Source: Casimicrobium huifangae (GTDB taxonomy: Bacteria; Pseudomonadota; Gammaproteobacteria; Burkholderiales; Casimicrobiaceae). From it: a stretch of DNA of 64,000 nt. The notes below the pieces were generated by a model that saw nothing but the letters and a program-made list of their open reading frames with translations, had not been told where the DNA came from and did not search any database. Positions 1-64,000 of the stretch are shown one piece after another. Each line of letters opens with the position of its first letter. Within the stretch, counting starts at the first letter, position 1. A program made the translations under genes and the position numbers. The stretch is from contig NZ_CP041352.1 in the NCBI RefSeq assembly GCF_009746125.1, positions 709,847 to 773,846 of the forward strand, given 5' to 3'.

Positions 1-42
1 GCGTTACTGACGCTCGCTGACGCACGCTGACGCGGGGCGTTA

Positions 43-432
43 TCAGGCGCCCTTCGGCGGCCGGTATAGCGCACAAAGCTTGTTGCCGTCCGGGTCGCGC
101 ACGTAGGCGAGGTAGAGCTTGCCCACCGAGCCTTCGCGCCATCCGGGCGGGTTTTCACAGGTGGTGCCGCCATTGGCAACACCTGCCGCGTGGAACGCAT
201 CCACCTGCTCGGGCGACGTCGTGTTGAAGCCGATGGTGGCGCCGTTGCCATGCGTGGCGGGCTCACCGTTGATCGGCTTGGTGATGCCAAAGCTGCCACC
301 CGCGCCCCGGTAAAAGTAGCGGCGGTTGTCGTTGAGCATCCCCGGCGCGATCCCGATGGACCCCAGCACCGCATCGTAAAACTTGTGCGAGGCCTCAAGA
401 TCGTTGACGCCCACCATCACATGACTGAACAT
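43..432 (-). CDS. VOC-family (glyoxalase/dioxygenase fold) protein
   Basis: This 129-residue protein has the vicinal-oxygen-chelate fold pattern. It opens with a beta strand holding a candidate metal His (SHVMVGVNDLEAS, His4) and the usual helix (HKFYDAVLGSIG). It ends with the family signature DPDGNKLCALYR, where the second strand and its final ligand normally lie. Its length matches single-domain VOC proteins that bind a divalent metal and act as lyases, dioxygenases or antibiotic-binding proteins. The sequence does not reveal the substrate. It is followed upstream on the same strand by a molybdenum hydroxylase, 154 bp away, with no clear operon link. The family call is firm; the reaction is not known. 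Confidence 0.85.
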   Translation of the reverse strand: MFSHVMVGVNDLEASHKFYDAVLGSIGIAPGMLNDNRRYFYRGAGGSFGITKPINGEPATHGNGATIGFNTTSPEQVDAFHAAGVANGGTTCENPPGWREGSVGKLYLAYVRDPDGNKLCALYRPPKGA

Positions 433-586
433 GGCTTCCTCCTGTTGAATGGAGTGATGCTATGCGATAGCCACCCGCGGCCTCGGCAACCGTGTCGGAT
501 CGCAGGCACGCGGTGCGGCTAGCCGCTGCCGAATGGGCAGTTGCGGGCTGGTCTTAAGCCATTGCGTGAAGGCAAAGAGCGCGCGT

Positions 587-2950
587 CTAAGCCGAATGCA
601 ACAACGACCACACGCGTGCCGGCGTGAGCGGCATTTCGAGTCTGGGGGCCATCGCAGCAAGGCCGTTGCGCGCCAGGGCATCGGCAACAGCGTTCACCAG
701 CGCGGGTGTGGCGCCGATGGTGCCCAGTTCGCCCACGCCTTTCACGCCCAGCGGGTTGTTCAGGCAGGGTGTGGACTGATCGAGTTCGTGAACCATCGGC
801 CCCATGATGTCGGCGTGGGGTACTGCGTAGTCCATCAGCGTGCCGGTGACGAGCTGGCCGCTTTCGCGGTCGTATTGCAGGTGCTCGCACATGGCCTGAC
901 CGAGCCCCTGCACTACGCCGCCGTCGAGCTGGCCGCGCACGATCATCGGGTTGATCACCCGGCCCACATCATTCACCGATGCGTAGGCCACCACCTGCAC
1001 GTCCCCGGTGTCGGTATCCAGCTCCACCTCGCAGATATGGCAGCCGTTCGGCCACGACGGCCCCGCCACCGCGCTCACTGATTCCACAAATATCTGCCGC
1101 TTCGCCTGCCGTGCTGCCAGCTCGAACAGTTCAATCGAAAGATCGGTGCCCGCCACGGTAAACCGCGCATCGGCATAGGTGATGTCCCCGGCTGCAACCT
1201 CCAGCTCGCCAGCGGCCATCTCTTTGGCGACCTCGATGGTGCGCTCCGCGCCAACGCGCACCGCAGAGCCGCCGGTGAAGATCGAGCGCGAACCGGCGCT
1301 GCCAAAGCCGTCGCCGCGATCAGTGTCGCCCAGCACCACGCGCACCTTCTCCAGCGGCACACCAAAACTGTCCACCACCAGTTGCGCCAGCGACGTGGCA
1401 ATGCCTTGCCCCATTGCCTGCACGGCAGAAAACACCTCGATGATGCCCTCGGGTTTCACCGTCACCGTCACGCGCTCTTCAAACACGTTGCCGCCGGTCC
1501 ACTCAAGGAACGTGGCAATGCCGAGCCCGCGCCACTTGCCGCGCTGCTTTGACGCCGCCTCGCGCGCAGCAAAGCCCGTCCAGTCGGCCAGCGCCAGGCC
1601 CTGGTTCATCACCTGCTCAAACTGGCCGCTGTCGTACACCTGCGCCATCGGGTTCTTGTAGGGCATTTGCTGCGGCCGGATGAAATTGCGGCGGCGCAGC
1701 TCCACGCGGTCAATGCCGGTCTGGCGCGCCGCTTCATCCATCAGGCGCTCGATGATGTAGATCGCCTCCGGCCGGCCGGCGCCACGATAGGCGCCGATGG
1801 GCGCCGTGTTGGTGAGCACACCCTTGAAGTGGAAGTCGATGGTCTGGATGTCGTAAACGCTGGTCTGCACCCAGGGGCCAATCAGCAACGCAATCGCCAC
1901 CGCCACGCCGGTGGCATAGGCGCCAATGTTGGCCTCACTCACCACCCGAAGCGCAAGGATCTTGCCGCTCGCATCCAGCGCCAGCTCGGCCACGGAATCC
2001 ACATCGCGCCCGTGCCCGGCCGACAAAAACTCTTCACCGCGGTCGGCGATCCACTTCACCGGCTGCTTGAGCGCGCGGCAGCAAAACGCCACCGCCACGT
2101 CCTCCGGGTAGGCACCGGTTTTCATGCCGAAGCCGCCGCCCACATCACCCACAATCACCCGGCACTGCGCTTTCGGCAGGTTCAGCGCGCCGCACACGGT
2201 ATCGCGCAAGCCCGAAGGCATCTGGCTGCTCATGCGGATGGTCAGCCGCCCGCTCTCGGCGTCATAGGTGTGCAGCACGCTGCGCGGTTCCAGCGCCAGC
2301 GCCGAAAGCCGCTGGTTTGCAATGTTCAGCCGCACCACGTGCTTTGCGGCGGCAAACGCAGCTGCGGTTGCCTTGGCGTCGCCGTGCCGCATCTCGGCTG
2401 CGATGTTGTCGCCCAGCTCTTCGCACATCAGCGGCGCGCCGGGTGCTGTGGCGTCCGCCAGGTGCACCGCTACGGGCAACGAGTCGTAGTCCACCTCAAT
2501 CGCCTCTGCCGCCTGCCGCGCCTGCTCCAGCGTTTGCGCCACCACAGCAGCCACCGGCTCGCCCACAAAGCGCACACGGCCCACCGCCAGTGCGTAACGC
2601 GGCGCTGAGCGCGCGGGCGACCCGTCCGCGCGCGCAAAGCCCGACACACCGGGAATGGGGTTCACGCCCGCCTGCACGAGATCCGCCCCGGTCACCACCA
2701 GGCGCACACCCGGCATCGCCTTCGCCGCGTCCGCGTTGATCGAGCGAATGCCGGCATGCGCATAGGGCGAGCGCAGAAAGTAAAGATGCCCAAGATCGGG
2801 CGCCACCACATCGTCGGTGAACTGCCCGGCGCCCTTGAGCAACAGATCGTCCTCCACGCGGCGAACGTCCTTGCCGCTGCCGAAGGCACCAAAGCGGCTG
2901 TTGCCGGTGTCGGATGAGCTTGCTGCTGGGGTGTGCGTGGCGGTGTTCAA
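587..2950 (-). CDS. xanthine dehydrogenase family molybdopterin-binding large subunit (CoxL-like, form II type)
   Basis: The 787-residue product is a molybdenum hydroxylase large subunit that would bind molybdopterin cytosine dinucleotide. It starts with the a/b hammerhead region (RRVEDDLLLKGAGQFTDD) and contains the moco-binding glycine loop GDVGGGFGMK. The active-site loop reads AYRGAGR near residue 387. This is the form II signature, not the AYRCSFR loop of true aerobic CO dehydrogenase, so the enzyme is more likely an aldehyde or heterocycle dehydrogenase. The catalytic Glu is in GVKGVGELG (E741). There is no Tat signal, so it should be cytoplasmic. The FeS (CoxS) and FAD (CoxM) partners are not next to it, which is unusual because these enzymes work as heterotrimers. 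Confidence 0.93.
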   Translation of the reverse strand: MNTATHTPAASSSDTGNSRFGAFGSGKDVRRVEDDLLLKGAGQFTDDVVAPDLGHLYFLRSPYAHAGIRSINADAAKAMPGVRLVVTGADLVQAGVNPIPGVSGFARADGSPARSAPRYALAVGRVRFVGEPVAAVVAQTLEQARQAAEAIEVDYDSLPVAVHLADATAPGAPLMCEELGDNIAAEMRHGDAKATAAAFAAAKHVVRLNIANQRLSALALEPRSVLHTYDAESGRLTIRMSSQMPSGLRDTVCGALNLPKAQCRVIVGDVGGGFGMKTGAYPEDVAVAFCCRALKQPVKWIADRGEEFLSAGHGRDVDSVAELALDASGKILALRVVSEANIGAYATGVAVAIALLIGPWVQTSVYDIQTIDFHFKGVLTNTAPIGAYRGAGRPEAIYIIERLMDEAARQTGIDRVELRRRNFIRPQQMPYKNPMAQVYDSGQFEQVMNQGLALADWTGFAAREAASKQRGKWRGLGIATFLEWTGGNVFEERVTVTVKPEGIIEVFSAVQAMGQGIATSLAQLVVDSFGVPLEKVRVVLGDTDRGDGFGSAGSRSIFTGGSAVRVGAERTIEVAKEMAAGELEVAAGDITYADARFTVAGTDLSIELFELAARQAKRQIFVESVSAVAGPSWPNGCHICEVELDTDTGDVQVVAYASVNDVGRVINPMIVRGQLDGGVVQGLGQAMCEHLQYDRESGQLVTGTLMDYAVPHADIMGPMVHELDQSTPCLNNPLGVKGVGELGTIGATPALVNAVADALARNGLAAMAPRLEMPLTPARVWSLLHSA

Positions 2951-3297
2951 GAGTTTCGTCCCGTGTTGAGTCGGCGTGCGTGCGGCCAGGGTGTCCGGTG
3001 CACAGACGAGGGCTGTGTGCCCGCGCTGCGCCGGCTATGTTGCGCTCGCAATAGTAGGCCGAAATGTCGGCGCATCACGCACCGGTTTCGCTGGCCGTGA
3101 TGCGCTCGGCTCCGCCGGGGTGAGCCGCGCCAGCCAGTGGGCCTGACGCTCGCGATGGCGCTGGCAAAAACAGCTAGCAAGTGACAACCGCATTCGCCGA
3201 CCATGCTTTCATCGCAGCAAAGCCAGGATGGCTCCAGCTGCGATCCAATCGTCCAATGCGCATAGAATGCGCATATCGCTCAATTAGAAGATTTGCC
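2951..3297. other. intergenic region between the molybdenum hydroxylase and the toxin-antitoxin pair
   Basis: No credible gene is seen in these 347 bases. The first 230 bases are GC-rich and featureless by eye. The last 45 hold the two-site operator and the weak ribosome-binding site (AGAAG) of the CcdA-like gene. The region is divergent, so it should carry promoters for both neighbours. Confidence 0.6.
3255..3275 (+). promoter_or_regulatory. tandem palindromic operator of the CcdAB-like module
   Basis: The decamer AATGCGCATA occurs twice, at 3255-3264 and 3266-3275. Each copy contains the perfect palindrome ATGCGCAT, and the centres are 11 bp apart, about one helical turn. A TAGAAT hexamer (3263-3268) that could act as a -10 box lies across the junction. 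It sits 22 bp upstream of the antitoxin start. This layout is typical of cooperative autorepression by ribbon-helix-helix antitoxins. That role is inferred. Confidence 0.65.
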
Positions 3298-3558
3298 ATG
3301 CGCGCAGCCGCCAACAGTTCAGCAGCAACGCCCAGAAAACGTGCCGTCAACCTGACGCTGAACGAAGCGCTGGTGGCGCAGGCAAAAACATTCACCGGCA
3401 ATCTATCGGCCACGATGGAAGCGCTGCTTGCCGACTATGTGGCGCAGCAGCAGCAGGCTCGCCTGTCCCGCCAGCAGACGGCCGACGCCTGCGTTGAATA
3501 CTGGAATCAGGTGCACGCTGCTGAAGGCTCGTTTGCCGACGAACACTCCACGCTGTAG
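3298..3558 (+). CDS. CcdA-like type II antitoxin
   Basis: The 86-residue protein matches the CcdA pattern: an N-terminal ribbon-helix-helix DNA-binding segment (KRAVNLTLNEALVAQAK, then a helix LSATMEALLADYV) followed by an acidic, unstructured-looking tail ending in FADEHSTL that would wrap the toxin. I chose the ATG at 3298, just after the operator. The longer reading frame from 3181 would translate through the operator. The stop is 8 bp before the CcdB-like gene, the usual antitoxin-first order. It probably represses its own promoter at the 11-bp-spaced palindromes. Confidence 0.82.
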   Translation: MRAAANSSAATPRKRAVNLTLNEALVAQAKTFTGNLSATMEALLADYVAQQQQARLSRQQTADACVEYWNQVHAAEGSFADEHSTL

Positions 3559-3566
3559 GCACAGCG

Positions 3567-3896
3567 ATGGCACAGTTCGATGTACACCGCAATAAGGGCG
3601 CGCTGCAGGCGTCGACTCCATTCGTCGTCATCGTCCAGTCCACGCTGTACGACGGGTACCGGCGCCGCGTGGTGGTGCCGCTGCGGCGGCGCACGGCGTT
3701 GCCAAAGCAGCCCGCGATTGCCGGCTCGCGCTTGAACCCGGTGTTTCGTATTGAAAAGATCGACGTCATGCTGCACCCGCTCGACATGGTGTCCGTCGCC
3801 GTCGAGCAACTGGGCGAACGCGTCGGCTCGCTAGCCGAACACGGGCAGGCGATCACCGATGCGCTGGATGAGCTGCTCGCCCGGTCTTGGGGATGA
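3567..3896 (+). CDS. CcdB-like toxin
   Basis: The 109-residue product resembles CcdB toxins, which trap DNA gyrase at cleaved DNA. The pattern is MAQFDVHRN at the N-terminus, a central PFVVIVQSTLYDG strand pair, basic RRRVVVPL, and PVFRIEKIDVMLHPLDMVSV near the middle. CcdB of plasmid F is 101 residues, so the length fits. The C-terminus ends in a Trp-Gly pair (ARSWG), where CcdB places its gyrase-poisoning residues (Trp-Gly-Ile in F). It follows the antitoxin by 8 bp and precedes a TTG-started gene by 3 bp. The family call is good. Activity is untested, and chromosomal copies are often attenuated. Confidence 0.82.
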   Translation: MAQFDVHRNKGALQASTPFVVIVQSTLYDGYRRRVVVPLRRRTALPKQPAIAGSRLNPVFRIEKIDVMLHPLDMVSVAVEQLGERVGSLAEHGQAITDALDELLARSWG

Positions 3897-3899
3897 TCG

Positions 3900-4643
3900 T
3901 TGCTGGGCTCTCCTTTCAATCCACACGAACCACTTGGTCGCGTGGATGTCGCGCCTGATCGGCTGAACCACAGCGCCCCACGTCGCGCCATATGCAGCCG
4001 CTGCCAGCGCCCGCTGCGCACCTGCCTGTGCGCGCTCGTGCAGCCCACGGCGCACCGCACCGACGTGCTCGTACTGCAGCACCCGCACGAAGCGCGCGAG
4101 GCCAAGAACAGCGTGGCGCTGCTGCGCCTTTCGCTGGCGAGCTGCACGGTGGCGGTGGGCGAACGCTTTGCGCCTGATGCCCTGCACGCCCTGCTGCACC
4201 CGCCGGGCATGGCTGTGCGGCTGCTTTACCCCGACGTGCCCGCCGCGCCCGCGCCAGCCATCACATCCGCGCACGCGCTGGACCCACATACGCCGCTGCG
4301 GCTGGTGGTGATCGACGCTACCTGGCGAAAAAGCTTGCGCATGCTGCTGGAGCACCCCGCACTCGCCGTGTTGCCGCGACTCACGCTCAGCAACCCTGCG
4401 CCCACCCGCTACCGCGCCATTCGCGCTGCGCGCCACGCCAATCAGTTATCCACGCTGGAGGCCACGGTGCACGCCCTGGCGACGATTGAAGGCGATGGGT
4501 TTGATGGCGGGCCTTTGTTGGCGGCGTTTGGGAGGTTTGTGGATTGCCTGGCGGACCGGAGTGCGATGCGCGCTGTTGCGTGCGGCATGGCAACCGACGC
4601 GAACGAAGCCTCGTGGGCATCAAGTGAGGCAGCGCGACCTTGA
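3900..4643 (+). CDS. DTW domain protein, likely tRNA-uridine aminocarboxypropyltransferase
   Basis: The 247-residue protein has the features of the TapT/DTWD family, which transfers an aminocarboxypropyl group from S-adenosylmethionine to tRNA uridine (acp3U). An N-terminal zinc-type cluster CSRCQRPLRTCLCA (C-x2-C-x6-C-x-C) is followed by the family motif D-x-T-W in VIDATWRKSLRML. Then comes the PTRYRAIRAARHANQLSTLEA block, which supplies the conserved Tyr/Arg/Glu residues. The start is uncertain. TTG at 3900 gives the longest form and lies 3 bp past the toxin stop, and a GTG about 40 bp further in is also possible. The last 30 residues look unrelated to the family and may be a local extension. 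Confidence 0.87.
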   Translation: MLGSPFNPHEPLGRVDVAPDRLNHSAPRRAICSRCQRPLRTCLCALVQPTAHRTDVLVLQHPHEAREAKNSVALLRLSLASCTVAVGERFAPDALHALLHPPGMAVRLLYPDVPAAPAPAITSAHALDPHTPLRLVVIDATWRKSLRMLLEHPALAVLPRLTLSNPAPTRYRAIRAARHANQLSTLEATVHALATIEGDGFDGGPLLAAFGRFVDCLADRSAMRAVACGMATDANEASWASSEAARP

Positions 4644-4881
4644 CTGATATCAGTGTTGAGCCAGTCGTCTCCGTTGAGACAAGCGGAAAAATTGCATTTC
4701 GCTCATTGCTCTGAGAGCATCGTAGAAGAAACGAGAGAGGTGGCGGTCGGGAAATTCGAGCCTGACCCTTTTAACGCTACCTTGCAAGCGGATTCTCGGA
4801 AGAATCGCTGGTATGGCTCGCGGGGGCCGGTCATATCCTCGCCCCTTTGATTGAAGCGTTTGACTAGAAAGTAAGTGACAC
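4644..4881. other. intergenic leader of the metallophosphoesterase-STAND gene
   Basis: This 238-base, AT-richer stretch lies between the DTW gene and the defence-like gene. It contains a sequence at 4752-4772 (reverse complement GGTCAGGCTCGAATTT) resembling motifs I associate with REP-associated transposase elements in Betaproteobacteria. I do not see a consensus promoter. A 65-codon open frame (4653-4850) lacks a ribosome-binding site and any recognisable domain, so I do not call it a gene. Confidence 0.4.
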
Positions 4882-7800
4882 ATGCCGAAAATATTGATCG
4901 TGCACCTAACCGACATGCATTTGGATGTAGGTGACAACGGAGTGAGTAAACGCTCAGAGCAAATCGCGGCTGCGATGCAAACTCACTTTCCGGCAGCTTC
5001 GATGATTCTGCTGGCATTAACCGGCGACATCACACAGTCAGGGCAAGCTGACCAATTTCTCGTTGCCGAGCGCTTTGTGAGCGATCTAGTTGCTTCAATA
5101 CGGGATCGGAGCGGCATGGACGCTGTCGTGCTCGCAGTGCCAGGCAACCATGATGCCAACTTCGGCGATACAACAGTGCCGGTGAGAACGGCTCTGCTGA
5201 AGCAATTGCAAACAGACGGTGTCGAGAAGATCGATCCAGAAGTACTAGGTCATTGCGTGCGTGTGTTCGAAAACTTTGAAGCTTTTCGAGGTCGCGTCGA
5301 GACTCTGCACGCAGAACGCCGATCCGCAGTCTGGCGTACAGCGCTGGTTAACCACGGTGAAGTTTGTGTTGAGGTCCATTGCGTGAACAACGCTTGGAGC
5401 TGCGAGAAGTCCACTCCGATGGGCTTTCTTGGATTCCCGACTAGTCTGCACGGCGAGTGCTCCAAATCGAGCGGTGCAATGAGAGTGCTGCTAATGCACC
5501 ATCCGGCACATTGGTTGGCAACTCGCCAGTATCGCGACTTCAGAAAATTGACACGGGCGTGCGCCGAGATTTGCTTCAGTGGCCACGAACACACCCACGC
5601 CGCTGGCGCCAACACCGATCAGGAGACCGGGCACACAATTTATATCGAAGGGCCAGTGTTGCAGGAGCATAAGGACTACGCGTCGTCAGCCTTCGGGATC
5701 GCAACTATCGACATTGCCGCGCGCTACGTTGAAACGGTGTCGTATGAATGGGACGGGAGCGCCTACATTGCAAAGCGGCAACCGTTTTTGCAGTCACTTC
5801 CGGCCATTACGCCGGCTACACAACTTACCCCGCAGTGGGCCGATTTTCTCTCCGATTTGGGGGCAAACTTGGCTCACGGTGCGAAGGAGAAGATAGAACT
5901 CGCCGATTTGTATGTATACCCAGAATTGGAAAGAGACGATGCGTCCACGGACCAACCGGCTTTGGGCTCTCTTACGTTTTCCGCGAGAGAGCTCGCCCAC
6001 ACTACTGAATGCGTTTTGGTAAAGGGACCGCAAGGCAGCGGTAAGACAGCAATGCTGAAGCAGCTGTATTCCGATCTTCTATCCCAGCAGAAGGTACCTG
6101 TCTACATAAACGGCATTCGGCTAAAGAATTCCAGCGCTAAAGAAATTGAAAAGCTAATACAGACCTGCATACACGAACAATACGCGGGCGCGGATGCGCT
6201 TCAGGCAGAACAGTCGCACCCCAAAAATAGGGTTTTATTGGTTGACAATCTGGATCGATACTCATTTCCGGCGCGGTATCTGTCCCAAGTGTTGGCGCAC
6301 TTCAATCTGCAGTTTAGCCGTGTCGTTGCAACGGTCGATTCTTCATTTGATTTGCAAGAAATATTTCTTGGAGAAGATCAACCGGCGCTTCAGGGCTTTG
6401 AGCAGATGCGTCTACCTGAAACCGGATTCAGTCAGCGGTACGAGCTGGTGACAAAGTGGTTTGAACTGTCGCAGAGTTCCCCGCTGCTCGACCAGCAAAT
6501 AGAGATGGCCGATAGGGTTATCAGCCGAGTATTGGGACGCGGCCTCGTCCCATCGCACCCAATTTATGTGCTCATCTTGCTACAAGGCATTGAGGCCGGG
6601 AGAGTTGGCGAGCTTGAGAACAGCGCTTTGGGGCACTACTACGAGTACATGATTCTCGAAGCACTGAATCCCAAAATACGACCTGAACACTTGCATGAGA
6701 TTCTCAACTACTGCGCGCAGTTCGCTTGGTTTCTTCGGTCAAGACGTAAGGAACGCGTCTCCGATAGTGAGATGCGAGACTTTCATCGATCCTTTGAGAC
6801 ATTGTTCGACCTCGAAATCAACTTTGCCGAACGTCGTCTAACGCTTATTGAGGCCAACTTGTTTTTGGAGGTAAACGAGGAACTAGGGTTCCGGTATCCC
6901 TACACCTACTTCTTCTTCTTAGGCCGCTACGTCTCTAGATACTTGGGCAATCAAGAGGTGCAAGCATTTGTTGCTGCATGTTGCAAAAACCTCCACGTTC
7001 GCGAAAACGCTAACGCGATGCTATTTTTGGTACATCACAGTAGCGACAGGATTGTTCTCGACTCGCTAAAGTCAGCTGTCGACAAACAGTTCGCCAATAT
7101 TCCACCGTTGGAACTGCAAGCCGACGCTAGGATGCTGGATGAATTGGTGGAGGCGGCGCCGGTTCTGGTGTTGAACGATTCGCAACGTCGAAGAGAGCGA
7201 ACAGCTGCGATGCTTCAAGAGCACCGCATCAATCAGCATCTCGACGGCGCAGGCAACGAAATCTCGACTACAGACGGCGATAGTGAAGCTCAGGTTCGCG
7301 CGCTCGAGACATTGGCTGCGATAAACGGTTTGTTCAAAGGTGTCGAAATTCTTGGGGCGGCATTGAAGGCAAATTTTGGAGCCATTGAGGCCGATACCAA
7401 AGCACAGATGATTGACAGCCTATTTCGCGGCGGACTGCGTGGCTTGCGATTCTTTCTCGAGGTCTTTTCCCAAGTGCCACCGAGCGTTCTTACTGAGCTC
7501 GGAGCCTTACTGGATGCTAGTGACAGCGAAACACCGGAAGATCGCGAACACACAATTAAAGTGCGGCTCTTCCACATAGTCAGTCGCTTTTCGTTCTATT
7601 TCATCCAACGGATAGGTTCAAGCGCTACTTCGAAGAGCATGTTGCCTGCAATTTCGAGATACGTGAAAGAACATGACACCGTTGCTAACCAGCTAGTCGC
7701 GATGGCTGGGCGGCTCGAAACGCCTGGACGTATTCCTTTCAAAGAGCTTCAGGCGCTGAACGAGCGTGTTTCCAGAACAATATTTGCGCAGAGCGTGCTC

Positions 7801-7950
7801 CGGTTGGTGGTCATAAGTCGCATCTACATGTACAAGACCGACGAGGCAGAAAAGCAGCAGGTATGTCAGGAGCTTGGCATTCGCGTGGCGACACAACACG
7901 CGATCGACTACAAGACGAGGAACTTGAAGAAGCTTGCGGCTGGCGATTGA
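4882..7950 (+). CDS. metallophosphoesterase fused to P-loop (STAND-like) NTPase, candidate one-gene defence protein
   Basis: This 1022-residue protein has three parts. Residues 1-290 form a calcineurin-like metallophosphoesterase with every metal motif present: D11-x-H13, G48-D49, G88-N-H-D91, H206-H207 and G234-H-E-H237. Residues 370-560 hold a P-loop NTPase with Walker A GPQGSGKT (382-389) and Walker B VLLVDNLD (451-458). Residues from about 600 to the end are helical with no motif I can name. An N-terminal effector, a nucleotide switch and a long C-terminal sensor is the plan of STAND/NLR-like antiphage proteins such as Avs. I infer the same here. Sampled G+C is about 50% against about 64% nearby, suggesting transfer. 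It stands alone, between a tRNA-modification gene and pseudogenes. The ribosome-binding site before ATG 4882 is weak. Confidence 0.85.
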   Translation: MPKILIVHLTDMHLDVGDNGVSKRSEQIAAAMQTHFPAASMILLALTGDITQSGQADQFLVAERFVSDLVASIRDRSGMDAVVLAVPGNHDANFGDTTVPVRTALLKQLQTDGVEKIDPEVLGHCVRVFENFEAFRGRVETLHAERRSAVWRTALVNHGEVCVEVHCVNNAWSCEKSTPMGFLGFPTSLHGECSKSSGAMRVLLMHHPAHWLATRQYRDFRKLTRACAEICFSGHEHTHAAGANTDQETGHTIYIEGPVLQEHKDYASSAFGIATIDIAARYVETVSYEWDGSAYIAKRQPFLQSLPAITPATQLTPQWADFLSDLGANLAHGAKEKIELADLYVYPELERDDASTDQPALGSLTFSARELAHTTECVLVKGPQGSGKTAMLKQLYSDLLSQQKVPVYINGIRLKNSSAKEIEKLIQTCIHEQYAGADALQAEQSHPKNRVLLVDNLDRYSFPARYLSQVLAHFNLQFSRVVATVDSSFDLQEIFLGEDQPALQGFEQMRLPETGFSQRYELVTKWFELSQSSPLLDQQIEMADRVISRVLGRGLVPSHPIYVLILLQGIEAGRVGELENSALGHYYEYMILEALNPKIRPEHLHEILNYCAQFAWFLRSRRKERVSDSEMRDFHRSFETLFDLEINFAERRLTLIEANLFLEVNEELGFRYPYTYFFFLGRYVSRYLGNQEVQAFVAACCKNLHVRENANAMLFLVHHSSDRIVLDSLKSAVDKQFANIPPLELQADARMLDELVEAAPVLVLNDSQRRRERTAAMLQEHRINQHLDGAGNEISTTDGDSEAQVRALETLAAINGLFKGVEILGAALKANFGAIEADTKAQMIDSLFRGGLRGLRFFLEVFSQVPPSVLTELGALLDASDSETPEDREHTIKVRLFHIVSRFSFYFIQRIGSSATSKSMLPAISRYVKEHDTVANQLVAMAGRLETPGRIPFKELQALNERVSRTIFAQSVLRLVVISRIYMYKTDEAEKQQVCQELGIRVATQHAIDYKTRNLKKLAAGD

Positions 7951-8097
7951 CGTACTCAAGGCACCGCTATGGGTCGTTCCTTGTCGCGCGAACTAAAGGG
8001 GCCAGAGTCGTTTTTTATCGTTCGGAGACCATGATCGACGCGGCGACCGCAGCGAGCTTCCGGCCTGAACACCGCGCGGCAGCTTTAACGCAGCGCG

Positions 8098-8445
8098 CTA
8101 CCGGCGATTCAAAGCCTCATCCACCGCCGCAATTCGTTCCCGCAAGCGCGGCCCTGCAAAATCCAGCCACGCTCGCACTTTCAAGGGCAGCCTGCCCTGG
8201 CCCAGGTACAAAAAATTCACGGGCAGTGGTGGTGCTTCATATTCCCGCAAGATCAGGCTGAGGTCACCGCGCCGCAGCGCGGCTTCCGCCTGGTATGACA
8301 ACACGCTGGCCAAGCCGAAGCCCGTTGACGCTGCGTCTACCGCGGCTTCTGCGCTGTTGACCACCAGCCGCGGGCGAATCGGCACCAGGTGGTCCTTGCC
8401 GTCCACCACAAAGCGCCACCCATAGCCCGCGTCCATCGCATGCAA
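8098..8445 (-). pseudogene. remnant of a LysR-type regulator (C-terminal substrate-binding part only)
   Basis: The frame encodes about 115 residues matching the end of a LysR effector-binding domain: PRLVVNSAEAAVDAASTGFG, SVLSYQAEAALRRGDL and PLKVRAWLDFAGPRLR are classic late LysR blocks. The same frame continues a few codons upstream without a start (DGRLHAMDAGYGWRF), so the N-terminal helix-turn-helix and the first effector subdomain, about 180 residues, are missing. The fragment abuts the 3' end of a broken hydrolase gene at 8453, so a deletion probably joined the two. It should be non-functional. Confidence 0.8.
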
Positions 8446-8452
8446 CCGGCCG

Positions 8453-9352
8453 TCATCCCTGCAGAAAGCGGATCAATTCAGCAGTGACTTGCGCCGCCGC
8501 CTCCCGCTGCGGGAAGTGGCCCACGCCTTCGATGAGCTTTCGTTGGTAGGGGCCCCGAAAAAATTGCTCTTTGCCGGCTGACATATCTGGGTGGTTCACG
8601 CCATCGGCAGCGCCGTGCAGCACCAGCGTGGGCACGTCGAGCACCGGCGCGGGATGCAGCGCTGCTTCGTCGGCGGCATAGGCCGGGTCGCTCGCGGCGT
8701 GGCCCCAGCGATGCTGGTACGAATGCAGTGTGACAGCGGGCCAGTCGTCGTTGTCAAAGGCTTGCGCCGTGGCCGCGAACTCGGCATCGTCGTACCAGCC
8801 CGGTGGCGCCCAGGTGTCCCACATCAGGCGGGTGAACGCGCGGCGGTCCTCACGCACGCTCTGCTGCCCGCGTGGCGTGGCCATGTACTAGTGGTACCAG
8901 TAGTTGCGAGCTTGCGCTGGGCTCAGCGCCTGGTCCGGGCTGTTGGTGCCGTAACCCACCGAGAGCATCGCCAGATGGCTCGCCACGCCGGGCCGCAAGC
9001 CGCAGGCGTTGGCTGCGGCGCGCGCGCCCCAGTCGTGGCCGACGAGGGCGGGCTGGTGCAAGCCCAGCGCGTCGATGAACTCAAGCAGGTCGCGCCCCAG
9101 CGCCGATAGCTGGCCCGTGCGCGGCGTGTCGGCGCGCAGAAAGCGCGTAGGCGCAAACCCGCGCAGCGCAGGCACCAGCACCCGCCAGCCCTGCTGCGCC
9201 AGCGCAGGCGCGACGGCCGCCCAGCAGCGCGGGCTGTCCGGCCAGCCATGCAGCAGCACCACACTGCGCGCCGCGCCCGCGTTCCACTCGTCATAGGCGA
9301 TCCGCAATAGCGAAGTGTCGATGGTTTTGTGGGTTATGGGGGCGCTCATCAC
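8453..9352 (-). pseudogene. alpha/beta hydrolase (epoxide-hydrolase-like) interrupted by an in-frame amber codon
   Basis: Two frames, 8888-9352 and 8453-8884, are in the same register and separated only by TAG (8888-8890) and one Tyr codon. Together they give a normal hydrolase of about 299 residues: oxyanion motif LLHGWPDSPRCW, nucleophile elbow VGHDWGARA (Asp nucleophile, as in epoxide hydrolases and haloalkane dehalogenases), then TLVLHGAADGVNHP and the catalytic His in GVGHFPQREA. The context is NYWYH-stop-YMATPRG. One G-to-A change in a Trp codon (TGG to TAG) would explain it. It is either a recent nonsense mutation, a readthrough case or a sequencing error. The neighbouring LysR remnant favours real decay. 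Confidence 0.85.
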
Positions 9353-9390
9353 AGGCTATTGAACGGGCACAGTTTATTTTGAAGTGTGTT

Positions 9391-9458
9391 CATGGTTCGA
9401 CAAGCTCACCACGAACGGCGAGAGTGGTGAGCGCAGCGTTCACTCCTGAGCTTGTCGA
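9391..9458. repeat. palindromic dispersed repeat (GTTCGACAAGCTCACCACGAA type)
   Basis: The outer arms TCGACAAGCTCA (9397-9408) and TGAGCTTGTCGA (9447-9458) are a perfect 12-bp inverted repeat. The nested arms CTCACCAC (9405-9412) and GTGGTGAG (9424-9431) can form an alternative hairpin. A related copy begins at 40831. This looks like a non-coding REP-type element between the hydrolase pseudogene and vapC. Confidence 0.7.
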
Positions 9459-9479
9459 TCGTCGGGTCAAAGACATAGG

Positions 9480-9893
9480 CTAACCCGAATTCGGCGCGAT
9501 CAGTTCCACCGTCGGAAAGTAAGTCCTGTAGCGCGCCGCGTCGCGCGTGAGGATTGGCGACTGGATAACGGCGGCGTGAGCGCCGATGAAAAGGTCGGGC
9601 AGCACGCTTTGTCGTGTGCCTTTGGCGCGCTTGTATTGAATGAAGGCTTTGCCCGCGAGGAACAGCGCCGGGCGCGGCAAATCGAGCACTTGCAGTTGCA
9701 GTTGGGCGACCACGCGTTCAAGCTCTTCAATGCGGGCGAATGCGCAGGAGATTTCGGCGTAGATGATTGAATTGATCGCCAGCACGTGGATTTGTGACTG
9801 CGCGCGTAGCTGTGCCAAGGACCATGCTGCCCATTCGCTATCGTCTTCGAGCACGTCGATCAGGACGTTGCTATCCACCAGCAGCATGGGCAC
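9480..9893 (-). CDS. PIN-domain ribonuclease toxin (VapC-like)
   Basis: The 137-residue protein has a complete PIN active site: D7 in LLVDSNVLID, E47 in SIIYAEISCAF, D100 in VLPDLFIGAHA and D118 in ILTRDAARY. These four acidic residues hold magnesium in VapC ribonucleases, which usually cut tRNA or rRNA. Its start is 6 bp after the stop of an AbrB/SpoVT-type antitoxin gene on the same strand, the standard VapBC order. The RNA target cannot be read from the sequence. Confidence 0.9.
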   Translation of the reverse strand: MPMLLVDSNVLIDVLEDDSEWAAWSLAQLRAQSQIHVLAINSIIYAEISCAFARIEELERVVAQLQLQVLDLPRPALFLAGKAFIQYKRAKGTRQSVLPDLFIGAHAAVIQSPILTRDAARYRTYFPTVELIAPNSG

Positions 9894-9899
9894 GCCGGA

Positions 9900-10142
9900 T
9901 CAGGTTTCGCTGCGCAGCAGCTTCATCAATTCGTCAGTGCCCCACTTGACGGTGGCTTTGCCGCGCGCGGCCTCGAATCGGTCCACAGCTTTCTTCTTGT
10001 TCTGTGCGGTCGCCGCATTCAACACGACCTGCCCCGAAGTGTTGACGGCAAAGTCCACCGCGCTGCCCGGCGCCAGGTTCAGCGCATCGCGAATGTGCTT
10101 CGGGATAGTGACCTGACCTTTGCTGGTGAGATTGGTGCTCAT
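9900..10142 (-). CDS. AbrB/SpoVT-fold antitoxin (VapB-like)
   Basis: The 80-residue protein begins with the swapped-hairpin AbrB pattern MSTNLTSKGQVTIPKHIRDALNLAPG, the DNA-binding half. A variable C-terminal tail (VKWGTDELMKLLRSET) would bind the PIN toxin. It is the first gene of a two-gene unit with the toxin 6 bp downstream and probably represses its own promoter in the short, AT-richer gap before glmS (10143-10199). Confidence 0.88.
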   Translation of the reverse strand: MSTNLTSKGQVTIPKHIRDALNLAPGSAVDFAVNTSGQVVLNAATAQNKKKAVDRFEAARGKATVKWGTDELMKLLRSET

Positions 10143-10199
10143 GGTTGAGTGTGAAGTATTACGTGTTGCACTATGGTAACACCGTCAAAAAAATAGCCA

Positions 10200-12023
<1,824 letters not shown>

Positions 12024-12058
12024 GGGGTGTCCTTTGCTTCAGAGTGATCGCCCTGTTC

Positions 12059-12128
12059 TGTAGGAGCGGCTCTGCCGCGACCTCACTGCGCCTGGTTGCG
12101 GCGGGGTCGCGGCGGAGCCGCTCCTACA
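12059..12128. repeat. REP-like inverted repeat, copy 1 (TAGGAGCGGCTCTGCCGCGA family)
   Basis: The left arm at 12059-12081 and the right arm at 12106-12128 are near-perfect inverted repeats around a 24-bp loop. The same 22-23 nt arms occur at 19643-19705 and 62501-62570. All three copies are intergenic or at gene edges. No transposase of the RAYT type is in the window. Confidence 0.85.
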
Positions 12129-12207
12129 TTCGGTGCGATCCGTTGGGCGGAAGCATAGGTGCTTGTCGATGAACTGTTTGTGCGAAATGCGAATTGATTT
12201 GACGAAA

Positions 12208-12265
12208 AATTGCACAACTCGAATTGCAAGGTGGAAAATTGCAAAAAGTATCAACAATTGCAATT
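12208..12265 (+). promoter_or_regulatory. array of four AATTGCA boxes before the Lrp-family gene
   Basis: AATTGCA starts at 12208, 12222, 12237 and 12256 on the same strand. The last copy is part of the perfect palindrome AATTGCAATT (12256-12265), which touches the ATG at 12267. Lrp/AsnC proteins bind cooperatively to phased AT-rich sites, so autoregulation is the natural reading. It is inferred, not shown. Confidence 0.6.
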
Positions 12266-12266
12266 T

Positions 12267-12740
12267 ATGGATGACATTGATCTCCGTCTTCTCTCCGAAC
12301 TGCAGCAGGACGCTTCGCAATCCAATCAGGCACTGGCGGCGAAAGTGTTCGCCTCGCCAGCCACCACGCTGCGCCGCGTGCGCGCGCTGACCGAGGCGGG
12401 CGTGATCGAGCGCACGGTCGCGGTGCTGTCGCCGGAGCGGCTAGGCTCCACGGTCACGGCGATCGTCGAAATCACACTGGATGTGCAAAACGCTGACGCT
12501 TTCGCCGAATTCGCCCGGCTGATCGAGCCGGAGCCGGCCGTGATGCTGGCCTGGCAGACCGCGCCCACGGTGGACTTCACGCTGGTGCTGACGGTGCGCG
12601 ACATGCCGGAATATCAGGCGCTGGTGCAGCGGCTGTTCACGGCAGCGAACAACGTGCGCAACGTCCGCGCCCGGTTTGCCACGCAGCGGGTGAAGTTTTC
12701 CACGGCGTTGCCGCTGCCGGTGACCGTTCGCAGTGCTTAG
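12267..12740 (+). CDS. Lrp/AsnC family transcriptional regulator
   Basis: The 157-residue protein has the family order. It opens MDDIDLRLLSELQQDASQSNQALAAKV, and the helix-turn-helix follows (ASPATTLRRVRALTEAGVI). A RAM ligand-binding and oligomerisation domain (VTAIVEITLDVQNADAFAEFARLI ... PTVDFTLVLTVRDMPEYQALV) completes it. I place the start at ATG 12267. The longer frame from 12210 would run through the AATTGCA array, giving an untypical KVENCKKYQQL extension. The stop codon at 12738-12740 shares a base with the terminal repeat of a MITE-like element, so the last codons may have been set by that insertion. Likely targets are itself and glmS or amino-acid genes. Confidence 0.92.
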   Translation: MDDIDLRLLSELQQDASQSNQALAAKVFASPATTLRRVRALTEAGVIERTVAVLSPERLGSTVTAIVEITLDVQNADAFAEFARLIEPEPAVMLAWQTAPTVDFTLVLTVRDMPEYQALVQRLFTAANNVRNVRARFATQRVKFSTALPLPVTVRSA

Positions 12741-12902
12741 GGAAACGCTGAACAAGTCCTTCACGAGCCGCGCATCGCCGGACTCGGGCGGCTGGCTTCG
12801 TTGCAAAGCCTCGTCGTAGCCCCGCTACGACTGCGTTTTGCGCCTCGCCATCCATCCCGATCCGCCGCGCGCAGCTTCGCGGAGACTTGTTCAGCGTTTC
12901 CC
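12740..12902. mobile_element. MITE-like element with 19-bp terminal inverted repeats
   Basis: GGGAAACGCTGAACAAGTC (12740-12758) is exactly mirrored by its reverse complement at 12884-12902, giving a 163-bp unit. The interior contains a GC-rich hairpin (CGTAGCCCCGCTACG) of the kind often seen in betaproteobacterial intergenic repeats. There is no reading frame for a transposase. The left end begins on the last base of the Lrp-family stop codon. I do not see a target-site duplication I would trust. Confidence 0.7.
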
Positions 12903-12905
12903 CGG

Positions 12906-12993
12906 CAACTTTTTACTGAAAAGCCCATTATTCATGGGCTCAGATCGGTAAACGGACATCTATCGACATTTAGCAAAATAGCACCCTGAGCCC
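12906..12993 (-). ncRNA. structured intergenic element, copy A of four
   Basis: Read on the minus strand this starts GGGCTCAGGGTGC, contains AAATGTCGATAG, then GAGCCCATGAATAATGGGCT followed by TTTT. It aligns over about 88 nt with copies at 24808-24896, 43912-43998 and 56767-56855. The AGCCC block can pair with the 5' GGGCT or with the following GGGCT. In this copy the second hairpin runs into a T tract, as in an intrinsic terminator. It lies between the convergent 3' ends of the Lrp-family gene and a hydrolase. Calling it an RNA is inference from structure and repetition. Confidence 0.5.
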
Positions 12994-13044
12994 AGTTCAA
13001 ATGCGGCTTAACGTCAAAAGTTGATGTCGGAAACTGGCAAGCAA

Positions 13045-14139
13045 CTACGGCGCAACTGCCGCGCTCGCCGGTGCGCCGATCAGGTGCTGGCGAAAGAATC
13101 CGACGACCCTGGCATCCACCGCCGGCAGTTGCGAACGGTCAAATCCCGGCGGGTCGTTGAGCAGGTCGGCCAGCAATCCGCTGATGCCAGGCGGAAACGG
13201 CGAGAGCAGGGCGCCGTGCCCGGCCTCCGGCATGTCAACCAGTCGGATGCAGGTTACGCAGGTGGCGAGCACTCGCTCACTATGAAACTTTGGCACCAGC
13301 CAAGCGTCGCGACCGGCAGCGACGAATGCCAGCGGTATGCGAGGACTGGCGAGTGACGACAGCTCGAAGTCGGACGCCGCCGGTACGCCCGCGACCACCG
13401 CAGCCACGCGCGGGTCGTGGTGCGTGTGCAGCGTGTCGTCGTCAAAGCGGCTGCGGATCACGGCGAGCGCGATCCAGTGCTTCAGTGCGCCGACCCAGCC
13501 GCTGCTCTGGCGGACGATGAGGCCGACGCAGGTGGCGAAATCTTCGTCGATATGCGCCTCGCAGTGCCGCCGGAAATTGCCCGGCGACCACGCGCCGCCA
13601 GCCATCGAGAGGGCCGTATGGCCTCCGGCGGACATGCCGTACATGCCAACGCGGTTGAAGTCGATACCGGGGGCAAAGCGCGGGTCCTTCGCCACCGCGT
13701 CGATGGCGCGCGAGACTTCGGCGGGTCGCTGCTTCCAGCTATCAGGGCCGGGCTTGCCGGGGTCGGCGCTGTTGTCGCCACGATGCAGCGGAAAGGCGAC
13801 GACGAAGCCCTCGTTGACCAGCGCGCGGGCGAGATCGGCATGCACCCAGGCATTGCCGCCGGAGCCGTGCGAGACTACCACCAGGCGCCCGTTGCTGCGG
13901 GCAGTGGCGGGCGGCGCGTCTACCGCAAGGCTTAGCTCGAACGGCCCGCGCTGCACCTTCTGCTCAGCGGCGTCGGTGGGGTAGAACAGCGTGACGGGCG
14001 CGTCGTCGCCGACTGCAGCGAGCCTGGTCAAGCCGACGGCGGCGTGGACAACGCTACTGGTCGCAGCCAGCGCAACACTGGCCAGCAAGGCGGAGAGCGC
14101 TGGGGCACGGCGCCGCGACACGTAAAACAAGGTGAACAT
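13045..14139 (-). CDS. secreted alpha/beta hydrolase (dienelactone hydrolase / PAF-acetylhydrolase-like)
   Basis: The 364-residue protein has an N-terminal signal segment (RRRAPALSALLASVALAATSSVVHA) and so is likely periplasmic or secreted. The hydrolase core follows: VVVSHGSGGNAWVHADLARALVNEGFVV, HRGDNSADPG, and the nucleophile elbow GMYGMSAGGHTALSM. The acid is probably in AAGRDAWLVP and the His in MPEAGHGALLSPFP. The substrate is unknown, though this subfamily often acts on esters or lipids. An AraC-type regulator lies 114 bp upstream on the same strand. Confidence 0.87.
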   Translation of the reverse strand: MFTLFYVSRRRAPALSALLASVALAATSSVVHAAVGLTRLAAVGDDAPVTLFYPTDAAEQKVQRGPFELSLAVDAPPATARSNGRLVVVSHGSGGNAWVHADLARALVNEGFVVAFPLHRGDNSADPGKPGPDSWKQRPAEVSRAIDAVAKDPRFAPGIDFNRVGMYGMSAGGHTALSMAGGAWSPGNFRRHCEAHIDEDFATCVGLIVRQSSGWVGALKHWIALAVIRSRFDDDTLHTHHDPRVAAVVAGVPAASDFELSSLASPRIPLAFVAAGRDAWLVPKFHSERVLATCVTCIRLVDMPEAGHGALLSPFPPGISGLLADLLNDPPGFDRSQLPAVDARVVGFFRQHLIGAPASAAVAP

Positions 14140-14253
14140 GAAAGCTCCTCTGATCTGGAGAACCGGCGGTTGCCGGAACTGGCATCACGATAGGGAGCAA
14201 AACACGCGAAATCTCGCCGAAATCTGCACGTTCGCAGTTTCGGCAAGGCGATT

Positions 14254-15420
14254 TCAGGAATCGGCGCTGTTTTGTTGCCGGTATTCGCTCGGCGTCTGCC
14301 CGGTCAGCGCCTTGAATGCGCGGTTGAACGGCCCGATCGACTGAAACCCCGCCGTCAGCGCGATGGTCAGGATCGGCAGGTGTGACTGCAACGGGTCACG
14401 CAGCGCAGACTGCGCCTCACGCAGCCGGAACTCGTTGACATAGGCGTTGAAGTTGCGATGCCCGAGCGAGCGGTTGATGGCGCGGCGCAGGCGGTACTCC
14501 GGTACCTTGAGCTGCTGCGCGAGCGAGGCGACGGTCAGGTTCTCCTGCGCGTAGGCGCGCTGGTCGGCCATCAGCGCGTGGAGCTTGTCCAGCAGCGGTT
14601 GCGCCTGCGGGTCGGACGCGGTGTCGGTGTCGGCCTGCACCGGGGCGGGTACGGCAGTGCCCGCCGGCGTAGTTACCGGCGCGATGGCCGCGCGTTGCGG
14701 TGCTGGGGTAAACAGTTCGCCGGGATGCAAGCGGACGACCGCTACCGTTGGCACCGCGACGATGACCAGCAGGAACGCAATATCAACCATCGCGGCCGGC
14801 GCGGCCAGCATGCCGTGACCCGCATTGAGGCGGAGCGCCACCATCACTGCTGTGTAGACACAACCGGCGACCACAACGAAGGCGCGCAGCCGGCGTCGGC
14901 TCTCGACCAGATCGGCCGACCAGCGACGCACGGCTGCCACCATCGTGAGCACGGCGAACAGCAGTGGCAGCCAGCGGATCAGCGCTTGCGCAACGAGGTG
15001 TACGGTCGTCGCCGGGGTGCCTTCGCCGAAGCTGAGTGCAAATGTCAGACCGCTGGCGAACATGAACAGCCACGGCAGGGCGTGCCAGCGGCGCAGCTCG
15101 AAATCGTCGTCGAACAGCAGTTGCACGAACAGCCAGAACAGCACGGAGTTGCCGACGGAAATGCCAACCGGAAGCGCCTGCCAGGACGGTGGCAGGCTGC
15201 GCTCAAACAGCGGCGTGGAGCTGACGATCTGGATGCAGAGCGCCGGCGTGAACAGTGTCAGCAGTCTCGCGGCGTTGCGCGCGCGTGCGGTGGCGGGCGC
15301 GGCAGGCGTGACCGGCGCGCTGTCGCGCCGGATGCGCAACGCAATCAGCAGCAGCAGTGCGATTGCGGCGCCGCGAAGCGCGGCGTCCAGCAGCGCAGCC
15401 GCCAGTTGCAGTTCAGTCAT
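14254..15420 (-). CDS. AraC-family regulator with an N-terminal multi-pass membrane domain
   Basis: The first 250 of 388 residues are a run of hydrophobic segments (ALRGAAIALLLLIALRI, SVLFWLFVQLLFDD, LPWLFMFASGLTFALSF, LLFAVLTMVAAV, FVVVAGCVYTAVMVAL, MVDIAFLLVIVAVPTVAVV). After a Thr/Ala-rich linker comes an AraC DNA-binding domain: ENLTVASLAQQLKVPEYRLR for the first helix-turn-helix and ILTIALTAGFQSIGPFNRAF for the second, ending GQTPSEYRQQ. Membrane-bound AraC proteins sense envelope or extracellular signals. The natural target is the secreted hydrolase gene just downstream, or itself. It is transcribed away from the peptide-binding protein genes only in the sense that a 37-bp gap separates their ends. 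Confidence 0.9.
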   Translation of the reverse strand: MTELQLAAALLDAALRGAAIALLLLIALRIRRDSAPVTPAAPATARARNAARLLTLFTPALCIQIVSSTPLFERSLPPSWQALPVGISVGNSVLFWLFVQLLFDDDFELRRWHALPWLFMFASGLTFALSFGEGTPATTVHLVAQALIRWLPLLFAVLTMVAAVRRWSADLVESRRRLRAFVVVAGCVYTAVMVALRLNAGHGMLAAPAAMVDIAFLLVIVAVPTVAVVRLHPGELFTPAPQRAAIAPVTTPAGTAVPAPVQADTDTASDPQAQPLLDKLHALMADQRAYAQENLTVASLAQQLKVPEYRLRRAINRSLGHRNFNAYVNEFRLREAQSALRDPLQSHLPILTIALTAGFQSIGPFNRAFKALTGQTPSEYRQQNSADS

Positions 15421-15457
15421 GCAACAGCAAGAGGCCGTCGCAAGCAGTGACTAGCGC

Positions 15458-17248
15458 TCAGCCCTTCGGCCGCTTGCTCTCGTCAATATCCATCAGATGC
15501 CAGAAGTGCTGACGGAACGGGATGCGCTTGTAGTTGAGCAGCCACGGCTGCATCACGATGTTCTGGTAGCGGAACACGCCGGGGTGCCACACCGAATAGA
15601 CAGTGGCAATCTCGTTCATCGCCTTGTACAGCGCCCAGCGTTTGGGCCCGATCGGCAGCAGTTGCGCCTTTTCGTAGAGGTCGTCGTACTCCTTCAGCTT
15701 GAGCCGCGCGAAGTTCGATTGCCCGATGTTCTTGCTGTACAGCAGTTGCACGAATGAATTGCCGTCGGTACCGGAAGAGTTCCAGCCCAGGCCCCAGAAC
15801 TGCAGTTGCCCGACGCGGCCCTGCTTGAGCAGGTCCGGCCATTTCTGGGTATTGAAGGCCACCTTGATCTTGATCGAGTCAAACGCCTTCTTCCAGAGCT
15901 CGTCGGCCTCGCGGTCGATCACACGTGGTGTGGACGAGCGGGTGATCACCAGCGGCTTGCCATCCGGCATATCGCGATAGCCGTCGCCGTCAACGTCCTT
16001 GTAGCCAAAGCGGTCGAGCAGCGCATTTGCCAGTTGCACGTCCTGCTTGTTGAGGTTTGGCTTGTTCGGCACGTAGCCAGTCTGCGTCGGCGGGATGATC
16101 TGGTTGGCCGGCTCCGCCTGGTTGCGGTAAACCACGCGCACGTAGTCCTCGGTCGGGAACGACATGATGATGGCGCGACGAAGCGCGATCTTGTCGGGTG
16201 TGAGACCGCCCACAATCGGGTCATCCAGATTGAAGTAGTCGTAAGCCAACGAAGATTCGAGCGCGCGTTGATGGCGGATGCCCTTGGCGGCAAAGTCTGG
16301 TGCGAGCTTGCCGTTCTGCACCACGTTACCAATCAGGTCCTGCCCGACGAACTCGTAGTCAGTGCGTCCTTCCTTGAACGTCAGCAGACGAGGGTTGGCT
16401 TCTTCGATGATGCTGATCTCGACATTGCCAACCAGCGGCATGTCGCGGCCCTGGTACTTGGCGATGATCGCCTTGTCCTCGGCGGTTTCACCCTCGGTGA
16501 GCGGGTACTTGGCCGAGTAGTTCGGGTTCTTGGTCAGTACCAGCTTGTTGCCCTTGATCCACTGCTTGATCACATAGGGGCCCACACCGACCGGGTTGTT
16601 CATGATGCGACCACCGGGATCGCGGTACGCCTCCACCACCTCGCGCGCGACCGGTGACCAGTTGTACTGCTGCATCAGCTCAACCAGGATGTAGTCTGGC
16701 TGCTTGAGCGTCATCTGCACCGTGTAGCGATCAATCGCCTTCAGGCCCTCGATCGGTTTGTCGTAGTCAAACTTGCCAGTCTTCTTGGCTTCGGCCACCA
16801 GTTCATCGGCGCCGACCACTTTGCCGTCAATGTGCCAGAGATTCGGCGACACCATCTTCGGGTCGAGCATCCGCTTCCACGAATAGATGAGGTCGTCCGC
16901 CGTCAGCTCGCGCTTCTTGCCCTTGAACACTGGGTCGTCGGCGAAGTGCACGCCCTTGCGGATGCGGATCTTCCACACCTTGCCGTCGGCCGAAATCTCC
17001 GGCATCGCCTCCGCCAGCACCGGGCGCAAACGGGCCGGTCGCACGTAGTAGTCGAACTCGTAGAGGTTGTCGAACAGCGCGTTGTTGACATGCGCGGAAT
17101 AGAGGTCGTTGGTCGCCTGCGGGTCGAAGCCGGTGACGTCAACGGCGAAAGCCACGCGAATGGTTTTCGACATGTCGGTGGCGTGAACGGCCGTGCTGCC
17201 GAGGGCGAGGGTGACGCCAAGGGCAGCGGTGGCGAGGATGGCCTTCAT
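15458..17248 (-). CDS. ABC-type peptide/oligopeptide substrate-binding protein (first of a tandem pair)
   Basis: This is a family 5 extracellular solute-binding protein of 596 residues from the ATG at 17248. That start is chosen because it gives a clean signal peptide (MKAILATAALGVTLALGSTAVHA) and has GGAG 11 nt upstream. The longer frame from 17284 begins with a non-signal extension. The OppA/DppA body includes FDNLYEFDYY, ADDLIYSWKRMLDP, NPVGVGPYVIKQWIKGNKLVLTKNPNY and the late WGLGWNSSGTDGNSF. A loop DVDGDGYRDMPDGK (Asp-rich, EF-hand-like) may bind calcium. The second binding protein at 17339-19114 is a paralogue 90 bp upstream. No permease or ATPase is present, so both must use a transporter encoded elsewhere. 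Confidence 0.92.
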   Translation of the reverse strand: MKAILATAALGVTLALGSTAVHATDMSKTIRVAFAVDVTGFDPQATNDLYSAHVNNALFDNLYEFDYYVRPARLRPVLAEAMPEISADGKVWKIRIRKGVHFADDPVFKGKKRELTADDLIYSWKRMLDPKMVSPNLWHIDGKVVGADELVAEAKKTGKFDYDKPIEGLKAIDRYTVQMTLKQPDYILVELMQQYNWSPVAREVVEAYRDPGGRIMNNPVGVGPYVIKQWIKGNKLVLTKNPNYSAKYPLTEGETAEDKAIIAKYQGRDMPLVGNVEISIIEEANPRLLTFKEGRTDYEFVGQDLIGNVVQNGKLAPDFAAKGIRHQRALESSLAYDYFNLDDPIVGGLTPDKIALRRAIIMSFPTEDYVRVVYRNQAEPANQIIPPTQTGYVPNKPNLNKQDVQLANALLDRFGYKDVDGDGYRDMPDGKPLVITRSSTPRVIDREADELWKKAFDSIKIKVAFNTQKWPDLLKQGRVGQLQFWGLGWNSSGTDGNSFVQLLYSKNIGQSNFARLKLKEYDDLYEKAQLLPIGPKRWALYKAMNEIATVYSVWHPGVFRYQNIVMQPWLLNYKRIPFRQHFWHLMDIDESKRPKG

Positions 17249-17338
17249 GGTGAGGGGCGCTCCGGAATACAGCGAATCGCGCATTATGTCGAAAGCGCCA
17301 GCAGCCCTGAATTGCGGGTTTCCCCGCCAGCGGCCCGG

Positions 17339-19114
17339 TCAGCGCTGCCTGCTCAGCCGCTCGCGTTCCGACAAGTCGATGTCAACGTATTTCCAAGGCG
17401 TGCGCCAGAACGGGTGGCGCAGATAGTTCTTCAGCCACGGATGCGAAACGTCATTGGCATAGGTGTGGAAGCCAAAGTCGAGCACGGAGTAAGCCGCTGC
17501 GATCCTCGACAGGGCTTCGTAGATCGCCGTGCGCCGCGGCCCGATCGGCGTTGCCTCGGCGAGGTCGTAGAGCCGGTCGTACTCGGCATCCTTGAACTGC
17601 ATGTCGTTGATGGCGTTGATGTTGCGCGATACCAGCAGGCTCGGGTAGCCGCTGCCACCGGGACCGCTGGAGATCCAGCCCCAGCCCCAGGATTGCAGCT
17701 TGCCGGTGCGCGACATCTCGATCAGGTCGGGCCATTTCTGGCTGAAAAACTGCACCTTGATGCCGATGGCGTCCATGCTCTGCTTCCAGATCTCGTCCTG
17801 CTCCCGCGACTTGCTGTCGGGTGGGTTGGAGCGGGTGAAGATGAGCGGCTTGCAGCCCGGTGCCTCGCGATAACCGTCGCCATCGCAGTCCTTGTAGCCA
17901 AAGCGGTCGAGCAGGGCGCGGGCGAGCGGTGGGTCATACGGTGGTCGCAGGTTGAGGCCCTTCGAGTGACCGTTCTGGGTGGGCGGAATCAGTTGAGTAG
18001 CGAACTCGGCCTGACCTTTGTAGATGGTCTCGCGCTCGCGCGGGCCGTTGTAGCCCAGCAGGATGGCGCGGCGCAGGGCGATCTTTTCCAGGGCCATGCC
18101 ACCGACCACCGGGTCGCTCATATTGAAGTACTGGAACTGCAACGAGGGTTCCATACGCCGCTGGTGACGGATGCCGCGCGTCGCATACTCCGCCTTCAGT
18201 GCGGTGCCGTCGAACACGCGCTCGTGCAGTGCCCGTGGCACGTCGATCTGGTCGAGCTCGCCGCTCTGGAATGCGAGCATGCGTGGCAGCGGCTCCTCGA
18301 GGATCTGCACTTCAATGCGGTCAAGCTGCGGCACCTTGAGCGTGGGTGACGGGCCGGACGCGAGCGGCAGCGCCTCGTCGCGATAGCCGGGATAGCGGGT
18401 GAGCACAATGCGGCTGGAGCGCTTCCATTCGCTCGCTGCCAGCTGGAATGCGTTGGTGCCGATCGGGTGCTCGCGCACGCGGCCGCGTTCGTCGCGGTAC
18501 TTCTCGATCACCTCGCGTGCCACTGCGCTGAATGCGCTGGCAGCGAGGTCATACAGGAACTCGTACTGCGGCTTTTCAAAAACAATCTGCAGGCGATAGC
18601 GGTCGAGCGTGCGCAGCCCCGGAAACTCGCGGTCGTAGTCGAACTTGCCCGACTTCTCGGCCGCTTCGCGTACCGGCTTCATCCCTACCAGCTTGTTCTC
18701 GATCAGGTAGTAGTTCGGCGACGCGATCTTTGGATCCATCAGGCGCTTGATGGCGTACACATAGTCGGCGGCGACCAGCTCGCGCTTCTTGCCGGCGAAC
18801 ACCGGGTCGTCCTGGAAATAGATGCCCGGCTTGACGGTGAGTGTGTACGTCCGGCCGTCGGGCGAGACCTCGGGCATCTGCGCCAGCGTCGCAGGTTTTA
18901 GCGCGACCGGACGGGCATGATAGTCGTAGTCCAGCGGCGGATCGAACACCATGCGGATGATGTCGCTCGACGGAATGTCGTCGGACGCGGCGGGATCGAA
19001 GGTGCTCTCTGCGGCCGTGAAGGCGATGTGCAGCGTCTTCGTTGCCGCGAAGCCCGCGCAGGCGAACGTTGCACCAAGCAGCAGTGCAAACGTGAGGGTG
19101 ATCGACTTGCGCAT
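17339..19114 (-). CDS. ABC-type peptide/oligopeptide substrate-binding protein (second of a tandem pair)
   Basis: The 591-residue protein starts with a signal peptide (SITLTFALLLGATFACAGFA) and shares block after block with the downstream neighbour: FDPPLDYDYHARPVALKP, DDPVFAGKKRELVAADYVYAIKRL, GIRHQRRMEPSLQFQYFN, RFGYKDCDGDGYREAPGCK and WGWGWISSG. They are diverged paralogues from a tandem duplication. This copy has an extra Cys pair around the Asp-rich loop (KDCDGDGYREAPGCK) that could form a disulfide, which the other lacks. Ligands are presumably peptides. Such diverged pairs often differ in ligand choice. It is separated by 22 bp from glutathione peroxidase. Confidence 0.92.
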   Translation of the reverse strand: MRKSITLTFALLLGATFACAGFAATKTLHIAFTAAESTFDPAASDDIPSSDIIRMVFDPPLDYDYHARPVALKPATLAQMPEVSPDGRTYTLTVKPGIYFQDDPVFAGKKRELVAADYVYAIKRLMDPKIASPNYYLIENKLVGMKPVREAAEKSGKFDYDREFPGLRTLDRYRLQIVFEKPQYEFLYDLAASAFSAVAREVIEKYRDERGRVREHPIGTNAFQLAASEWKRSSRIVLTRYPGYRDEALPLASGPSPTLKVPQLDRIEVQILEEPLPRMLAFQSGELDQIDVPRALHERVFDGTALKAEYATRGIRHQRRMEPSLQFQYFNMSDPVVGGMALEKIALRRAILLGYNGPRERETIYKGQAEFATQLIPPTQNGHSKGLNLRPPYDPPLARALLDRFGYKDCDGDGYREAPGCKPLIFTRSNPPDSKSREQDEIWKQSMDAIGIKVQFFSQKWPDLIEMSRTGKLQSWGWGWISSGPGGSGYPSLLVSRNINAINDMQFKDAEYDRLYDLAEATPIGPRRTAIYEALSRIAAAYSVLDFGFHTYANDVSHPWLKNYLRHPFWRTPWKYVDIDLSERERLSRQR

Positions 19115-19136
19115 GGCCTGGGCGCCGGTCTGGACG

Positions 19137-19616
19137 TCAGCCTAGAGCCTTTTCGATGTCCTTCGCGAGTGAGGCGGGCTCATCCTGCGGCGCGAAGCGC
19201 TTCACCTTGCCATCGGGGGTGACGAGGAACTTGGTGAAATTCCACTTCACGTTCTTGCTGCCGAGCAGACCGGGTGCTTCTTCCTTGAGGTGCTCGAACA
19301 GCGGTGCTGCGTTGTCACCATTGACATCGACCTTGGCAAACATCGGGAAGTTGACGCCGTAGTTCAGGTCGCAAAAGCTTGCGATCTCGCTCTCGTCACC
19401 GGGCTCCTGTTCGCCGAACTGGTTGCAAGGGAAGCCGAGTACTTCCAGACCCTGCTCATGGTATTTGTCATGCAGCGCCTGCAGGCCCTTGTATTGCGGC
19501 GTAAAGCCGCACTTGCTGGCGGTGTTCACGATCAGCAGCGTCTTGCCCTTGTACTTGGCGAGCTTCTGCGGTTTGCCGTTGATGTCCTTGACGGTGAAAT
19601 CGAATGCGGTGGTCAT
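19137..19616 (-). CDS. glutathione peroxidase family thiol peroxidase
   Basis: The 159-residue protein is a cysteine-type GPx. The peroxidatic Cys is in NTASKCGFTPQYKGLQAL, the second signature is GFPCNQFGEQEPG, and the active-site Trp/Asn block is WNFTKFLV. It lacks selenocysteine. Bacterial members of this type commonly use thioredoxin. There is no signal peptide, so it is cytoplasmic. It is on the same strand as the PLP lyase and formaldehyde genes upstream, but a REP-like repeat (19643-19705) separates it from them, so shared transcription is uncertain. Confidence 0.95.
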   Translation of the reverse strand: MTTAFDFTVKDINGKPQKLAKYKGKTLLIVNTASKCGFTPQYKGLQALHDKYHEQGLEVLGFPCNQFGEQEPGDESEIASFCDLNYGVNFPMFAKVDVNGDNAAPLFEHLKEEAPGLLGSKNVKWNFTKFLVTPDGKVKRFAPQDEPASLAKDIEKALG

Positions 19617-19642
19617 GAGGATCTCCTTGCCAAATTACTTAC

Positions 19643-19705
19643 TGTAGGAGCGGCTCTGCCGCGAACAACAACTGCAACTGAGGTCGCGGCGGAGCCGCTC
19701 CTACA
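19643..19705. repeat. REP-like inverted repeat, copy 2
   Basis: The arms at 19643-19664 and 19683-19705 match those of the copy at 12059-12128 base for base over about 22 nt. The loop is shorter and different. It lies between the glutathione peroxidase start and the PLP lyase stop. In that position it could act as a processing or termination hairpin. Confidence 0.85.
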
Positions 19706-19713
19706 AACAAAAA

Positions 19714-20877
19714 CTACAGTGCCGCGAAGCCACGCTCCAGATCGGCCTTGAGATCACGCTCGTCCTCAAGCCCGATGTTCAGGCGAATCAGCGCGCCCTT
19801 GTGCGGCCAATGCGTGCGCGATTTCGCGAGATCATAGGTGAGAGCCAGCGAGCCGATACCTCCCCAGCTGGCGCCAATGCCAAAGAACTCAAGCGCCTCG
19901 ATGAAGCGGGCCGCCGCATCGGCACCATACTGATCGTGCAACACGAACGAAAACACCCCGGTGGAGCCGGTGAAGTCGCGTTTCCAGATCTCGTGGCCGG
20001 GGCTGCCGGGCAAGGCCGGATGCAGCACCAGCTTGACCTCCGGTCGCGTCTGCATCCACTGCGCGATCTCGTTGGTGACCCGCTCGACGTGACGGATGCG
20101 CAGCGGCATGGTCGGCAAGCCGCGCAGCACCAGATACACATCGTCTGGCGCGCAGCACTGGCCGGTCTGCAGCGCCATGTCCTTCACGCGCTTCCAGGTC
20201 GCCTCATCCTTCGCGGTGATCGATCCCATCACCAGATCGCTGTGCCCGGCCGGATACTTGGTCAGCGCATGTACCGAGATGTCGGCGCCCAGTTCAAATG
20301 CGCGCAGATACCAGCCGGCGCTGTAGGTGTTGTCGATGGCAACCAGCGCACCGGCCGCGTGGGCCGCAGCGGCGATGGCGGGCAGATCGCTCACTTCCAT
20401 CGTGATGGAGCCCGGCGTTTCCACCCACACCAGCCTGGTGTTCGGCTTGATCTGGGCGGCAATGCCGGCACCTACCAGCGGGTCGTATTGCTCAACGGTG
20501 ACATCCATCCGTTTGAGCAGCCCGTTGGCCAGTGTCTTGACCGGGTCGTACACGTTGGCGGGGATCAGCACATGATCGCCCGGCGCCACGAACGGCAGAA
20601 ATGCGTATGCCACGGCGGCCAGCCCGGACGGGAACAGCACGGTGGCGAAGCCGCCTTCCCACTCGGCGAGGCGGTTCTGCAGGTCGCGCGTGGTCGGCGT
20701 GCCACTGGTGCCGTAGGTGTAGATCGATTCGTCGAAGCCCGAGCGGTTCTTCCACTTGTCGATGTTCTCGAACAGCACGGTGGAGGCGCGCTCGGTGCCG
20801 GGCACCAGTGAGCGAAAGCCGCCGGGGGCGGCGCGCTCCGGATGAATGAGCAGGGTGGCAGGTTGCTTGGTGGTCAT
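19714..20877 (-). CDS. metC: cystathionine beta-lyase (PLP-dependent, Cys/Met metabolism family)
   Basis: The 387-residue enzyme belongs to the trans-sulfuration PLP family. It has the N-terminal R-x3-Y-type region (YTYGTSGTPTTRDLQNRLAEWEGG), a PLP-contacting FPSGLAAVAYAFL, VWVETPGS, and the Schiff-base Lys in SVHALTKYPAGHSDLVMG. SIGLALTYDLAKSRTH-like blocks near the end resemble MetC. The reaction is cystathionine to homocysteine, pyruvate and ammonia. A related C-S lyase role is possible. It is 18 bp downstream of fghA, so it probably shares its transcript. Confidence 0.88.
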   Translation of the reverse strand: MTTKQPATLLIHPERAAPGGFRSLVPGTERASTVLFENIDKWKNRSGFDESIYTYGTSGTPTTRDLQNRLAEWEGGFATVLFPSGLAAVAYAFLPFVAPGDHVLIPANVYDPVKTLANGLLKRMDVTVEQYDPLVGAGIAAQIKPNTRLVWVETPGSITMEVSDLPAIAAAAHAAGALVAIDNTYSAGWYLRAFELGADISVHALTKYPAGHSDLVMGSITAKDEATWKRVKDMALQTGQCCAPDDVYLVLRGLPTMPLRIRHVERVTNEIAQWMQTRPEVKLVLHPALPGSPGHEIWKRDFTGSTGVFSFVLHDQYGADAAARFIEALEFFGIGASWGGIGSLALTYDLAKSRTHWPHKGALIRLNIGLEDERDLKADLERGFAAL

Positions 20878-20895
20878 GGGTCGTTGCCAGTGCGA

Positions 20896-21770
20896 TCAGC
20901 CGCGCAGCAGGATACGCGCGTGATGATCGAGATGATCGTTGATGAAAGTCGAGATGAAGTAGTAACCGTGATCGTATCCCGCGTGGCGGCGCAAAGTCAG
21001 CGGCTGTTTGACTGCGGCACAGGCATGTTCGAACAGGTGCGGGTGTAACTGCGCTTCGAGAAACTTGTCGGCGAGGCCCTGATCGATCAGGATGCCGTCG
21101 GGGAACGGCGCCGCCGCCGCGCGCCCCATGAGCTCGCTGGCGTCGTGCTCGCACCACAGTGCGCTATCGGTGCCGAGATAGCCAGCGAACGCTTTCTGCC
21201 CCCACGGGCATTGCGTCGGTGCGCAGATGGGAGCGAATGCCGACAGCGACTTGAACAAACCGGGATGCCGCAGCGCGAGCGTCAGCGCGCCGTGACCGCC
21301 CATCGAATGGCCAGACAGGCCGAGCCGCTCCCTATCAATGGGCAAAGTCTGCGCAAGCAGCGCTGGCAGCTCCTGCGTCAGGTAGCTTTCCATGCGGTAA
21401 TGCTGCGACCACGGTGAGACCGTGGCGTCGAGATAGAAGCTCGCGGCGAGACCGAAGTCCCAGCTATCGGTTTCTCCAGGTACGCCGGCGCCTCGCGGGC
21501 TGGTGTCGGGAGCGATCAGCGCGATGCCCAGCTCGGCGGCGCGTCGCTGCGCACCGGCCTTGATCATGAAAGTCTCTTCGTTGCAGGTGAGGCCGGCGAG
21601 GTAGACGATCGCCGGTACCTTGTCTCGCGCATCGCCGGGCACCGCCTGCGCGGGCAGGAACACCGAGAAGCGCATCGGCAGACCAATCGCGCCCGAGTCA
21701 TGCTCGTAGAAGCGCTGCACGCCGCCGAAGCAGCCATGCTCGCTGAGCAGCTGCAACGTCGTGTCGGCCA

Positions 21771-21771
<1 letters not shown>
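20896..21771 (-). CDS. fghA: S-formylglutathione hydrolase
   Basis: The 291-residue esterase-D-type enzyme hydrolyses S-formylglutathione to formate and glutathione, the second step of glutathione-dependent formaldehyde oxidation. The family blocks are GGVQRFYEHDSGAIGLPMRFSVFLP, VYLAGLTCNEETFMIKAGAQR, the nucleophile in LSGHSMGGHGALTLAL, and the late His in RRHAGYDHGYYFI. Its ATG shares one base with the TGA of the upstream dehydrogenase gene, so translation should be coupled. Length and context make this assignment secure. Confidence 0.97.
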
Positions 21772-22889
<1,118 letters not shown>

Positions 22890-23069
22890 GCGAGAGATCC
22901 TTTGCGGCAATGTAGCGTGCAGTGTATTCGTCCTGCTGGTAGCCAAGCCCGTGTCAGTGCACCACAAACCTGAACACCGCAGGCGCTACGGCGCGCTACG
23001 AGCCTAGAATCGGACAGCAGCTCGCGCACGGGCGCGGGGCACCAACAGAAGCATTGGCGGGAGAACAAG

Positions 23070-24770
23070 ATGAAGTGGTTGAAGGCGCGTGCCTGGGCCG
23101 CACTGGTTGTGGCAGGGATGGTGGGATGTGCTGGCGCAGCGACGCCTGCTGCCAGTGGCGTACCCGGCGGAATTGCGCCGCCGAAACTGGTCGTGGTGGT
23201 GCTGGTGGACGGCTTGCCGCAGGAACAGTTACTGAAGAACTACGACCTGTTCGTGCCGAACGGTTTGCGCCGCTTGATGGACAAGGGTGCATGGTTCTCC
23301 GACGCCCATCAGGCACATGCCTTTACCGTGACTGCGGTGGGCCATGCCACGATCCTCTCCGGCGCTTATCCCTACCAGACGGGCATCATCGGCAACGACT
23401 GGAAAACGCGCGACGGCAAGTTCATCTACAACACTGCCGACACCGCGCACAAGTACCTCGACGGTACGCCCACGCAGGATGAAGACGGCACCAGTCCGAA
23501 GCTGCTGCAGGTGAGCCTGCTCGGCGACGAGTTGCGCTACGCCACCAACAACGCTGGCCGTGTGTTCTCGGTGGCCGGCAAGGATCGCGGTGCGATCCTG
23601 ATGGCAGGCAAGACGGGAACCGCCTACATGTACTCCACCAAGACTGGCCGCTTCACCAGCACCAGCTACTACATGGACAAGCACCCGCAGTGGTGGGAGG
23701 ACTACTACGCGAAGGCGCCACAGAACAAGTGGTTCCACCAGCGCTGGAATGTGCTGCTGGACAACCCGAAGGCCTATGAGCGCGCGCTACCGGAAGGCCA
23801 GAAGGCCGCGGTTTACAACCAGATGACTTCGAAGATGGGCTACCTCTACGGCATCGGTGAAACCAGCCCTGGCGCGAGTTACTACCGCATGCTGATGCCG
23901 AGTCCGTTCGGCGACGAAATGACCGCCGATTTTGCGCTGACCATGATGAAGTCGGAAGCCATCGGCCGCAATCCCAAGGGCGCCACCGACATCATGACTG
24001 TGAGCTTCTCCAGCCACGATTACATCAATCACAACTTTGGTCCCGAAAGCATCCAGTCGATGGATCACCTGCTGCGGCTGGACCGTACACTGGCAAAGTT
24101 TTTCGAGGCGGTGGAAGCGCATGCCGGGCGCGACAACGTGCTCACCGTGTTCTCGGCCGACCACGGCTTCATGAACACCCCTGAATACAGCAGCGGTCGT
24201 GGTTTCGAGGCGGGCCGCATTGACCCGACGGATACCCGCAACGCGGTGAATGCGCTGGCCGAGAAGAAATTCGGCATCCCGAAAATTGCGACGCAGCACA
24301 TGGTGGGTGGCTGGACGCTCGACTACGCAGCGATCGATACCAAAGGCCTCAATCGCGAAGAGGTGGAGACCTTCATGGCGCGTGCGCTGCTCGATCAGCC
24401 CGGCATCGGCTACGCCTTCACGCGCAGCCAGCTTGAACGTGGCGACCTCCCGGCGCATCGCGTCGCGCTGCTGTCCCAGCGCGCCTGGTTCCGGCAGTCG
24501 GCGGTGGACATCATGGTGATTACCAAGCCTTTCCATTACTTCCAGTCGAAAACGTCCAACCCCGGCAGCGTCTGCTCGCACGGCACGCCGTACAGCTACG
24601 ACACCAACGTGCCGCTGATGATCCACGGTCCGAAATGGGTCAGGGCCGGCCGCTACACGCAGTACGCCGAGACGGTGGACATCGCGCCGACCTTGGCGCA
24701 GGTGCTCAATGTGCGTGTGCCCAGTGCGAGTGAAGGCAAGGTGTTGACGCACGCGCTGGTAGCCCGCTGA
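23070..24770 (+). CDS. alkaline phosphatase superfamily protein, PafA-like phosphomonoesterase/phosphodiesterase
   Basis: The 566-residue protein is exported. It has a hydrophobic signal (ARAWAALVVAGMVGCAGAA) that could be a lipoprotein signal with Cys20, although the -3 Met is not ideal. The metal site starts with D47 in VVVVLVDGLP, and the nucleophile is Thr94 in TAVGHATILSGAYPYQTG, the pattern of the phosphate-irrepressible phosphatase PafA and nucleotide pyrophosphatases. Later ligands are in MTVSFSSHDYINHNFGP and TVFSADHGFMNTPEY, with a final His in the GTPYSYDTNVPLMIHG block. It would release phosphate from organic phosphates in the periplasm. It is monocistronic and convergent with an IclR gene. 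Confidence 0.9.
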   Translation: MKWLKARAWAALVVAGMVGCAGAATPAASGVPGGIAPPKLVVVVLVDGLPQEQLLKNYDLFVPNGLRRLMDKGAWFSDAHQAHAFTVTAVGHATILSGAYPYQTGIIGNDWKTRDGKFIYNTADTAHKYLDGTPTQDEDGTSPKLLQVSLLGDELRYATNNAGRVFSVAGKDRGAILMAGKTGTAYMYSTKTGRFTSTSYYMDKHPQWWEDYYAKAPQNKWFHQRWNVLLDNPKAYERALPEGQKAAVYNQMTSKMGYLYGIGETSPGASYYRMLMPSPFGDEMTADFALTMMKSEAIGRNPKGATDIMTVSFSSHDYINHNFGPESIQSMDHLLRLDRTLAKFFEAVEAHAGRDNVLTVFSADHGFMNTPEYSSGRGFEAGRIDPTDTRNAVNALAEKKFGIPKIATQHMVGGWTLDYAAIDTKGLNREEVETFMARALLDQPGIGYAFTRSQLERGDLPAHRVALLSQRAWFRQSAVDIMVITKPFHYFQSKTSNPGSVCSHGTPYSYDTNVPLMIHGPKWVRAGRYTQYAETVDIAPTLAQVLNVRVPSASEGKVLTHALVAR

Positions 24771-24807
24771 GACGACACAGCTTTCCGGGTAGATGACCAC
24801 TGGGCGA

Positions 24808-24896
24808 GGGCTCAAAGCGCATTTTGTCTAAAAGTCAACTTTTTGCACTTTTACGCATGAAGCCCCTGTTGAATGCGGTTTTCCGGTAAAAGCTGC
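24808..24896 (+). ncRNA. structured intergenic element, copy B of four
   Basis: The 89-nt sequence begins GGGCTCAAAGCGC, contains AAAAGTCAACTTTTT (a hairpin AAAAGT/ACTTTT), then GAAGCCCCTGTTGAATGCGG, a TTTT tract and TAAAAGCTGC. It aligns with the copies at 12906, 43912 and 56767. It is located between the convergent ends of the phosphatase and IclR genes. An RNA function is inferred. Confidence 0.5.
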
Positions 24897-24914
24897 AAGC
24901 TGCGGAACGACCGG

Positions 24915-25748
24915 TCAACGCCGTGATATTCGGGCCGGCGCAGTGGCGGTGTCAGCCAGTGTTACCGGCGTACGACGCGCCAGGATCGGTGATGCGGCGC
25001 TCGCCAGTGCCAGTTCGGCGGCCACTTCCTTCAGAGCCGGCCCCAGCTGCAGCATGCGGGCTTCGGTCAGGCGAATCAGCGGCCCGGCAATGGTGATCAC
25101 GCCCACTGCGGGCTCGCCCGCGCGCTGGATGGGTGCCGCCATCGCCGTCATGCCCGGCGCAAACATTTCAACGATCATGCTGAAGCCACGCCTGCGGGCA
25201 TCCTGCAGCAGCTTGACCAGTTGCTTGACACTGGTCGGCGCGTTGGGTCCGAATTCGACGGGACTGCCGAAACCCTGCCGCACCACAATCTCCAGCGCCT
25301 CATTCTCGGCCAGCGTCGATAGCCAGGCGTGGCCCGCCGCGCTGCACGAAAGGCGCACGTCGGTGCCGGTGTCGGGGTCGTAGCGCAGCCCGCTCTTAGC
25401 GCCCTGCGCCTTGGCCACAAAGGTCAGCCGCTCGCCATCGACGATCGCCAGACGCACCAACTCCCCCGAGCGCTCAGCCATGCGGTCCATCAGCGGCTGC
25501 GCGATGTCCACGATGCCGGAGCCGGACAGGTAGTTGAGGCCGAGCGCGGCGAGCTTGGTGGTCAGCGCGTACTCGCCATGCTCGCGCATCTGTCGCACGT
25601 AGCCGAACTGCACCAGATCAGTCAGCAGCCGGTGACAGGCGCCGCGCGGAATACGCAGCTCGTCCGACAGCGCGCTCAACGACTGCCCCTGTGGTCGTGC
25701 CGCCAGATATTCGAGAACCTGAAACGAACGCTCGAGTGAGGAGGACAT
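24915..25748 (-). CDS. IclR-family transcriptional regulator
   Basis: The product is 277 residues from ATG 25748; the frame extends 19 codons further but the family N-terminus fits MSSSLERSFQVLEYLAARPQGQSLSALSDELRIPRGACHRLLTDLV, a winged helix. The effector-binding domain follows with LAIVDGERLTFVAKAQG, SCSAAGHAWLSTLAENEAL and AMAAPIQRAGEPAVGVITIAGP. It is divergent from the TRAP binding protein and dehydroquinase genes. The 138-bp gap contains a clear IclR-type operator (25812-25834), so it most likely controls those genes, and perhaps itself, in response to a hydroaromatic or aromatic acid. Confidence 0.93.
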   Translation of the reverse strand: MSSSLERSFQVLEYLAARPQGQSLSALSDELRIPRGACHRLLTDLVQFGYVRQMREHGEYALTTKLAALGLNYLSGSGIVDIAQPLMDRMAERSGELVRLAIVDGERLTFVAKAQGAKSGLRYDPDTGTDVRLSCSAAGHAWLSTLAENEALEIVVRQGFGSPVEFGPNAPTSVKQLVKLLQDARRRGFSMIVEMFAPGMTAMAAPIQRAGEPAVGVITIAGPLIRLTEARMLQLGPALKEVAAELALASAASPILARRTPVTLADTATAPARISRR

Positions 25749-25811
25749 GAGTTTGCGGCGTGGCGAAGCTGGCTCCGGATCATAGCGAAGCTTCGCGGAT
25801 TTCATTCAAAA

Positions 25812-25834
25812 TGGAACAATGTTCCATATGGAAC
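25812..25834. promoter_or_regulatory. IclR-type operator, three alternating GGAAC half-sites
   Basis: TGGAACAATGTTCCA (25812-25826) is an inverted repeat with a 3-bp centre, close to the E. coli IclR consensus half-site pattern. It overlaps a second perfect palindrome, GTTCCATATGGAAC (25821-25834). Three half-sites in alternating orientation would allow binding of an IclR dimer or tetramer between the divergent iclR-family and TRAP genes. Confidence 0.75.
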
Positions 25835-25886
25835 GAAATGTCGTTATTATGCGAGCCAGTATCCACACCGCACAAGGAGGTACCCC

Positions 25887-26915
25887 GTGCAGCATTCCGT
25901 CCGACTCTTCACTACCGCCGCGATTGCCCTCGCCGGCGTCGCATTCGTGTCGCCCAGCGCGTCAGCGCAGTCTGCGCCGGACGCGCAGGAGCGCACCATC
26001 AAGTTCGGCCATCTGAACAACCCCGATCATCCGGTGAGCCTCGGGGTGAAGAAATTTGCCGAATTGCTCGCCGCGAAAAGCGGGGGCAAACTCAAGGTCA
26101 ACGAATTCCCGTCCAACCAGCTCGGCAACGAGTTGCAGCAGCAGTCTGCTCTGCAGGGTGGTGTGCAGGAAATGACGGCACCGAGCACCAGTTCGCTCGC
26201 CGGTATCGTCAAGGAGTTCGGCCTGATTGACTTTCCGTTTGCGCTGGCGAGTTTCGAGCAGGCCGACGCGCTGCTCGACGGCCCGTTCGGTCAGGCCCTT
26301 ATTGCGCGCTTGCCCGAGAAGGGGCTGATTGCGCTCGGCTACTGGGACCTGGGCTTTCGCAATGTCACCAACAGCCGCCGACCCATCAACCGGCCGGAAG
26401 ATCTCGACGGCATCAAGATTCGTGTGATCCCGAATCCGGTGTTCCTGGAAACCTTCAAGGCGTTCAAGGCGAACCCGGTGCCAATGCCGTTTGCCGAGCT
26501 GTACGGCGCGCTGGAGGCAAAGGCAGTCGATGGTCAGGAGAACCCGTTTGCGGTGATCCTTTCCAACAAAATGTTCGAGGTGCAGAAGTACGTCAGCGCG
26601 ACCAACCACGTCTACGGCACCAACATCATCCTGGTCAGCAAGCGCTTCTGGGACAAGCTCTCTCCAGCCGAGCAGAAGATGATGCAGGACGCCGCCAATG
26701 AAGCGAAGCGTTACCAGCGCCAGGTCAGTCGCGACGCCGCGCAGAAGGCAGTCGCCGAGTTGAAGGCGAAAGGCATGCAGTACAACGAGCTGGCAGCGGC
26801 CGAGCAGGCGCGCATGCGCCAGATTGCCAAACCGGTGACCGACAAGTTTGCCGCGTCTTACGACGCCACGCTGGTGAAGCTCTACAACGACGAACTGGCA
26901 CGCATCCGCAAATGA
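25887..26915 (+). CDS. TRAP transporter solute-binding protein (DctP family)
   Basis: The product is 342 residues from GTG 25887, which has a perfect AAGGAGGT 6-7 nt upstream. A signal peptide (LFTTAAIALAGVAFVSPSASA) precedes the DctP fold: IKFGHLNNPDHPVSLGVKKFAELL, the conserved Arg block KIRVIPNPVFLETFKAFKANPVPMPFAELYGALEAKAVDGQENPF that contacts the substrate carboxylate, and SKRFWDKLSPAEQKMM. It should bind an organic acid in the periplasm. The membrane subunits DctQ and DctM are absent from this window, and the next gene, overlapping by 4 bp, is a dehydroquinase. The likely ligand is therefore a quinate- or shikimate-like or aromatic acid. That is inference from context. Confidence 0.93.
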   Translation: MQHSVRLFTTAAIALAGVAFVSPSASAQSAPDAQERTIKFGHLNNPDHPVSLGVKKFAELLAAKSGGKLKVNEFPSNQLGNELQQQSALQGGVQEMTAPSTSSLAGIVKEFGLIDFPFALASFEQADALLDGPFGQALIARLPEKGLIALGYWDLGFRNVTNSRRPINRPEDLDGIKIRVIPNPVFLETFKAFKANPVPMPFAELYGALEAKAVDGQENPFAVILSNKMFEVQKYVSATNHVYGTNIILVSKRFWDKLSPAEQKMMQDAANEAKRYQRQVSRDAAQKAVAELKAKGMQYNELAAAEQARMRQIAKPVTDKFAASYDATLVKLYNDELARIRK

Positions 26916-27358
26916 AGTTCCTGATCCTGCACGGGCCGAACCTCAATCTGTTCGGCCGCCGCGAGCCGCACATCTACGGCACCACTACATTGGCGCAGAT
27001 CAACGAGCGGCTGCAGTTGCTGGCGGGCGAGCTCGATGTTGAACTGGTGATCCATCAGTCGAATCACGAAGGCGTGCTGGTCGATCACTTTCATCAGTAC
27101 ATCGATAGTGTTGACGGTGCGCTGCTCAACCCGGCGGGCCTTACCCAGCATGGCGTCTCGTTGCATGATGCGATCAAGGCGATGCCGTTTCCGGTGCTCG
27201 AAGTCCATATGTCAAATATCGCTGCCCGCGAGCCCTGGCGCGATCACTCGATCATCGCGCCGGCGGTGAAGGCGACCATCCAGGGCCTGGGCTGGCGTTC
27301 GTACACCGCTGGTTTGCGCGCGCTGGTGGAAACGGTGCGCGAGACCAAGGCTACCTAG
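26912..27358 (+). CDS. aroQ: type II 3-dehydroquinate dehydratase
   Basis: The 148-residue enzyme interconverts 3-dehydroquinate and 3-dehydroshikimate. The signature blocks are LILHGPNLNLFGRREPHIYG with the catalytic Tyr, QSNHEGVLVDHFHQ, LLNPAGLTQHGVSLHDAI with the catalytic His, and VLEVHMSNIAAREPWRDHSIIAP. Its ATG overlaps the TRAP gene stop (ATGA), indicating one operon under IclR control. This suggests a catabolic role, such as quinate to protocatechuate, and not only aromatic amino-acid synthesis. A second aroQ elsewhere would support that. Its stop overlaps the convergent pobR-like gene by 4 bp. Confidence 0.95.
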   Translation: MKFLILHGPNLNLFGRREPHIYGTTTLAQINERLQLLAGELDVELVIHQSNHEGVLVDHFHQYIDSVDGALLNPAGLTQHGVSLHDAIKAMPFPVLEVHMSNIAAREPWRDHSIIAPAVKATIQGLGWRSYTAGLRALVETVRETKAT

Positions 27359-28257
27359 ACGACGGCGGCCGTGGCGTCGGCTGCAGCTGGCGTTGCCAGT
27401 CGCTGCCGAAACGCCCGTGGTGACATTCCAGTGACGCGAGTGAACACCCGGCTGAAGTAAGCCGGGTCGTTGAATCCCAATGCGTAGGTGATGCTGGCAA
27501 CTGGCTGGTTGGTATAGACGAGATAGCGCCGCGCCTCGCGCATGATGCGTTCGTCGATCAACACGGAGGCGGGCCGTCCGGTGGCTGCGCGGGTTATGCG
27601 GCTCAGGTGGGTGGCGCTGACCGCCAGCGCACGGGCGTAATCTGCCACCCGCCAATGCGCCACAAAATGAGCTTCAAGCAGCGACTGGAAGCGTGCGAAC
27701 AGCTGCGATTCGGTCAAACTGCTGTCCTCATCGGCAACTGAAGGTGCATGCCGCGCGGCCAGGCCAAGCAGGGTGCTCGCCAGCCCGCGCAGCAGCAGCG
27801 CCCGCGCCGTGCCGCGACCGGTGAACTCGCGCGCAATACCTGCCATCAAAAGCCGCGCATCGTCCGGCATGGTCACCACAAACGCATTGCCCAGTGTGCG
27901 CCGTACGTCACCGACGCCGCCCAGAATTTCGTCAAGCAGCTCGGCCGCCAGCGTCGTTACCCAACCCTCAGTCCCCCGCTGAAAGGCAAATGCGTGCACG
28001 TCTCCGGGCGGGACGTTGACCAGCGACATGCTGGTGAGTGCCTGGGTCCGCCCATCAATCTGCACTGTGCCACGCCCGGCAGCGAGCAGCAGCAACTGGT
28101 GCAGCCGGTCATGCCGGTGCGGCGCCAGCTCCCAGTCATGCAAGGCTGAGCGGGCGGCGATGGTTTCGCAATGCAGGATGTCCGGCAGATGGGTGGACTC
28201 GCCGAACAGGTTGAAGTTGAGGATGTTCTGGTTGCCGGAGGCCGAGGCATGGCGCAT
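27355..28257 (-). CDS. pobR: AraC-family regulator, PobR-like
   Basis: Residues 1-180 form a cupin-like effector domain (HLPDILHCETIAARSALHDWELAPHRHDRLHQLLLLAAGRGTV) and the end is an AraC pair of helix-turn-helix motifs (RVADYARALAVSATHLSRITRAATGR and PVASITYALGFNDPAYFSRVF). The divergent gene is pobA, the known target of AraC-type PobR in Betaproteobacteria, with 4-hydroxybenzoate as inducer. I put the start at ATG 28257 (300 residues), since PobR proteins have a short leader before the I-x-x-F-x-L-x-G-E segment. A TTG at 28311 would add 18 residues and place a 15-bp palindrome inside the gene. The assignment rests on family and context. Confidence 0.88.
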   Translation of the reverse strand: MRHASASGNQNILNFNLFGESTHLPDILHCETIAARSALHDWELAPHRHDRLHQLLLLAAGRGTVQIDGRTQALTSMSLVNVPPGDVHAFAFQRGTEGWVTTLAAELLDEILGGVGDVRRTLGNAFVVTMPDDARLLMAGIAREFTGRGTARALLLRGLASTLLGLAARHAPSVADEDSSLTESQLFARFQSLLEAHFVAHWRVADYARALAVSATHLSRITRAATGRPASVLIDERIMREARRYLVYTNQPVASITYALGFNDPAYFSRVFTRVTGMSPRAFRQRLATPAAADATAAVV

Positions 28258-28271
28258 GTACGAATCGTACA
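28257..28271. promoter_or_regulatory. 15-bp palindrome at the pobR start
   Basis: TGTACGAATCGTACA has 7-bp perfect arms around one central base and lies against the preferred ATG of the pobR-like gene, 120 bp upstream of pobA. It may be an operator for PobR autoregulation. AraC sites are usually direct repeats, so another regulator is possible. Confidence 0.4.
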
Positions 28272-28390
28272 AGTATTCGCAGCTTCCGGCCATTCTCCCT
28301 TGCTGTGGCAAGGTCTACAGTTCGGCTCATGATGAAGTCGTGCGTGCGGCCCGACCGGGGTGCCCGCGATGACCAGACAAGGAGGACAGC

Positions 28391-29563
28391 ATGAAAACAC
28401 AGGTTTGCATCATCGGCGGCGGCCCCTCGGGGCTGATGCTCTCGCAGTTATTGCATCTGAAGGGGATCGACACCGTCGTGCTCGAACGGCAAAGTCGCGA
28501 GTACGTTCTGAGTCGCATTCGTGCCGGCGTGCTGGAGCATGGCTTCGCCAAGCTCATGCGCGAGGCGCAATGTGGCGAGCGCATGGACCGCGAGGGCGAA
28601 ATCCACGAGGGTTTCTTCATCGCCAACAACGGCACCATGAAGCGCATGGATCTGCACAAGTACAGCGGCGGCAATTCGGTGGTGGTTTACGGCCAGACTG
28701 AACTGACGCGTGATCTCTACGAAGCGCGCGACCGCATGAACGGCGTGGTGATCCACAACGCCGAAGATGTGCAGCCGCACAACCTGACCAGCAAGACACC
28801 GTACGTCACCTATCGCAGCGGCGACGACATCGTGCGCATTGATTGCGACTACGTCATCGGCGCCGATGGTTTCCACGGCGTCAGCCGCAAGTCGATCCCG
28901 AAGGATGTGCTGCGCGAGTATGAAAAGGTCTATCCCTTTGGCTGGCTCGGTGTGCTCTCGCGCACCAAACCGGTATCGCCGGAATTGATTTACTCGCGCA
29001 CCGACCGTGGTTTTGCGCTCTGTTCGCTGCGCTCGCAGGTATTGAGCCGCTACTACATCCAGGTGCCACTAACCGATACGGTGGAAGACTGGTCGGACGA
29101 CAAGTTCTGGGATGAGCTGAAACGGCGCTTGCCGGCTGACGTAGCGGCGAAGTTGATCACTGGCGCGTCAATCGAAAAGTCCATCGCGCCGCTGCGCTCG
29201 TTCGTTGCGGAGCCGATGCGTTACGGCAATCTCTTCCTCGCCGGCGACGCGGCACATATTGTGCCGCCCACCGGCGCCCGCGGCCTCAATAGCGCGGCAT
29301 CGGACATCTACTATCTCTATCACGCGATGGTGGCGCACTACAAGAATGGCGACGACAGCGGACTGGATGGCTACTCTGCCAAGGCGCTCGCCCGGGTATG
29401 GAAAGCGCAACGCTTCTCGTGGTGGATGACCACGCTGCTGCATACCTTTCCGGATTCGATCGACTACGACAAAAAGCTGCAGCAGACCGATCTCGACTAT
29501 CTGTTCTCGTCCGAAGCAGCACAAAGCTCGCTCGCGGAGAACTATGTAGGATTGCCGTTCTAG
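28391..29563 (+). CDS. pobA: 4-hydroxybenzoate 3-monooxygenase
   Basis: The 390-residue flavoprotein hydroxylates 4-hydroxybenzoate to protocatechuate using NADPH and oxygen. It has the Rossmann FAD motif CIIGGGPSGLMLSQLL and the family YVLSRIRAGVLEHG. The DG-type motif is CDYVIGADGFHGVSRKSIP and the second FAD motif is LFLAGDAAHIVPPTGARGLN. The tail (LQQTDLDYLFSSEAAQSSLAENYVGLPF) is the PobA C-terminus. A strong AAGGAGGA site precedes the ATG. It is divergent from pobR and ends 6 bp from the convergent LysR gene. Protocatechuate ring-cleavage genes are not in the window. Confidence 0.98.
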   Translation: MKTQVCIIGGGPSGLMLSQLLHLKGIDTVVLERQSREYVLSRIRAGVLEHGFAKLMREAQCGERMDREGEIHEGFFIANNGTMKRMDLHKYSGGNSVVVYGQTELTRDLYEARDRMNGVVIHNAEDVQPHNLTSKTPYVTYRSGDDIVRIDCDYVIGADGFHGVSRKSIPKDVLREYEKVYPFGWLGVLSRTKPVSPELIYSRTDRGFALCSLRSQVLSRYYIQVPLTDTVEDWSDDKFWDELKRRLPADVAAKLITGASIEKSIAPLRSFVAEPMRYGNLFLAGDAAHIVPPTGARGLNSAASDIYYLYHAMVAHYKNGDDSGLDGYSAKALARVWKAQRFSWWMTTLLHTFPDSIDYDKKLQQTDLDYLFSSEAAQSSLAENYVGLPF

Positions 29564-29569
29564 ACAAAG

Positions 29570-30472
29570 CTACTTCGTCGGCGGGCGAGCGATTACTGGC
29601 TGCCCGCTGACCAGTTGCTTGACCCACCGGTTTGGAAAGCGCCGACCGGTGGTGATCGCGTAGAAGCGCTCGCGCACACCGGGCACCGCACATCGCTCGA
29701 CCAGCGTGCCTGCAGCCAGTTCGTCGCGAACCACCACGGTGGGGACAAGCGTGACGCCCGGCGCATCGCGCGCCAGCAGGCGCAGCATGGCCATGTCGTC
29801 AACTTCCGCAATGATGCGCGGCGTGATGCCTGCCGTGTGCACCGCGAGATCGAATGCCGTACGCATCGCGCTGGCGTGGCTTGGCAGCAGCACCGGGGTG
29901 GTGGCCAGATCGTCGGGAAAGCGGAAGGACCGGCGCCCGCGCGACCGGCGTGAGACAAGACTCACCGCAACATCGGCGAGCAGGTGACTATGCCGGTTCT
30001 GCCCGGCATCGCGCGGCACCGGCATGTTGGACAGCAGCATGTCGAGCGCATGGGAATCGAGCTGCGTCAACAGTTCGGCCATGGAGCCGGAGCGCAGCAC
30101 CAGCTCCACACCGGGCTCGGCGAGCAGCGGCCGCAGCAATGTGTATTGAAAGTTACGCGATAGCGTGGCGGCGGCACCGATGCGCACGATCTCCCGGTTA
30201 TCCGCCGGACGCCCGCGCAAGACGGCAAGCAGTTCGTCACCCGACTTGAAGATGGTATCGGCATAGTCAAGCGCGATGCGCCCGGCCTCAGTGAGCGTCA
30301 GCCGCCGGTTGTGCCGTGTGAACAGCGGCTGCCCGAGACGGTCCTCCAGTTGTCGCAACTGGATGGAGAGCGCCGAGGCTGTCACATGCAGACGGGTCGC
30401 AGCGGATGCGACGCTACCTTCGCGGGCAATGGTCCAGAAGTAGTGAAGATGGTGATAGTTCAGGCTTGACAC
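29570..30472 (-). CDS. LysR-family regulator, NhaR-like
   Basis: The 300-residue protein starts SLNYHHLHYFWTIAREGSVASAATRLHVTASALSIQLRQLEDRLGQPLFTRHNRRLTLTEAGR, a LysR helix-turn-helix very close to the NhaR subfamily, where the HYFWTIA start is typical. The effector domain follows (RIGAAATLSRNFQYTLLRPLL ... ADVAVSLVSRRS). NhaR proteins control sodium/proton antiporters or other ion transporters. Here the divergent gene is an SbtA-type sodium-dependent bicarbonate permease, 131 bp away, and it is the obvious target. Function beyond that is inferred. Confidence 0.92.
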   Translation of the reverse strand: MSSLNYHHLHYFWTIAREGSVASAATRLHVTASALSIQLRQLEDRLGQPLFTRHNRRLTLTEAGRIALDYADTIFKSGDELLAVLRGRPADNREIVRIGAAATLSRNFQYTLLRPLLAEPGVELVLRSGSMAELLTQLDSHALDMLLSNMPVPRDAGQNRHSHLLADVAVSLVSRRSRGRRSFRFPDDLATTPVLLPSHASAMRTAFDLAVHTAGITPRIIAEVDDMAMLRLLARDAPGVTLVPTVVVRDELAAGTLVERCAVPGVRERFYAITTGRRFPNRWVKQLVSGQPVIARPPTK

Positions 30473-30558
30473 GACAATCAGGTGCGATGACTGAGCAGAG
30501 AAAAGGCTAAAGAAAATTTATGCAAATGGCAAATTCATTGAACTGGATTGATGTTATG

Positions 30559-30583
30559 TGACTGCCTAGCATTCGGTCAGTCA
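30559..30583. promoter_or_regulatory. possible operator between the NhaR-like regulator and the permease
   Basis: TGACTG (30559-30564) and CAGTCA (30578-30583) form a 6-bp inverted repeat with a 13-bp spacer in the divergent gap, 21 bp before the permease start. LysR sites often follow T-N11-A with such spacing. The arms are short, so this is tentative. Confidence 0.3.
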
Positions 30584-30603
30584 ACAAATCCAGGTGAACT
30601 CCC

Positions 30604-31590
30604 ATGGACGCCACACTCGTCCGCAGCCTGCTCGACCCGGCTGTACTGTTTTTCTTCTTCGGCCTCTTTGCCGCCGCTGTGAGATCGAATCTCGAGGTGC
30701 CACCGGCGATAGCGAAGTTCTTCTCGCTGTATTTGCTGATGTCAATCGGCTTCAAGGGCGGCGTCAGCCTCGCGCAGACCGGGTTCACCAGCAGCATGCT
30801 GCTCGCGCTCGGCGCCGCGCTCACGCTGGCTTTTGTGATCCCGGCCTACAGCTATGCCATTCTGCGCAGACGGCTGAACGCGTTCGATGCAGCGGCAGTG
30901 GCCGCGACCTACGGCTCCGTCAGTGCGGTCACGTTCATCGCAGCAAACAGCTTCATCGAGCAGCAGGGCGTGATGCCTGGTGGTTACATGTCCGCAGCGC
31001 TGGTGTTGATGGAGTCGCCCGCCGTGCTGATGGCGGTGGTGCTGGCCAACCACGCCCGCCAGACAGGTACGCAGCCCGGCACGATTCCGAAAGAGGATGT
31101 GTCGATGAAGAACATCCTGCACGAGGCCTTCACCGATGGTGCGCAACTGCTGCTGCTCGGCAGCCTGCTGATCGGCGTGCTCACTGGCGAGCACGGCAAG
31201 AAGGTGCTCGACCCATTCACCGGCATGATCCAGAAGGGAATACTGGCGTTCTTCCTGCTCGAAATGGGGCTGCTGGTGGGCAGGCGCTTCCGGGATATCG
31301 ACAAGAGCTCGCGCGGCTTCATTGCGCTGTTCGGGCTGGTCGCGCCGCCGGTCAATGCCGCGCTCGCCGCCTCGCTAGCCCATCTGCTGGGGCTACCCCT
31401 CGGTGATGCGTTCATCCTCTGCGTACTCGCCGCCAGTGCGTCCTACATCGTCGTGCCCGCGGTAGTTCGCCACGCCATCCCCGAGGCCAACGCGGGGCTT
31501 TACTTCAGCATGGCGCTGGTGGTGACCTTTCCGTTCAATATTGCGGTGGGGATACCGCTTTACTTTGCGGTGCTGAAGATGGTGTGGTAG
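30604..31590 (+). CDS. SbtA-type sodium-dependent bicarbonate transporter family permease
   Basis: The 328-residue membrane protein has about ten hydrophobic helices, starting SLLDPAVLFFFFGLFAAAV, with the family blocks SLYLLMSIGFKGGVSLA, AAVAATYGSVSAVTFIAANSFIEQQGV and LMESPAVLMAVVLA in the first half. The second half has an inverted repeat of these (GILAFFLLEMGLLVGRR ... ASASYIVVPAVVRHAIPEANAGLYFSMALVVTFPFNI). Characterised cyanobacterial members import bicarbonate with sodium. In heterotrophs the substrate is unproven. AGGTGA lies before the ATG at 30604. It is divergent from an NhaR-like regulator, fitting a sodium-linked role. Confidence 0.92.
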   Translation: MDATLVRSLLDPAVLFFFFGLFAAAVRSNLEVPPAIAKFFSLYLLMSIGFKGGVSLAQTGFTSSMLLALGAALTLAFVIPAYSYAILRRRLNAFDAAAVAATYGSVSAVTFIAANSFIEQQGVMPGGYMSAALVLMESPAVLMAVVLANHARQTGTQPGTIPKEDVSMKNILHEAFTDGAQLLLLGSLLIGVLTGEHGKKVLDPFTGMIQKGILAFFLLEMGLLVGRRFRDIDKSSRGFIALFGLVAPPVNAALAASLAHLLGLPLGDAFILCVLAASASYIVVPAVVRHAIPEANAGLYFSMALVVTFPFNIAVGIPLYFAVLKMVW

Positions 31591-31692
31591 CGACGCGCTC
31601 AAGGCGCGCAAGACGGATTGCAACTATCATTGGGCTGCCAGTAAACGGGAGTCGTCGTCGGTGAACGGTTCGTCGTGCAGGCAAACCACGCC

Positions 31693-34600
31693 ATGTCCAA
31701 TCCGTTTTTCGATCACCCGATTCTCAACTCGCCGTACGATTGCCCTACACGACATTGGGAGCTCGACGATGAGGGCCAGCCGACGCAGCAAATTGTCGGC
31801 GTGCGTCGCCGCGCACAATTCATCACGCCAATTCCCAAGCCCAAGAAGCGCAAGCGTGGCGCCGTGCAGAAAGATTTGGAGCTGGACGATGGGCAGGGCC
31901 TCTCCAGCCGGGAGCAGCAGTACGAGCTGACTTCCATCATCAACGAGGTTCGCGGGCACGTTGAGGCGTGGCGTAGTCTGCCCAATCCGCAACAGTGGCA
32001 AGTCACGCCGGAGACGCAGCGCCTGCTGCAACACTGGCGCCATCATGCGTTTGCTGGTGTCCGTCCGTTTTTCTGTCAGGTCGAAGCCGTCGAGACTGCA
32101 ATCTGGTTGACCGAGGTCGCGCCACTGTCGCGACATGGCAAACGATTCATCGACCACCTGGCTGCTGCCAATCGCGAGGCGAATCCGGACTTGATGCGCC
32201 TCGCACTCAAGCTCGCGACCGGCGCTGGCAAGACAACGGTCATGGCCATGCTGATCGCCTGGCAGACGATCAACGCCGTGCGCCGTCCCGCTGGCAAGTC
32301 ATTCACACGCGGTTTTCTGATTTGCGCACCGGGCCTCACCATCCGCGACCGGCTACGCGTCCTGCTGCCAAATGATCCTGATAGCTACTACAAAACGCGG
32401 GAACTCGTGCCCGGCGACCTGCTTGACGACCTGCACCGCGCCAAGATCGTCATTACCAACTACCATGCCTTCAAGCTGCGAGAGCGGGTCGAGCTATCCA
32501 AGGGCGGACGAGCACTGCTGACCGGACGCACCGGCGACGTGCCGCTTACCCTCGAAACTGAAGGGCAGATGCTGCAACGCGTCATGCCCGACCTCATGGG
32601 TTTCAAGAACATTGTTGTCATTAACGACGAGGCGCACCACTGCTACCGCGAGAAAGTGCGGGCGGCCGATGACGAGGAAGACGACCTGAAGGGGGAGGAA
32701 CGCAGAGAGGCAGAGAAAAACACCGAGGCGGCACGACTCTGGATCTCCGGCATCGAGGCGGTGAATCGCAAGCTTGGCGTGGCCAGGGTGATCGACCTTT
32801 CCGCGACGCCATTTTTCCTGAGCGGCTCTGGCTACGCAGAGGGCACGCTGTTCCCGTGGACGATGAGCGACTTTTCGCTAATGGATGCCATCGAGTGCGG
32901 CATCGTTAAGCTGCCTCGTGTGCCGGTGGCACAGAACATTCCGGGGGACGAGCTGCCGGTCTTTCGTAACCTCTGGCATCACATTGGCAAGGACATGCCG
33001 AAAAAGGGTCGTGGCACTGGCGGTGAACTTGACCCATTGCAATTGCCCACCCGACTGCAAACGGCGCTGGAGGCCCTGTACGGTCACTACGAAAAAACGC
33101 ACCAGCTCTGGCAGGCGGCAGGTATTCGCGTGCCACCATGTTTCATCGTCGTCTGCCAGAACACTGCGATTTCGAAGCTGGTGTACGACTTCATCTCAGG
33201 TTTTCACCGCACCAATGACGATGGCAGCACCACGCTGGTCAACGGTCGCCTTGCGTTGTTTCGCAATTTCGACGACGACACCGGTGCACCGCTTGCCCGC
33301 CCGAACACGCTGCTGATCGACAGTGAGCAGCTTGAGGCTGGCGACGCGCTCGATGACAACTTCCGCACCATGGCGGCTGACGAAATTGAGCGCTTTCGCC
33401 GTGAGATGGCAGAACGCAGCGGCGACATCAGGCGCGCTGCGGACATTACCGACCAGGAGCTGCTCCGCGAGGTGATGAACACCGTTGGCAAATCCGGACA
33501 ACTGGGCGGCGGTATCCGCTGCGTGGTCTCGGTGTCGATGCTGACCGAGGGATGGGATGCCAACACCGTTACCCACGTGCTGGGCGTGCGCGCGTTCGGC
33601 ACCCAATTGCTTTGCGAGCAGGTGATTGGGCGGGCGTTGCGGCGGCAGTCCTACGATCTCAATGAGGAGGGGCTGTTCAACGTCGAGTACGCCGACGTGT
33701 TTGGCATCCCGTTCGATTTCACCGCCAAGCCGGTGGTCAGTCCGCCACAACCGCCGCGCGAGACGGTGCAGGTCAAGGCCATGCGACCCGAGCGCGATGC
33801 GCTGGAGATTCGCTTCCCACGTGTCGAGGGCTACCGCGTCGAGCTGCCCGAGGAACATCTCGTCGCTGCCTTCAACGATGAATCCATCCTTCGGCTCACG
33901 CCGGACATGACCGGCCCCACCAGGAACCGCAACGAAGGCATCATCGGTGAAGGCGTCGATCTCAGCATCGCCCACCTGAGCGACATGCGTACTGCCACGC
34001 TCGCCTTCCATCTCACCCGCCGCCTGATCGAGAGCAAGTGGCGCGACCCCGGTGAAGCCCCGCGCCTGCACCTGTTTGGGCAGTTGAAGCAGATCACCAC
34101 GCAGTGGCTACAAGGCTACTTGCAGTGCGTCGGCGGCACCTACCCGGCGCAGCTCATGTACCAGGAATTTGCCGACATGGCCTGCAACAAGATCACCGCA
34201 GCCATTACCCGCCATTTCTTGGGCGAGCGGCCAATCAAGGTGCTGCTTGATCCGTACAACCCGACTGGCTCCACACGCCATGTGCGCTTCAACACCTCCA
34301 AAAGCGACCTCTGGCAAACCAGCTCCCAGCATTGCCACATCAACTGGGTGGTGCTCGACAGCGATTGGGAGGGTGAATTCTGCCGCGTGGCCGAAGGCCA
34401 CCCCAAGGTGCTCGCCTACGTCAAGAACCACAACCTCGGCTTCGAAGTGCCCTATCGCTTCGGCTCCGGCATGCGCCGCTACTTTCCTGATTTCATCGTG
34501 CTGGTGGATGACGGCCGCGGCGCCAATGATCCGTTGCATCTGGTGGTGGAGATCAAAGGCTATCGCGGCGAAGATGCCATTGAGAAAAAGTCAACGATGG

Positions 34601-34779
34601 ACACCTACTGGATTCCCGGTGTCAACCACGCCGGAAGCTATGGCCGCTGGGCGTTTGCGGAGTTCACGGAGGTGTACCAGATTGAGAGTGAATTCAAGGC
34701 AAAAATTGTCGAGTCCTTTGCTCGGATGATTCGCTCCGCCGCCTTTACGCTGCCCGCCGGGACAGGTCATGAAAACTGA
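31693..34779 (+). CDS. restriction endonuclease subunit: DEAD/DEAH helicase with C-terminal PD-(D/E)XK nuclease (type III Res-like)
   Basis: The product is 1028 residues from ATG 31693 (family-typical start SNPFFDHPILNSPYDCPTRHWELD; a GTG at 31675 is also open). The helicase motifs are Walker A ATGAGKT (175-181), DEAH (312-315), DLSATPFF, SMLTEGWDANTVTHV and the arginine-finger motif QVIGRALRRQSYD. The nuclease motif is P932-D933 ... E953-I-K955 in FPDFIVLVDDGRG ... VVEIKGYRG. It would translocate and cut DNA lacking the partner methyl mark. It is the first gene of a three-gene operon: the dinD gene overlaps its end by 11 bp and the methyltransferase follows. Type III systems usually have mod before res, so the order is unusual. 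Confidence 0.93.
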   Translation: MSNPFFDHPILNSPYDCPTRHWELDDEGQPTQQIVGVRRRAQFITPIPKPKKRKRGAVQKDLELDDGQGLSSREQQYELTSIINEVRGHVEAWRSLPNPQQWQVTPETQRLLQHWRHHAFAGVRPFFCQVEAVETAIWLTEVAPLSRHGKRFIDHLAAANREANPDLMRLALKLATGAGKTTVMAMLIAWQTINAVRRPAGKSFTRGFLICAPGLTIRDRLRVLLPNDPDSYYKTRELVPGDLLDDLHRAKIVITNYHAFKLRERVELSKGGRALLTGRTGDVPLTLETEGQMLQRVMPDLMGFKNIVVINDEAHHCYREKVRAADDEEDDLKGEERREAEKNTEAARLWISGIEAVNRKLGVARVIDLSATPFFLSGSGYAEGTLFPWTMSDFSLMDAIECGIVKLPRVPVAQNIPGDELPVFRNLWHHIGKDMPKKGRGTGGELDPLQLPTRLQTALEALYGHYEKTHQLWQAAGIRVPPCFIVVCQNTAISKLVYDFISGFHRTNDDGSTTLVNGRLALFRNFDDDTGAPLARPNTLLIDSEQLEAGDALDDNFRTMAADEIERFRREMAERSGDIRRAADITDQELLREVMNTVGKSGQLGGGIRCVVSVSMLTEGWDANTVTHVLGVRAFGTQLLCEQVIGRALRRQSYDLNEEGLFNVEYADVFGIPFDFTAKPVVSPPQPPRETVQVKAMRPERDALEIRFPRVEGYRVELPEEHLVAAFNDESILRLTPDMTGPTRNRNEGIIGEGVDLSIAHLSDMRTATLAFHLTRRLIESKWRDPGEAPRLHLFGQLKQITTQWLQGYLQCVGGTYPAQLMYQEFADMACNKITAAITRHFLGERPIKVLLDPYNPTGSTRHVRFNTSKSDLWQTSSQHCHINWVVLDSDWEGEFCRVAEGHPKVLAYVKNHNLGFEVPYRFGSGMRRYFPDFIVLVDDGRGANDPLHLVVEIKGYRGEDAIEKKSTMDTYWIPGVNHAGSYGRWAFAEFTEVYQIESEFKAKIVESFARMIRSAAFTLPAGTGHEN

Positions 34780-35611
34780 ACTTATTCAATCACTTACGGA
34801 AACTTTTGAGGGACACGCTCAGCGCACCGAGGGCGGCGTTGAGTACTGGCTCGCGCGTGACTTGCAGCACCTGCTCGACTACAGCAAGTGGGATAACTTT
34901 CTGAACGTGGTATCGAGGGCCAAAACTGCTTGCGAAGTGTCGGGGCACGCAGTCGCTGACCATTTTGCCGACGTCAGCAAAATGGTCGAACTTGGCTCCG
35001 GTAGCCAGCGCGAAGTCGACGACCTGATGCTGACGCGTTACGCGTGCTACCTGATTGCGCAAAACGGGGACTCGAAAAAGCAACCCATCGCTTTTGCGCA
35101 AACTTACTTTGCCGTTCAAACCCGCCGTGCTGAGTTGATTGAGCAGCGGTTGCTCGAAGCCGAACGCGTCGCTGCGAGGAAAAAACTTACCAACACAGAA
35201 AAAGAGCTTTCATCTGTCATCTACGAACAGACGGGTGGCGAGCAGGATTTCGCGCTCATTCGCAGCAAAGGCGACAGCGCGCTCTTCGGCAAATCCACCC
35301 AGGCGATGAAGGCGCAATGGAAGGTGCCGGACGGACGCCCGCTTGCAGATTTCGCGCCAACCATCATCCTCAAGGCGAAGGACTTCGCTGCCGAGATCAC
35401 CATTTTCAATGCCCGTGAGCATCGCATGCACACCGAGGCCGCAATCTCGAACGAACACGTGACCAACAACAAGGCAGTTCGGGACACCTTGCTGCAACGT
35501 GGTATTCGCCCGGAATCACTGCCGCCCGCTGAGGACGTGAAAAAGGTGGAGCGACGCCTGCAAAGCGCCGACAAGAAGGCGTTGAAGAAACCCGACTCGC
35601 TGGATAGCTGA
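34769..35611 (+). CDS. dinD: DinD-like protein (DNA damage-inducible protein D family)
   Basis: The 280-residue protein matches E. coli DinD through most of its length: WLARDLQHLLDYSKWDNFLNVVSRAKTACE, VDDLMLTRYACYLIAQNGD, KKQPIAFAQTYFAVQTRRAEL and a C-terminal region TEAAISNEHVTNNKAVRDTLLQRGI followed by PESLPPAEDVKKVERR. E. coli DinD is SOS-induced and opposes RecA filaments in vitro. Here the gene overlaps the restriction gene by 11 bp and ends 8 bp before the methyltransferase, so all three should be made together. A RecA antagonist or damage sensor inside a restriction operon suggests a role when host DNA is cut. No LexA box is evident at the operon start. The role is inferred. Confidence 0.92.
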   Translation: MKTELIQSLTETFEGHAQRTEGGVEYWLARDLQHLLDYSKWDNFLNVVSRAKTACEVSGHAVADHFADVSKMVELGSGSQREVDDLMLTRYACYLIAQNGDSKKQPIAFAQTYFAVQTRRAELIEQRLLEAERVAARKKLTNTEKELSSVIYEQTGGEQDFALIRSKGDSALFGKSTQAMKAQWKVPDGRPLADFAPTIILKAKDFAAEITIFNAREHRMHTEAAISNEHVTNNKAVRDTLLQRGIRPESLPPAEDVKKVERRLQSADKKALKKPDSLDS

Positions 35612-35619
35612 TCGTACCC

Positions 35620-38406
35620 ATGGCCAAGAAACCCGCCGCCCCCAAAACCGTCGAAACGCTCAAGCACGACGACGCCACGCGCAAGAACATCCCCACGGCG
35701 GAATACCAGTCGGTGCTTGACCGCGAGCAACAAAACCCGAAGCGCGTGCGCTACCCACGCAACACCGATCTTGACCCGCAGCTGGTCTGGCGCGGCAAGG
35801 ACGAGCAGGACTGGTCCGACCTCGTCGTCCACGCCCCGCCGCTCTACATTCAGGAGAAAGTGCACCCCAAGGCGCTGATCGACGACCTGCTGCACGCCTC
35901 CAAGGCGCGCGAACACGAGGCCGGGCAGATGACGGCGGACTTGTTCGCCGATTTCAATGGCATCCCCAAGGGCGCCGACAAGACCGAGTTCTACCAGCAC
36001 GACCAGAACTGGTCGAACCGCATGATCCTCGGTGATTCATTGCAGGTGATGGCCAGCCTTGCCGAGCGCGAAGGCCTGCGCGGCCGCGTGCAGTGCATTT
36101 ATTTCGACCCGCCGTACGGCATCAAATTCAACAGCAACTTTCAGTGGAGTACCACCAGCCGCGACGTGAAGGACGGCAACGCCGGCCACATCACGCGCGA
36201 GCCCGAGCAGGTCAAAGCCTTTCGCGACACCTGGCGCGACGGCATCCACAGCTACCTCACCTACTTGCGTGACCGCCTCACCGTCGCCCGCGATCTGCTC
36301 ACCGAGTCGGGCTCGATCTTTGTGCAGATTGGCGATGAGAACGTGCACCGGGTGCGGGCGGTGATGGATGAGGTGTTCGGCGAGGCTAATTTCATGTCGC
36401 AAATTGTCTTCCGTAAGACAACAGGGAAGGCAAGCGGCGCTCTCGACAACACGTGCGACTACCTGCTCTGGTTTGCCAGGGATCGCAGCAAGCTCAAGTT
36501 CAGGCCTTCTTTTGAGCAACGCTTGTACTCTGAAGACATGAACGTTAGATTCGTCGAGGACACTAATGGTCGGCGACGGCCAATGACGAAAGATGAGAGT
36601 GACGGGTCGATCCCGTTGCCCGAGGGAAGTCGGGCATATCGGTACAACCCGCTGACTAGTGCCAGGCCGCAACAGGAAAGCGACGTCCGTCAGTACGAGT
36701 TTCAAAGGCAAATTTACACGCCCGGTAAGCGAACGTTCAGCACAAACCTACGCGGTTTGCACCAACTCGACAAGGCGAATCGACTGGCCGGTATCGGTAA
36801 ATCGCTAACGTTCGTACGCTACGTCAACGACTTTGCGTTCAAACCACGAAACGATATTTGGGATGACACGAGGCAAAGCGGCTTCGGTGATGAAAAGACT
36901 TACGTAGTGCAAACGAGTGTGCGGGCAATCGAACGTTGTGTGTTGATGGCCACCGACCCCGGCGACCTCGTGCTCGATCCCACCTGCGGTAGTGGCACCA
37001 CGGCCTATGTCGCTGAGCAATGGGGCCGTCGCTGGATCACTATTGACACCTCACGCGTAGCGCTGGCCCTGGCGCGGGCGCGCATCATGGGCGCACGCTA
37101 CCCGTTCTACCTGCTCGCCGATTCGCGCGAGGGGCAGATCAAGGAGGCCGAGGTCACGCAAACAGTGCCCAGCTCGCAGCCCACCCACGGCAACATCCGC
37201 CACGGCTTCGTTTACGAGCGGGTGCCGCACATCACGCTGAAATCCATCGCCAACAACGCCGAGATCGACGTGATCTGGGACCAGTGGCAGCAAACGTTGG
37301 AGCCGCTGCGCACGCAGTTGAATGCCACGCTCAAACGGGCGTGGCAAGAGTGGGAAATCCCACGCCAGGCCGACACCCAATGGCCGGATGCGGCCACGCG
37401 GGCGCACGCTGCATGGTGGGACGCGCGCATCGCGCGGCAAAGGGAGATCGACGCCTCCATCGCTGCCAAGGCCGAGTTTGAGTATCTGTACGACAAGCCG
37501 TACGAGAACAAAAAGGCCGTGCGCGTGGCCGGGCCGTTCACGGTGGAGAGCCTGTCGCCGCATCGCGTGCTGGGCGTGGACGAAGACGGCGAACTGATCG
37601 ACCGCGCCCGCGAAGATTCGCCCGACTATCTGGCGAAGCAGACCTTCCCGCAGATGATCCTGGAGAACCTGAAAGCCGCCGGCGTGCAACAGGCGCACAA
37701 GGAGGGGCGCATCAGCTTCACGTCCCTTGTGCCGTGGCCGGGCGAGGGCTTGATCTGCGCTGAAGGGCGCTATCTTGAGGGGGAGATGGAGAAGCGCGCC
37801 GGCATCTTCATCGGCCCCGAGTTTGGCACCGTGCAGCGCGCCGATCTGGTGGCTGCCGCGCGCGAGGCGGGTGACGCGGGCTTTGATGTGCTGATCGCTT
37901 GCGCCTTCAACTACGAGGCGCACACCACCGATTTCGCCAAGCTCGGTCGTCTGCCCGTACTCAAGGCGCGCATGAATGCCGACCTGCACATGGCAGAGGA
38001 CCTGAAGAACACCGGCAAGGGCAATCTCTTCGTCATCTTCGGCGAGCCGGATATTGATGTGCTGCCCGCGGCCGACGGCAAGCTGCGCGTCAAGGTCAAC
38101 GGCGTCGATGTGTTCAAACCGCAAACCGGCGAAGTGGTGAGCGACGGCGCCGACGGCATCGCCTGCTGGTTCATCGACACCGACTATAACGAAGAGAGCT
38201 TCTTCGTTCGTCACGCTTACTTCCTGGGCGCCAACGATCCCTACAGCGCCCTCAAAACCACGCTGAAAGCAGAGATCGACCCCGAAGCCTGGGCCAGCCT
38301 CAACAGCGACACCTCACGCCCCTTCGACAAACCCAAATCCGGCCGCGTAGCGGTGAAGGTGATCAATCATCTGGGGGATGAGGTTATGAAGGTGTTTCGG
38401 GTTTAA
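35620..38406 (+). CDS. site-specific DNA N6-adenine methyltransferase (type III Mod-like, beta class)
   Basis: The 928-residue enzyme has the catalytic motif DPPY (163-166, in IYFDPPYGIKFN) ahead of the AdoMet motif DPTCGSGTTAYVAEQWGRRW (from 453), the beta-class order of type III Mod subunits. Residues 264-445, between the motifs, are the expected target-recognition region. The C-terminal half (about 470 residues) is unusually long and contains VVSDGADGIACWFIDTDYNEESFFVRHAYFLG. It modifies adenine to protect host DNA from the operon's nuclease. The target-recognition segment is about 48-53% G+C in sampled 60-base lines, against 67-70% on both sides, which implies exchange of specificity by recombination. 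Confidence 0.95.
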   Translation: MAKKPAAPKTVETLKHDDATRKNIPTAEYQSVLDREQQNPKRVRYPRNTDLDPQLVWRGKDEQDWSDLVVHAPPLYIQEKVHPKALIDDLLHASKAREHEAGQMTADLFADFNGIPKGADKTEFYQHDQNWSNRMILGDSLQVMASLAEREGLRGRVQCIYFDPPYGIKFNSNFQWSTTSRDVKDGNAGHITREPEQVKAFRDTWRDGIHSYLTYLRDRLTVARDLLTESGSIFVQIGDENVHRVRAVMDEVFGEANFMSQIVFRKTTGKASGALDNTCDYLLWFARDRSKLKFRPSFEQRLYSEDMNVRFVEDTNGRRRPMTKDESDGSIPLPEGSRAYRYNPLTSARPQQESDVRQYEFQRQIYTPGKRTFSTNLRGLHQLDKANRLAGIGKSLTFVRYVNDFAFKPRNDIWDDTRQSGFGDEKTYVVQTSVRAIERCVLMATDPGDLVLDPTCGSGTTAYVAEQWGRRWITIDTSRVALALARARIMGARYPFYLLADSREGQIKEAEVTQTVPSSQPTHGNIRHGFVYERVPHITLKSIANNAEIDVIWDQWQQTLEPLRTQLNATLKRAWQEWEIPRQADTQWPDAATRAHAAWWDARIARQREIDASIAAKAEFEYLYDKPYENKKAVRVAGPFTVESLSPHRVLGVDEDGELIDRAREDSPDYLAKQTFPQMILENLKAAGVQQAHKEGRISFTSLVPWPGEGLICAEGRYLEGEMEKRAGIFIGPEFGTVQRADLVAAAREAGDAGFDVLIACAFNYEAHTTDFAKLGRLPVLKARMNADLHMAEDLKNTGKGNLFVIFGEPDIDVLPAADGKLRVKVNGVDVFKPQTGEVVSDGADGIACWFIDTDYNEESFFVRHAYFLGANDPYSALKTTLKAEIDPEAWASLNSDTSRPFDKPKSGRVAVKVINHLGDEVMKVFRV

Positions 38407-38641
38407 CAAGACGGTACTCCGCGGAGGAGGTCTTTGGCGCAACGCAATCTCTCACGCGCGATGTGGGACCTGCCCATACGGGTCGCATCAACCTACCCGA
38501 ACAGGTAGCAGCAACGTCAAAGTCATTGCGGTCGTGGCAAAAACTTCATACCCTTGCTTGCATCAGTTCTTATCGTTACGAGTGGCGTAGGCTCAGCAAC
38601 CGCCCGCTCGTTGTCTTTGGTGATGTCAGTGGAGTTAGCGC

Positions 38642-39745
38642 ATGAAGGGCAAGTTAACGTTGGGTCTCCTGGTGACAGCGGTTCTGCTTTCGGGCTGCGG
38701 GACCTCCGGAAATTTCGTAAGAGCGATGGAAGATCCCATCAAGGTTGTAAATGCTGCGTCGGCTGTGACGCAGGACGCATGGGACGACTCAACTGTTGCC
38801 ACGGCGGTGGGGCTTTCTCGCGACGCGCTGGCAGGCACGGAAACGGAAAAAATCGCAACATTGTCCTGCGCGGGTACCGGTGGCCTTGCTGCGGTATCGC
38901 GGACTCTGAGCGTGTTCTCGGACGGGTTGGAAGTCGTGCAGGACATTGGCGCGGCGCCCGAAGACACGTCCAATGCAGGCTACATTCGACAGTTCAAGAA
39001 GAATGCGGGCGTGTTAGCTGACAGTGGCGATGCAGACGCAGCAAAGAAGGCAGCTGCGAAGCTGGTGGCACAACTGCAGCAAGCCGAGATGCGATGCAAG
39101 ACTCTGCTTGCGGCTGACTTGGCGCCCTCCACCGCCTTGGGATCAGCCTCGGCGCCGCGCCTTGCTGCTCTTCCGGTAATCTTCGGCCAGGTGCTCGCTG
39201 TGGATCAACTCATCAAGCTTTTTCTGGGCAGTGCCGAGAAATGGCAGCGTGAGGCTGCAGTCCGGGCAGCAGTGAAAGACTTGCACGTGCAATTTGATGC
39301 GGCCGCCAAAGAACTGAAGCGCGAGCCGGGGCCGTCGTTTGGGCCAGTCGTGCTGTATGGGGTTGACGCGAGTGCAGAAGCGACGGACGCGAATCGTACT
39401 GCACTGGGCGCAGCGGTCACCATTCGCCGGTGGATGGTCGCGAAGACAATGCAGCAACAGTGGCAAGCGTTGGCGGATTGCCGGCATAAGAGCGGGGCGG
39501 GTTGCCTTGGTGATGCTCAGAAACTGTCGCTGGCACGAGACTTTGCAACGAACGCAAAGCGTTATCGTGCGCTCTCAAAGTTGGATCCGAAAAAAGTTCA
39601 TGACGGAATCGATGCGGCCGTTGCGGGCGCAATGTCGTCGACGCAGATTCAAGGCATTGGCGGGTTCCTCGATGTCTTGGTAGGACTCGCATCCACTTTG
39701 TCGGACTTTGAGGACGCCTATACTAAGTACGCGGCGAGCAAGTGA
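38642..39745 (+). CDS. hypothetical lipoprotein downstream of the restriction operon
   Basis: The 367-residue protein starts MKGKLTLGLLVTAVLLSGCGTSG, a textbook lipoprotein signal with LSGC and Cys19 as the lipidated residue. The mature part is mostly helical and Ala/Lys-rich (AAKKAAAKLVAQLQQAEMRC, AAVRAAVKDLHVQFDAAAKELKR) and contains a hydrophobic stretch (LPVIFGQVLAVDQLIKLFLG). I recognise no family. The absence of an Asp at +2 (Gly instead) suggests delivery to the outer membrane. It lies 235 bp after the methyltransferase and 21 bp before the next unknown gene, with which it probably forms a transcript. Confidence 0.75.
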   Translation: MKGKLTLGLLVTAVLLSGCGTSGNFVRAMEDPIKVVNAASAVTQDAWDDSTVATAVGLSRDALAGTETEKIATLSCAGTGGLAAVSRTLSVFSDGLEVVQDIGAAPEDTSNAGYIRQFKKNAGVLADSGDADAAKKAAAKLVAQLQQAEMRCKTLLAADLAPSTALGSASAPRLAALPVIFGQVLAVDQLIKLFLGSAEKWQREAAVRAAVKDLHVQFDAAAKELKREPGPSFGPVVLYGVDASAEATDANRTALGAAVTIRRWMVAKTMQQQWQALADCRHKSGAGCLGDAQKLSLARDFATNAKRYRALSKLDPKKVHDGIDAAVAGAMSSTQIQGIGGFLDVLVGLASTLSDFEDAYTKYAASK

Positions 39746-39766
39746 TCTTGCTGGAGGCCAGGCAGG

Positions 39767-40648
39767 ATGCAACCAGTAGCCATCATCCCGTTTGATGTGC
39801 AGGTCACGCCGGATACGCTATCCGCCGTGACGAGCGCGATCCAGATTCAACTTTCGCGGGACTTCGTGCCGTGGGGGCGTCCCGCGGTATGTGGTTGGTT
39901 CTCATCGTTGGAACAGATGCCGCGCGGCTGCTGGCCGGTTTTGCTCAAACGCGACGCTAAGGGCGTTGCGGGCTTTCATGCGCCGGGATCGGAGAGCGAT
40001 CAGCGACCACCTTTCGCGATTGTGCAGTACAGCGACGACAGCGCCTGGACTGTGGCTGCCAGCCACGAGATTTTGGAGATGCTGGTGGATCCGAGGGGAG
40101 ATTTTTTTGTCAAGGGTCCGAATCCTGCCGACCCTTCAGAGGCTGTGGAGTTCCTGGTAGAGGTTTGTGATCCGTGTCAGGGCGAGGCGTTTTGTTATCA
40201 GGTCGACCATAACCTTTGGCCGTGTGTTTCCGACTTTTGCCTGCCCGGCTATTACCGGATTGGCGCATCCGGGGCGCCTTACACGATCCGACGGAGTGTT
40301 CAAACGCCGTTCAGCACAGCCTTCGGCGGCTTGATCACTTACCGAGATAGCGCGCACGATTGGTGGCAACTTTCGGGCGGACGCATTGCACGCGCAAATC
40401 GCGATTCGATCCTCGGCAATCAGTCGGCGACCGCATGGAATTTTCGCGGCAGAGTTGATCGATGCGACAAGCTCTATCAAGGCCCGCCGCCGGTCAAGTC
40501 GACCAGCCGTTACTCAGCGATACGCAAGTTGGCAGGACGGTCCCAGAAAAATATCGCTAGAGCACTGCATGCCGAATTGGAGCGACTGGAGGAAGCGCAA
40601 AAGCTCTCGCAGCACAATCGGGCAAAGTCCAGCTCGAAAGGCTCGTGA
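39767..40648 (+). CDS. hypothetical protein with a HExxE zincin-like motif
   Basis: The 293-residue protein has no signal peptide. Its centre reads AASHEILEMLVDPRGD, then 40 residues on VEFLVEVCDPCQGEAFCYQVD. The pairing of S-H-E-x-x-E-x-x-x-D-P with a later E-V-x-D-x-C resembles bacterial zinc metallopeptidase-like proteins in which His and Glu bind metal. I recognise that pattern but cannot place the protein in a named family. The C-terminus (RKLAGRSQKNIARALHAELERLEEAQKLSQH) is a basic, probably coiled helix. Six Cys in 60 residues around the motif are unusual for a cytoplasmic protein. It follows the lipoprotein gene by 21 bp. Confidence 0.7.
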   Translation: MQPVAIIPFDVQVTPDTLSAVTSAIQIQLSRDFVPWGRPAVCGWFSSLEQMPRGCWPVLLKRDAKGVAGFHAPGSESDQRPPFAIVQYSDDSAWTVAASHEILEMLVDPRGDFFVKGPNPADPSEAVEFLVEVCDPCQGEAFCYQVDHNLWPCVSDFCLPGYYRIGASGAPYTIRRSVQTPFSTAFGGLITYRDSAHDWWQLSGGRIARANRDSILGNQSATAWNFRGRVDRCDKLYQGPPPVKSTSRYSAIRKLAGRSQKNIARALHAELERLEEAQKLSQHNRAKSSSKGS

Positions 40649-40691
40649 TTCTGCACAGAAATGGTGTCGCACCCTGGAGCGAGGGTGCGAG

Positions 40692-40768
40692 TGGTAGGCC
40701 GTGTTGGACTTGAACCAACGACCAAAGGATTATGAGTCCTCTGCTCTGACCAACTGAGCTAACGGCCC
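40692..40768 (-). tRNA. tRNA with CAU anticodon, probably tRNA-Ile2 (annotated as Met by many tools)
   Basis: The minus strand gives a full cloverleaf: acceptor GGGCCGT / ACGGCCT with an encoded ACCA end, D-arm TAGCTCAGTTGGTCAGAGCA, anticodon loop ACTCATAAT, and T-arm GTTGGTTCAAGTCCAAC. The anticodon CAT lies at 40732-40734. The variable loop and T-arm (TTTGGTCGTTGGTTCAAGTCCAAC) are closer to E. coli tRNA-Ile2, which reads AUA after lysidine modification, than to elongator tRNA-Met. The isotype is therefore probable, not certain. It lies just downstream of rpoD on the same strand. Confidence 0.92.
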
Positions 40769-40830
40769 ACTGCGGATGAAATTATCGCATCGTAGTCCCG
40801 GTCAATCTGAACTGGCCTGGGTGTTACGAC

Positions 40831-40880
40831 GTTCATGGTTCGACGGGCTCACCACGAATGGAGTGCGCAGTGAACGCAAC
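40831..40880. repeat. partial copy of the GTTCGACAAGCTCACCACGAA-type repeat
   Basis: The sequence beginning GTTCATGGTTCGACGGGCTC matches the repeat at 9389 apart from a two-base change (AA to GG) and one transition, and then diverges. It lies between the tRNA and the rpoD terminator. Confidence 0.55.
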
Positions 40881-40883
40881 ATG

Positions 40884-40910
40884 CAAAACGGGCCCGAAGG
40901 CCCGTTTTGT
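40884..40910 (-). terminator. intrinsic terminator of rpoD
   Basis: On the minus strand AAAACGGGCC - TTCG - GGCCCGTTTT forms a perfect 10-bp stem with a UUCG tetraloop, 20 bases after the rpoD stop codon. The T run is the 3' side of the stem. The hairpin is symmetric enough to act in both directions. Confidence 0.85.
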
Positions 40911-40930
40911 GTTGTCGCCTGCCGAAGGTC

Positions 40931-43591
<2,661 letters not shown>

Positions 43592-44175
43592 GCTTGAAGG
43601 GTTCCGGTTGCGTACGATCGGTGAGCTGTCGGCGCGTTTCTGGCCGCGCAGCGCCATCCTGGCGCGATTCTTTTGGAGTATCCACAGCCCGCACTCCGCC
43701 ACACATGAGCGGAGAGCAAGGAAGTAGTTGAGGGTAACCCTCTATTTTACCAGCGCCGTGCCAGTTCTTTGAGCATTCATCACGGCGGCGGCGCATCGGC
43801 TGGCCCGTTTCGCCAGAGACGACGGCAAGCGCGTGATTTTTGACCGGGCGCTGATGGTCATCTGGCGTCACGATGCGCATACATCTTTTGCGGCTAACCT
43901 TTGTTTTACTTGGGCCTCAGCGGAGATTGCGCCTAAAGTCGACTTGAAGCCAATTTGCGGTGATAGCCCTTATTGAATGGGCGTCAGCAACAAAAGCCAT
44001 CAATGCCGGCGGCACCCGCAACTCGCGCCTAAAAGCGGGGGGTTTGTCGCACCACCTGTGCTGATCGCGGTCAAATCTTCTAGCCTTCGCGCTCACAGTG
44101 GACTTTGGCGGCGCTATCGCGTCCGGGTCCAGCTCTCTCAACGACAAGGGGAGGGGCCACGAGCCCCGCAAACGC
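43592..44175. other. divergent intergenic region between rpoD and the efflux operon
   Basis: The 584 bases contain no credible gene. Toward rpoD there is a minus-strand -10-like TAAAAT in GGTAAAATAGAGGG (about 43742-43755) without a good -35. The structured element copy D occupies 43912-43998. Near the efflux adaptor start, GGGGC-CACGA-GCCCC (44153-44167) can form a hairpin covering the purine-rich site that precedes the gene. Confidence 0.6.
43912..43998 (+). ncRNA. structured intergenic element, copy D of four
   Basis: The sequence begins GGGCCTCAGCGG, contains CTAAAGTCGACTTG, then TAGCCCTTATTGAATGGGC and ends CAAAAGCC. It is the most diverged copy but keeps all conserved blocks at the same spacing as the copies at 12906, 24808 and 56767. 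It lies about 320 bp upstream of rpoD, in the divergent gap. Confidence 0.45.
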
Positions 44176-45429
44176 ATGCAAATCAAGCGATGGATGGTAG
44201 TCAGCGGTGTCGCCGCGCTGGTAGTAGTTGTCGGAGGCTACGCGGGATTCAAGGCGTTTGCGGGTGGCGGCACCGGTGCCCAGGCCAAGGCTCAGGGCAA
44301 AGGCGACGGCGGGGCAGCCGGCAAGGACGGCAAAAAACAGGAAATCGTGCTGACGCTGGCGCCGGTCGATCTCGCTACCGCGGGGCCAGCAACGCTGGTG
44401 CAGTCGCTGGCCGTCGCGGGCACCGTGGATGCAGCACGGCAAGCGGTGGTCCGGTCGCGCCACGCCGGTTTTCTGTCACACGTCAGCAAACGCGCTGGCG
44501 ACCGCGTGCAGATGGGCGAGCGGCTGGGCGTGGTGGATAGCGATGAGTTGCGCTTGCGGATCGCTGAACGCGAAGCCAGTCTGAAACAGGCGCAGGCGGC
44601 GCTGACTGTTGCCGAATCGAACCGCGCGCAGCAGCGTTCGCTGGCCGACCGCGGCTTCATTTCAAAAGCGGCGCTGGACAGCACCGAGAGTGGTTATGTG
44701 AGCGCTCGCTCCGCCTACGACGCCGCGAAGACCCAGATGGACATTGCCAAGGCTGCGCTGGCAGAGACGGCGCTGACGTCACCGATTTCCGGCATCATCG
44801 CCAAGCGCACCGTGGAGCCCGGTGAGCGTGTGGGTGCGGAGATGCCGGTGTTCACCATTCTCGATCCGGCCTCGCTGGAGGTGATCGTGCCGGTGGCGGC
44901 AGAACGCGTGGCGGAGCTGAAGATTGGGCAGAAAGCCAGCTTCCAGCTCGACGCCGGAGGGGCAGCAGTCGATGGCGCTCTGACCCGCATCATCCCGACC
45001 ACGGGCAGCGCGGCGCGCACGGTTGAAACGCGTTTCGCCTTGCCGGCAAATACCACGGTACCGGCAGGCGCCTTCCTGTCGGGCCAGTTGCGGCTGGCGC
45101 AGAGCGCCGCGCCAATCACGGTGCCGCGCGTCGCGGTAAAGACCGACGTCAACGGTAGCTATCTCTGGGTGGTCGCCGACGGCAAGGCGCAGAAAAAGCG
45201 CATCAAGCTGGCACCCAGCGCGGACGACAACAATCCGCTAGTGCCGGTGGCCGAGGGTCTCGCCGCAGGCGCCGCCGTGCTGACGCTGCGCGGCACCGAA
45301 CCGAATGAAGGACAGGCAGTCGCCTTGCCGGCCGCCGCGCCGGCAGTTCCGGTCGCGGCCACCGGTGGTACCGCAGGCGCCGTCAGCGCCGCTGCTGCAG
45401 CCGGGGCCGCAGCGGCCACCGGCAAGTAA
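44176..45429 (+). CDS. RND efflux periplasmic adaptor (membrane fusion protein, HlyD/AcrA type)
   Basis: The product is 417 residues from ATG 44176, chosen because MQIKRWMVVSGVAALVVVVGGYAGFKAF is a proper membrane anchor; a GTG at 44098 gives a longer form. The lipoyl halves flank a coiled hairpin: VRSRHAGFLSHVSKRAGDRVQMGERLGVVD, the helical EASLKQAQAALTVAESNRAQQRSLADRGFISKAALD, then ALTSPISGIIAKRTVEPGERVGAEMPVFTILD. A barrel and a proximal domain follow. It links the inner-membrane RND pump (14 bp downstream) to an outer-membrane channel, probably the TolC gene 4.4 kb away. The Ala-rich C-terminus is untypical but low-information. Confidence 0.93.
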   Translation: MQIKRWMVVSGVAALVVVVGGYAGFKAFAGGGTGAQAKAQGKGDGGAAGKDGKKQEIVLTLAPVDLATAGPATLVQSLAVAGTVDAARQAVVRSRHAGFLSHVSKRAGDRVQMGERLGVVDSDELRLRIAEREASLKQAQAALTVAESNRAQQRSLADRGFISKAALDSTESGYVSARSAYDAAKTQMDIAKAALAETALTSPISGIIAKRTVEPGERVGAEMPVFTILDPASLEVIVPVAAERVAELKIGQKASFQLDAGGAAVDGALTRIIPTTGSAARTVETRFALPANTTVPAGAFLSGQLRLAQSAAPITVPRVAVKTDVNGSYLWVVADGKAQKKRIKLAPSADDNNPLVPVAEGLAAGAAVLTLRGTEPNEGQAVALPAAAPAVPVAATGGTAGAVSAAAAAGAAAATGK

Positions 45430-45443
45430 CAGGGGTTGCGATC

Positions 45444-48400
45444 ATGTGGATGACTCGCGTCGCCATCAAAAATCCGGTGTTCTGCACCATGGTCATGCTC
45501 GCGCTCATGGTGATGGGCGCGGTGTCCTACTTCCGGCTGCCGATTGACGCGATGCCGGAGGTGAACCTGCCGTTCGCCTTCACCGTCGTGCAATATCCGG
45601 GCGCCAGCCCGCAGGCGGTCGAAAACGACCTGACCAAGCCGATCGAAAACGCGCTGAACACGATCGCCGGGGTCAAGAAAATCACCTCGCGCTCGCGTGA
45701 AAACTCCAGCCTGGTGATCGTCGAATTCGCGATGGGCACCGACATCAAGGTGGCGATGCAGGAGATGCGCGACAAGCTGGCGCAGATCCGGCCGGGCTTC
45801 CCGAAGGAGGCCAAGGAGCCCTTCGTTTCGCAGGCGAATCGCGACGATGATCGCGCCGTCGTGTCGCTGGGGGTGACCTCGAAGACGCGCACGCTGCCCG
45901 ATCTCTCGTACATGGTGGAGGAGGTCATCCGCCGCCGCATGGAAAACGTGACCGGCGTCGCGACCGTCAACATCAACGGCTCGTCGACACGCGAGATCCA
46001 GATCGAGCCCGATGTCGCCAAGCTGCGTGCCCGCCGCATCGGTGTTGACCAGTTGCTGGCGGCGCTCCGCAATGACAATATCGACGCACCGGTCGGCAAC
46101 ATCACTATCGGCCAGAACGACAAATCGGTGCGCGTGGATGCCCGCTTCAAGCAGGTGTCGGACTTCGCCAATCTGGTCGTTGCCCGCCGCGATGGTCTGC
46201 AGGTGCGGCTGGGCGATGTCGCCACCATCGTGGATGGCAGCAAGGAGCAAACGAGCTTTGCCCGCATTGATGGGGTGCGTGCGATCAGCCTCGACATGCT
46301 CAAGGTACGCGGCAGCAACACGGTCGAGGTTGGCGTAGGTGTCAAGGCAGCGATTGACCGCTTGAAAAAGGATCTGCCCAGCGACATCGAGCTGACCATT
46401 CTTTCCGACCAGTCGAAGTACGTGAAGGCCAACGTCGATGGCGTCAAACGCACCATCATTGAGGGGGGCGTGCTGACGGTCATCATCGTCTTCCTGTTCC
46501 TCGCGTCGTGGCGCAGCACGGTGATCACCGCGCTGACGCTGCCAATCTCGGTGGTCGCCACCTTCATCGCGCTGTACGCCTTTGGCTTCACGCTCAACGC
46601 ACTGACGCTGATGGCGCTCTCACTCTGCATCGGATTGCTGATTGACGATGCCATTGTGGTGCGCGAGAACATTGTGCGCCACCTCGCGCTTGGCAAGTCT
46701 CATCACGAAGCGGCGCTGGAAGCGACCGAAGAAATCGGGCTGGCCGTGCTGGCCACCACACTGGCCATCGTCGCCGTGTTCGCGCCGGTGGCGTTCATGG
46801 GCGGCATCATCGGCCTGTTCTTCTTCCAGTTCGGTTTGACCGTGGTGGTGGCGGTGATGATCTCGCTGTTCGTCAGTTTCACGCTTGACCCGATGCTGTC
46901 TTCGGTGTGGGCCGACCCAGCCGGCAATCGCTTCAAGCGCGTGCCGTGGTTGGGCCACTTCCTGACCTGGTTTGACGGTCGCATTGAGGCGCTGCAGCAT
47001 CGCTACGAACGCGTCATCCGCTGGGCATTGGGGCATCGCAAGACGGTACTGTTTGGCGCCATCGGCCTGTTTGTCGCGAGCATGTTCCTGTTCCCATTGA
47101 TTGGCAGCGAATTCGTGCCAAAGGAAGATCAGAGCGAATTTGGCATGCGGCTGGAGACACCGGTCGGATCAAGTCTTGACTACACCACGGTGAAAGTGGC
47201 GCAGGCCGAGGCGGAGCTGAAAAAAATTCCCGAAATCAAGCTGCTCTACTCCGGCGCGGGCGGCGGTCGTGGCAAAAATACCGGCTGGATCAACGTGATC
47301 CTGAAGCCACGCAATGAGCGCGTCCGCAGCCAGAAAGAGATTGAGGACGTCGCTCGCGACGCGGTGAAAGGCATCGCCGGCATGACGGTATCGGTAGGCT
47401 GGAACAAGCCGGTACAGGTGTCCTTCGTGGGCCCCGATGCGACGGTGCTCAAACAGCTCTCTGAGCAGTTCGTCGAGCGGCTGGAAAAAATCAACGGCGT
47501 GGTCGATATCGACAGCAGCGAAAAGGCTGCCGTGCCAGCCTTGGTCATCCTGCCCAAGCGCGCTGAGGCGGCCGAGTTTGGCATTACGCCCGCCACCATC
47601 GGCACGGTGTCGCGTGCGCTGGTTGCCGGAGACGCCGTGGTGACATGGTTGCCGCCGTCCGGCAATTCGGTGGACGTGTCGGTGCGGCTGCCCGCTGGCG
47701 TGCGTAACGACACTGCACAGCTGCTGCAGATTCCGCTGGCCAACCCGCGCGCGCCGGACGGCGACGCGCTGGCGCTGGAGCGGGTGGCGACGCTGGCCGA
47801 GAGCACCAATCCGAAGAGCATCGAGCGCGCCTATCTGCAACGTCAGGTGACGATCAGCGCCAATGCCAAAGGGCGTCCACCGGGGGACGTCGGTGGCGAT
47901 GTGAACAAGCTGATCGAGGCATTCCCGCTGCCACCCGGCTATCGCTTCCAGCAGGATGGCGACAATCAGGTGATGCGCGATTCGTTCGGCTACGCCATCG
48001 TTGCGCTGGTGTTGGCGGTGACCTTCATCTACTTCGTGCTCGGCTCGCAGTTCATGAGCTTCGCGCAGCCGCTGGCGATCATGGCCACGCTGCCGATGTC
48101 GCTGATCGGGGTGATGCTGGCACTGCTGCTGACGCGCACCACCTTCAATATGTTCGCCATGATCGCCTTCATCATGCTGATGGGCTTGGTGGTAAAGAAC
48201 GGCATCCTGCTGGTTGACTTTGCCAATCAGGCGCGCCGGGAAGAAGGCAAATCGATCACGGAGGCGCTGGTGGCAGCAGGTCACATCCGCCTGCGCCCGA
48301 TCCTGATGACGACGGCGGCGATGGTGTTCGGCATGCTGCCGATGGCGGCAGCGCTGCAGGAAGGCGCCGATGGCACCATGGGCCGCTCGATCATCGGCGG

Positions 48401-48554
48401 TGTGTTGAGCTCGACGGTGCTGACGCTGGTCGTGGTGCCAGTCATCTACGCGATGATTGAGGAGTTCAAGGCGCGGCGGGCGGCGAAGAAGGCGGCGCGG
48501 CGTGCCGCCAGCGCGGGCGCGGCCGTCTCGGGGGCGGAGGTACCGGCAGAGTGA
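45444..48554 (+). CDS. RND-family multidrug efflux permease (AcrB/MexB/MdtB type)
   Basis: The 1036-residue pump has the RND plan: TM1 (MTRVAIKNPVFCTMVMLALMVMGAVSYFRLPIDAMPEVNLP), two large periplasmic loops and twelve helices. Proton-relay residues are intact: D401 and D402 in LLIDDAIVVRENI of TM4 and K918 in GLVVKNGILLVDFANQ of TM10. The motif YPGASPQAVENDLTKPIE is standard. It would export drugs, dyes or metabolites in exchange for protons. The cationic C-terminal tail (EEFKARRAAKKAARRAA) is a normal feature. It is the second gene after the adaptor, and no local TetR or MarR regulator is present, so control is elsewhere. Confidence 0.95.
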   Translation: MWMTRVAIKNPVFCTMVMLALMVMGAVSYFRLPIDAMPEVNLPFAFTVVQYPGASPQAVENDLTKPIENALNTIAGVKKITSRSRENSSLVIVEFAMGTDIKVAMQEMRDKLAQIRPGFPKEAKEPFVSQANRDDDRAVVSLGVTSKTRTLPDLSYMVEEVIRRRMENVTGVATVNINGSSTREIQIEPDVAKLRARRIGVDQLLAALRNDNIDAPVGNITIGQNDKSVRVDARFKQVSDFANLVVARRDGLQVRLGDVATIVDGSKEQTSFARIDGVRAISLDMLKVRGSNTVEVGVGVKAAIDRLKKDLPSDIELTILSDQSKYVKANVDGVKRTIIEGGVLTVIIVFLFLASWRSTVITALTLPISVVATFIALYAFGFTLNALTLMALSLCIGLLIDDAIVVRENIVRHLALGKSHHEAALEATEEIGLAVLATTLAIVAVFAPVAFMGGIIGLFFFQFGLTVVVAVMISLFVSFTLDPMLSSVWADPAGNRFKRVPWLGHFLTWFDGRIEALQHRYERVIRWALGHRKTVLFGAIGLFVASMFLFPLIGSEFVPKEDQSEFGMRLETPVGSSLDYTTVKVAQAEAELKKIPEIKLLYSGAGGGRGKNTGWINVILKPRNERVRSQKEIEDVARDAVKGIAGMTVSVGWNKPVQVSFVGPDATVLKQLSEQFVERLEKINGVVDIDSSEKAAVPALVILPKRAEAAEFGITPATIGTVSRALVAGDAVVTWLPPSGNSVDVSVRLPAGVRNDTAQLLQIPLANPRAPDGDALALERVATLAESTNPKSIERAYLQRQVTISANAKGRPPGDVGGDVNKLIEAFPLPPGYRFQQDGDNQVMRDSFGYAIVALVLAVTFIYFVLGSQFMSFAQPLAIMATLPMSLIGVMLALLLTRTTFNMFAMIAFIMLMGLVVKNGILLVDFANQARREEGKSITEALVAAGHIRLRPILMTTAAMVFGMLPMAAALQEGADGTMGRSIIGGVLSSTVLTLVVVPVIYAMIEEFKARRAAKKAARRAASAGAAVSGAEVPAE

Positions 48555-48625
48555 CGGGCTGGCGTTGATCCGGGTCAGCGTTCGCGTGCGAAAACTACTT
48601 GCACAAGGCTGAAATATGGCTAAAC

Positions 48626-48656
48626 TTCGCTTAATGACCGCGAGTCATTAAGCGAA
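48626..48656. promoter_or_regulatory. perfect 13-bp inverted repeat upstream of pcm
   Basis: TTCGCTTAATGAC (48626-48638) and its exact complement GTCATTAAGCGAA (48644-48656) flank CGCGA. No T tract follows, which argues against a terminator. A TAAAAT hexamer that could be a -10 box is about 14 bp downstream, and pcm begins at 48743. It has the form of a strong operator, for an unidentified regulator. Confidence 0.6.
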
Positions 48657-48742
48657 AACAGCCGGTAAAATCGTTGCTTCCGATCCACTTTGATGCCGCA
48701 GAACCTGATTCTGGAACGCCCGGCTCGTAACTACCCATCGCC

Positions 48743-49405
48743 ATGAACATCGAACAAGTCCGTTTCAATATGGTTGAGCAACAGATCCGCACCTGGGATG
48801 TGCTGGACACTGACGTGCTCGACCTGCTGCACACGCTCAAGCGCGAGAACTTCGTGCCCCCGGCGCAGCGCGAGTTCGCGCTGATGGACATCGAGACCCC
48901 GCTGGCGCCGGTATCGGCCAGCGAGCGCATGTGGACGCCCAAGATGGAAGCCCGCGTGGTGCAGGATCTGGACCTCAAAGGTCACGAGCATGTGCTCGAA
49001 GTAGGCACCGGTAGCGGCTACCTCACCGCCTTGCTGGCGGCGCGCGCTGCCCGCGTCACCAGTATCGAGATTGATCCGGCGCTGGCCAAGTTTGGCGCTG
49101 ACAATCTTGCCCGGGCCGGGGTTACCAACGCGGTGGTACTTACGGGTGACGCCGCTCGCGGCTGGCGGGGCGAGGCACCGTACGACGTGATCGTCTTCAC
49201 CGGCTCGATGGAAGTGCTTCCAGAAGAGGTATTTTCCCAACTAAAGGCCGAGGGTCGCGTGTTCGCGGTGGTTGGCAAGCGCCCGGTCATGGCGGCCCAA
49301 CTGGTCAATGTGAGCGCCAGCGGTGGCCGTCAATCGCGCACCCTGTTCGAAACGGTGGTGGCGCCTCTGGCCAACGCGGCCAGGTCGCCGGCTTTTGTTT
49401 TCTAG
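48743..49405 (+). CDS. pcm: protein-L-isoaspartate O-methyltransferase family protein
   Basis: The 220-residue protein starts with the betaproteobacterial form MNIEQVRFNMVEQQIRTWDVLD and has the AdoMet motif VLEVGTGSGYLTALLAARAARVTSIEIDP and the post-motif YDVIVFTGSMEVLPEEVFSQLKAEGRVFAVVG. PCMT enzymes methylate isoaspartate so that it can be repaired. This shorter subgroup, found next to a rhodanese gene and tolC, is less well tested, so the exact activity is uncertain. It ends 13 bp before the rhodanese gene, and together with tolC probably forms an operon controlled by the inverted repeat upstream. Confidence 0.9.
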   Translation: MNIEQVRFNMVEQQIRTWDVLDTDVLDLLHTLKRENFVPPAQREFALMDIETPLAPVSASERMWTPKMEARVVQDLDLKGHEHVLEVGTGSGYLTALLAARAARVTSIEIDPALAKFGADNLARAGVTNAVVLTGDAARGWRGEAPYDVIVFTGSMEVLPEEVFSQLKAEGRVFAVVGKRPVMAAQLVNVSASGGRQSRTLFETVVAPLANAARSPAFVF

Positions 49406-49418
49406 CGAATCCTGAGCG

Positions 49419-49754
49419 ATGGTTGAACAGATTGATGCCCCGACACTTGCCGCTGCGCGCGCCGACGCGCTCGCGGACGCGGTGCTGCTTGATGTTCGCG
49501 AGCCGTGGGAATTTCAGACCGCCCGTATCGAAAATTCAATCAACGTACCAATGTCCGTGCTGGTTGCGCGGGTCGACGAAGTGCGGGAGCTGGCCGGGGA
49601 TGACAAGCCTCTGGTCGTGATCTGTCATCACGGTGGGCGCAGCATGCAGTGCGCCCACTTCCTCGCCCGACAGGGTATCGGTCGACCGATCAATCTGGCC
49701 GGCGGCATTGATGCCTGGTCACAGCAAGTCGACCCCGCTGTTCCCCGCTACTGA
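49419..49754 (+). CDS. rhodanese-like domain protein (single-domain sulfurtransferase)
   Basis: The 111-residue protein is a stand-alone rhodanese domain: AVLLDVREPWEFQTARIENSINVPMSVLVAR for the first half and the active-site loop VVICHHGGRSMQCAHFLARQGI, where the catalytic Cys is in VICHHGGRS. It would carry a persulfide sulfur or act in redox signalling. It is between pcm and tolC with short gaps (13 and 45 bp), a cluster that I have often seen in Burkholderiales. The substrate is unknown. Confidence 0.93.
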   Translation: MVEQIDAPTLAAARADALADAVLLDVREPWEFQTARIENSINVPMSVLVARVDEVRELAGDDKPLVVICHHGGRSMQCAHFLARQGIGRPINLAGGIDAWSQQVDPAVPRY

Positions 49755-49799
49755 CTTCTCCCTTTCCTCCTTTTTGTGGCTATCGCTGGAGCTCTTTGC

Positions 49800-51140
49800 A
49801 TGCGTGTTCACCGACTTCTTCCCCTGACCGCCCTGACGGTCGCGATGGCCGGCCTCGTCAACGTCACCTCTGGCGCCGACTTGCTGTCACTGTATCGCGA
49901 GGCCGCCGCGCAGGATCCGGCAATGGCTGCCGCACGGGCTTCGTTGTCGGCGGCGCGGGAGCGGGTCGCCCAGGCCGAAGGCAGCAATGGTTTTGCCACC
50001 GGTGTTGCCGCTGGCGCGAACGCCAACTACTTCGACCTGCACGTACGCAACCTGCCACAAGCACAGACCGATCGGGCTTACCTGGCGGCCAACGTGCAGG
50101 CCTTTGTCAACAAGCCCTTGTATCGGCCGGCTAACGACGCCGCCATCGAGCAGGCAAACGTCGCGGTGAAGCTTTCCGAGCTGAGCCTCAAGGCGGCCGA
50201 AATGGATGTTGCCAACCGGCTGGCGCAAGCTTACTTCGACGTCCTGCTGGCGCAAGACAATGTGCGTCTGGTCGAGGCCCAGAAGGCGGCGTTGTCGGAG
50301 CAGCTGGCACAGGCCAAACGCAATTTCGAGGTGGGCACGGCCACCATTGTCGATACCAACGAAGCACAGTCGCGCTACGACCAGGTGCTGGCGCAGGAGA
50401 TTTCCGCCCGCAACGAGGTAGATCGCACCCGCTGGGCACTGCGTAATGTGGTCGGTCGCTTTGAAACCAATCTGAAAACGCTGCGCGGCAACGCGCAGGT
50501 GTCACTGCCGACGCCCGCCAGCATGGAGGCTTGGGTCAGCCGTGCCGAGCGTGAAGCCTATCCGGTGCAGATCGCCCAGCAAACACTGGCGGTGTCGGAG
50601 TACGACGTCAAACGCGCTGAGGCCGCCAAGAGCTGGACGCTGGATGCGACTGCCAACGTGTCACATACCCAGTCGAGCGGCAGCAGTACCAGTGGTCTGG
50701 GGACCTGGACGTACGCCGGCCTGGTGGGCGTCACGTTCAATCTGCCCTTTGATACAACCGGCGGCCTCAGCGCCCGCATCCGGGAAACGCTGGCGCTCGT
50801 CGACAAGAACCGCAACGACCTTGAAACTGCCCGCCGCACTGCCGGTCTGTCGGTTCGCCAGGCCTACCTTGGCGTAACCAGCGGCGTCGCCGGGGTTGCT
50901 GCGCAGCAACAGGCGCTGAAGTCAGCGGAAACGCAGCTGGCTTCCACCAAGCTCGGCCTTGAGGTTGGCGTACGCACCAACCTCGATGTGCTGAATGCCC
51001 AGCAACAGGTGACCCAGGTACAGCGCGATCTCGCGCAGGCGCGTTACAACACCCTGCTCAACGACCTGCGGTTGAAGGCTGCGACCGGCGTTCTTGGTGA
51101 GAACGATCTGCGCGCCACCAACGCCTATCTGACCGACTGA
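49800..51140 (+). CDS. tolC: TolC-family outer membrane efflux channel
   Basis: The product is 446 residues from ATG 49800, which has GGAG 9 nt upstream and gives a good signal peptide (LLPLTALTVAMAGLVNVTSGA). A GTG at 49776 would add eight residues. The outer membrane factor repeats are clear: DLLSLYREAAAQDPAMAAARASLSAARERVAQA begins the first half and VKRAEAAKSWTLDATANVSHTQS begins the second. The conserved helix ARYNTLLNDLRLKAATGVLGENDL is at the end. As a trimer it forms the exit duct for RND, ABC or type I export. The nearby RND genes make a complete tripartite system possible. Confidence 0.95.
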   Translation: MRVHRLLPLTALTVAMAGLVNVTSGADLLSLYREAAAQDPAMAAARASLSAARERVAQAEGSNGFATGVAAGANANYFDLHVRNLPQAQTDRAYLAANVQAFVNKPLYRPANDAAIEQANVAVKLSELSLKAAEMDVANRLAQAYFDVLLAQDNVRLVEAQKAALSEQLAQAKRNFEVGTATIVDTNEAQSRYDQVLAQEISARNEVDRTRWALRNVVGRFETNLKTLRGNAQVSLPTPASMEAWVSRAEREAYPVQIAQQTLAVSEYDVKRAEAAKSWTLDATANVSHTQSSGSSTSGLGTWTYAGLVGVTFNLPFDTTGGLSARIRETLALVDKNRNDLETARRTAGLSVRQAYLGVTSGVAGVAAQQQALKSAETQLASTKLGLEVGVRTNLDVLNAQQQVTQVQRDLAQARYNTLLNDLRLKAATGVLGENDLRATNAYLTD

Positions 51141-51283
51141 TCACTGGCGGCGGCCGGCGGGGACACCCGCCCAAAAACCGGAAGCTGTGTTGGTGCGTAT
51201 AGCCAGCATTGGCGCGAAGGCTTGGTCGAGGCGATCACTCCTGCGCGCTGCGACTTCACGATTGCCGTTTCCGGAGCTCCGCC

Positions 51284-51721
51284 ATGTCACGCTGTTTGCG
51301 ATTGCTTGCCGCCCTTGTTTGCGTTGCGGTAATGCCGCTGGCGCCTGCCGCTGCGCAGGCGCCCAATGAGTCGGCCCTGGTCGCCTTTGGCGGCTTTGAG
51401 GGGCTGGCCCGCATCACCAACGATTTCGTCGGACGCATACAGAAGCATCCGCGCATTGGCAGCTTCTTCAAGGACGCCGATACCGAGCGCCTGCAGGCGA
51501 TGCTGGCCGATCAGTTCTGCGACGTCCTCGGCGGCGGCTGCAAGTACTCCGGCAAGTCAATGCGAAAAATCCACGAAGGCATGAAAGTGACCACTGCCGA
51601 CTTCAACGCCCTCGCTGAGGAGTTGCAGAACGCGCTCGATGCGGCGGCGGTGCCGTCATCTCAGCAAAACCGCCTGATCGCGGCGCTGGCCCCGATGCGT
51701 CGTGATGTGGTGCAACCGTGA
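51284..51721 (+). CDS. exported group I truncated haemoglobin
   Basis: The product is 145 residues from ATG 51284, with GGAG about 9 nt upstream. It has a signal peptide (CLRLLAALVCVAVMPLAPAAAQA), so the globin should be in the periplasm, which is uncommon for truncated globins. The fold markers are FGGFEGLARITNDFVGRIQKHPRIGSFFKD, then MLADQFCDVLGGGCKYSGKSMRKIHEGMKVT, where His97 is the proximal haem ligand. Two Cys (C79 and C86) could form a disulfide in the periplasm. Its stop overlaps the GTG of the cupredoxin gene (GTGA), so the two are translationally coupled. It may handle NO, oxygen or electrons with that partner. This is inferred. Confidence 0.9.
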   Translation: MSRCLRLLAALVCVAVMPLAPAAAQAPNESALVAFGGFEGLARITNDFVGRIQKHPRIGSFFKDADTERLQAMLADQFCDVLGGGCKYSGKSMRKIHEGMKVTTADFNALAEELQNALDAAAVPSSQQNRLIAALAPMRRDVVQP

Positions 51722-52395
51722 GAACACATCTCCTGAACGCTGCAGCCGCCAGTTTCCTCGCGGCAGCAACCACACTGGCGCAGGCCGCCGTGTTTGTCGG
51801 TGTTGCCAGCGATCGTGACGGGCAAAGCCTGCCCAATGTCGTGATGGCGTTGAAGCCGGCCAGTTCGCAACCCCCGGCGACGGCCCCCACGCAGATTACC
51901 GTCACCCAGGAGGCACTGTCGTTCAAGCCTTACATTTCTGTCATCCGCGCCGGCTCCAGCGTGGTGTTCGCCAATCGCGACACGGTGGAGCACCACATCA
52001 AGTCATTCTCGAGCAGCAAACCGTTCGAGATCGCCGTGCACAAGCCCGGCGACACGCCACCGCCGATCCGCTTTGACAAGGAAGGTGCCATCGTTGCGTA
52101 CTGCATCCTGCATGACTGGATGCGCGCCTACGTCTATGTGGCAGACACACCGTGGACGGCAATCTCCGGCGACAACGGCCTGGCGCGCATCGAGAACGTG
52201 GCGCCCGGCGACTATGAACTGACGGCGTGGCACCCGGATCTCGGGCAATTCAAACCACCGCTGACCTCGAAGATTACGGTCGGCGCCAGTGGCACCACGC
52301 AGACGACGGTGAAATTCGACTTCAAGCCGCGACCGATCCGCAAGGCCCCCAGGACTGCCGACGGCAAAGTGGCGATGACCGCTCACCACCACTAG
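51718..52395 (+). CDS. periplasmic cupredoxin (plastocyanin/methylamine-utilization-protein-like)
   Basis: The 225-residue protein has a signal peptide (AAAASFLAAATTLAQAA) and a blue-copper site: H92-H93 in TVEHHIKSF and C129-x2-H132-x2-M135 in AIVAYCILHDWMRAY, the usual His, Cys, His and Met ligands. A carnitine/transthyretin-like segment follows (LARIENVAPGDYELTAWHPDLG), and the C-terminus is His-rich (TAHHH). Proteins of this type sit near electron-transfer genes and accept electrons in the periplasm. It starts at GTG 51718, overlapping the haemoglobin gene by 4 bp. The pairing of an exported globin with a cupredoxin is the notable point. Confidence 0.88.
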   Translation: MRTHLLNAAAASFLAAATTLAQAAVFVGVASDRDGQSLPNVVMALKPASSQPPATAPTQITVTQEALSFKPYISVIRAGSSVVFANRDTVEHHIKSFSSSKPFEIAVHKPGDTPPPIRFDKEGAIVAYCILHDWMRAYVYVADTPWTAISGDNGLARIENVAPGDYELTAWHPDLGQFKPPLTSKITVGASGTTQTTVKFDFKPRPIRKAPRTADGKVAMTAHHH

Positions 52396-52422
52396 CGGCT
52401 TGCGGCCGGCCCGGTTGCAGCC

Positions 52423-53322
52423 CTACTCCACGCGGCGCGCCTGCACGCCGCGCTTGGCCAGGGCTTCCAGCAGGTTGTTGTCGCCGAACATATGGCCGAC
52501 ACCGATCACGACAAAGTGACTGTCCGGCTGTTTGAAGTAGGAATCGATCGCTTCCGCCATCGCCGGGTGGCGGTCGTCGAACACGCGCTTGCGCGCGGCC
52601 ATGCCCTCGGCTGAGGCGCCGAATTCTTCCTGCACCACGCGCGAGAGCTTGGGCCCATCGCCTGCGCGATACGCATTGACCATCTCGTCCAGGCGCTTCT
52701 CCATCTTGTTCTCCCGCACGGTGGCGAGGAAGCGCGACATCGCGGCCGCAGCTTCGGTGGTGCTGGCCCCGGCGAGCGCAGCGCATTGTCTGGCGCCGCC
52801 CTCGACTTCAGCAATACGCTTTTTGGCCAGCTTGGCATCGCGCAGGAACATGAGGTCCAGCCCACGGCCAAAATCGACGCCAAGCTGGGTGAGTTCCGCA
52901 CCCACCATCACCAGATTGACCAGCCAGAGCTTCTTGCCTTCGAATGCTGCGGGCGGAAGGTTCGAGGCGCGCAAATAGCCCTGCAACGCGGCGAAATCCT
53001 CCGCCGACAGCACCTTGTCGAGTTTCTCGTCGGTCGCTGCAAGCTTGGTACAGGCCTGTTGTGTCTCGGGTAGCGTGATATCGGCTTCAACCGCAAGTAC
53101 TTTGGCGCTGTCGAAGCGCGACAGCACCGCCTCCGGCAGCGGATAGAAGTCGTTCTTGCCGACGTGCAGCGAGCCGAACAGGGTGACTTTCCTGTCGCCC
53201 TTGCTGAGCTCCCACAAAAAAGGTTTGGAAAGTTGCGCGTGCGCGGCACCGCTGGAGATCAGGGCTGCCAGCAAGCTGCAGCCGACGGCGAGGGAAGCGC
53301 GGGAGAAGAGGCGGAAGTTCAT
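52423..53322 (-). CDS. TraB/GumN family protein
   Basis: The 299-residue protein has a signal peptide (LAVGCSLLAALISSGAAHAQ) and the TraB/GumN pattern: FLWELSKGDRKVTLFGSLHVGKNDFYPLPEAVLSRFDSAKVLAVEADI at the start and HFVVIGVGHMFGDNNLLEALAKRGVQARRVE at the end. The two GS-L-H-V-G and G-V-G-H-M motifs hold the conserved His residues of a probable metal-dependent hydrolase fold. The biological role of the family in bacteria is not settled. It converges with the cupredoxin gene and is divergent from the BLUF protein. Confidence 0.92.
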   Translation of the reverse strand: MNFRLFSRASLAVGCSLLAALISSGAAHAQLSKPFLWELSKGDRKVTLFGSLHVGKNDFYPLPEAVLSRFDSAKVLAVEADITLPETQQACTKLAATDEKLDKVLSAEDFAALQGYLRASNLPPAAFEGKKLWLVNLVMVGAELTQLGVDFGRGLDLMFLRDAKLAKKRIAEVEGGARQCAALAGASTTEAAAAMSRFLATVRENKMEKRLDEMVNAYRAGDGPKLSRVVQEEFGASAEGMAARKRVFDDRHPAMAEAIDSYFKQPDSHFVVIGVGHMFGDNNLLEALAKRGVQARRVE

Positions 53323-53655
53323 CTGTCAATGCTAGCGGTGATCGCCGGCTTCGACGTTTGCGGTGACGTACAAGTTCAACCGCCGGCGCGAACGCCCGGA
53401 TGTCCGACATGCGACATGCAGGCGAAACCCTGTGGCGAAATTCCAACAGCATTTACCAATATCAAAGGTGGATATGCACTTGGCATATCAACTCACTATA
53501 CTGAAACAACATTGACAAATATCAATACAGTCAGGAAGCTCCCTCGGATCGGTGACAGGATTAAGATGAATCTTAGTCTCGGGCTCTCGCAGGGTGTGGA
53601 AGCGATGTTTGCGGCCGGACCTCGCGGGTAACGGAGATGTGGGCGATCAAGGCAT
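53323..53655. other. AT-rich leader of the BLUF gene
   Basis: The 333 bases hold no gene. The segment 53435-53560 is much more AT-rich than its surroundings and contains an inverted repeat and a good -10 hexamer, described separately. A further short dyad, ATTGA-N6-TCAAT, is at 53511-53526. If the TATACT box is used, the message has a leader of about 145 nt. Confidence 0.6.
53471..53502 (+). promoter_or_regulatory. operator and -10 box upstream of the BLUF-roadblock gene
   Basis: GATATGC (53471-53477) and GCATATC (53483-53489) form a perfect 7-bp inverted repeat around ACTTG, where the -35 region would be. TATACT (53497-53502) is a near-consensus -10 box 7 bp downstream. The lack of a good -35 hexamer suggests activation at the inverted repeat, for instance by a MerR- or TetR-type factor. 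The factor is not known. Confidence 0.5.
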
Positions 53656-55260
53656 ATGGTGCACAGCAGTATTCCAATCATGAACGATGATGCGTTGGAT
53701 GCCTCGACCGGCAGGCAGCCCGGCCGCGGGTTGGATGAACTGCTGCACGTGGTCTATCTCAGTCGGGCTGCGGCCGGAACGGACCCGGAAAAATGGTTGC
53801 CCGAACTGGAGCGCAATGCGCGGGCCCGCAACGATGCGGCGCAGATTCGTGGCGTGCTCGCCTACTGCCGCGGCTGGTTCCTGCAATGGCTGGAAGGTCC
53901 GGCCGCTGCCGTGGTGGAAACCATGGGCCGCATCGCTGTCGACAAGCGCCACCGCGACGTGCAGGTGATTTACGAGGCGAGTGGACCCCAGCAGCTGAAC
54001 AGTCCGTGGAGCCTGATCCGGGTGGCACGGGTAGACGATGCCGAGACGCTGGACGCTAGGGTACGCTCGCTGGCGACCGCTCTGCCGGGAGACAGCGTCG
54101 AACCGCAGGATTTTGTCCGCGCCTTCACCATGCCGTATGGTCGTCAGGGGCTCGACGATATCGCGAGCCAGCGTCCGGTGGTGGTGACCGGTGCCAACAT
54201 GATCTGGGCTTCGGCGGTGGTCAGTCAGGCCGCCCATGTTTCGCGCGTTGAGCTGGCGCGGACGCGCCTGCAATCACCTGATCTGCGTGACACCGATGGT
54301 CTGGTCGAATACCTGACCACCACTGATGGCCTGACGGTCATCGCCATCGCCTCATCGACGATGCCGGGCGGCTATCTTGAAGGCATTTATCACCGCGCCA
54401 AGCTGATCGTGTTTCTCATCCGCTCCAGCGATATCAATCACAAGATTGAGTTGCTGCGCGGCTTGATGACCATCCACACGGTTGCCGAGCACAGGCCGAC
54501 GTTTCTGTTCGCCTTTTCAACGGCTGCCGCGTCGCACAAGCACGAGTTTCTGCAAGTGGCCGACAGCCTCCGCGTGCCCTACACCGAAATCACGGTACCG
54601 CTGGCCGATTCCGCCATGCTCTGGCGAACCATTCAGGAACGCCTCGCCGCAACGGTGCTGCCGATGCACGCCAACCGTATGCGTCATCGTGGCATTGAGG
54701 CGGATACCCGGGCGAGCACTGGATCAGGGCCGGCCACCAGCCCGCCGCCCGCGACACCCATCAGCGGTCCGGCCAGCCGGCCCGCAGCGGCAACGCCCGT
54801 CTCGCCGCCGTCACCGGCAGCGGCAGCAGCAGCGAAGGGCGCGTCTGCGCCACCAGCAACCAGTTTTGTGTCCCAGCCAGTAACGAAGGGAGATTTCGAC
54901 ATGGCAAACGTAGCGGAAAGTCTGAAGGCAATCCTGTCAATCGACGGTGCGATGGGTTGCGCGCTCGTCGATGTGGAAAGTGGCATGGCGCTCGGTACGG
55001 CCGGTGGTGGCATCAATCTTGAGATTGCTGCGGCGGGCAATACCGAGGTGGTGCGCGCCAAGCTGCGGGTGGCCAAATCGCTTGGCATCACCGGCGGTAT
55101 CGAGGACATCCTGATCACGCTGCAGGACCAGTACCACTTGATCCGGCCGCTGACCAAAAAGGGAACGCTGTTCCTGTACGTGGTGATTGATCGCAAGAAG
55201 GGCAACCTCGCGATGGCGCGCTACAAGGTCAGCGAAGTTGAGGGCGCGCTGGTCGTCTGA
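53656..55260 (+). CDS. BLUF photoreceptor domain fused to a GTPase-like domain and a roadblock/LC7 domain
   Basis: This 534-residue protein has three parts. Residues 28-135 are a BLUF flavin light sensor: Y34 (HVVYLSRAA), N59 (ARARND), Q77 (GWFLQWLEG) and W118 (NSPWSL) match AppA Y21, N45, Q63 and W104 with nearly identical spacing, plus the D-x-R-H block. Residues 170-337 look like an alpha/beta domain of small-GTPase size (RPVVVTGAN, LTVIAIASS, KLIVFLIRSSD, RPTFLFAFSTAA) without a true P-loop. After a Pro/Ala-rich linker (350-405), residues 418-534 are a roadblock/LC7 (MglB-type) domain (VAESLKAILSIDGAMGCALVDVES). This suggests light-controlled polarity, motility or signalling. The gene stands alone. 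BLUF is certain, roadblock likely, and the middle domain tentative. Confidence 0.88.
   Translation: MVHSSIPIMNDDALDASTGRQPGRGLDELLHVVYLSRAAAGTDPEKWLPELERNARARNDAAQIRGVLAYCRGWFLQWLEGPAAAVVETMGRIAVDKRHRDVQVIYEASGPQQLNSPWSLIRVARVDDAETLDARVRSLATALPGDSVEPQDFVRAFTMPYGRQGLDDIASQRPVVVTGANMIWASAVVSQAAHVSRVELARTRLQSPDLRDTDGLVEYLTTTDGLTVIAIASSTMPGGYLEGIYHRAKLIVFLIRSSDINHKIELLRGLMTIHTVAEHRPTFLFAFSTAAASHKHEFLQVADSLRVPYTEITVPLADSAMLWRTIQERLAATVLPMHANRMRHRGIEADTRASTGSGPATSPPPATPISGPASRPAAATPVSPPSPAAAAAAKGASAPPATSFVSQPVTKGDFDMANVAESLKAILSIDGAMGCALVDVESGMALGTAGGGINLEIAAAGNTEVVRAKLRVAKSLGITGGIEDILITLQDQYHLIRPLTKKGTLFLYVVIDRKKGNLAMARYKVSEVEGALVV
54886..54903 (+). promoter_or_regulatory. internal Shine-Dalgarno and ATG inside the BLUF-roadblock gene
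   Basis: AAGGGAG (54886-54892) stands 8 nt before ATG 54901, codon 416, exactly at the start of the roadblock domain. It is better than the ribosome-binding site of the full-length gene. Translation here would make a free 119-residue roadblock protein in addition to the fusion. Confidence 0.55.
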
Positions 55261-55365
55261 CGATCACTTCGGGGCGGCGGGAAGGCCCGCTCTACCCCGG
55301 CGGCAGGCGTCGCGCCACTGCGTGCGCCGCCGCGAGTGCGGTCACACATTGCAGATAATTGCTGC

Positions 55366-56757
55366 ATGACCAGCACCGTCACTCCCCACGCGACGACCGA
55401 TCGCAACACGCAGTCAGCCGAGGGTACTGACGACATTGCGCAGACAAGAACCTGGCGGCAGTCGCTGGCGACATATCTTGAGCCGCCGTCACTGCGAATG
55501 CTGGCGCTCGGCTTTGCAGCCGGCCTTCCGCTGTTGCTGGTGCTCGGCACCTTCTCGTTCTGGTTGCGTGAAGCCGGCATCAACCGCTCCACCATTGGCT
55601 TTCTCTCATGGGTCGGGCTCGCCTACGGCTTCAAGTGGTGCTGGGCGCCGCTGGTGGACCGGTTGCCAATCCCGGGTCTGACCCGTGCGCTGGGGCGTCG
55701 CCGCAGCTGGCTGTTGCTGTCGCAGGTGATGATCGTCTGCGGTCTGGTTGGCATGGCGCTGAACGATCCGAAAGTTGCGTTGATGCCGAGCGTCTGGTTC
55801 GCCATCCTCACCGCGTTTGGCAGTGCTACGCAGGACATCGCGCTCGACGCCTATCGCATCGAATCGGGCGACGCCGACCATCAGGCGGCGCTCGCTGCGG
55901 CGTATCAGACGGGCTATCGCATCGCGATGATCTGGGCGGGCGCCGGCGTGCTCTGGATCGCCGCGCGGGCTGAGGTGGCGAACCCCACCAATTACGACGC
56001 CGGCGGTTGGCGCGTAGCCTATCTGGTCATGGCGGCGTCAATGGTGGTGGGTTTCATCACCGTGCTGTTCTCGCGTGAGCCGGTGCAGCGCGCACTGGTG
56101 CCAGCGAAGAATCTCGCCGAGTGGCTGCAGACAGCGCTGATCGAGCCGTTCGCGGATTTCTTCCGCCGCTTCGGCTGGAACGCGCTGCTGGTGCTGGCAT
56201 TGATCGCCACCTATCGCGTCAGCGACATCGTGATGGGCATCATGGCCAACCCGTTTTACGTGGACATGGGCTACAGCAAGGATGAGGTCGCTGCGGTCAG
56301 CAAAGTCTACGGCCTTGCGATGACGCTGATCGGTGCGGCGCTGGGCGGAGTGCTGGCCATAAAGTTCGGCATGATGCGTACGCTGATGCTTGGCGCCGTC
56401 CTTTCCGCCGCGAGCAATCTGCTGTTCTCCTGGCTGGCCACGGTCGGGCACGACCTGACCTGGCTGACCGTGGTGATTTCAATCGACAATCTCTCGGCAG
56501 GCATTGCTTCCAGCACCTTCATTGCCTACATGTCGAGCCTGACCAACATCAGCTATTCCGCGACGCAGTACGCGCTGCTGTCGTCGATCATGCTGCTGTT
56601 CCCGAAGTGGCTGGCCGGCTTCTCCGGCGTGGCGGTGGACGCCGTCGGTTATCACACGTTTTTCATCGGTACCGCGCTGATCGGTTTGCCGGTGCTGGTG
56701 CTGATCTGGATCGCATCGCGACGGTTGCAGCACCGGCAGCTTTCTTCAAAAACCTAG
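55366..56757 (+). CDS. ampG: AmpG-like major facilitator superfamily transporter
   Basis: The product is 463 residues from ATG 55366; a GTG at 55336 is also open. The family start is TYLEPPSLRMLALGFAAGLPLLLVLGTFSFWLREAGINRSTIGFLSWVGLAYGFKWCWAPLVDRLPIPGLTRALGRRRSW, which is diagnostic of AmpG, and ATQDIALDAYRIESG and YMSSLTNISYSATQYALLSSI are further AmpG blocks. AmpG imports anhydromuropeptides from the periplasm for cell-wall recycling, and in many species it feeds the AmpC induction signal. About 12 to 14 helices are visible. It is downstream of the BLUF gene, and its own start is 105 bp later, so it may be separately expressed. Confidence 0.94.
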   Translation: MTSTVTPHATTDRNTQSAEGTDDIAQTRTWRQSLATYLEPPSLRMLALGFAAGLPLLLVLGTFSFWLREAGINRSTIGFLSWVGLAYGFKWCWAPLVDRLPIPGLTRALGRRRSWLLLSQVMIVCGLVGMALNDPKVALMPSVWFAILTAFGSATQDIALDAYRIESGDADHQAALAAAYQTGYRIAMIWAGAGVLWIAARAEVANPTNYDAGGWRVAYLVMAASMVVGFITVLFSREPVQRALVPAKNLAEWLQTALIEPFADFFRRFGWNALLVLALIATYRVSDIVMGIMANPFYVDMGYSKDEVAAVSKVYGLAMTLIGAALGGVLAIKFGMMRTLMLGAVLSAASNLLFSWLATVGHDLTWLTVVISIDNLSAGIASSTFIAYMSSLTNISYSATQYALLSSIMLLFPKWLAGFSGVAVDAVGYHTFFIGTALIGLPVLVLIWIASRRLQHRQLSSKT

Positions 56758-56766
56758 ATTTGGTGA

Positions 56767-56855
56767 GGGCTAAGGGCCCGATTCAGCAAAAAGTCGATAA
56801 GTCAGCTTTTGTGCCATTAAGCCCTGTTTGAATAGGGCATTCAATGAAAAGCTGC
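56767..56855 (+). ncRNA. structured intergenic element, copy C of four
   Basis: The 89-nt copy begins GGGCTAAGGGCCC, contains CAAAAAGTCGATAAG, then TAAGCCCTGTTTGAATAGGGC and ends TGAAAAGCTGC. GCCCT-GTTTGAAT-AGGGC forms a clean hairpin, and the alternative GGGCT/AGCCC pairing is also available. It begins 10 bp after the ampG stop and ends 54 bp before the IorA gene. Confidence 0.5.
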
Positions 56856-56909
56856 TAGGCTGAAGCAGTCGCAAAATCGCCCGCAACCAGTCGCCCAACG
56901 GAGTACCTC

Positions 56910-57374
56910 ATGCCCGTGAATTTCACTCTCAACCAGAAGCCGGTCGCGATCGACGCGCCCCCGGAGAAACCGCTGTTGTGGGCGCTGCGCGAGGACGCCG
57001 CGCTGACCGGCACCAAGTTTGGCTGTGGCATCGCCGCCTGCGGCGCCTGCACGGTCATGGTTGATGGGCAGGCGGTGCGCTCCTGCGTGACGCCGGTGTC
57101 GGCCGTCGCGGGCAAGGCCGTGACCACCATTGAAGGCGTCGGCGACAAGGCGCCAAGCCCGGTGCAGCGCGCCTGGATCGAGCAGCAGGTGCCGCAGTGC
57201 GGCTACTGCCAGCCCGGCTTCATCATGGCGACCACGGCGCTGCTGGCAAAAACGCCGAATCCAACCGATGCCGACATCGACGCTGCCATCACCAATCTGT
57301 GCCGCTGCGGCACTTACCCCGCCATGCGCGCCGCGATCAAGCGCGCAGCCGAACTCACGAAAGCGGGGGCCTGA
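56910..57374 (+). CDS. [2Fe-2S] subunit of a molybdenum hydroxylase (IorA-like)
   Basis: The 154-residue protein carries two iron-sulfur clusters of the xanthine oxidase family. The plant-ferredoxin type uses C39, C44, C47 and C59 ([23 protein letters not shown]). The second uses C97, C100, C131 and C133 (QCGYCQPGF and LCRCGTY). It passes electrons from the molybdenum subunit, encoded 3 bp downstream. No FAD subunit is present, which fits the two-subunit isoquinoline 1-oxidoreductase or aldehyde dehydrogenase (IorAB) type, where a c-type cytochrome takes the electrons. No cytochrome gene is adjacent. It would be exported with its Tat-signal partner. Confidence 0.95.
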
Positions 57375-57376
57375 TA

Positions 57377-59683
57377 ATGGCGGACGCAACGACAACAACT
57401 GCTGCATCGCCGCGCAGGAAAACCTCGAAAGCCCGCCGCGCCTTCCTGATCGGCGGCGGTCTTGTCGGCGGTGCGCTGGCCGTAGGCTTCACGCTCGCCT
57501 CGAAGCGCATCACCAACGCACAGGGCTTCAAGCCGCCGGCACTGGGCGGCGATGTCGCGTTCAATGCATGGCTGAAACTTGCGCCCGACAACGCGCTCAT
57601 CGTGCAGGTACCGCGGCAGGAGATGGGGCAGGGCATCTACACCACGCTCGCCATGCTGGTGGCGGAGGAGCTGGACGCCGACTGGTCCAAGGTGCGTGTC
57701 GAGCAGGCCGCGATCAACCCGGTTTACGCCAACGTCACCGCCCTCGGCGATAGTGCGCCCGCTGCCATGCAGGGTGCAATGATGACCACCGCCCGACTGA
57801 TCGGCGTGCAGATGACCGGCGGCTCCACGTCCACGCGCGACGCCTGGGAGCCGATGCGGGCGGCGGCAGCGAGCGCGCGCGCGATGCTGCTCGCGGCGGC
57901 GGGCGCAAAGTGGAATGTGAATCCCGCCGATCTGCGAATCGACAAAGGCGTAATTCGCCACGCGGCCTCGGGCCAGCAGGGTACGCTGGGCGAGTTCGCA
58001 CAAGCCGCCGCTGCGCTGCCGCTACCACCGGTGGCGCGACTGAAACCGCGCAGCGAATGGCGCCTGCTTGGTACCAGCCCGGTCCGCCTCGACGTGCCGG
58101 AGAAGGCGATGGGCCGCGCCCAGTTCGGTATCGATGCGCGACCGGAAGGGCTGCTCTACGCGGCGATCAAGCATCTGCCGGTCACCGGCGGCGAACTGCA
58201 GGAGGTGCGCTGGAAGGGCGGCATGCCGCCCAAGGCGGTGCTGCATCAAGTGCGCGGCCCGAACTGGCTCGCCGTGATCGCCACCAGCTACTGGTTGGCG
58301 CAGCAGGCGCTGGCCGATGCTGAACTGGTGGGTGGCGGCCCGAAGGCATCGGTCTTGTCGAGCGAGCAGTTGGCGGCGCGTTACCGTGACATCCTCGACG
58401 GCAAGGGTGGCGGGCCCGAGCTGGGCAAGCCCATCCGCCGCACCTTCGGCGAACACGGCAACGCGGCGAAGGTGATTGCCGCTGCGCCAGCGAAGCAGCG
58501 TATCGAGGCGGACTACAGCGTGCCATTCCTCGCCCACGCGACGATGGAACCGCTGAACTGTACCGTGCGCGTCGCCGGTGACGGCAAGGAGCGCCAAGTC
58601 GATGTCTGGGTGGGCAATCAGGCGCCGACCATTGTGCAATGGCTGGCTGCCGGGGTGGCCGACGCCGCCATCGACAATGTCCGCGTGCATACGCCCTATC
58701 TCGGCGGTGGCTTTGGTCGCCGTTTTGATCTCGAGGTGATCCGGCAGGCGCTGGAATGCGCCAAAGTCACTGGCGGCAAGCCGGTGCAGCTGATCTGGTC
58801 GCGCGAAGAAGACATTCAGCACGATGCCTACCGGCCGGCCGTCTCGGCGCGCATGACGGCGGTGCTCGACGACGCTGGACAGGTTGCGGCGTGGCAACAG
58901 CAGATGGTCGGTCCCAGCGTCAGCAAGAGCGTGATTGGCCGCATGAACCCGATGTTTGCGGGCGACTATCCACCTGATCTCACCAACGCTGAAGGCGCGA
59001 TGCATCTGCCCTACGCGTTCGCCAGCTTCCGCTGCGACCACGCCCAGGTGAACCTGCCGGTCGCCACTGGTTACTGGCGCAGCGTCGGCAATTCGTACAA
59101 CGCGTTCTTCGTGGAATCGTTCGTTGACGAGCTGGCGGCGGCACTGAAGAAAGACCCGTATCTCTTCCGCCTCGAACTGCTCAAGGACCAGCCGCGCTTC
59201 GTCAAGGTGCTCGACGCCGCCGCCAGCGCTGCGCAGTGGACCAGCGCGCTGCCGAAAGGCTGGGGCCGTGGCATTGCGCTGGCCGAATCATTCAAGAGCA
59301 TCGTCTGCCAGGTCGTGGATGTCGAAGTGGTCGGCAAGGACATCAAGGTGCGCCGCGTGGTGAGCGCCGTCGACTGCGGCACCGCGCTGCACCCCGAGAA
59401 CGTAAAAGCGCAAATCGCCAGCGCCGCCATCTTCGGCCTCACCGCCGCGCTCAAGGGCAAGATCACTCTCAGCGAAGGCGTTGTGCAGCAGAGCAACTTC
59501 AATGACTACCCGCTGCTCAGTATGGCCGAGTGCCCGCAGTTTGAGACGATCATCATCGACAGCGGCGCGCCGCTCGGCGGCATCGGCGAAGTCGGTACAC
59601 CGCCCGTCGCCCCGGCGTTGGGAAATGCGATTTTTGCGGCGACGGGGAAGCGGTTGCGGGGGTTGCCGTTTGGGTTGGATTAG
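57377..59683 (+). CDS. Tat-exported molybdopterin-binding subunit (IorB-like)
   Basis: The product is 768 residues from ATG 57377; the open frame extends upstream over the iorA-like gene and is not used. The N-terminus has a twin-arginine signal, K-A-R20-R21-A-F-L-I-GGGLVGGALAVGF, so the folded complex is sent to the periplasm. Cofactor blocks are QVPRQEMGQGIYTTLAMLVAEEL, VHTPYLGGGFGRRFDLE, and the catalytic Glu in GGIGEVGTPPVAPALGNAIF. It oxidises an aromatic heterocycle or aldehyde. The substrate cannot be told. It differs from the cytoplasmic CoxL-like enzyme at 587-2950 in lacking the AYRGAGR loop and in being exported. Confidence 0.95.
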   Translation: MADATTTTAASPRRKTSKARRAFLIGGGLVGGALAVGFTLASKRITNAQGFKPPALGGDVAFNAWLKLAPDNALIVQVPRQEMGQGIYTTLAMLVAEELDADWSKVRVEQAAINPVYANVTALGDSAPAAMQGAMMTTARLIGVQMTGGSTSTRDAWEPMRAAAASARAMLLAAAGAKWNVNPADLRIDKGVIRHAASGQQGTLGEFAQAAAALPLPPVARLKPRSEWRLLGTSPVRLDVPEKAMGRAQFGIDARPEGLLYAAIKHLPVTGGELQEVRWKGGMPPKAVLHQVRGPNWLAVIATSYWLAQQALADAELVGGGPKASVLSSEQLAARYRDILDGKGGGPELGKPIRRTFGEHGNAAKVIAAAPAKQRIEADYSVPFLAHATMEPLNCTVRVAGDGKERQVDVWVGNQAPTIVQWLAAGVADAAIDNVRVHTPYLGGGFGRRFDLEVIRQALECAKVTGGKPVQLIWSREEDIQHDAYRPAVSARMTAVLDDAGQVAAWQQQMVGPSVSKSVIGRMNPMFAGDYPPDLTNAEGAMHLPYAFASFRCDHAQVNLPVATGYWRSVGNSYNAFFVESFVDELAAALKKDPYLFRLELLKDQPRFVKVLDAAASAAQWTSALPKGWGRGIALAESFKSIVCQVVDVEVVGKDIKVRRVVSAVDCGTALHPENVKAQIASAAIFGLTAALKGKITLSEGVVQQSNFNDYPLLSMAECPQFETIIIDSGAPLGGIGEVGTPPVAPALGNAIFAATGKRLRGLPFGLD

Positions 59684-59698
59684 TTGGGTGACGCTCCT

Positions 59699-60421
59699 GT
59701 GAGAAGCGAGGAGGCATTTGTAGCGGGTGCCCTCGTTAAGTATCTGGGTGGTCCAGAGGTTGCAGTCGCGTCAGACGGTCCCGATCCGCCTGATTTTTAT
59801 CTAACTGTTGGGCTATCTCGCAGTTGCGTCGAAGTAACTCGGTTGTCGCCGTTCACGTTCGAACCCGATGGGACGCTCGGCAATCGGCTAAGTCAAGATA
59901 CATTCGGCATTCGACTAATCAACGATCTGAACGAAAGTGTTGGTGCACTCGTTCCCGATAAATTCAGTCTCTTAGTTGGTTTGTGGGTTCCGGTTGGCAA
60001 CGCGACGCAATTTCGGAAACTGTTGACAACTTGGGTGAAGCAAGTAGCGGTGATCGCAAAACGAGGTTTGAAGCGGACAAGAAAGCTTGCTGGCTCAAAA
60101 GCGAGCGTCTCGGTAATACCGAGGCGGTCCTCAGGGAACAAGATCATCGGATACGTCGCGAATACGCGCTCATCTGCCGACATTGGGCTCAATGCACGAC
60201 TCATTCTGGAAGATCGCATCCTGAGAAAGAGCGTCATTTGCAGCCCGCTCCCTAAACCAATTTGGCTCGCACTGTTAAACGACTACTGGCTGGCAGATGC
60301 TGAAACTTATGCCATCGCCGCTCGAGAGATCAAGGTTACTCATTGTTTTGAACGCATCTTTTTGATCTCGCAAGAAGGCCTTGTAAGTGAACTTGCAGTT
60401 GGTGAGTGTGACGGCGCGTAG
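59699..60421 (+). CDS. hypothetical protein of low G+C, possible PD-(D/E)XK-like fold
   Basis: The product is 240 residues from GTG 59699; a TTG at 59684 directly after the iorB-like stop is the other choice. I do not recognise the family. Near the N-terminus, EAFVAGALVKYLGGPEVAVASDGPDPPDFYLTVGLSRSCVEVTRLSPF has the arrangement of a nuclease-type core, with P-D-F and then V-E-V-T on the next strand. The usual Lys is replaced by Thr, as in some inactive or variant members. The base composition is about 42% G+C in a sampled line, far below its neighbours, which points to horizontal transfer. It lies at the end of the molybdenum enzyme operon by position only. Confidence 0.65.
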   Translation: MRSEEAFVAGALVKYLGGPEVAVASDGPDPPDFYLTVGLSRSCVEVTRLSPFTFEPDGTLGNRLSQDTFGIRLINDLNESVGALVPDKFSLLVGLWVPVGNATQFRKLLTTWVKQVAVIAKRGLKRTRKLAGSKASVSVIPRRSSGNKIIGYVANTRSSADIGLNARLILEDRILRKSVICSPLPKPIWLALLNDYWLADAETYAIAAREIKVTHCFERIFLISQEGLVSELAVGECDGA

Positions 60422-60423
60422 CG

Positions 60424-60491
60424 CGTAGGCTGGGTTGAAAACCCAGCGGCAAGGCTGACGTACCGAGTGCTGGGTCGCGACCCAGCCTACG
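60424..60491. repeat. palindromic repeat (CGTAGGCTGGGTTGAAAACCCAGC type)
   Basis: The outer arms CGTAGGCTGGGT (from 60424) and ACCCAGCCTACG (ending 60491) are inverted. Each half also folds on itself: CTGGGTTGAAAACCCAG and CTGGGTCGCGACCCAG. This is a REP-type unit that follows the low-GC gene by 2 bp and could end its transcript. Confidence 0.75.
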
Positions 60492-60530
60492 AAAGAATGT
60501 GCCTGCCGGTCAGGTGCCGAGTTCTTGACG

Positions 60531-61172
60531 CTAATCCGCGGTGCGCATCGCCGCCGCCGTCATGTTGAACGCCGCGCCGATCGACAAGAACGTCCCACCC
60601 GCGACATAGTGCAGCGTCTGCAATTCCGTTGGCGTGTCTGCGCGGTATGTCCAATGCCCGTTCGTGAACACGCGTGAATCGGCCCACGCAGCGGTGACTT
60701 CGCCGATGAAGAGGTCGTAGCGCTGCTGGTTGTGTGGCTCGGGGATTAGCGTGCATTCGAGCCAGGCGACACAGCCGGTGACGAGGGGCAACGCCGGGTC
60801 GGTGCCTGCGAAGGTGTCTAGGCCGAAGGCAGCGAATTTGTCGGCATATCTGGTGCGGTCGAGGTCACGGCCCGAGGTGTTGCCGATGGCGAGCACTTCG
60901 CTTGCGATACCACGTGCCGGGACGTTGAGTGCGAAGCGACCGCTGGCTTCGATCAGCTCGCGTGTCCAGGTCGATTTGTCGATGACCACGGACACCTTGC
61001 ACGGCTCAAAATCCAATGCCATGTTCCACGCGGCGGCCATCACATTGCGTTGACCGCCATGTGCGGCTGAAACGAGAACAGTGGGGCCATGGTTGAGCAG
61101 GCGGTAGGCCTTGGCCAACGGCACCGGTTGCATCTCGGCGGGCGGGCGGGATGTGTGTTCAGCGTCGATCAT
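60531..61172 (-). CDS. flavin reductase / flavoprotein family oxidoreductase (DIM6/NTAB type)
   Basis: The 213-residue protein belongs to the FMN-binding split-barrel flavin reductases: LLNHGPTVLVSAAHGGQRNVMAAAWNMALDFEPCKVSVVIDKSTWTRELIEASGRFALNVPA is the characteristic beta-barrel and flavin-contact region. It reduces free flavin or acts as the reductase of a two-component monooxygenase. No matching monooxygenase is close, so its partner is not known. It is transcribed alone, with a hairpin-rich region upstream. Confidence 0.9.
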   Translation of the reverse strand: MIDAEHTSRPPAEMQPVPLAKAYRLLNHGPTVLVSAAHGGQRNVMAAAWNMALDFEPCKVSVVIDKSTWTRELIEASGRFALNVPARGIASEVLAIGNTSGRDLDRTRYADKFAAFGLDTFAGTDPALPLVTGCVAWLECTLIPEPHNQQRYDLFIGEVTAAWADSRVFTNGHWTYRADTPTELQTLHYVAGGTFLSIGAAFNMTAAAMRTAD

Positions 61173-61266
61173 GCCGCCAGTGTATGGGCCGCCTGCGAAA
61201 CACTTGGGTGTTGCTCAGGCGCGAGCGCTGCGAATCGTCGTGTTGATGGAACTGCATCGACGCGCA

Positions 61267-61372
61267 CGAACACGTCAGGAAGCCCGAGGATCTTTCGGGG
61301 ATTCAGGCTTCCTGAGGTGTTCGCGCCACACCGATGCCGGTGTGTGCCGGCGCGCATCGCGTGGCGCGCCGG
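61267..61372. other. cluster of three consecutive hairpins
   Basis: Three dyads lie end to end. The first is CGAACAC-g-TCAGGAAGCC (61267-61284) with its complement at 61306-61323, 17 pairs and one mismatch around a 21-nt loop. The second is CACACC/GGTGTG (61327-61344). The third is CCGGCGCGC/GCGCGCCGG (61347-61372). They occupy the 239-bp gap between the flavin reductase start and the small membrane protein stop. No T tract follows on either strand. It may be a structured RNA, a processing site or a repeat-derived element. Confidence 0.55.
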
Positions 61373-61411
61373 GTGGGGTACAGCGCAAGGGCTGCAACTT
61401 GAATCATTGGC

Positions 61412-61588
61412 CTAGCCGAAGAAGGCTTTGCCGATGCTCGCGATCAGTTGCGACTGCTCAGTCAGCGCTGCGCCCTGGAAGGCAGCGGCGATAACGGTGG
61501 TGGTGGCAAGACTCATGGTGGCAGCAGCGGCGCCAATCAGGGCGCGTTCGGTGCGGGAGAGGATGCCGTGGAAAGTGATCGATTTCAT
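61412..61588 (-). CDS. small hypothetical membrane protein (58 residues)
   Basis: I chose ATG 61588, which has AAGGAA about 8 nt upstream. The frame begins MKSITFHGILSRTERALIGAAAATMSLATTTVIAAAFQGAAL and ends SQLIASIGKAFFG. There is one long hydrophobic segment (LIGAAAATMSLATTTVIAAAF), after a basic N-terminus, so it is probably a single-pass inner membrane peptide or a short exported peptide. I recognise no family. The good ribosome-binding site and normal composition support it as a real small gene. Confidence 0.55.
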   Translation of the reverse strand: MKSITFHGILSRTERALIGAAAATMSLATTTVIAAAFQGAALTEQSQLIASIGKAFFG

Positions 61589-61860
61589 GGTGTGTTCCTT
61601 GGTTCGGTTGATATCGCGTTGTTGCGATGGAGCGAACTGTAAATTCGTCTGCAACCGGGCGATATGGGCAGGCGACGAGTTGCGGGGCAGCTTCGTGAAC
61701 TGGCGAAATCCTGCGTGAATTGCAGCGGCGTGCGGCGCGGGCTAGGCCCATACCCTTCAGCCAGACGTGTGGCTTGTGGGTATGCACCGGTGCGCGCCAA
61801 GCGACCCAGCGCGAGCGAGCTCGCGCCTACAACAGCTGTGCAAATCGACTTGGATTCGGG

Positions 61861-62490
61861 CTAAAACGGGACCGCCGAGCGAACCGTCACTGCTTCTCCG
61901 GTGCGGGGGTGCGGAAAGGAAAGTTCGGCGGCGTGCAACAGCAGGCGCTCGCCTGGCGCGGGGGGCGTTGCAGCGTAAAGGCTGTCACCGACGATGGGAT
62001 GCCCGAGCGCGGCCATGTGCACGCGCAGTTGATGGCTGCGTCCGGTCACGGGTGTCAGCGATACACGGGTACGGGCGGTTTGCTCGTCCCGCGAAATCAC
62101 CTGATAGTGTGTGGTGGACGGTTTGCCCAGCTCATGGCTGACCATTTGTCGCGGCCGATTGGGCCAATCACAGATCAGTGGCAGATCAACCGTGCCACTG
62201 TCATCCGCGAGTAACCCATCGACAACGGCCTCGTAGCGCTTGCCCACGCGCCGTTGTTCGAACGCGCGCCCGAGTGCACGCTGCGCCTCGATCCCTCGGC
62301 CCAACACCATCAGGCCGGATGTCTCCATGTCGAGCCGGTGCACGATCAGCGCATCGGGGAATTCGCGTTGCACGCGGGCGCTGAGGCAATCCTGCTTGTC
62401 CGGCCCGCGACCGGGAACCGACAGCAGACCGCTGGGTTTGTCGACGACGATAAAGCTGTCGTCGATGGCGACCACCGCGAGCACGGACAA
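61861..62490 (-). CDS. RluA-family pseudouridine synthase
   Basis: The catalytic block is VHRLDMETSGLMVLGRG with the essential Asp in H-R-L-D, preceded by VVDKPSGLLSVPGRG and followed by VSLTPVTGRSHQLRVHMAALGHPIVGDSLY. It lacks an S4 domain and is short, like RluA, which isomerises uridine in tRNA and 23S rRNA. The start is uncertain. The open frame reaches ATG 62541, but its first residues would come from the REP-like repeat (62501-62570). I prefer TTG 62490 or GTG 62484, beyond the repeat, giving about 209 residues. Either way the N-terminal region is atypical. Confidence 0.9.
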   Translation of the reverse strand: MSVLAVVAIDDSFIVVDKPSGLLSVPGRGPDKQDCLSARVQREFPDALIVHRLDMETSGLMVLGRGIEAQRALGRAFEQRRVGKRYEAVVDGLLADDSGTVDLPLICDWPNRPRQMVSHELGKPSTTHYQVISRDEQTARTRVSLTPVTGRSHQLRVHMAALGHPIVGDSLYAATPPAPGERLLLHAAELSFPHPRTGEAVTVRSAVPF

Positions 62491-62500
62491 CCTATTGCTT

Positions 62501-62570
62501 TGCAGGAGCGACTCTGCCGCGACCCTTGTTGTGGTGGTCAATGTGTGGTCGCGGCAGAGCCGCTCCTACA
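62501..62570. repeat. REP-like inverted repeat, copy 3
   Basis: The arms at 62501-62523 and 62548-62570 match those of the copies at 12059 and 19643, with two base changes in the left arm (TGCAGGAGCGACTC in place of TGTAGGAGCGGCTC). It fills the gap between argF and the pseudouridine synthase gene and overlaps the longest possible 5' end of the latter. Confidence 0.82.
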
Positions 62571-62577
62571 TCTACCG

Positions 62578-63525
62578 TCACGATTTGACTTCGCCAACGA
62601 CGAGGTATTCCAGCAACGCTTTCTGCGCGTGCAGACGGTTCTCCGCTTCGTCCCACACCACGCTTTGTGGACCGTCGATGACGCCGGCGGTGACTTCTTC
62701 GCCGCGATGGGCAGGCAGGCAGTGCATGAACACAGCGGAGGTATCCGCCAGCGCCATCATCTCTTCGTCAACGCACCAGTCGGCAAACGCCTTCTTGCGC
62801 GCCTCGGTTTCGGCCTCGAAGCCCATGCTGGTCCATACGTCGGTGGTAACGAGGTGCGAACCGCGCGCCGCTTCAAGCGGGTCGGCGAATACCTTCACGC
62901 TGTCACCCGCCGCCTTGAGCATCGCGTCAGGGATGGCGTAGCCCGGCGGCGTTGAAGCGTGTACCGTGAAGCCCAGAATCTTCGCGGCCTGCAGCCACGA
63001 ATTGAGCATGTTGTTGGCGTCTCCCACCCAGGTGACGATCTTGCCTTTGATGTCGCCGCGTTGCTCGACGTAGGTGAACAGGTCGGCCAGCACCTGACAG
63101 GGATGGTGATCGTCGGTGAGCCCATTGATGACCGGTACCCGCGAGTATTCGGCGAATTTTTCGACGACGCTCTGCTTGAAGGTGCGGATCATCACCACGT
63201 CGACCATGCGGCTGACCACGCGGGCGAGGTCCTCCACCGGCTCGCCGCGCGAGATCTGCGAGGTTTCGCTGGTCAGAAAGATGGCCGAACCACCGAGCTG
63301 GTTCATGCCAGCCTCGAACGAGACACGGGTGCGGGTGGAGTTCTTCTCGAACACCATCGCCAGCGTGCGGTCACGCAGCGGGTGATACAGCTCGTAGCGC
63401 TTGAAGCGATCCTTGATGATGCGGGTGCGTTCGAACAGGTAGGCGTATTCCTCGGCAGAGAAATCGCTCATTTGCAGGAAATGCCGCACTTTGGCGACCG
63501 GCGCGGTGAACTTGGCCGTGGACAT
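62578..63525 (-). CDS. argF: ornithine carbamoyltransferase
   Basis: The 315-residue enzyme makes citrulline from ornithine and carbamoyl phosphate in arginine synthesis. The carbamoyl-phosphate site is FEKNSTRTRVSFEAGMNQLGG (S-T-R-T-R), then the SLMD-equivalent VVSRMVDVVMIRTF, NGLTDDHHPCQVLADL, and the ornithine and catalytic Cys region MHCLPAHRGEEVT. The length and blocks match anabolic ArgF. It is divergent from a DUF3579 gene, as commonly seen in Betaproteobacteria. No ARG box is obvious to me in the 138-bp gap. Confidence 0.98.
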   Translation of the reverse strand: MSTAKFTAPVAKVRHFLQMSDFSAEEYAYLFERTRIIKDRFKRYELYHPLRDRTLAMVFEKNSTRTRVSFEAGMNQLGGSAIFLTSETSQISRGEPVEDLARVVSRMVDVVMIRTFKQSVVEKFAEYSRVPVINGLTDDHHPCQVLADLFTYVEQRGDIKGKIVTWVGDANNMLNSWLQAAKILGFTVHASTPPGYAIPDAMLKAAGDSVKVFADPLEAARGSHLVTTDVWTSMGFEAETEARKKAFADWCVDEEMMALADTSAVFMHCLPAHRGEEVTAGVIDGPQSVVWDEAENRLHAQKALLEYLVVGEVKS

Positions 63526-63663
63526 GATCAGGGCAGGGCTTCAAAAACAGCAGTTTACCCGCGTTGCTAGAATTGAAAGCTTGTGCGGGCCGCTCATCCT
63601 GTGGCCCGTTCCGTCAGCAAAGCGCCTCTGCCCGCAGGTTGCAGGGGACACCATAGGCCGGCC

Positions 63664-64000
63664 ATGACCACCAGCGCGACCCCTGCGCTTCCGTCCCCTT
63701 CGCCCGACAGTGATCTCGTCATCAAGGGGATCACGCAGTCGGGGCAGCAGTTCCGCCCGAGCGACTGGTCGGATCGGCTCTGTGGCGTGATGTCGGCTTT
63801 CGGCCCGGACGAGCAGCTGCGCTACAGCCCGCTGGTGACCCCGGCATTGCGCGACGGTCTGCGCTGCGTGATTGTGCGCCGCCAGCTTGCGGAGCTGGAG
63901 CCGCGACTGTTCAAGTTCTTCCTGAGTTTTGCGCTCGACAATGACTTGCAGATCACCTTCGACGCTGATGCCGTGGCGACGCTGCTGCCTGACACTGTGC
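63664..64000 (+). CDS. DUF3579 domain protein, partial (cut by the window end)
   Basis: From ATG 63664, 112 codons are open to the end of the window. The protein reads LVIKGITQSGQQFRPSDWSDRLCGVMSAFG and then YSPLVTPALRDGLRCVIVRRQLAELEPRLFKFFLSFALDNDLQITF, which I recognise as the small betaproteobacterial DUF3579 family of unknown function. These are usually about 100-120 residues and are found next to argF, so little is missing. Function is unknown. Confidence 0.85.
   Translation, partial: MTTSATPALPSPSPDSDLVIKGITQSGQQFRPSDWSDRLCGVMSAFGPDEQLRYSPLVTPALRDGLRCVIVRRQLAELEPRLFKFFLSFALDNDLQITFDADAVATLLPDTV

Follow-up and report, generated by a model that had tools for sequence, protein, structure and literature searches.

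A BLUF photoreceptor joined to a G-domain-like region and a predicted roadblock domain in Casimicrobium huifangae: a putative blue-light input to an MglA-type GTPase system

A single gene of Casimicrobium huifangae (P0001, 534 aa) encodes a BLUF photoreceptor domain, a G-like domain, a linker and a C-terminal domain, here called RB2, and its product is probably a blue-light input module that acts, through RB2, on the MglA-type GTPase system of its own genome. The gene lies on the + strand at 53656..55260 of the window (i.e. the whole 64,000-nucleotide stretch of contig NZ_CP041352.1 that was analysed) and was delimited by ORF reading, Pfam and AlphaFold2. The reading frame starts with ATG and has no internal stop in 534 codons, and its BLUF, middle and RB2 segments all have a third-position codon GC of 0.74-0.77. 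The original prediction had described a BLUF domain followed by a middle and a C-terminal domain in this frame, and all three were confirmed to be present. Its interpretation, namely blue light acting on a GTPase or polarity circuit, fared less evenly: the anatomy holds and the link to a GTPase circuit gains support, from BLUF genes in RB2-GTPase-roadblock operons elsewhere and from a partner set in the same genome, but the polarity part does not.

Domain anatomy of the fused protein

The N-terminal domain (residues 29-119; 53740..54012, + strand) was assigned on the basis of a PF04940 match, the closest PDB structure and an alignment, and, as far as sequence can tell, its identity as a BLUF domain is certain. 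The Pfam scan that had been proposed as a check gave 67.9 bits (E 8.6e-19) against a cut-off of 25, and the PDB search returned AppA (2bun, E 2.5e-12) as the closest solved structure. Y34, N59, Q77 and W118, which correspond to the flavin-site Tyr, Asn and Gln and to AppA W104, stand exactly where they had been predicted to be, and each is identical in 31 of 31 aligned BLUF rows, P0001 included; these conserved residues strongly suggest that the domain binds flavin and photocycles. Two residues past W118, where 29 of the 31 rows carry a Met, P0001 has L120 (54013-54015), being one of the two rows with a Leu. The Met so replaced, which we take to be AppA M106, is a common but not a defining trait of BLUF domains, and the substitution may influence how P0001 photocycles or passes on its signal. 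The only other BLUF match in the genome (G000:C1:2052487-2052762, - strand, in a 143-aa frame) has a higher score, of 110.8 bits.

The middle domain (residues 173-344; 54172..54687, + strand) had been described as having the strand order of a small GTPase but no P-loop, and both features were recovered, the former in two AlphaFold2 models and the latter in a motif scan. The loop after strand 1, i.e. the expected P-loop site, reads GANMIWAS (residues 179-186; 54190..54213, + strand) and lacks GxxxxGK[ST]. A Walker A (G1) motif is absent from the P0001 middle domain and from all 47 middle-domain rows, and the same scan finds it in 18 of 19 operon GTPases. The G4 motif [NT]KxD is missing from its expected place, its sole match in P0001 falling in the linker at residue 410; according to the parts of PMC4316618 considered here, the GTPases of Group 3 MglA systems (see below) often deviate at G4 too.

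Sequence methods detected no kinship of the P0001 middle domain to GTPases or to other middle domains. The two AlphaFold2 runs, on different alignments that held no P-loop GTPases, agreed on the elements and on the residues at which they lie; the second gave a mean pLDDT of 84.9 and a pTM of 0.82, and the predicted strand order is Ras-like plus one short extra strand. Comparison of the predicted fold with known structures, which the original prediction had suggested, also led to small GTPases, including Arf2. The second model had 351 matches with E below 0.001, the best 50 of which are all small GTPases or complexes containing one; 9edt_G, a tubulin cofactor complex among the matches, was counted as GTPase-bearing, presumably through Arl2. 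Among these best 50 of 351, the highest TM to target is 0.70 (Arf2-GDP, rmsd 3.9 Å), Rab3B comes second (TM 0.59, rmsd 4.5 Å) and the remaining 48 have TM values of 0.38-0.52 with rmsd of 6.6-9.4 Å. As modelled, the domain is likely to be a G-domain-like fold devoid of nucleotide motifs, i.e. a pseudo-GTPase. It is present in a single copy in the window's genome; across 399 genomes of the order it gave, besides itself, two weak partial matches (E 0.003-0.01), and across 64 genomes of the family one weak match (E 5.8e-4) with stops inside. The Pro/Ala/Ser-rich linker that follows (residues 345-414; 54688..54897, + strand) was recognized from its composition, P, A and S making up 59% of residues 346-414, and from its low predicted confidence.

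The RB2 domain and the GTPase operon of the same genome

RB2 is a name coined here for the family of the C-terminal 120 residues of P0001 (residues 415-534; 54898..55257, + strand), a family of GTPase-roadblock operons delineated through homologues, AlphaFold2 and gene neighbourhoods. The domain shares 53-60% identity with small proteins of related genomes, 52-53% with the RB2 paralogue of its own genome and 46-48% with two cyanobacterial small proteins, and it keeps 27 of the 27 columns that are invariant in 10 other aligned RB2 proteins. The original prediction had staked its roadblock assignment on a Robl_LC7 (PF03259) match to residues 418-534, and no such match was found: Pfam and NCBIfam scans of residues 415-534 gave no roadblock match, and PF03259 (cut-off 23) matched neither this region nor the own-genome paralogue, so that RB2 is not filed under that family. 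At the level of the predicted fold the assignment holds. In an AlphaFold2 model of residues 151-534, built from 25 rows, RB2 has a pLDDT of 82-96, falling to 77 for the final four residues, and its elements follow in the order a-bb-a-bbb-a; among the best 50 Foldseek matches listed it superposes on MglB chains with target-normalized TM values of 0.70-0.82 and rmsd of 2.0-3.0 Å. The RB2 family profile, run against 177,635 PDB sequences, had a roadblock protein as its best match, with a weak E of 0.094. On the strength of the model, it is very likely that the C-terminus of P0001 has a roadblock fold, and the absence of a Pfam match is ascribed to the limited reach of the Pfam model and not to absence of the fold.

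A search of the genome for mglA-like genes, also proposed at the outset, returned one P-loop GTPase of this kind, accompanied by two roadblock-type genes. The four-gene run (L036:6754-9205) encodes a 317-aa winged-helix-like protein with a weak winged-helix match, the P-loop GTPase (187 aa; Ras family, 24.2 bits versus a cut-off of 21.6), a roadblock protein, RB1, that scores 20.6 bits, just below the PF03259 cut-off of 23, and, as its last gene, the RB2 paralogue (L036:8795-9205), the genome having two RB2 domains. The P0001 gene is found approximately 2.28 Mb along the contig from this operon and has no GTPase neighbour. Judged by its genes, the operon has the layout of the Group 3 MglA systems of beta- and gamma-Proteobacteria (Wuichet and Sogaard-Andersen, PMC4316618). 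The parts of that paper considered here list, for these systems, an MglA homologue, MglB homologues numbering one or two, and a protein in which a receiver-like and a winged-helix region are combined; the fourth member carries a winged-helix-like region and was proposed as a transcription regulator. The polarity circuit is unsupported because the operon matches these systems, whose fourth member was proposed to regulate transcription.

The RB2 family is widespread. It was found in 14 of 399 genomes of the order, in 29 of 369 of the class (13 of these solely on matches no better than E 7e-9) and in 72 of 250 of the family of G320, the three samples overlapping, as do the 1604 genome-searches made in all, and the loci analysed being part of the places found. 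When the 2 kb upstream of 29 standalone RB2 genes were inspected on the same strand, a GTPase was present in 15, RB1 in 17 and both in 14, counts that include profile seeds (five of the GTPases and three of the RB1s) and in which locus L182, also a BLUF operon locus, supplies two of the 29 genes. The 14 genes with no recognized GTPase upstream comprise two with under 1 kb of upstream sequence and one, in L182, with a GTPase downstream. Five of nine RB1 proteins that were scanned exceed the PF03259 cut-off, and on a Comamonas plasmid the run is annotated as hypothetical, GTPase, roadblock/LC7 and hypothetical. In the 20 plasmid records listed, RB2 is annotated as hypothetical in 13 and has no feature in 7; it is carried by plasmids of Streptomyces, Deinococcus, Hymenobacter and others (L190-L193 and further records), and on a conjugative plasmid of Acinetobacter wuhouensis it is accompanied by a roadblock gene and by the gene for a 321-aa protein, the C-terminus of which is related to the Group 3 partner and was used in the hhalign comparison described below. 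In Leptolyngbya (L034:3805-12029), RB2 adjoins CheY/CheA/MCP/CheW-type genes, and a look at the 2 kb upstream showed no GTPase of this family.

As regards architecture, more than 110 aa precede RB2 in 52 of the 86 RB2 ORFs found in 73 loci, and 41 of these 52 form one family in which a middle domain, a linker and RB2 follow one another. With L167 and L173, which the length rule missed, this family amounts to 43 proteins (L080, L081, L143-L150, L161-L180), all from one family-level group, the most heavily sampled; their middle domain is devoid of a P-loop, their RB2 is divergent and a genome often has two of them as paralogues. Such a pair flanks nadA, nadC and a nadB-like gene in L145. Four long RB2 ORFs form a second group. 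L078 combines a degenerate domain, a Pro-rich linker and RB2, L079:6777-8018 a response regulator, DUF4388 (PATAN) and RB2 in one protein, and in L076, L153 and L158 the long N-terminus is, by eye, due to a mechanical upstream start. Alignment A3 holds 24 relatives, and alignment A4 holds 46, picked from the fusions to the exclusion of L076, L079, L153, L158 and L162:3870-6860. Among the 86 ORFs in 73 loci, a BLUF HMM found a fused BLUF domain only in the window's ORF, and no orthologue with the fused architecture of P0001 was found in the same set.

BLUF genes in RB2-GTPase operons

P0001 fuses parts that operons of other bacteria keep as neighbouring genes. Five such operons, each on one strand, have the order RB2, BLUF protein, P-loop GTPase and RB1: L182:8047-10434, L194:7788-10014, L195:5858-8199, L196:6599-8917 and, on plasmid pSU2 of Agarilytica rhodophyticola, L209:4612-6683, where the genes are annotated as hypothetical, BLUF domain-containing protein, hypothetical and roadblock/LC7 (WP_103654475 to WP_103654478). 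A sixth set, in L182, consists of RB2, BLUF and RB1 with no GTPase (both L182 sets together, 5614-10434). The L182, L194, L195 and L196 loci come from three genomes of one genus, which belong to the class of the window's genome but to a different order and family. The L182 neighbours were found by running the BLUF HMM over all ORFs of the 73 loci, and the further operons came from 15 additional loci and one plasmid record; BLUF was present in 4 of 20 loci scanned (L182, L194-L196). The RB2 and BLUF genes are 35-294 bases apart, and the GTPase gene directly adjoins the BLUF gene or overlaps it. All six operon BLUF proteins exceed the PF04940 cut-off (71.6-84.1 bits); as for the GTPases, the L182 and L194 proteins reach the Ras cut-off, and those of L196 and L209 fall short of it but pass PF03029.

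Past the photoreceptor domain, the operon BLUF proteins resemble the winged-helix-like partners of Group 3 systems. The C-terminal regions of five of the six operon BLUF proteins, compared by hhalign with those of five partner proteins from the GTPase operons of the window's genome, L041, L042, L191 and L193, matched with a probability of 93% (P 2.7e-7), and the reversed controls gave P 0.57; the flavin-site Tyr of the L196 BLUF is visible in the alignment used for this comparison. From this kinship it appears, therefore, that BLUF has taken the place of the input half of a Group 3 partner, with RB2 as its neighbour. The RB2-BLUF-GTPase-roadblock operon is a candidate for a Group 3 MglA system under light control. 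Some of the operon BLUFs may not photocycle, because the Gln or the Trp is replaced in three of six: a G stands in place of the flavin-site Gln in two (L182:6147-6935 and L195) and a K in place of the Trp in one (L209).

The BLUF domain of P0001 is 27-34% identical to the operon BLUFs and 29-40% to ordinary ones, and because it is no closer to the former, the fused and the operon arrangements are read as separate origins at best. The chances are about even, in our estimate, that blue-light control of Ras-like GTPases arose twice, once in the BLUF operons and once in the single-chain, Rag-like P0001 with its dead G domain.

A putative light input, its alternatives and related systems

According to the mechanism proposed, the BLUF domain of P0001 would absorb blue light through a bound flavin and photocycle, and the signal would pass to the nucleotide-free G-like domain, acting as a relay or interaction domain and not as a switch. 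RB2 would then pair with the roadblock proteins of L036, or take the place of the L036 RB2, so that light alters GTP hydrolysis by the L036 GTPase or the access of its partners; the change in GTPase state would probably alter the activity of the winged-helix-like partner. In the other lineage the same coupling would be achieved by separate genes, i.e. RB2, a BLUF protein with a Group 3 partner C-terminus, the GTPase and RB1. In favour of this light-input reading are the BLUF operons, the invariant columns that RB2 preserves, the fact that the genome has a single set of partners and the occurrence of RB2 behind a different input in L079; it is weakened by the distance between the two loci, by those RB2 genes that have no GTPase beside them and by the degenerate BLUFs of some operons.

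RB2 might, instead, be a mere dimerization domain, P0001 being a stand-alone light sensor on an unrelated effector to which L036 is irrelevant. Roadblock folds dimerize, as with MglB, and the remoteness of the gene from L036, the 14 of 29 standalone RB2 genes with no recognized GTPase upstream and the Leptolyngbya RB2, which sits beside chemotaxis-type genes and has no such GTPase within 2 kb upstream, all suit such an account. It is nevertheless unlikely when set against the 48-59% identity and 27 of 27 family invariants that RB2 keeps, the full partner set in the genome and the adjoining BLUF and RB2 genes of GTPase operons elsewhere. That the fusion is a recent chance event with no selected function is suggested by its occurrence, in the loci searched, in this genome only and by the near lack of matches to the middle domain in the 399 order and 64 family genomes, but the uninterrupted frame of 534 codons with its coding-type third-position GC, the preserved flavin-site residues and RB2 invariants, and the occurrence of the fused parts side by side in operons of other bacteria make this very improbable.

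An unlikely alternative concerns the middle domain, which could be another alpha/beta fold and not a degenerate G domain, e.g. a receiver-like one of the kind that PMC4316618, in the parts considered, proposes for the N-terminal region of the Group 3 partner. In both models, however, an antiparallel strand pair precedes helix 2, and receivers are not known to have such a pair; furthermore, small GTPases or their complexes account for all the best 50 of 351 matches of the middle domain, and Rag/Gtr-type entries for the top 17 of the two-domain model.

The light-input reading can be set beside several known systems. As a BLUF protein, P0001 shares the fold and flavin-site residues of AppA and PixD; to our knowledge, the outputs of BLUF domains are EAL domains, cyclases or a PixE partner, none of them roadblock or G-like. 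With Rag/Gtr GTPases the predicted P0001 shares the succession of a G domain and a roadblock in a single chain. Indeed, Rag/Gtr-type entries (identified from chain titles and lengths) occupy PDB ranks 1-17 among the best 50 Foldseek matches listed for the two-domain model, with 390-402 columns aligned; whole-chain TM values are low (0.23-0.29 by query, 0.29-0.37 by target) because the domains are differently arranged. The same succession is found in the Asgard GTPase-roadblock proteins (PMC10933270, in part), but these and Rag/Gtr proteins are GTPases, whereas P0001 lacks the G1 motif, starts with a BLUF domain and contains a long linker modelled with low confidence.

With regard to Group 3 MglA systems as presented in the parts of PMC4316618 considered, the likeness lies in the layout of L036, to the last gene of which the RB2 of P0001 corresponds in type, and in the partner's C-terminal region that the BLUF operons keep; P0001 differs in standing outside the L036 operon and in joining a photoreceptor, a G-like domain and RB2. 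No mention of a photoreceptor was found in those parts of the Group 3 account. The globin sensor HGbRL of Methylacidiphilum (PMC4476040, excerpts) likewise has a roadblock domain fused behind its sensor, at the C-terminus, and its genome separately encodes a roadblock-GTPase pair, but its sensor is a haem globin, it has no G-like domain and its output is described as Roadblock/LC7. Response_reg-Robl_LC7 fusions (PMC4316618, same parts) and L079 place an input domain on a roadblock-type output as P0001 does, their input being of the phosphorylation type and not light. The actinobacterial conservons CvnA-D (same source) also unite a sensor, an MglB-type roadblock and an MglA-type GTPase, but the sensor is an operon-encoded histidine kinase, whereas P0001 has sensor and roadblock in one chain. 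Sensor-roadblock fusions (PMC4476040, PMC4316618) and GTPase-roadblock fusions (Rag; PMC10933270) are, as far as these excerpts go, already known; no BLUF-roadblock protein was found in print in the open-access literature searched.

If the proposal is true, the outputs of BLUF domains would extend to the control of Ras-like GTPases via a roadblock partner, the Group 3 MglA systems, uncharacterized so far, would gain a switchable input, and the Rag layout of G domain plus roadblock would be found in bacteria with the G domain stripped of its nucleotide site. The proposal can be tested directly with a few small proteins, and one natural BLUF operon is carried by a plasmid of a named bacterium from the sea. 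In that bacterium, Agarilytica, genes annotated as catalase and DNA-protection protein precede RB2 (L209:1-1260), and an ORF that by eye is catalase-peroxidase-like precedes it in L182 (L182:3102-5396), a possible light/oxidative-stress theme at these two BLUF operon loci.
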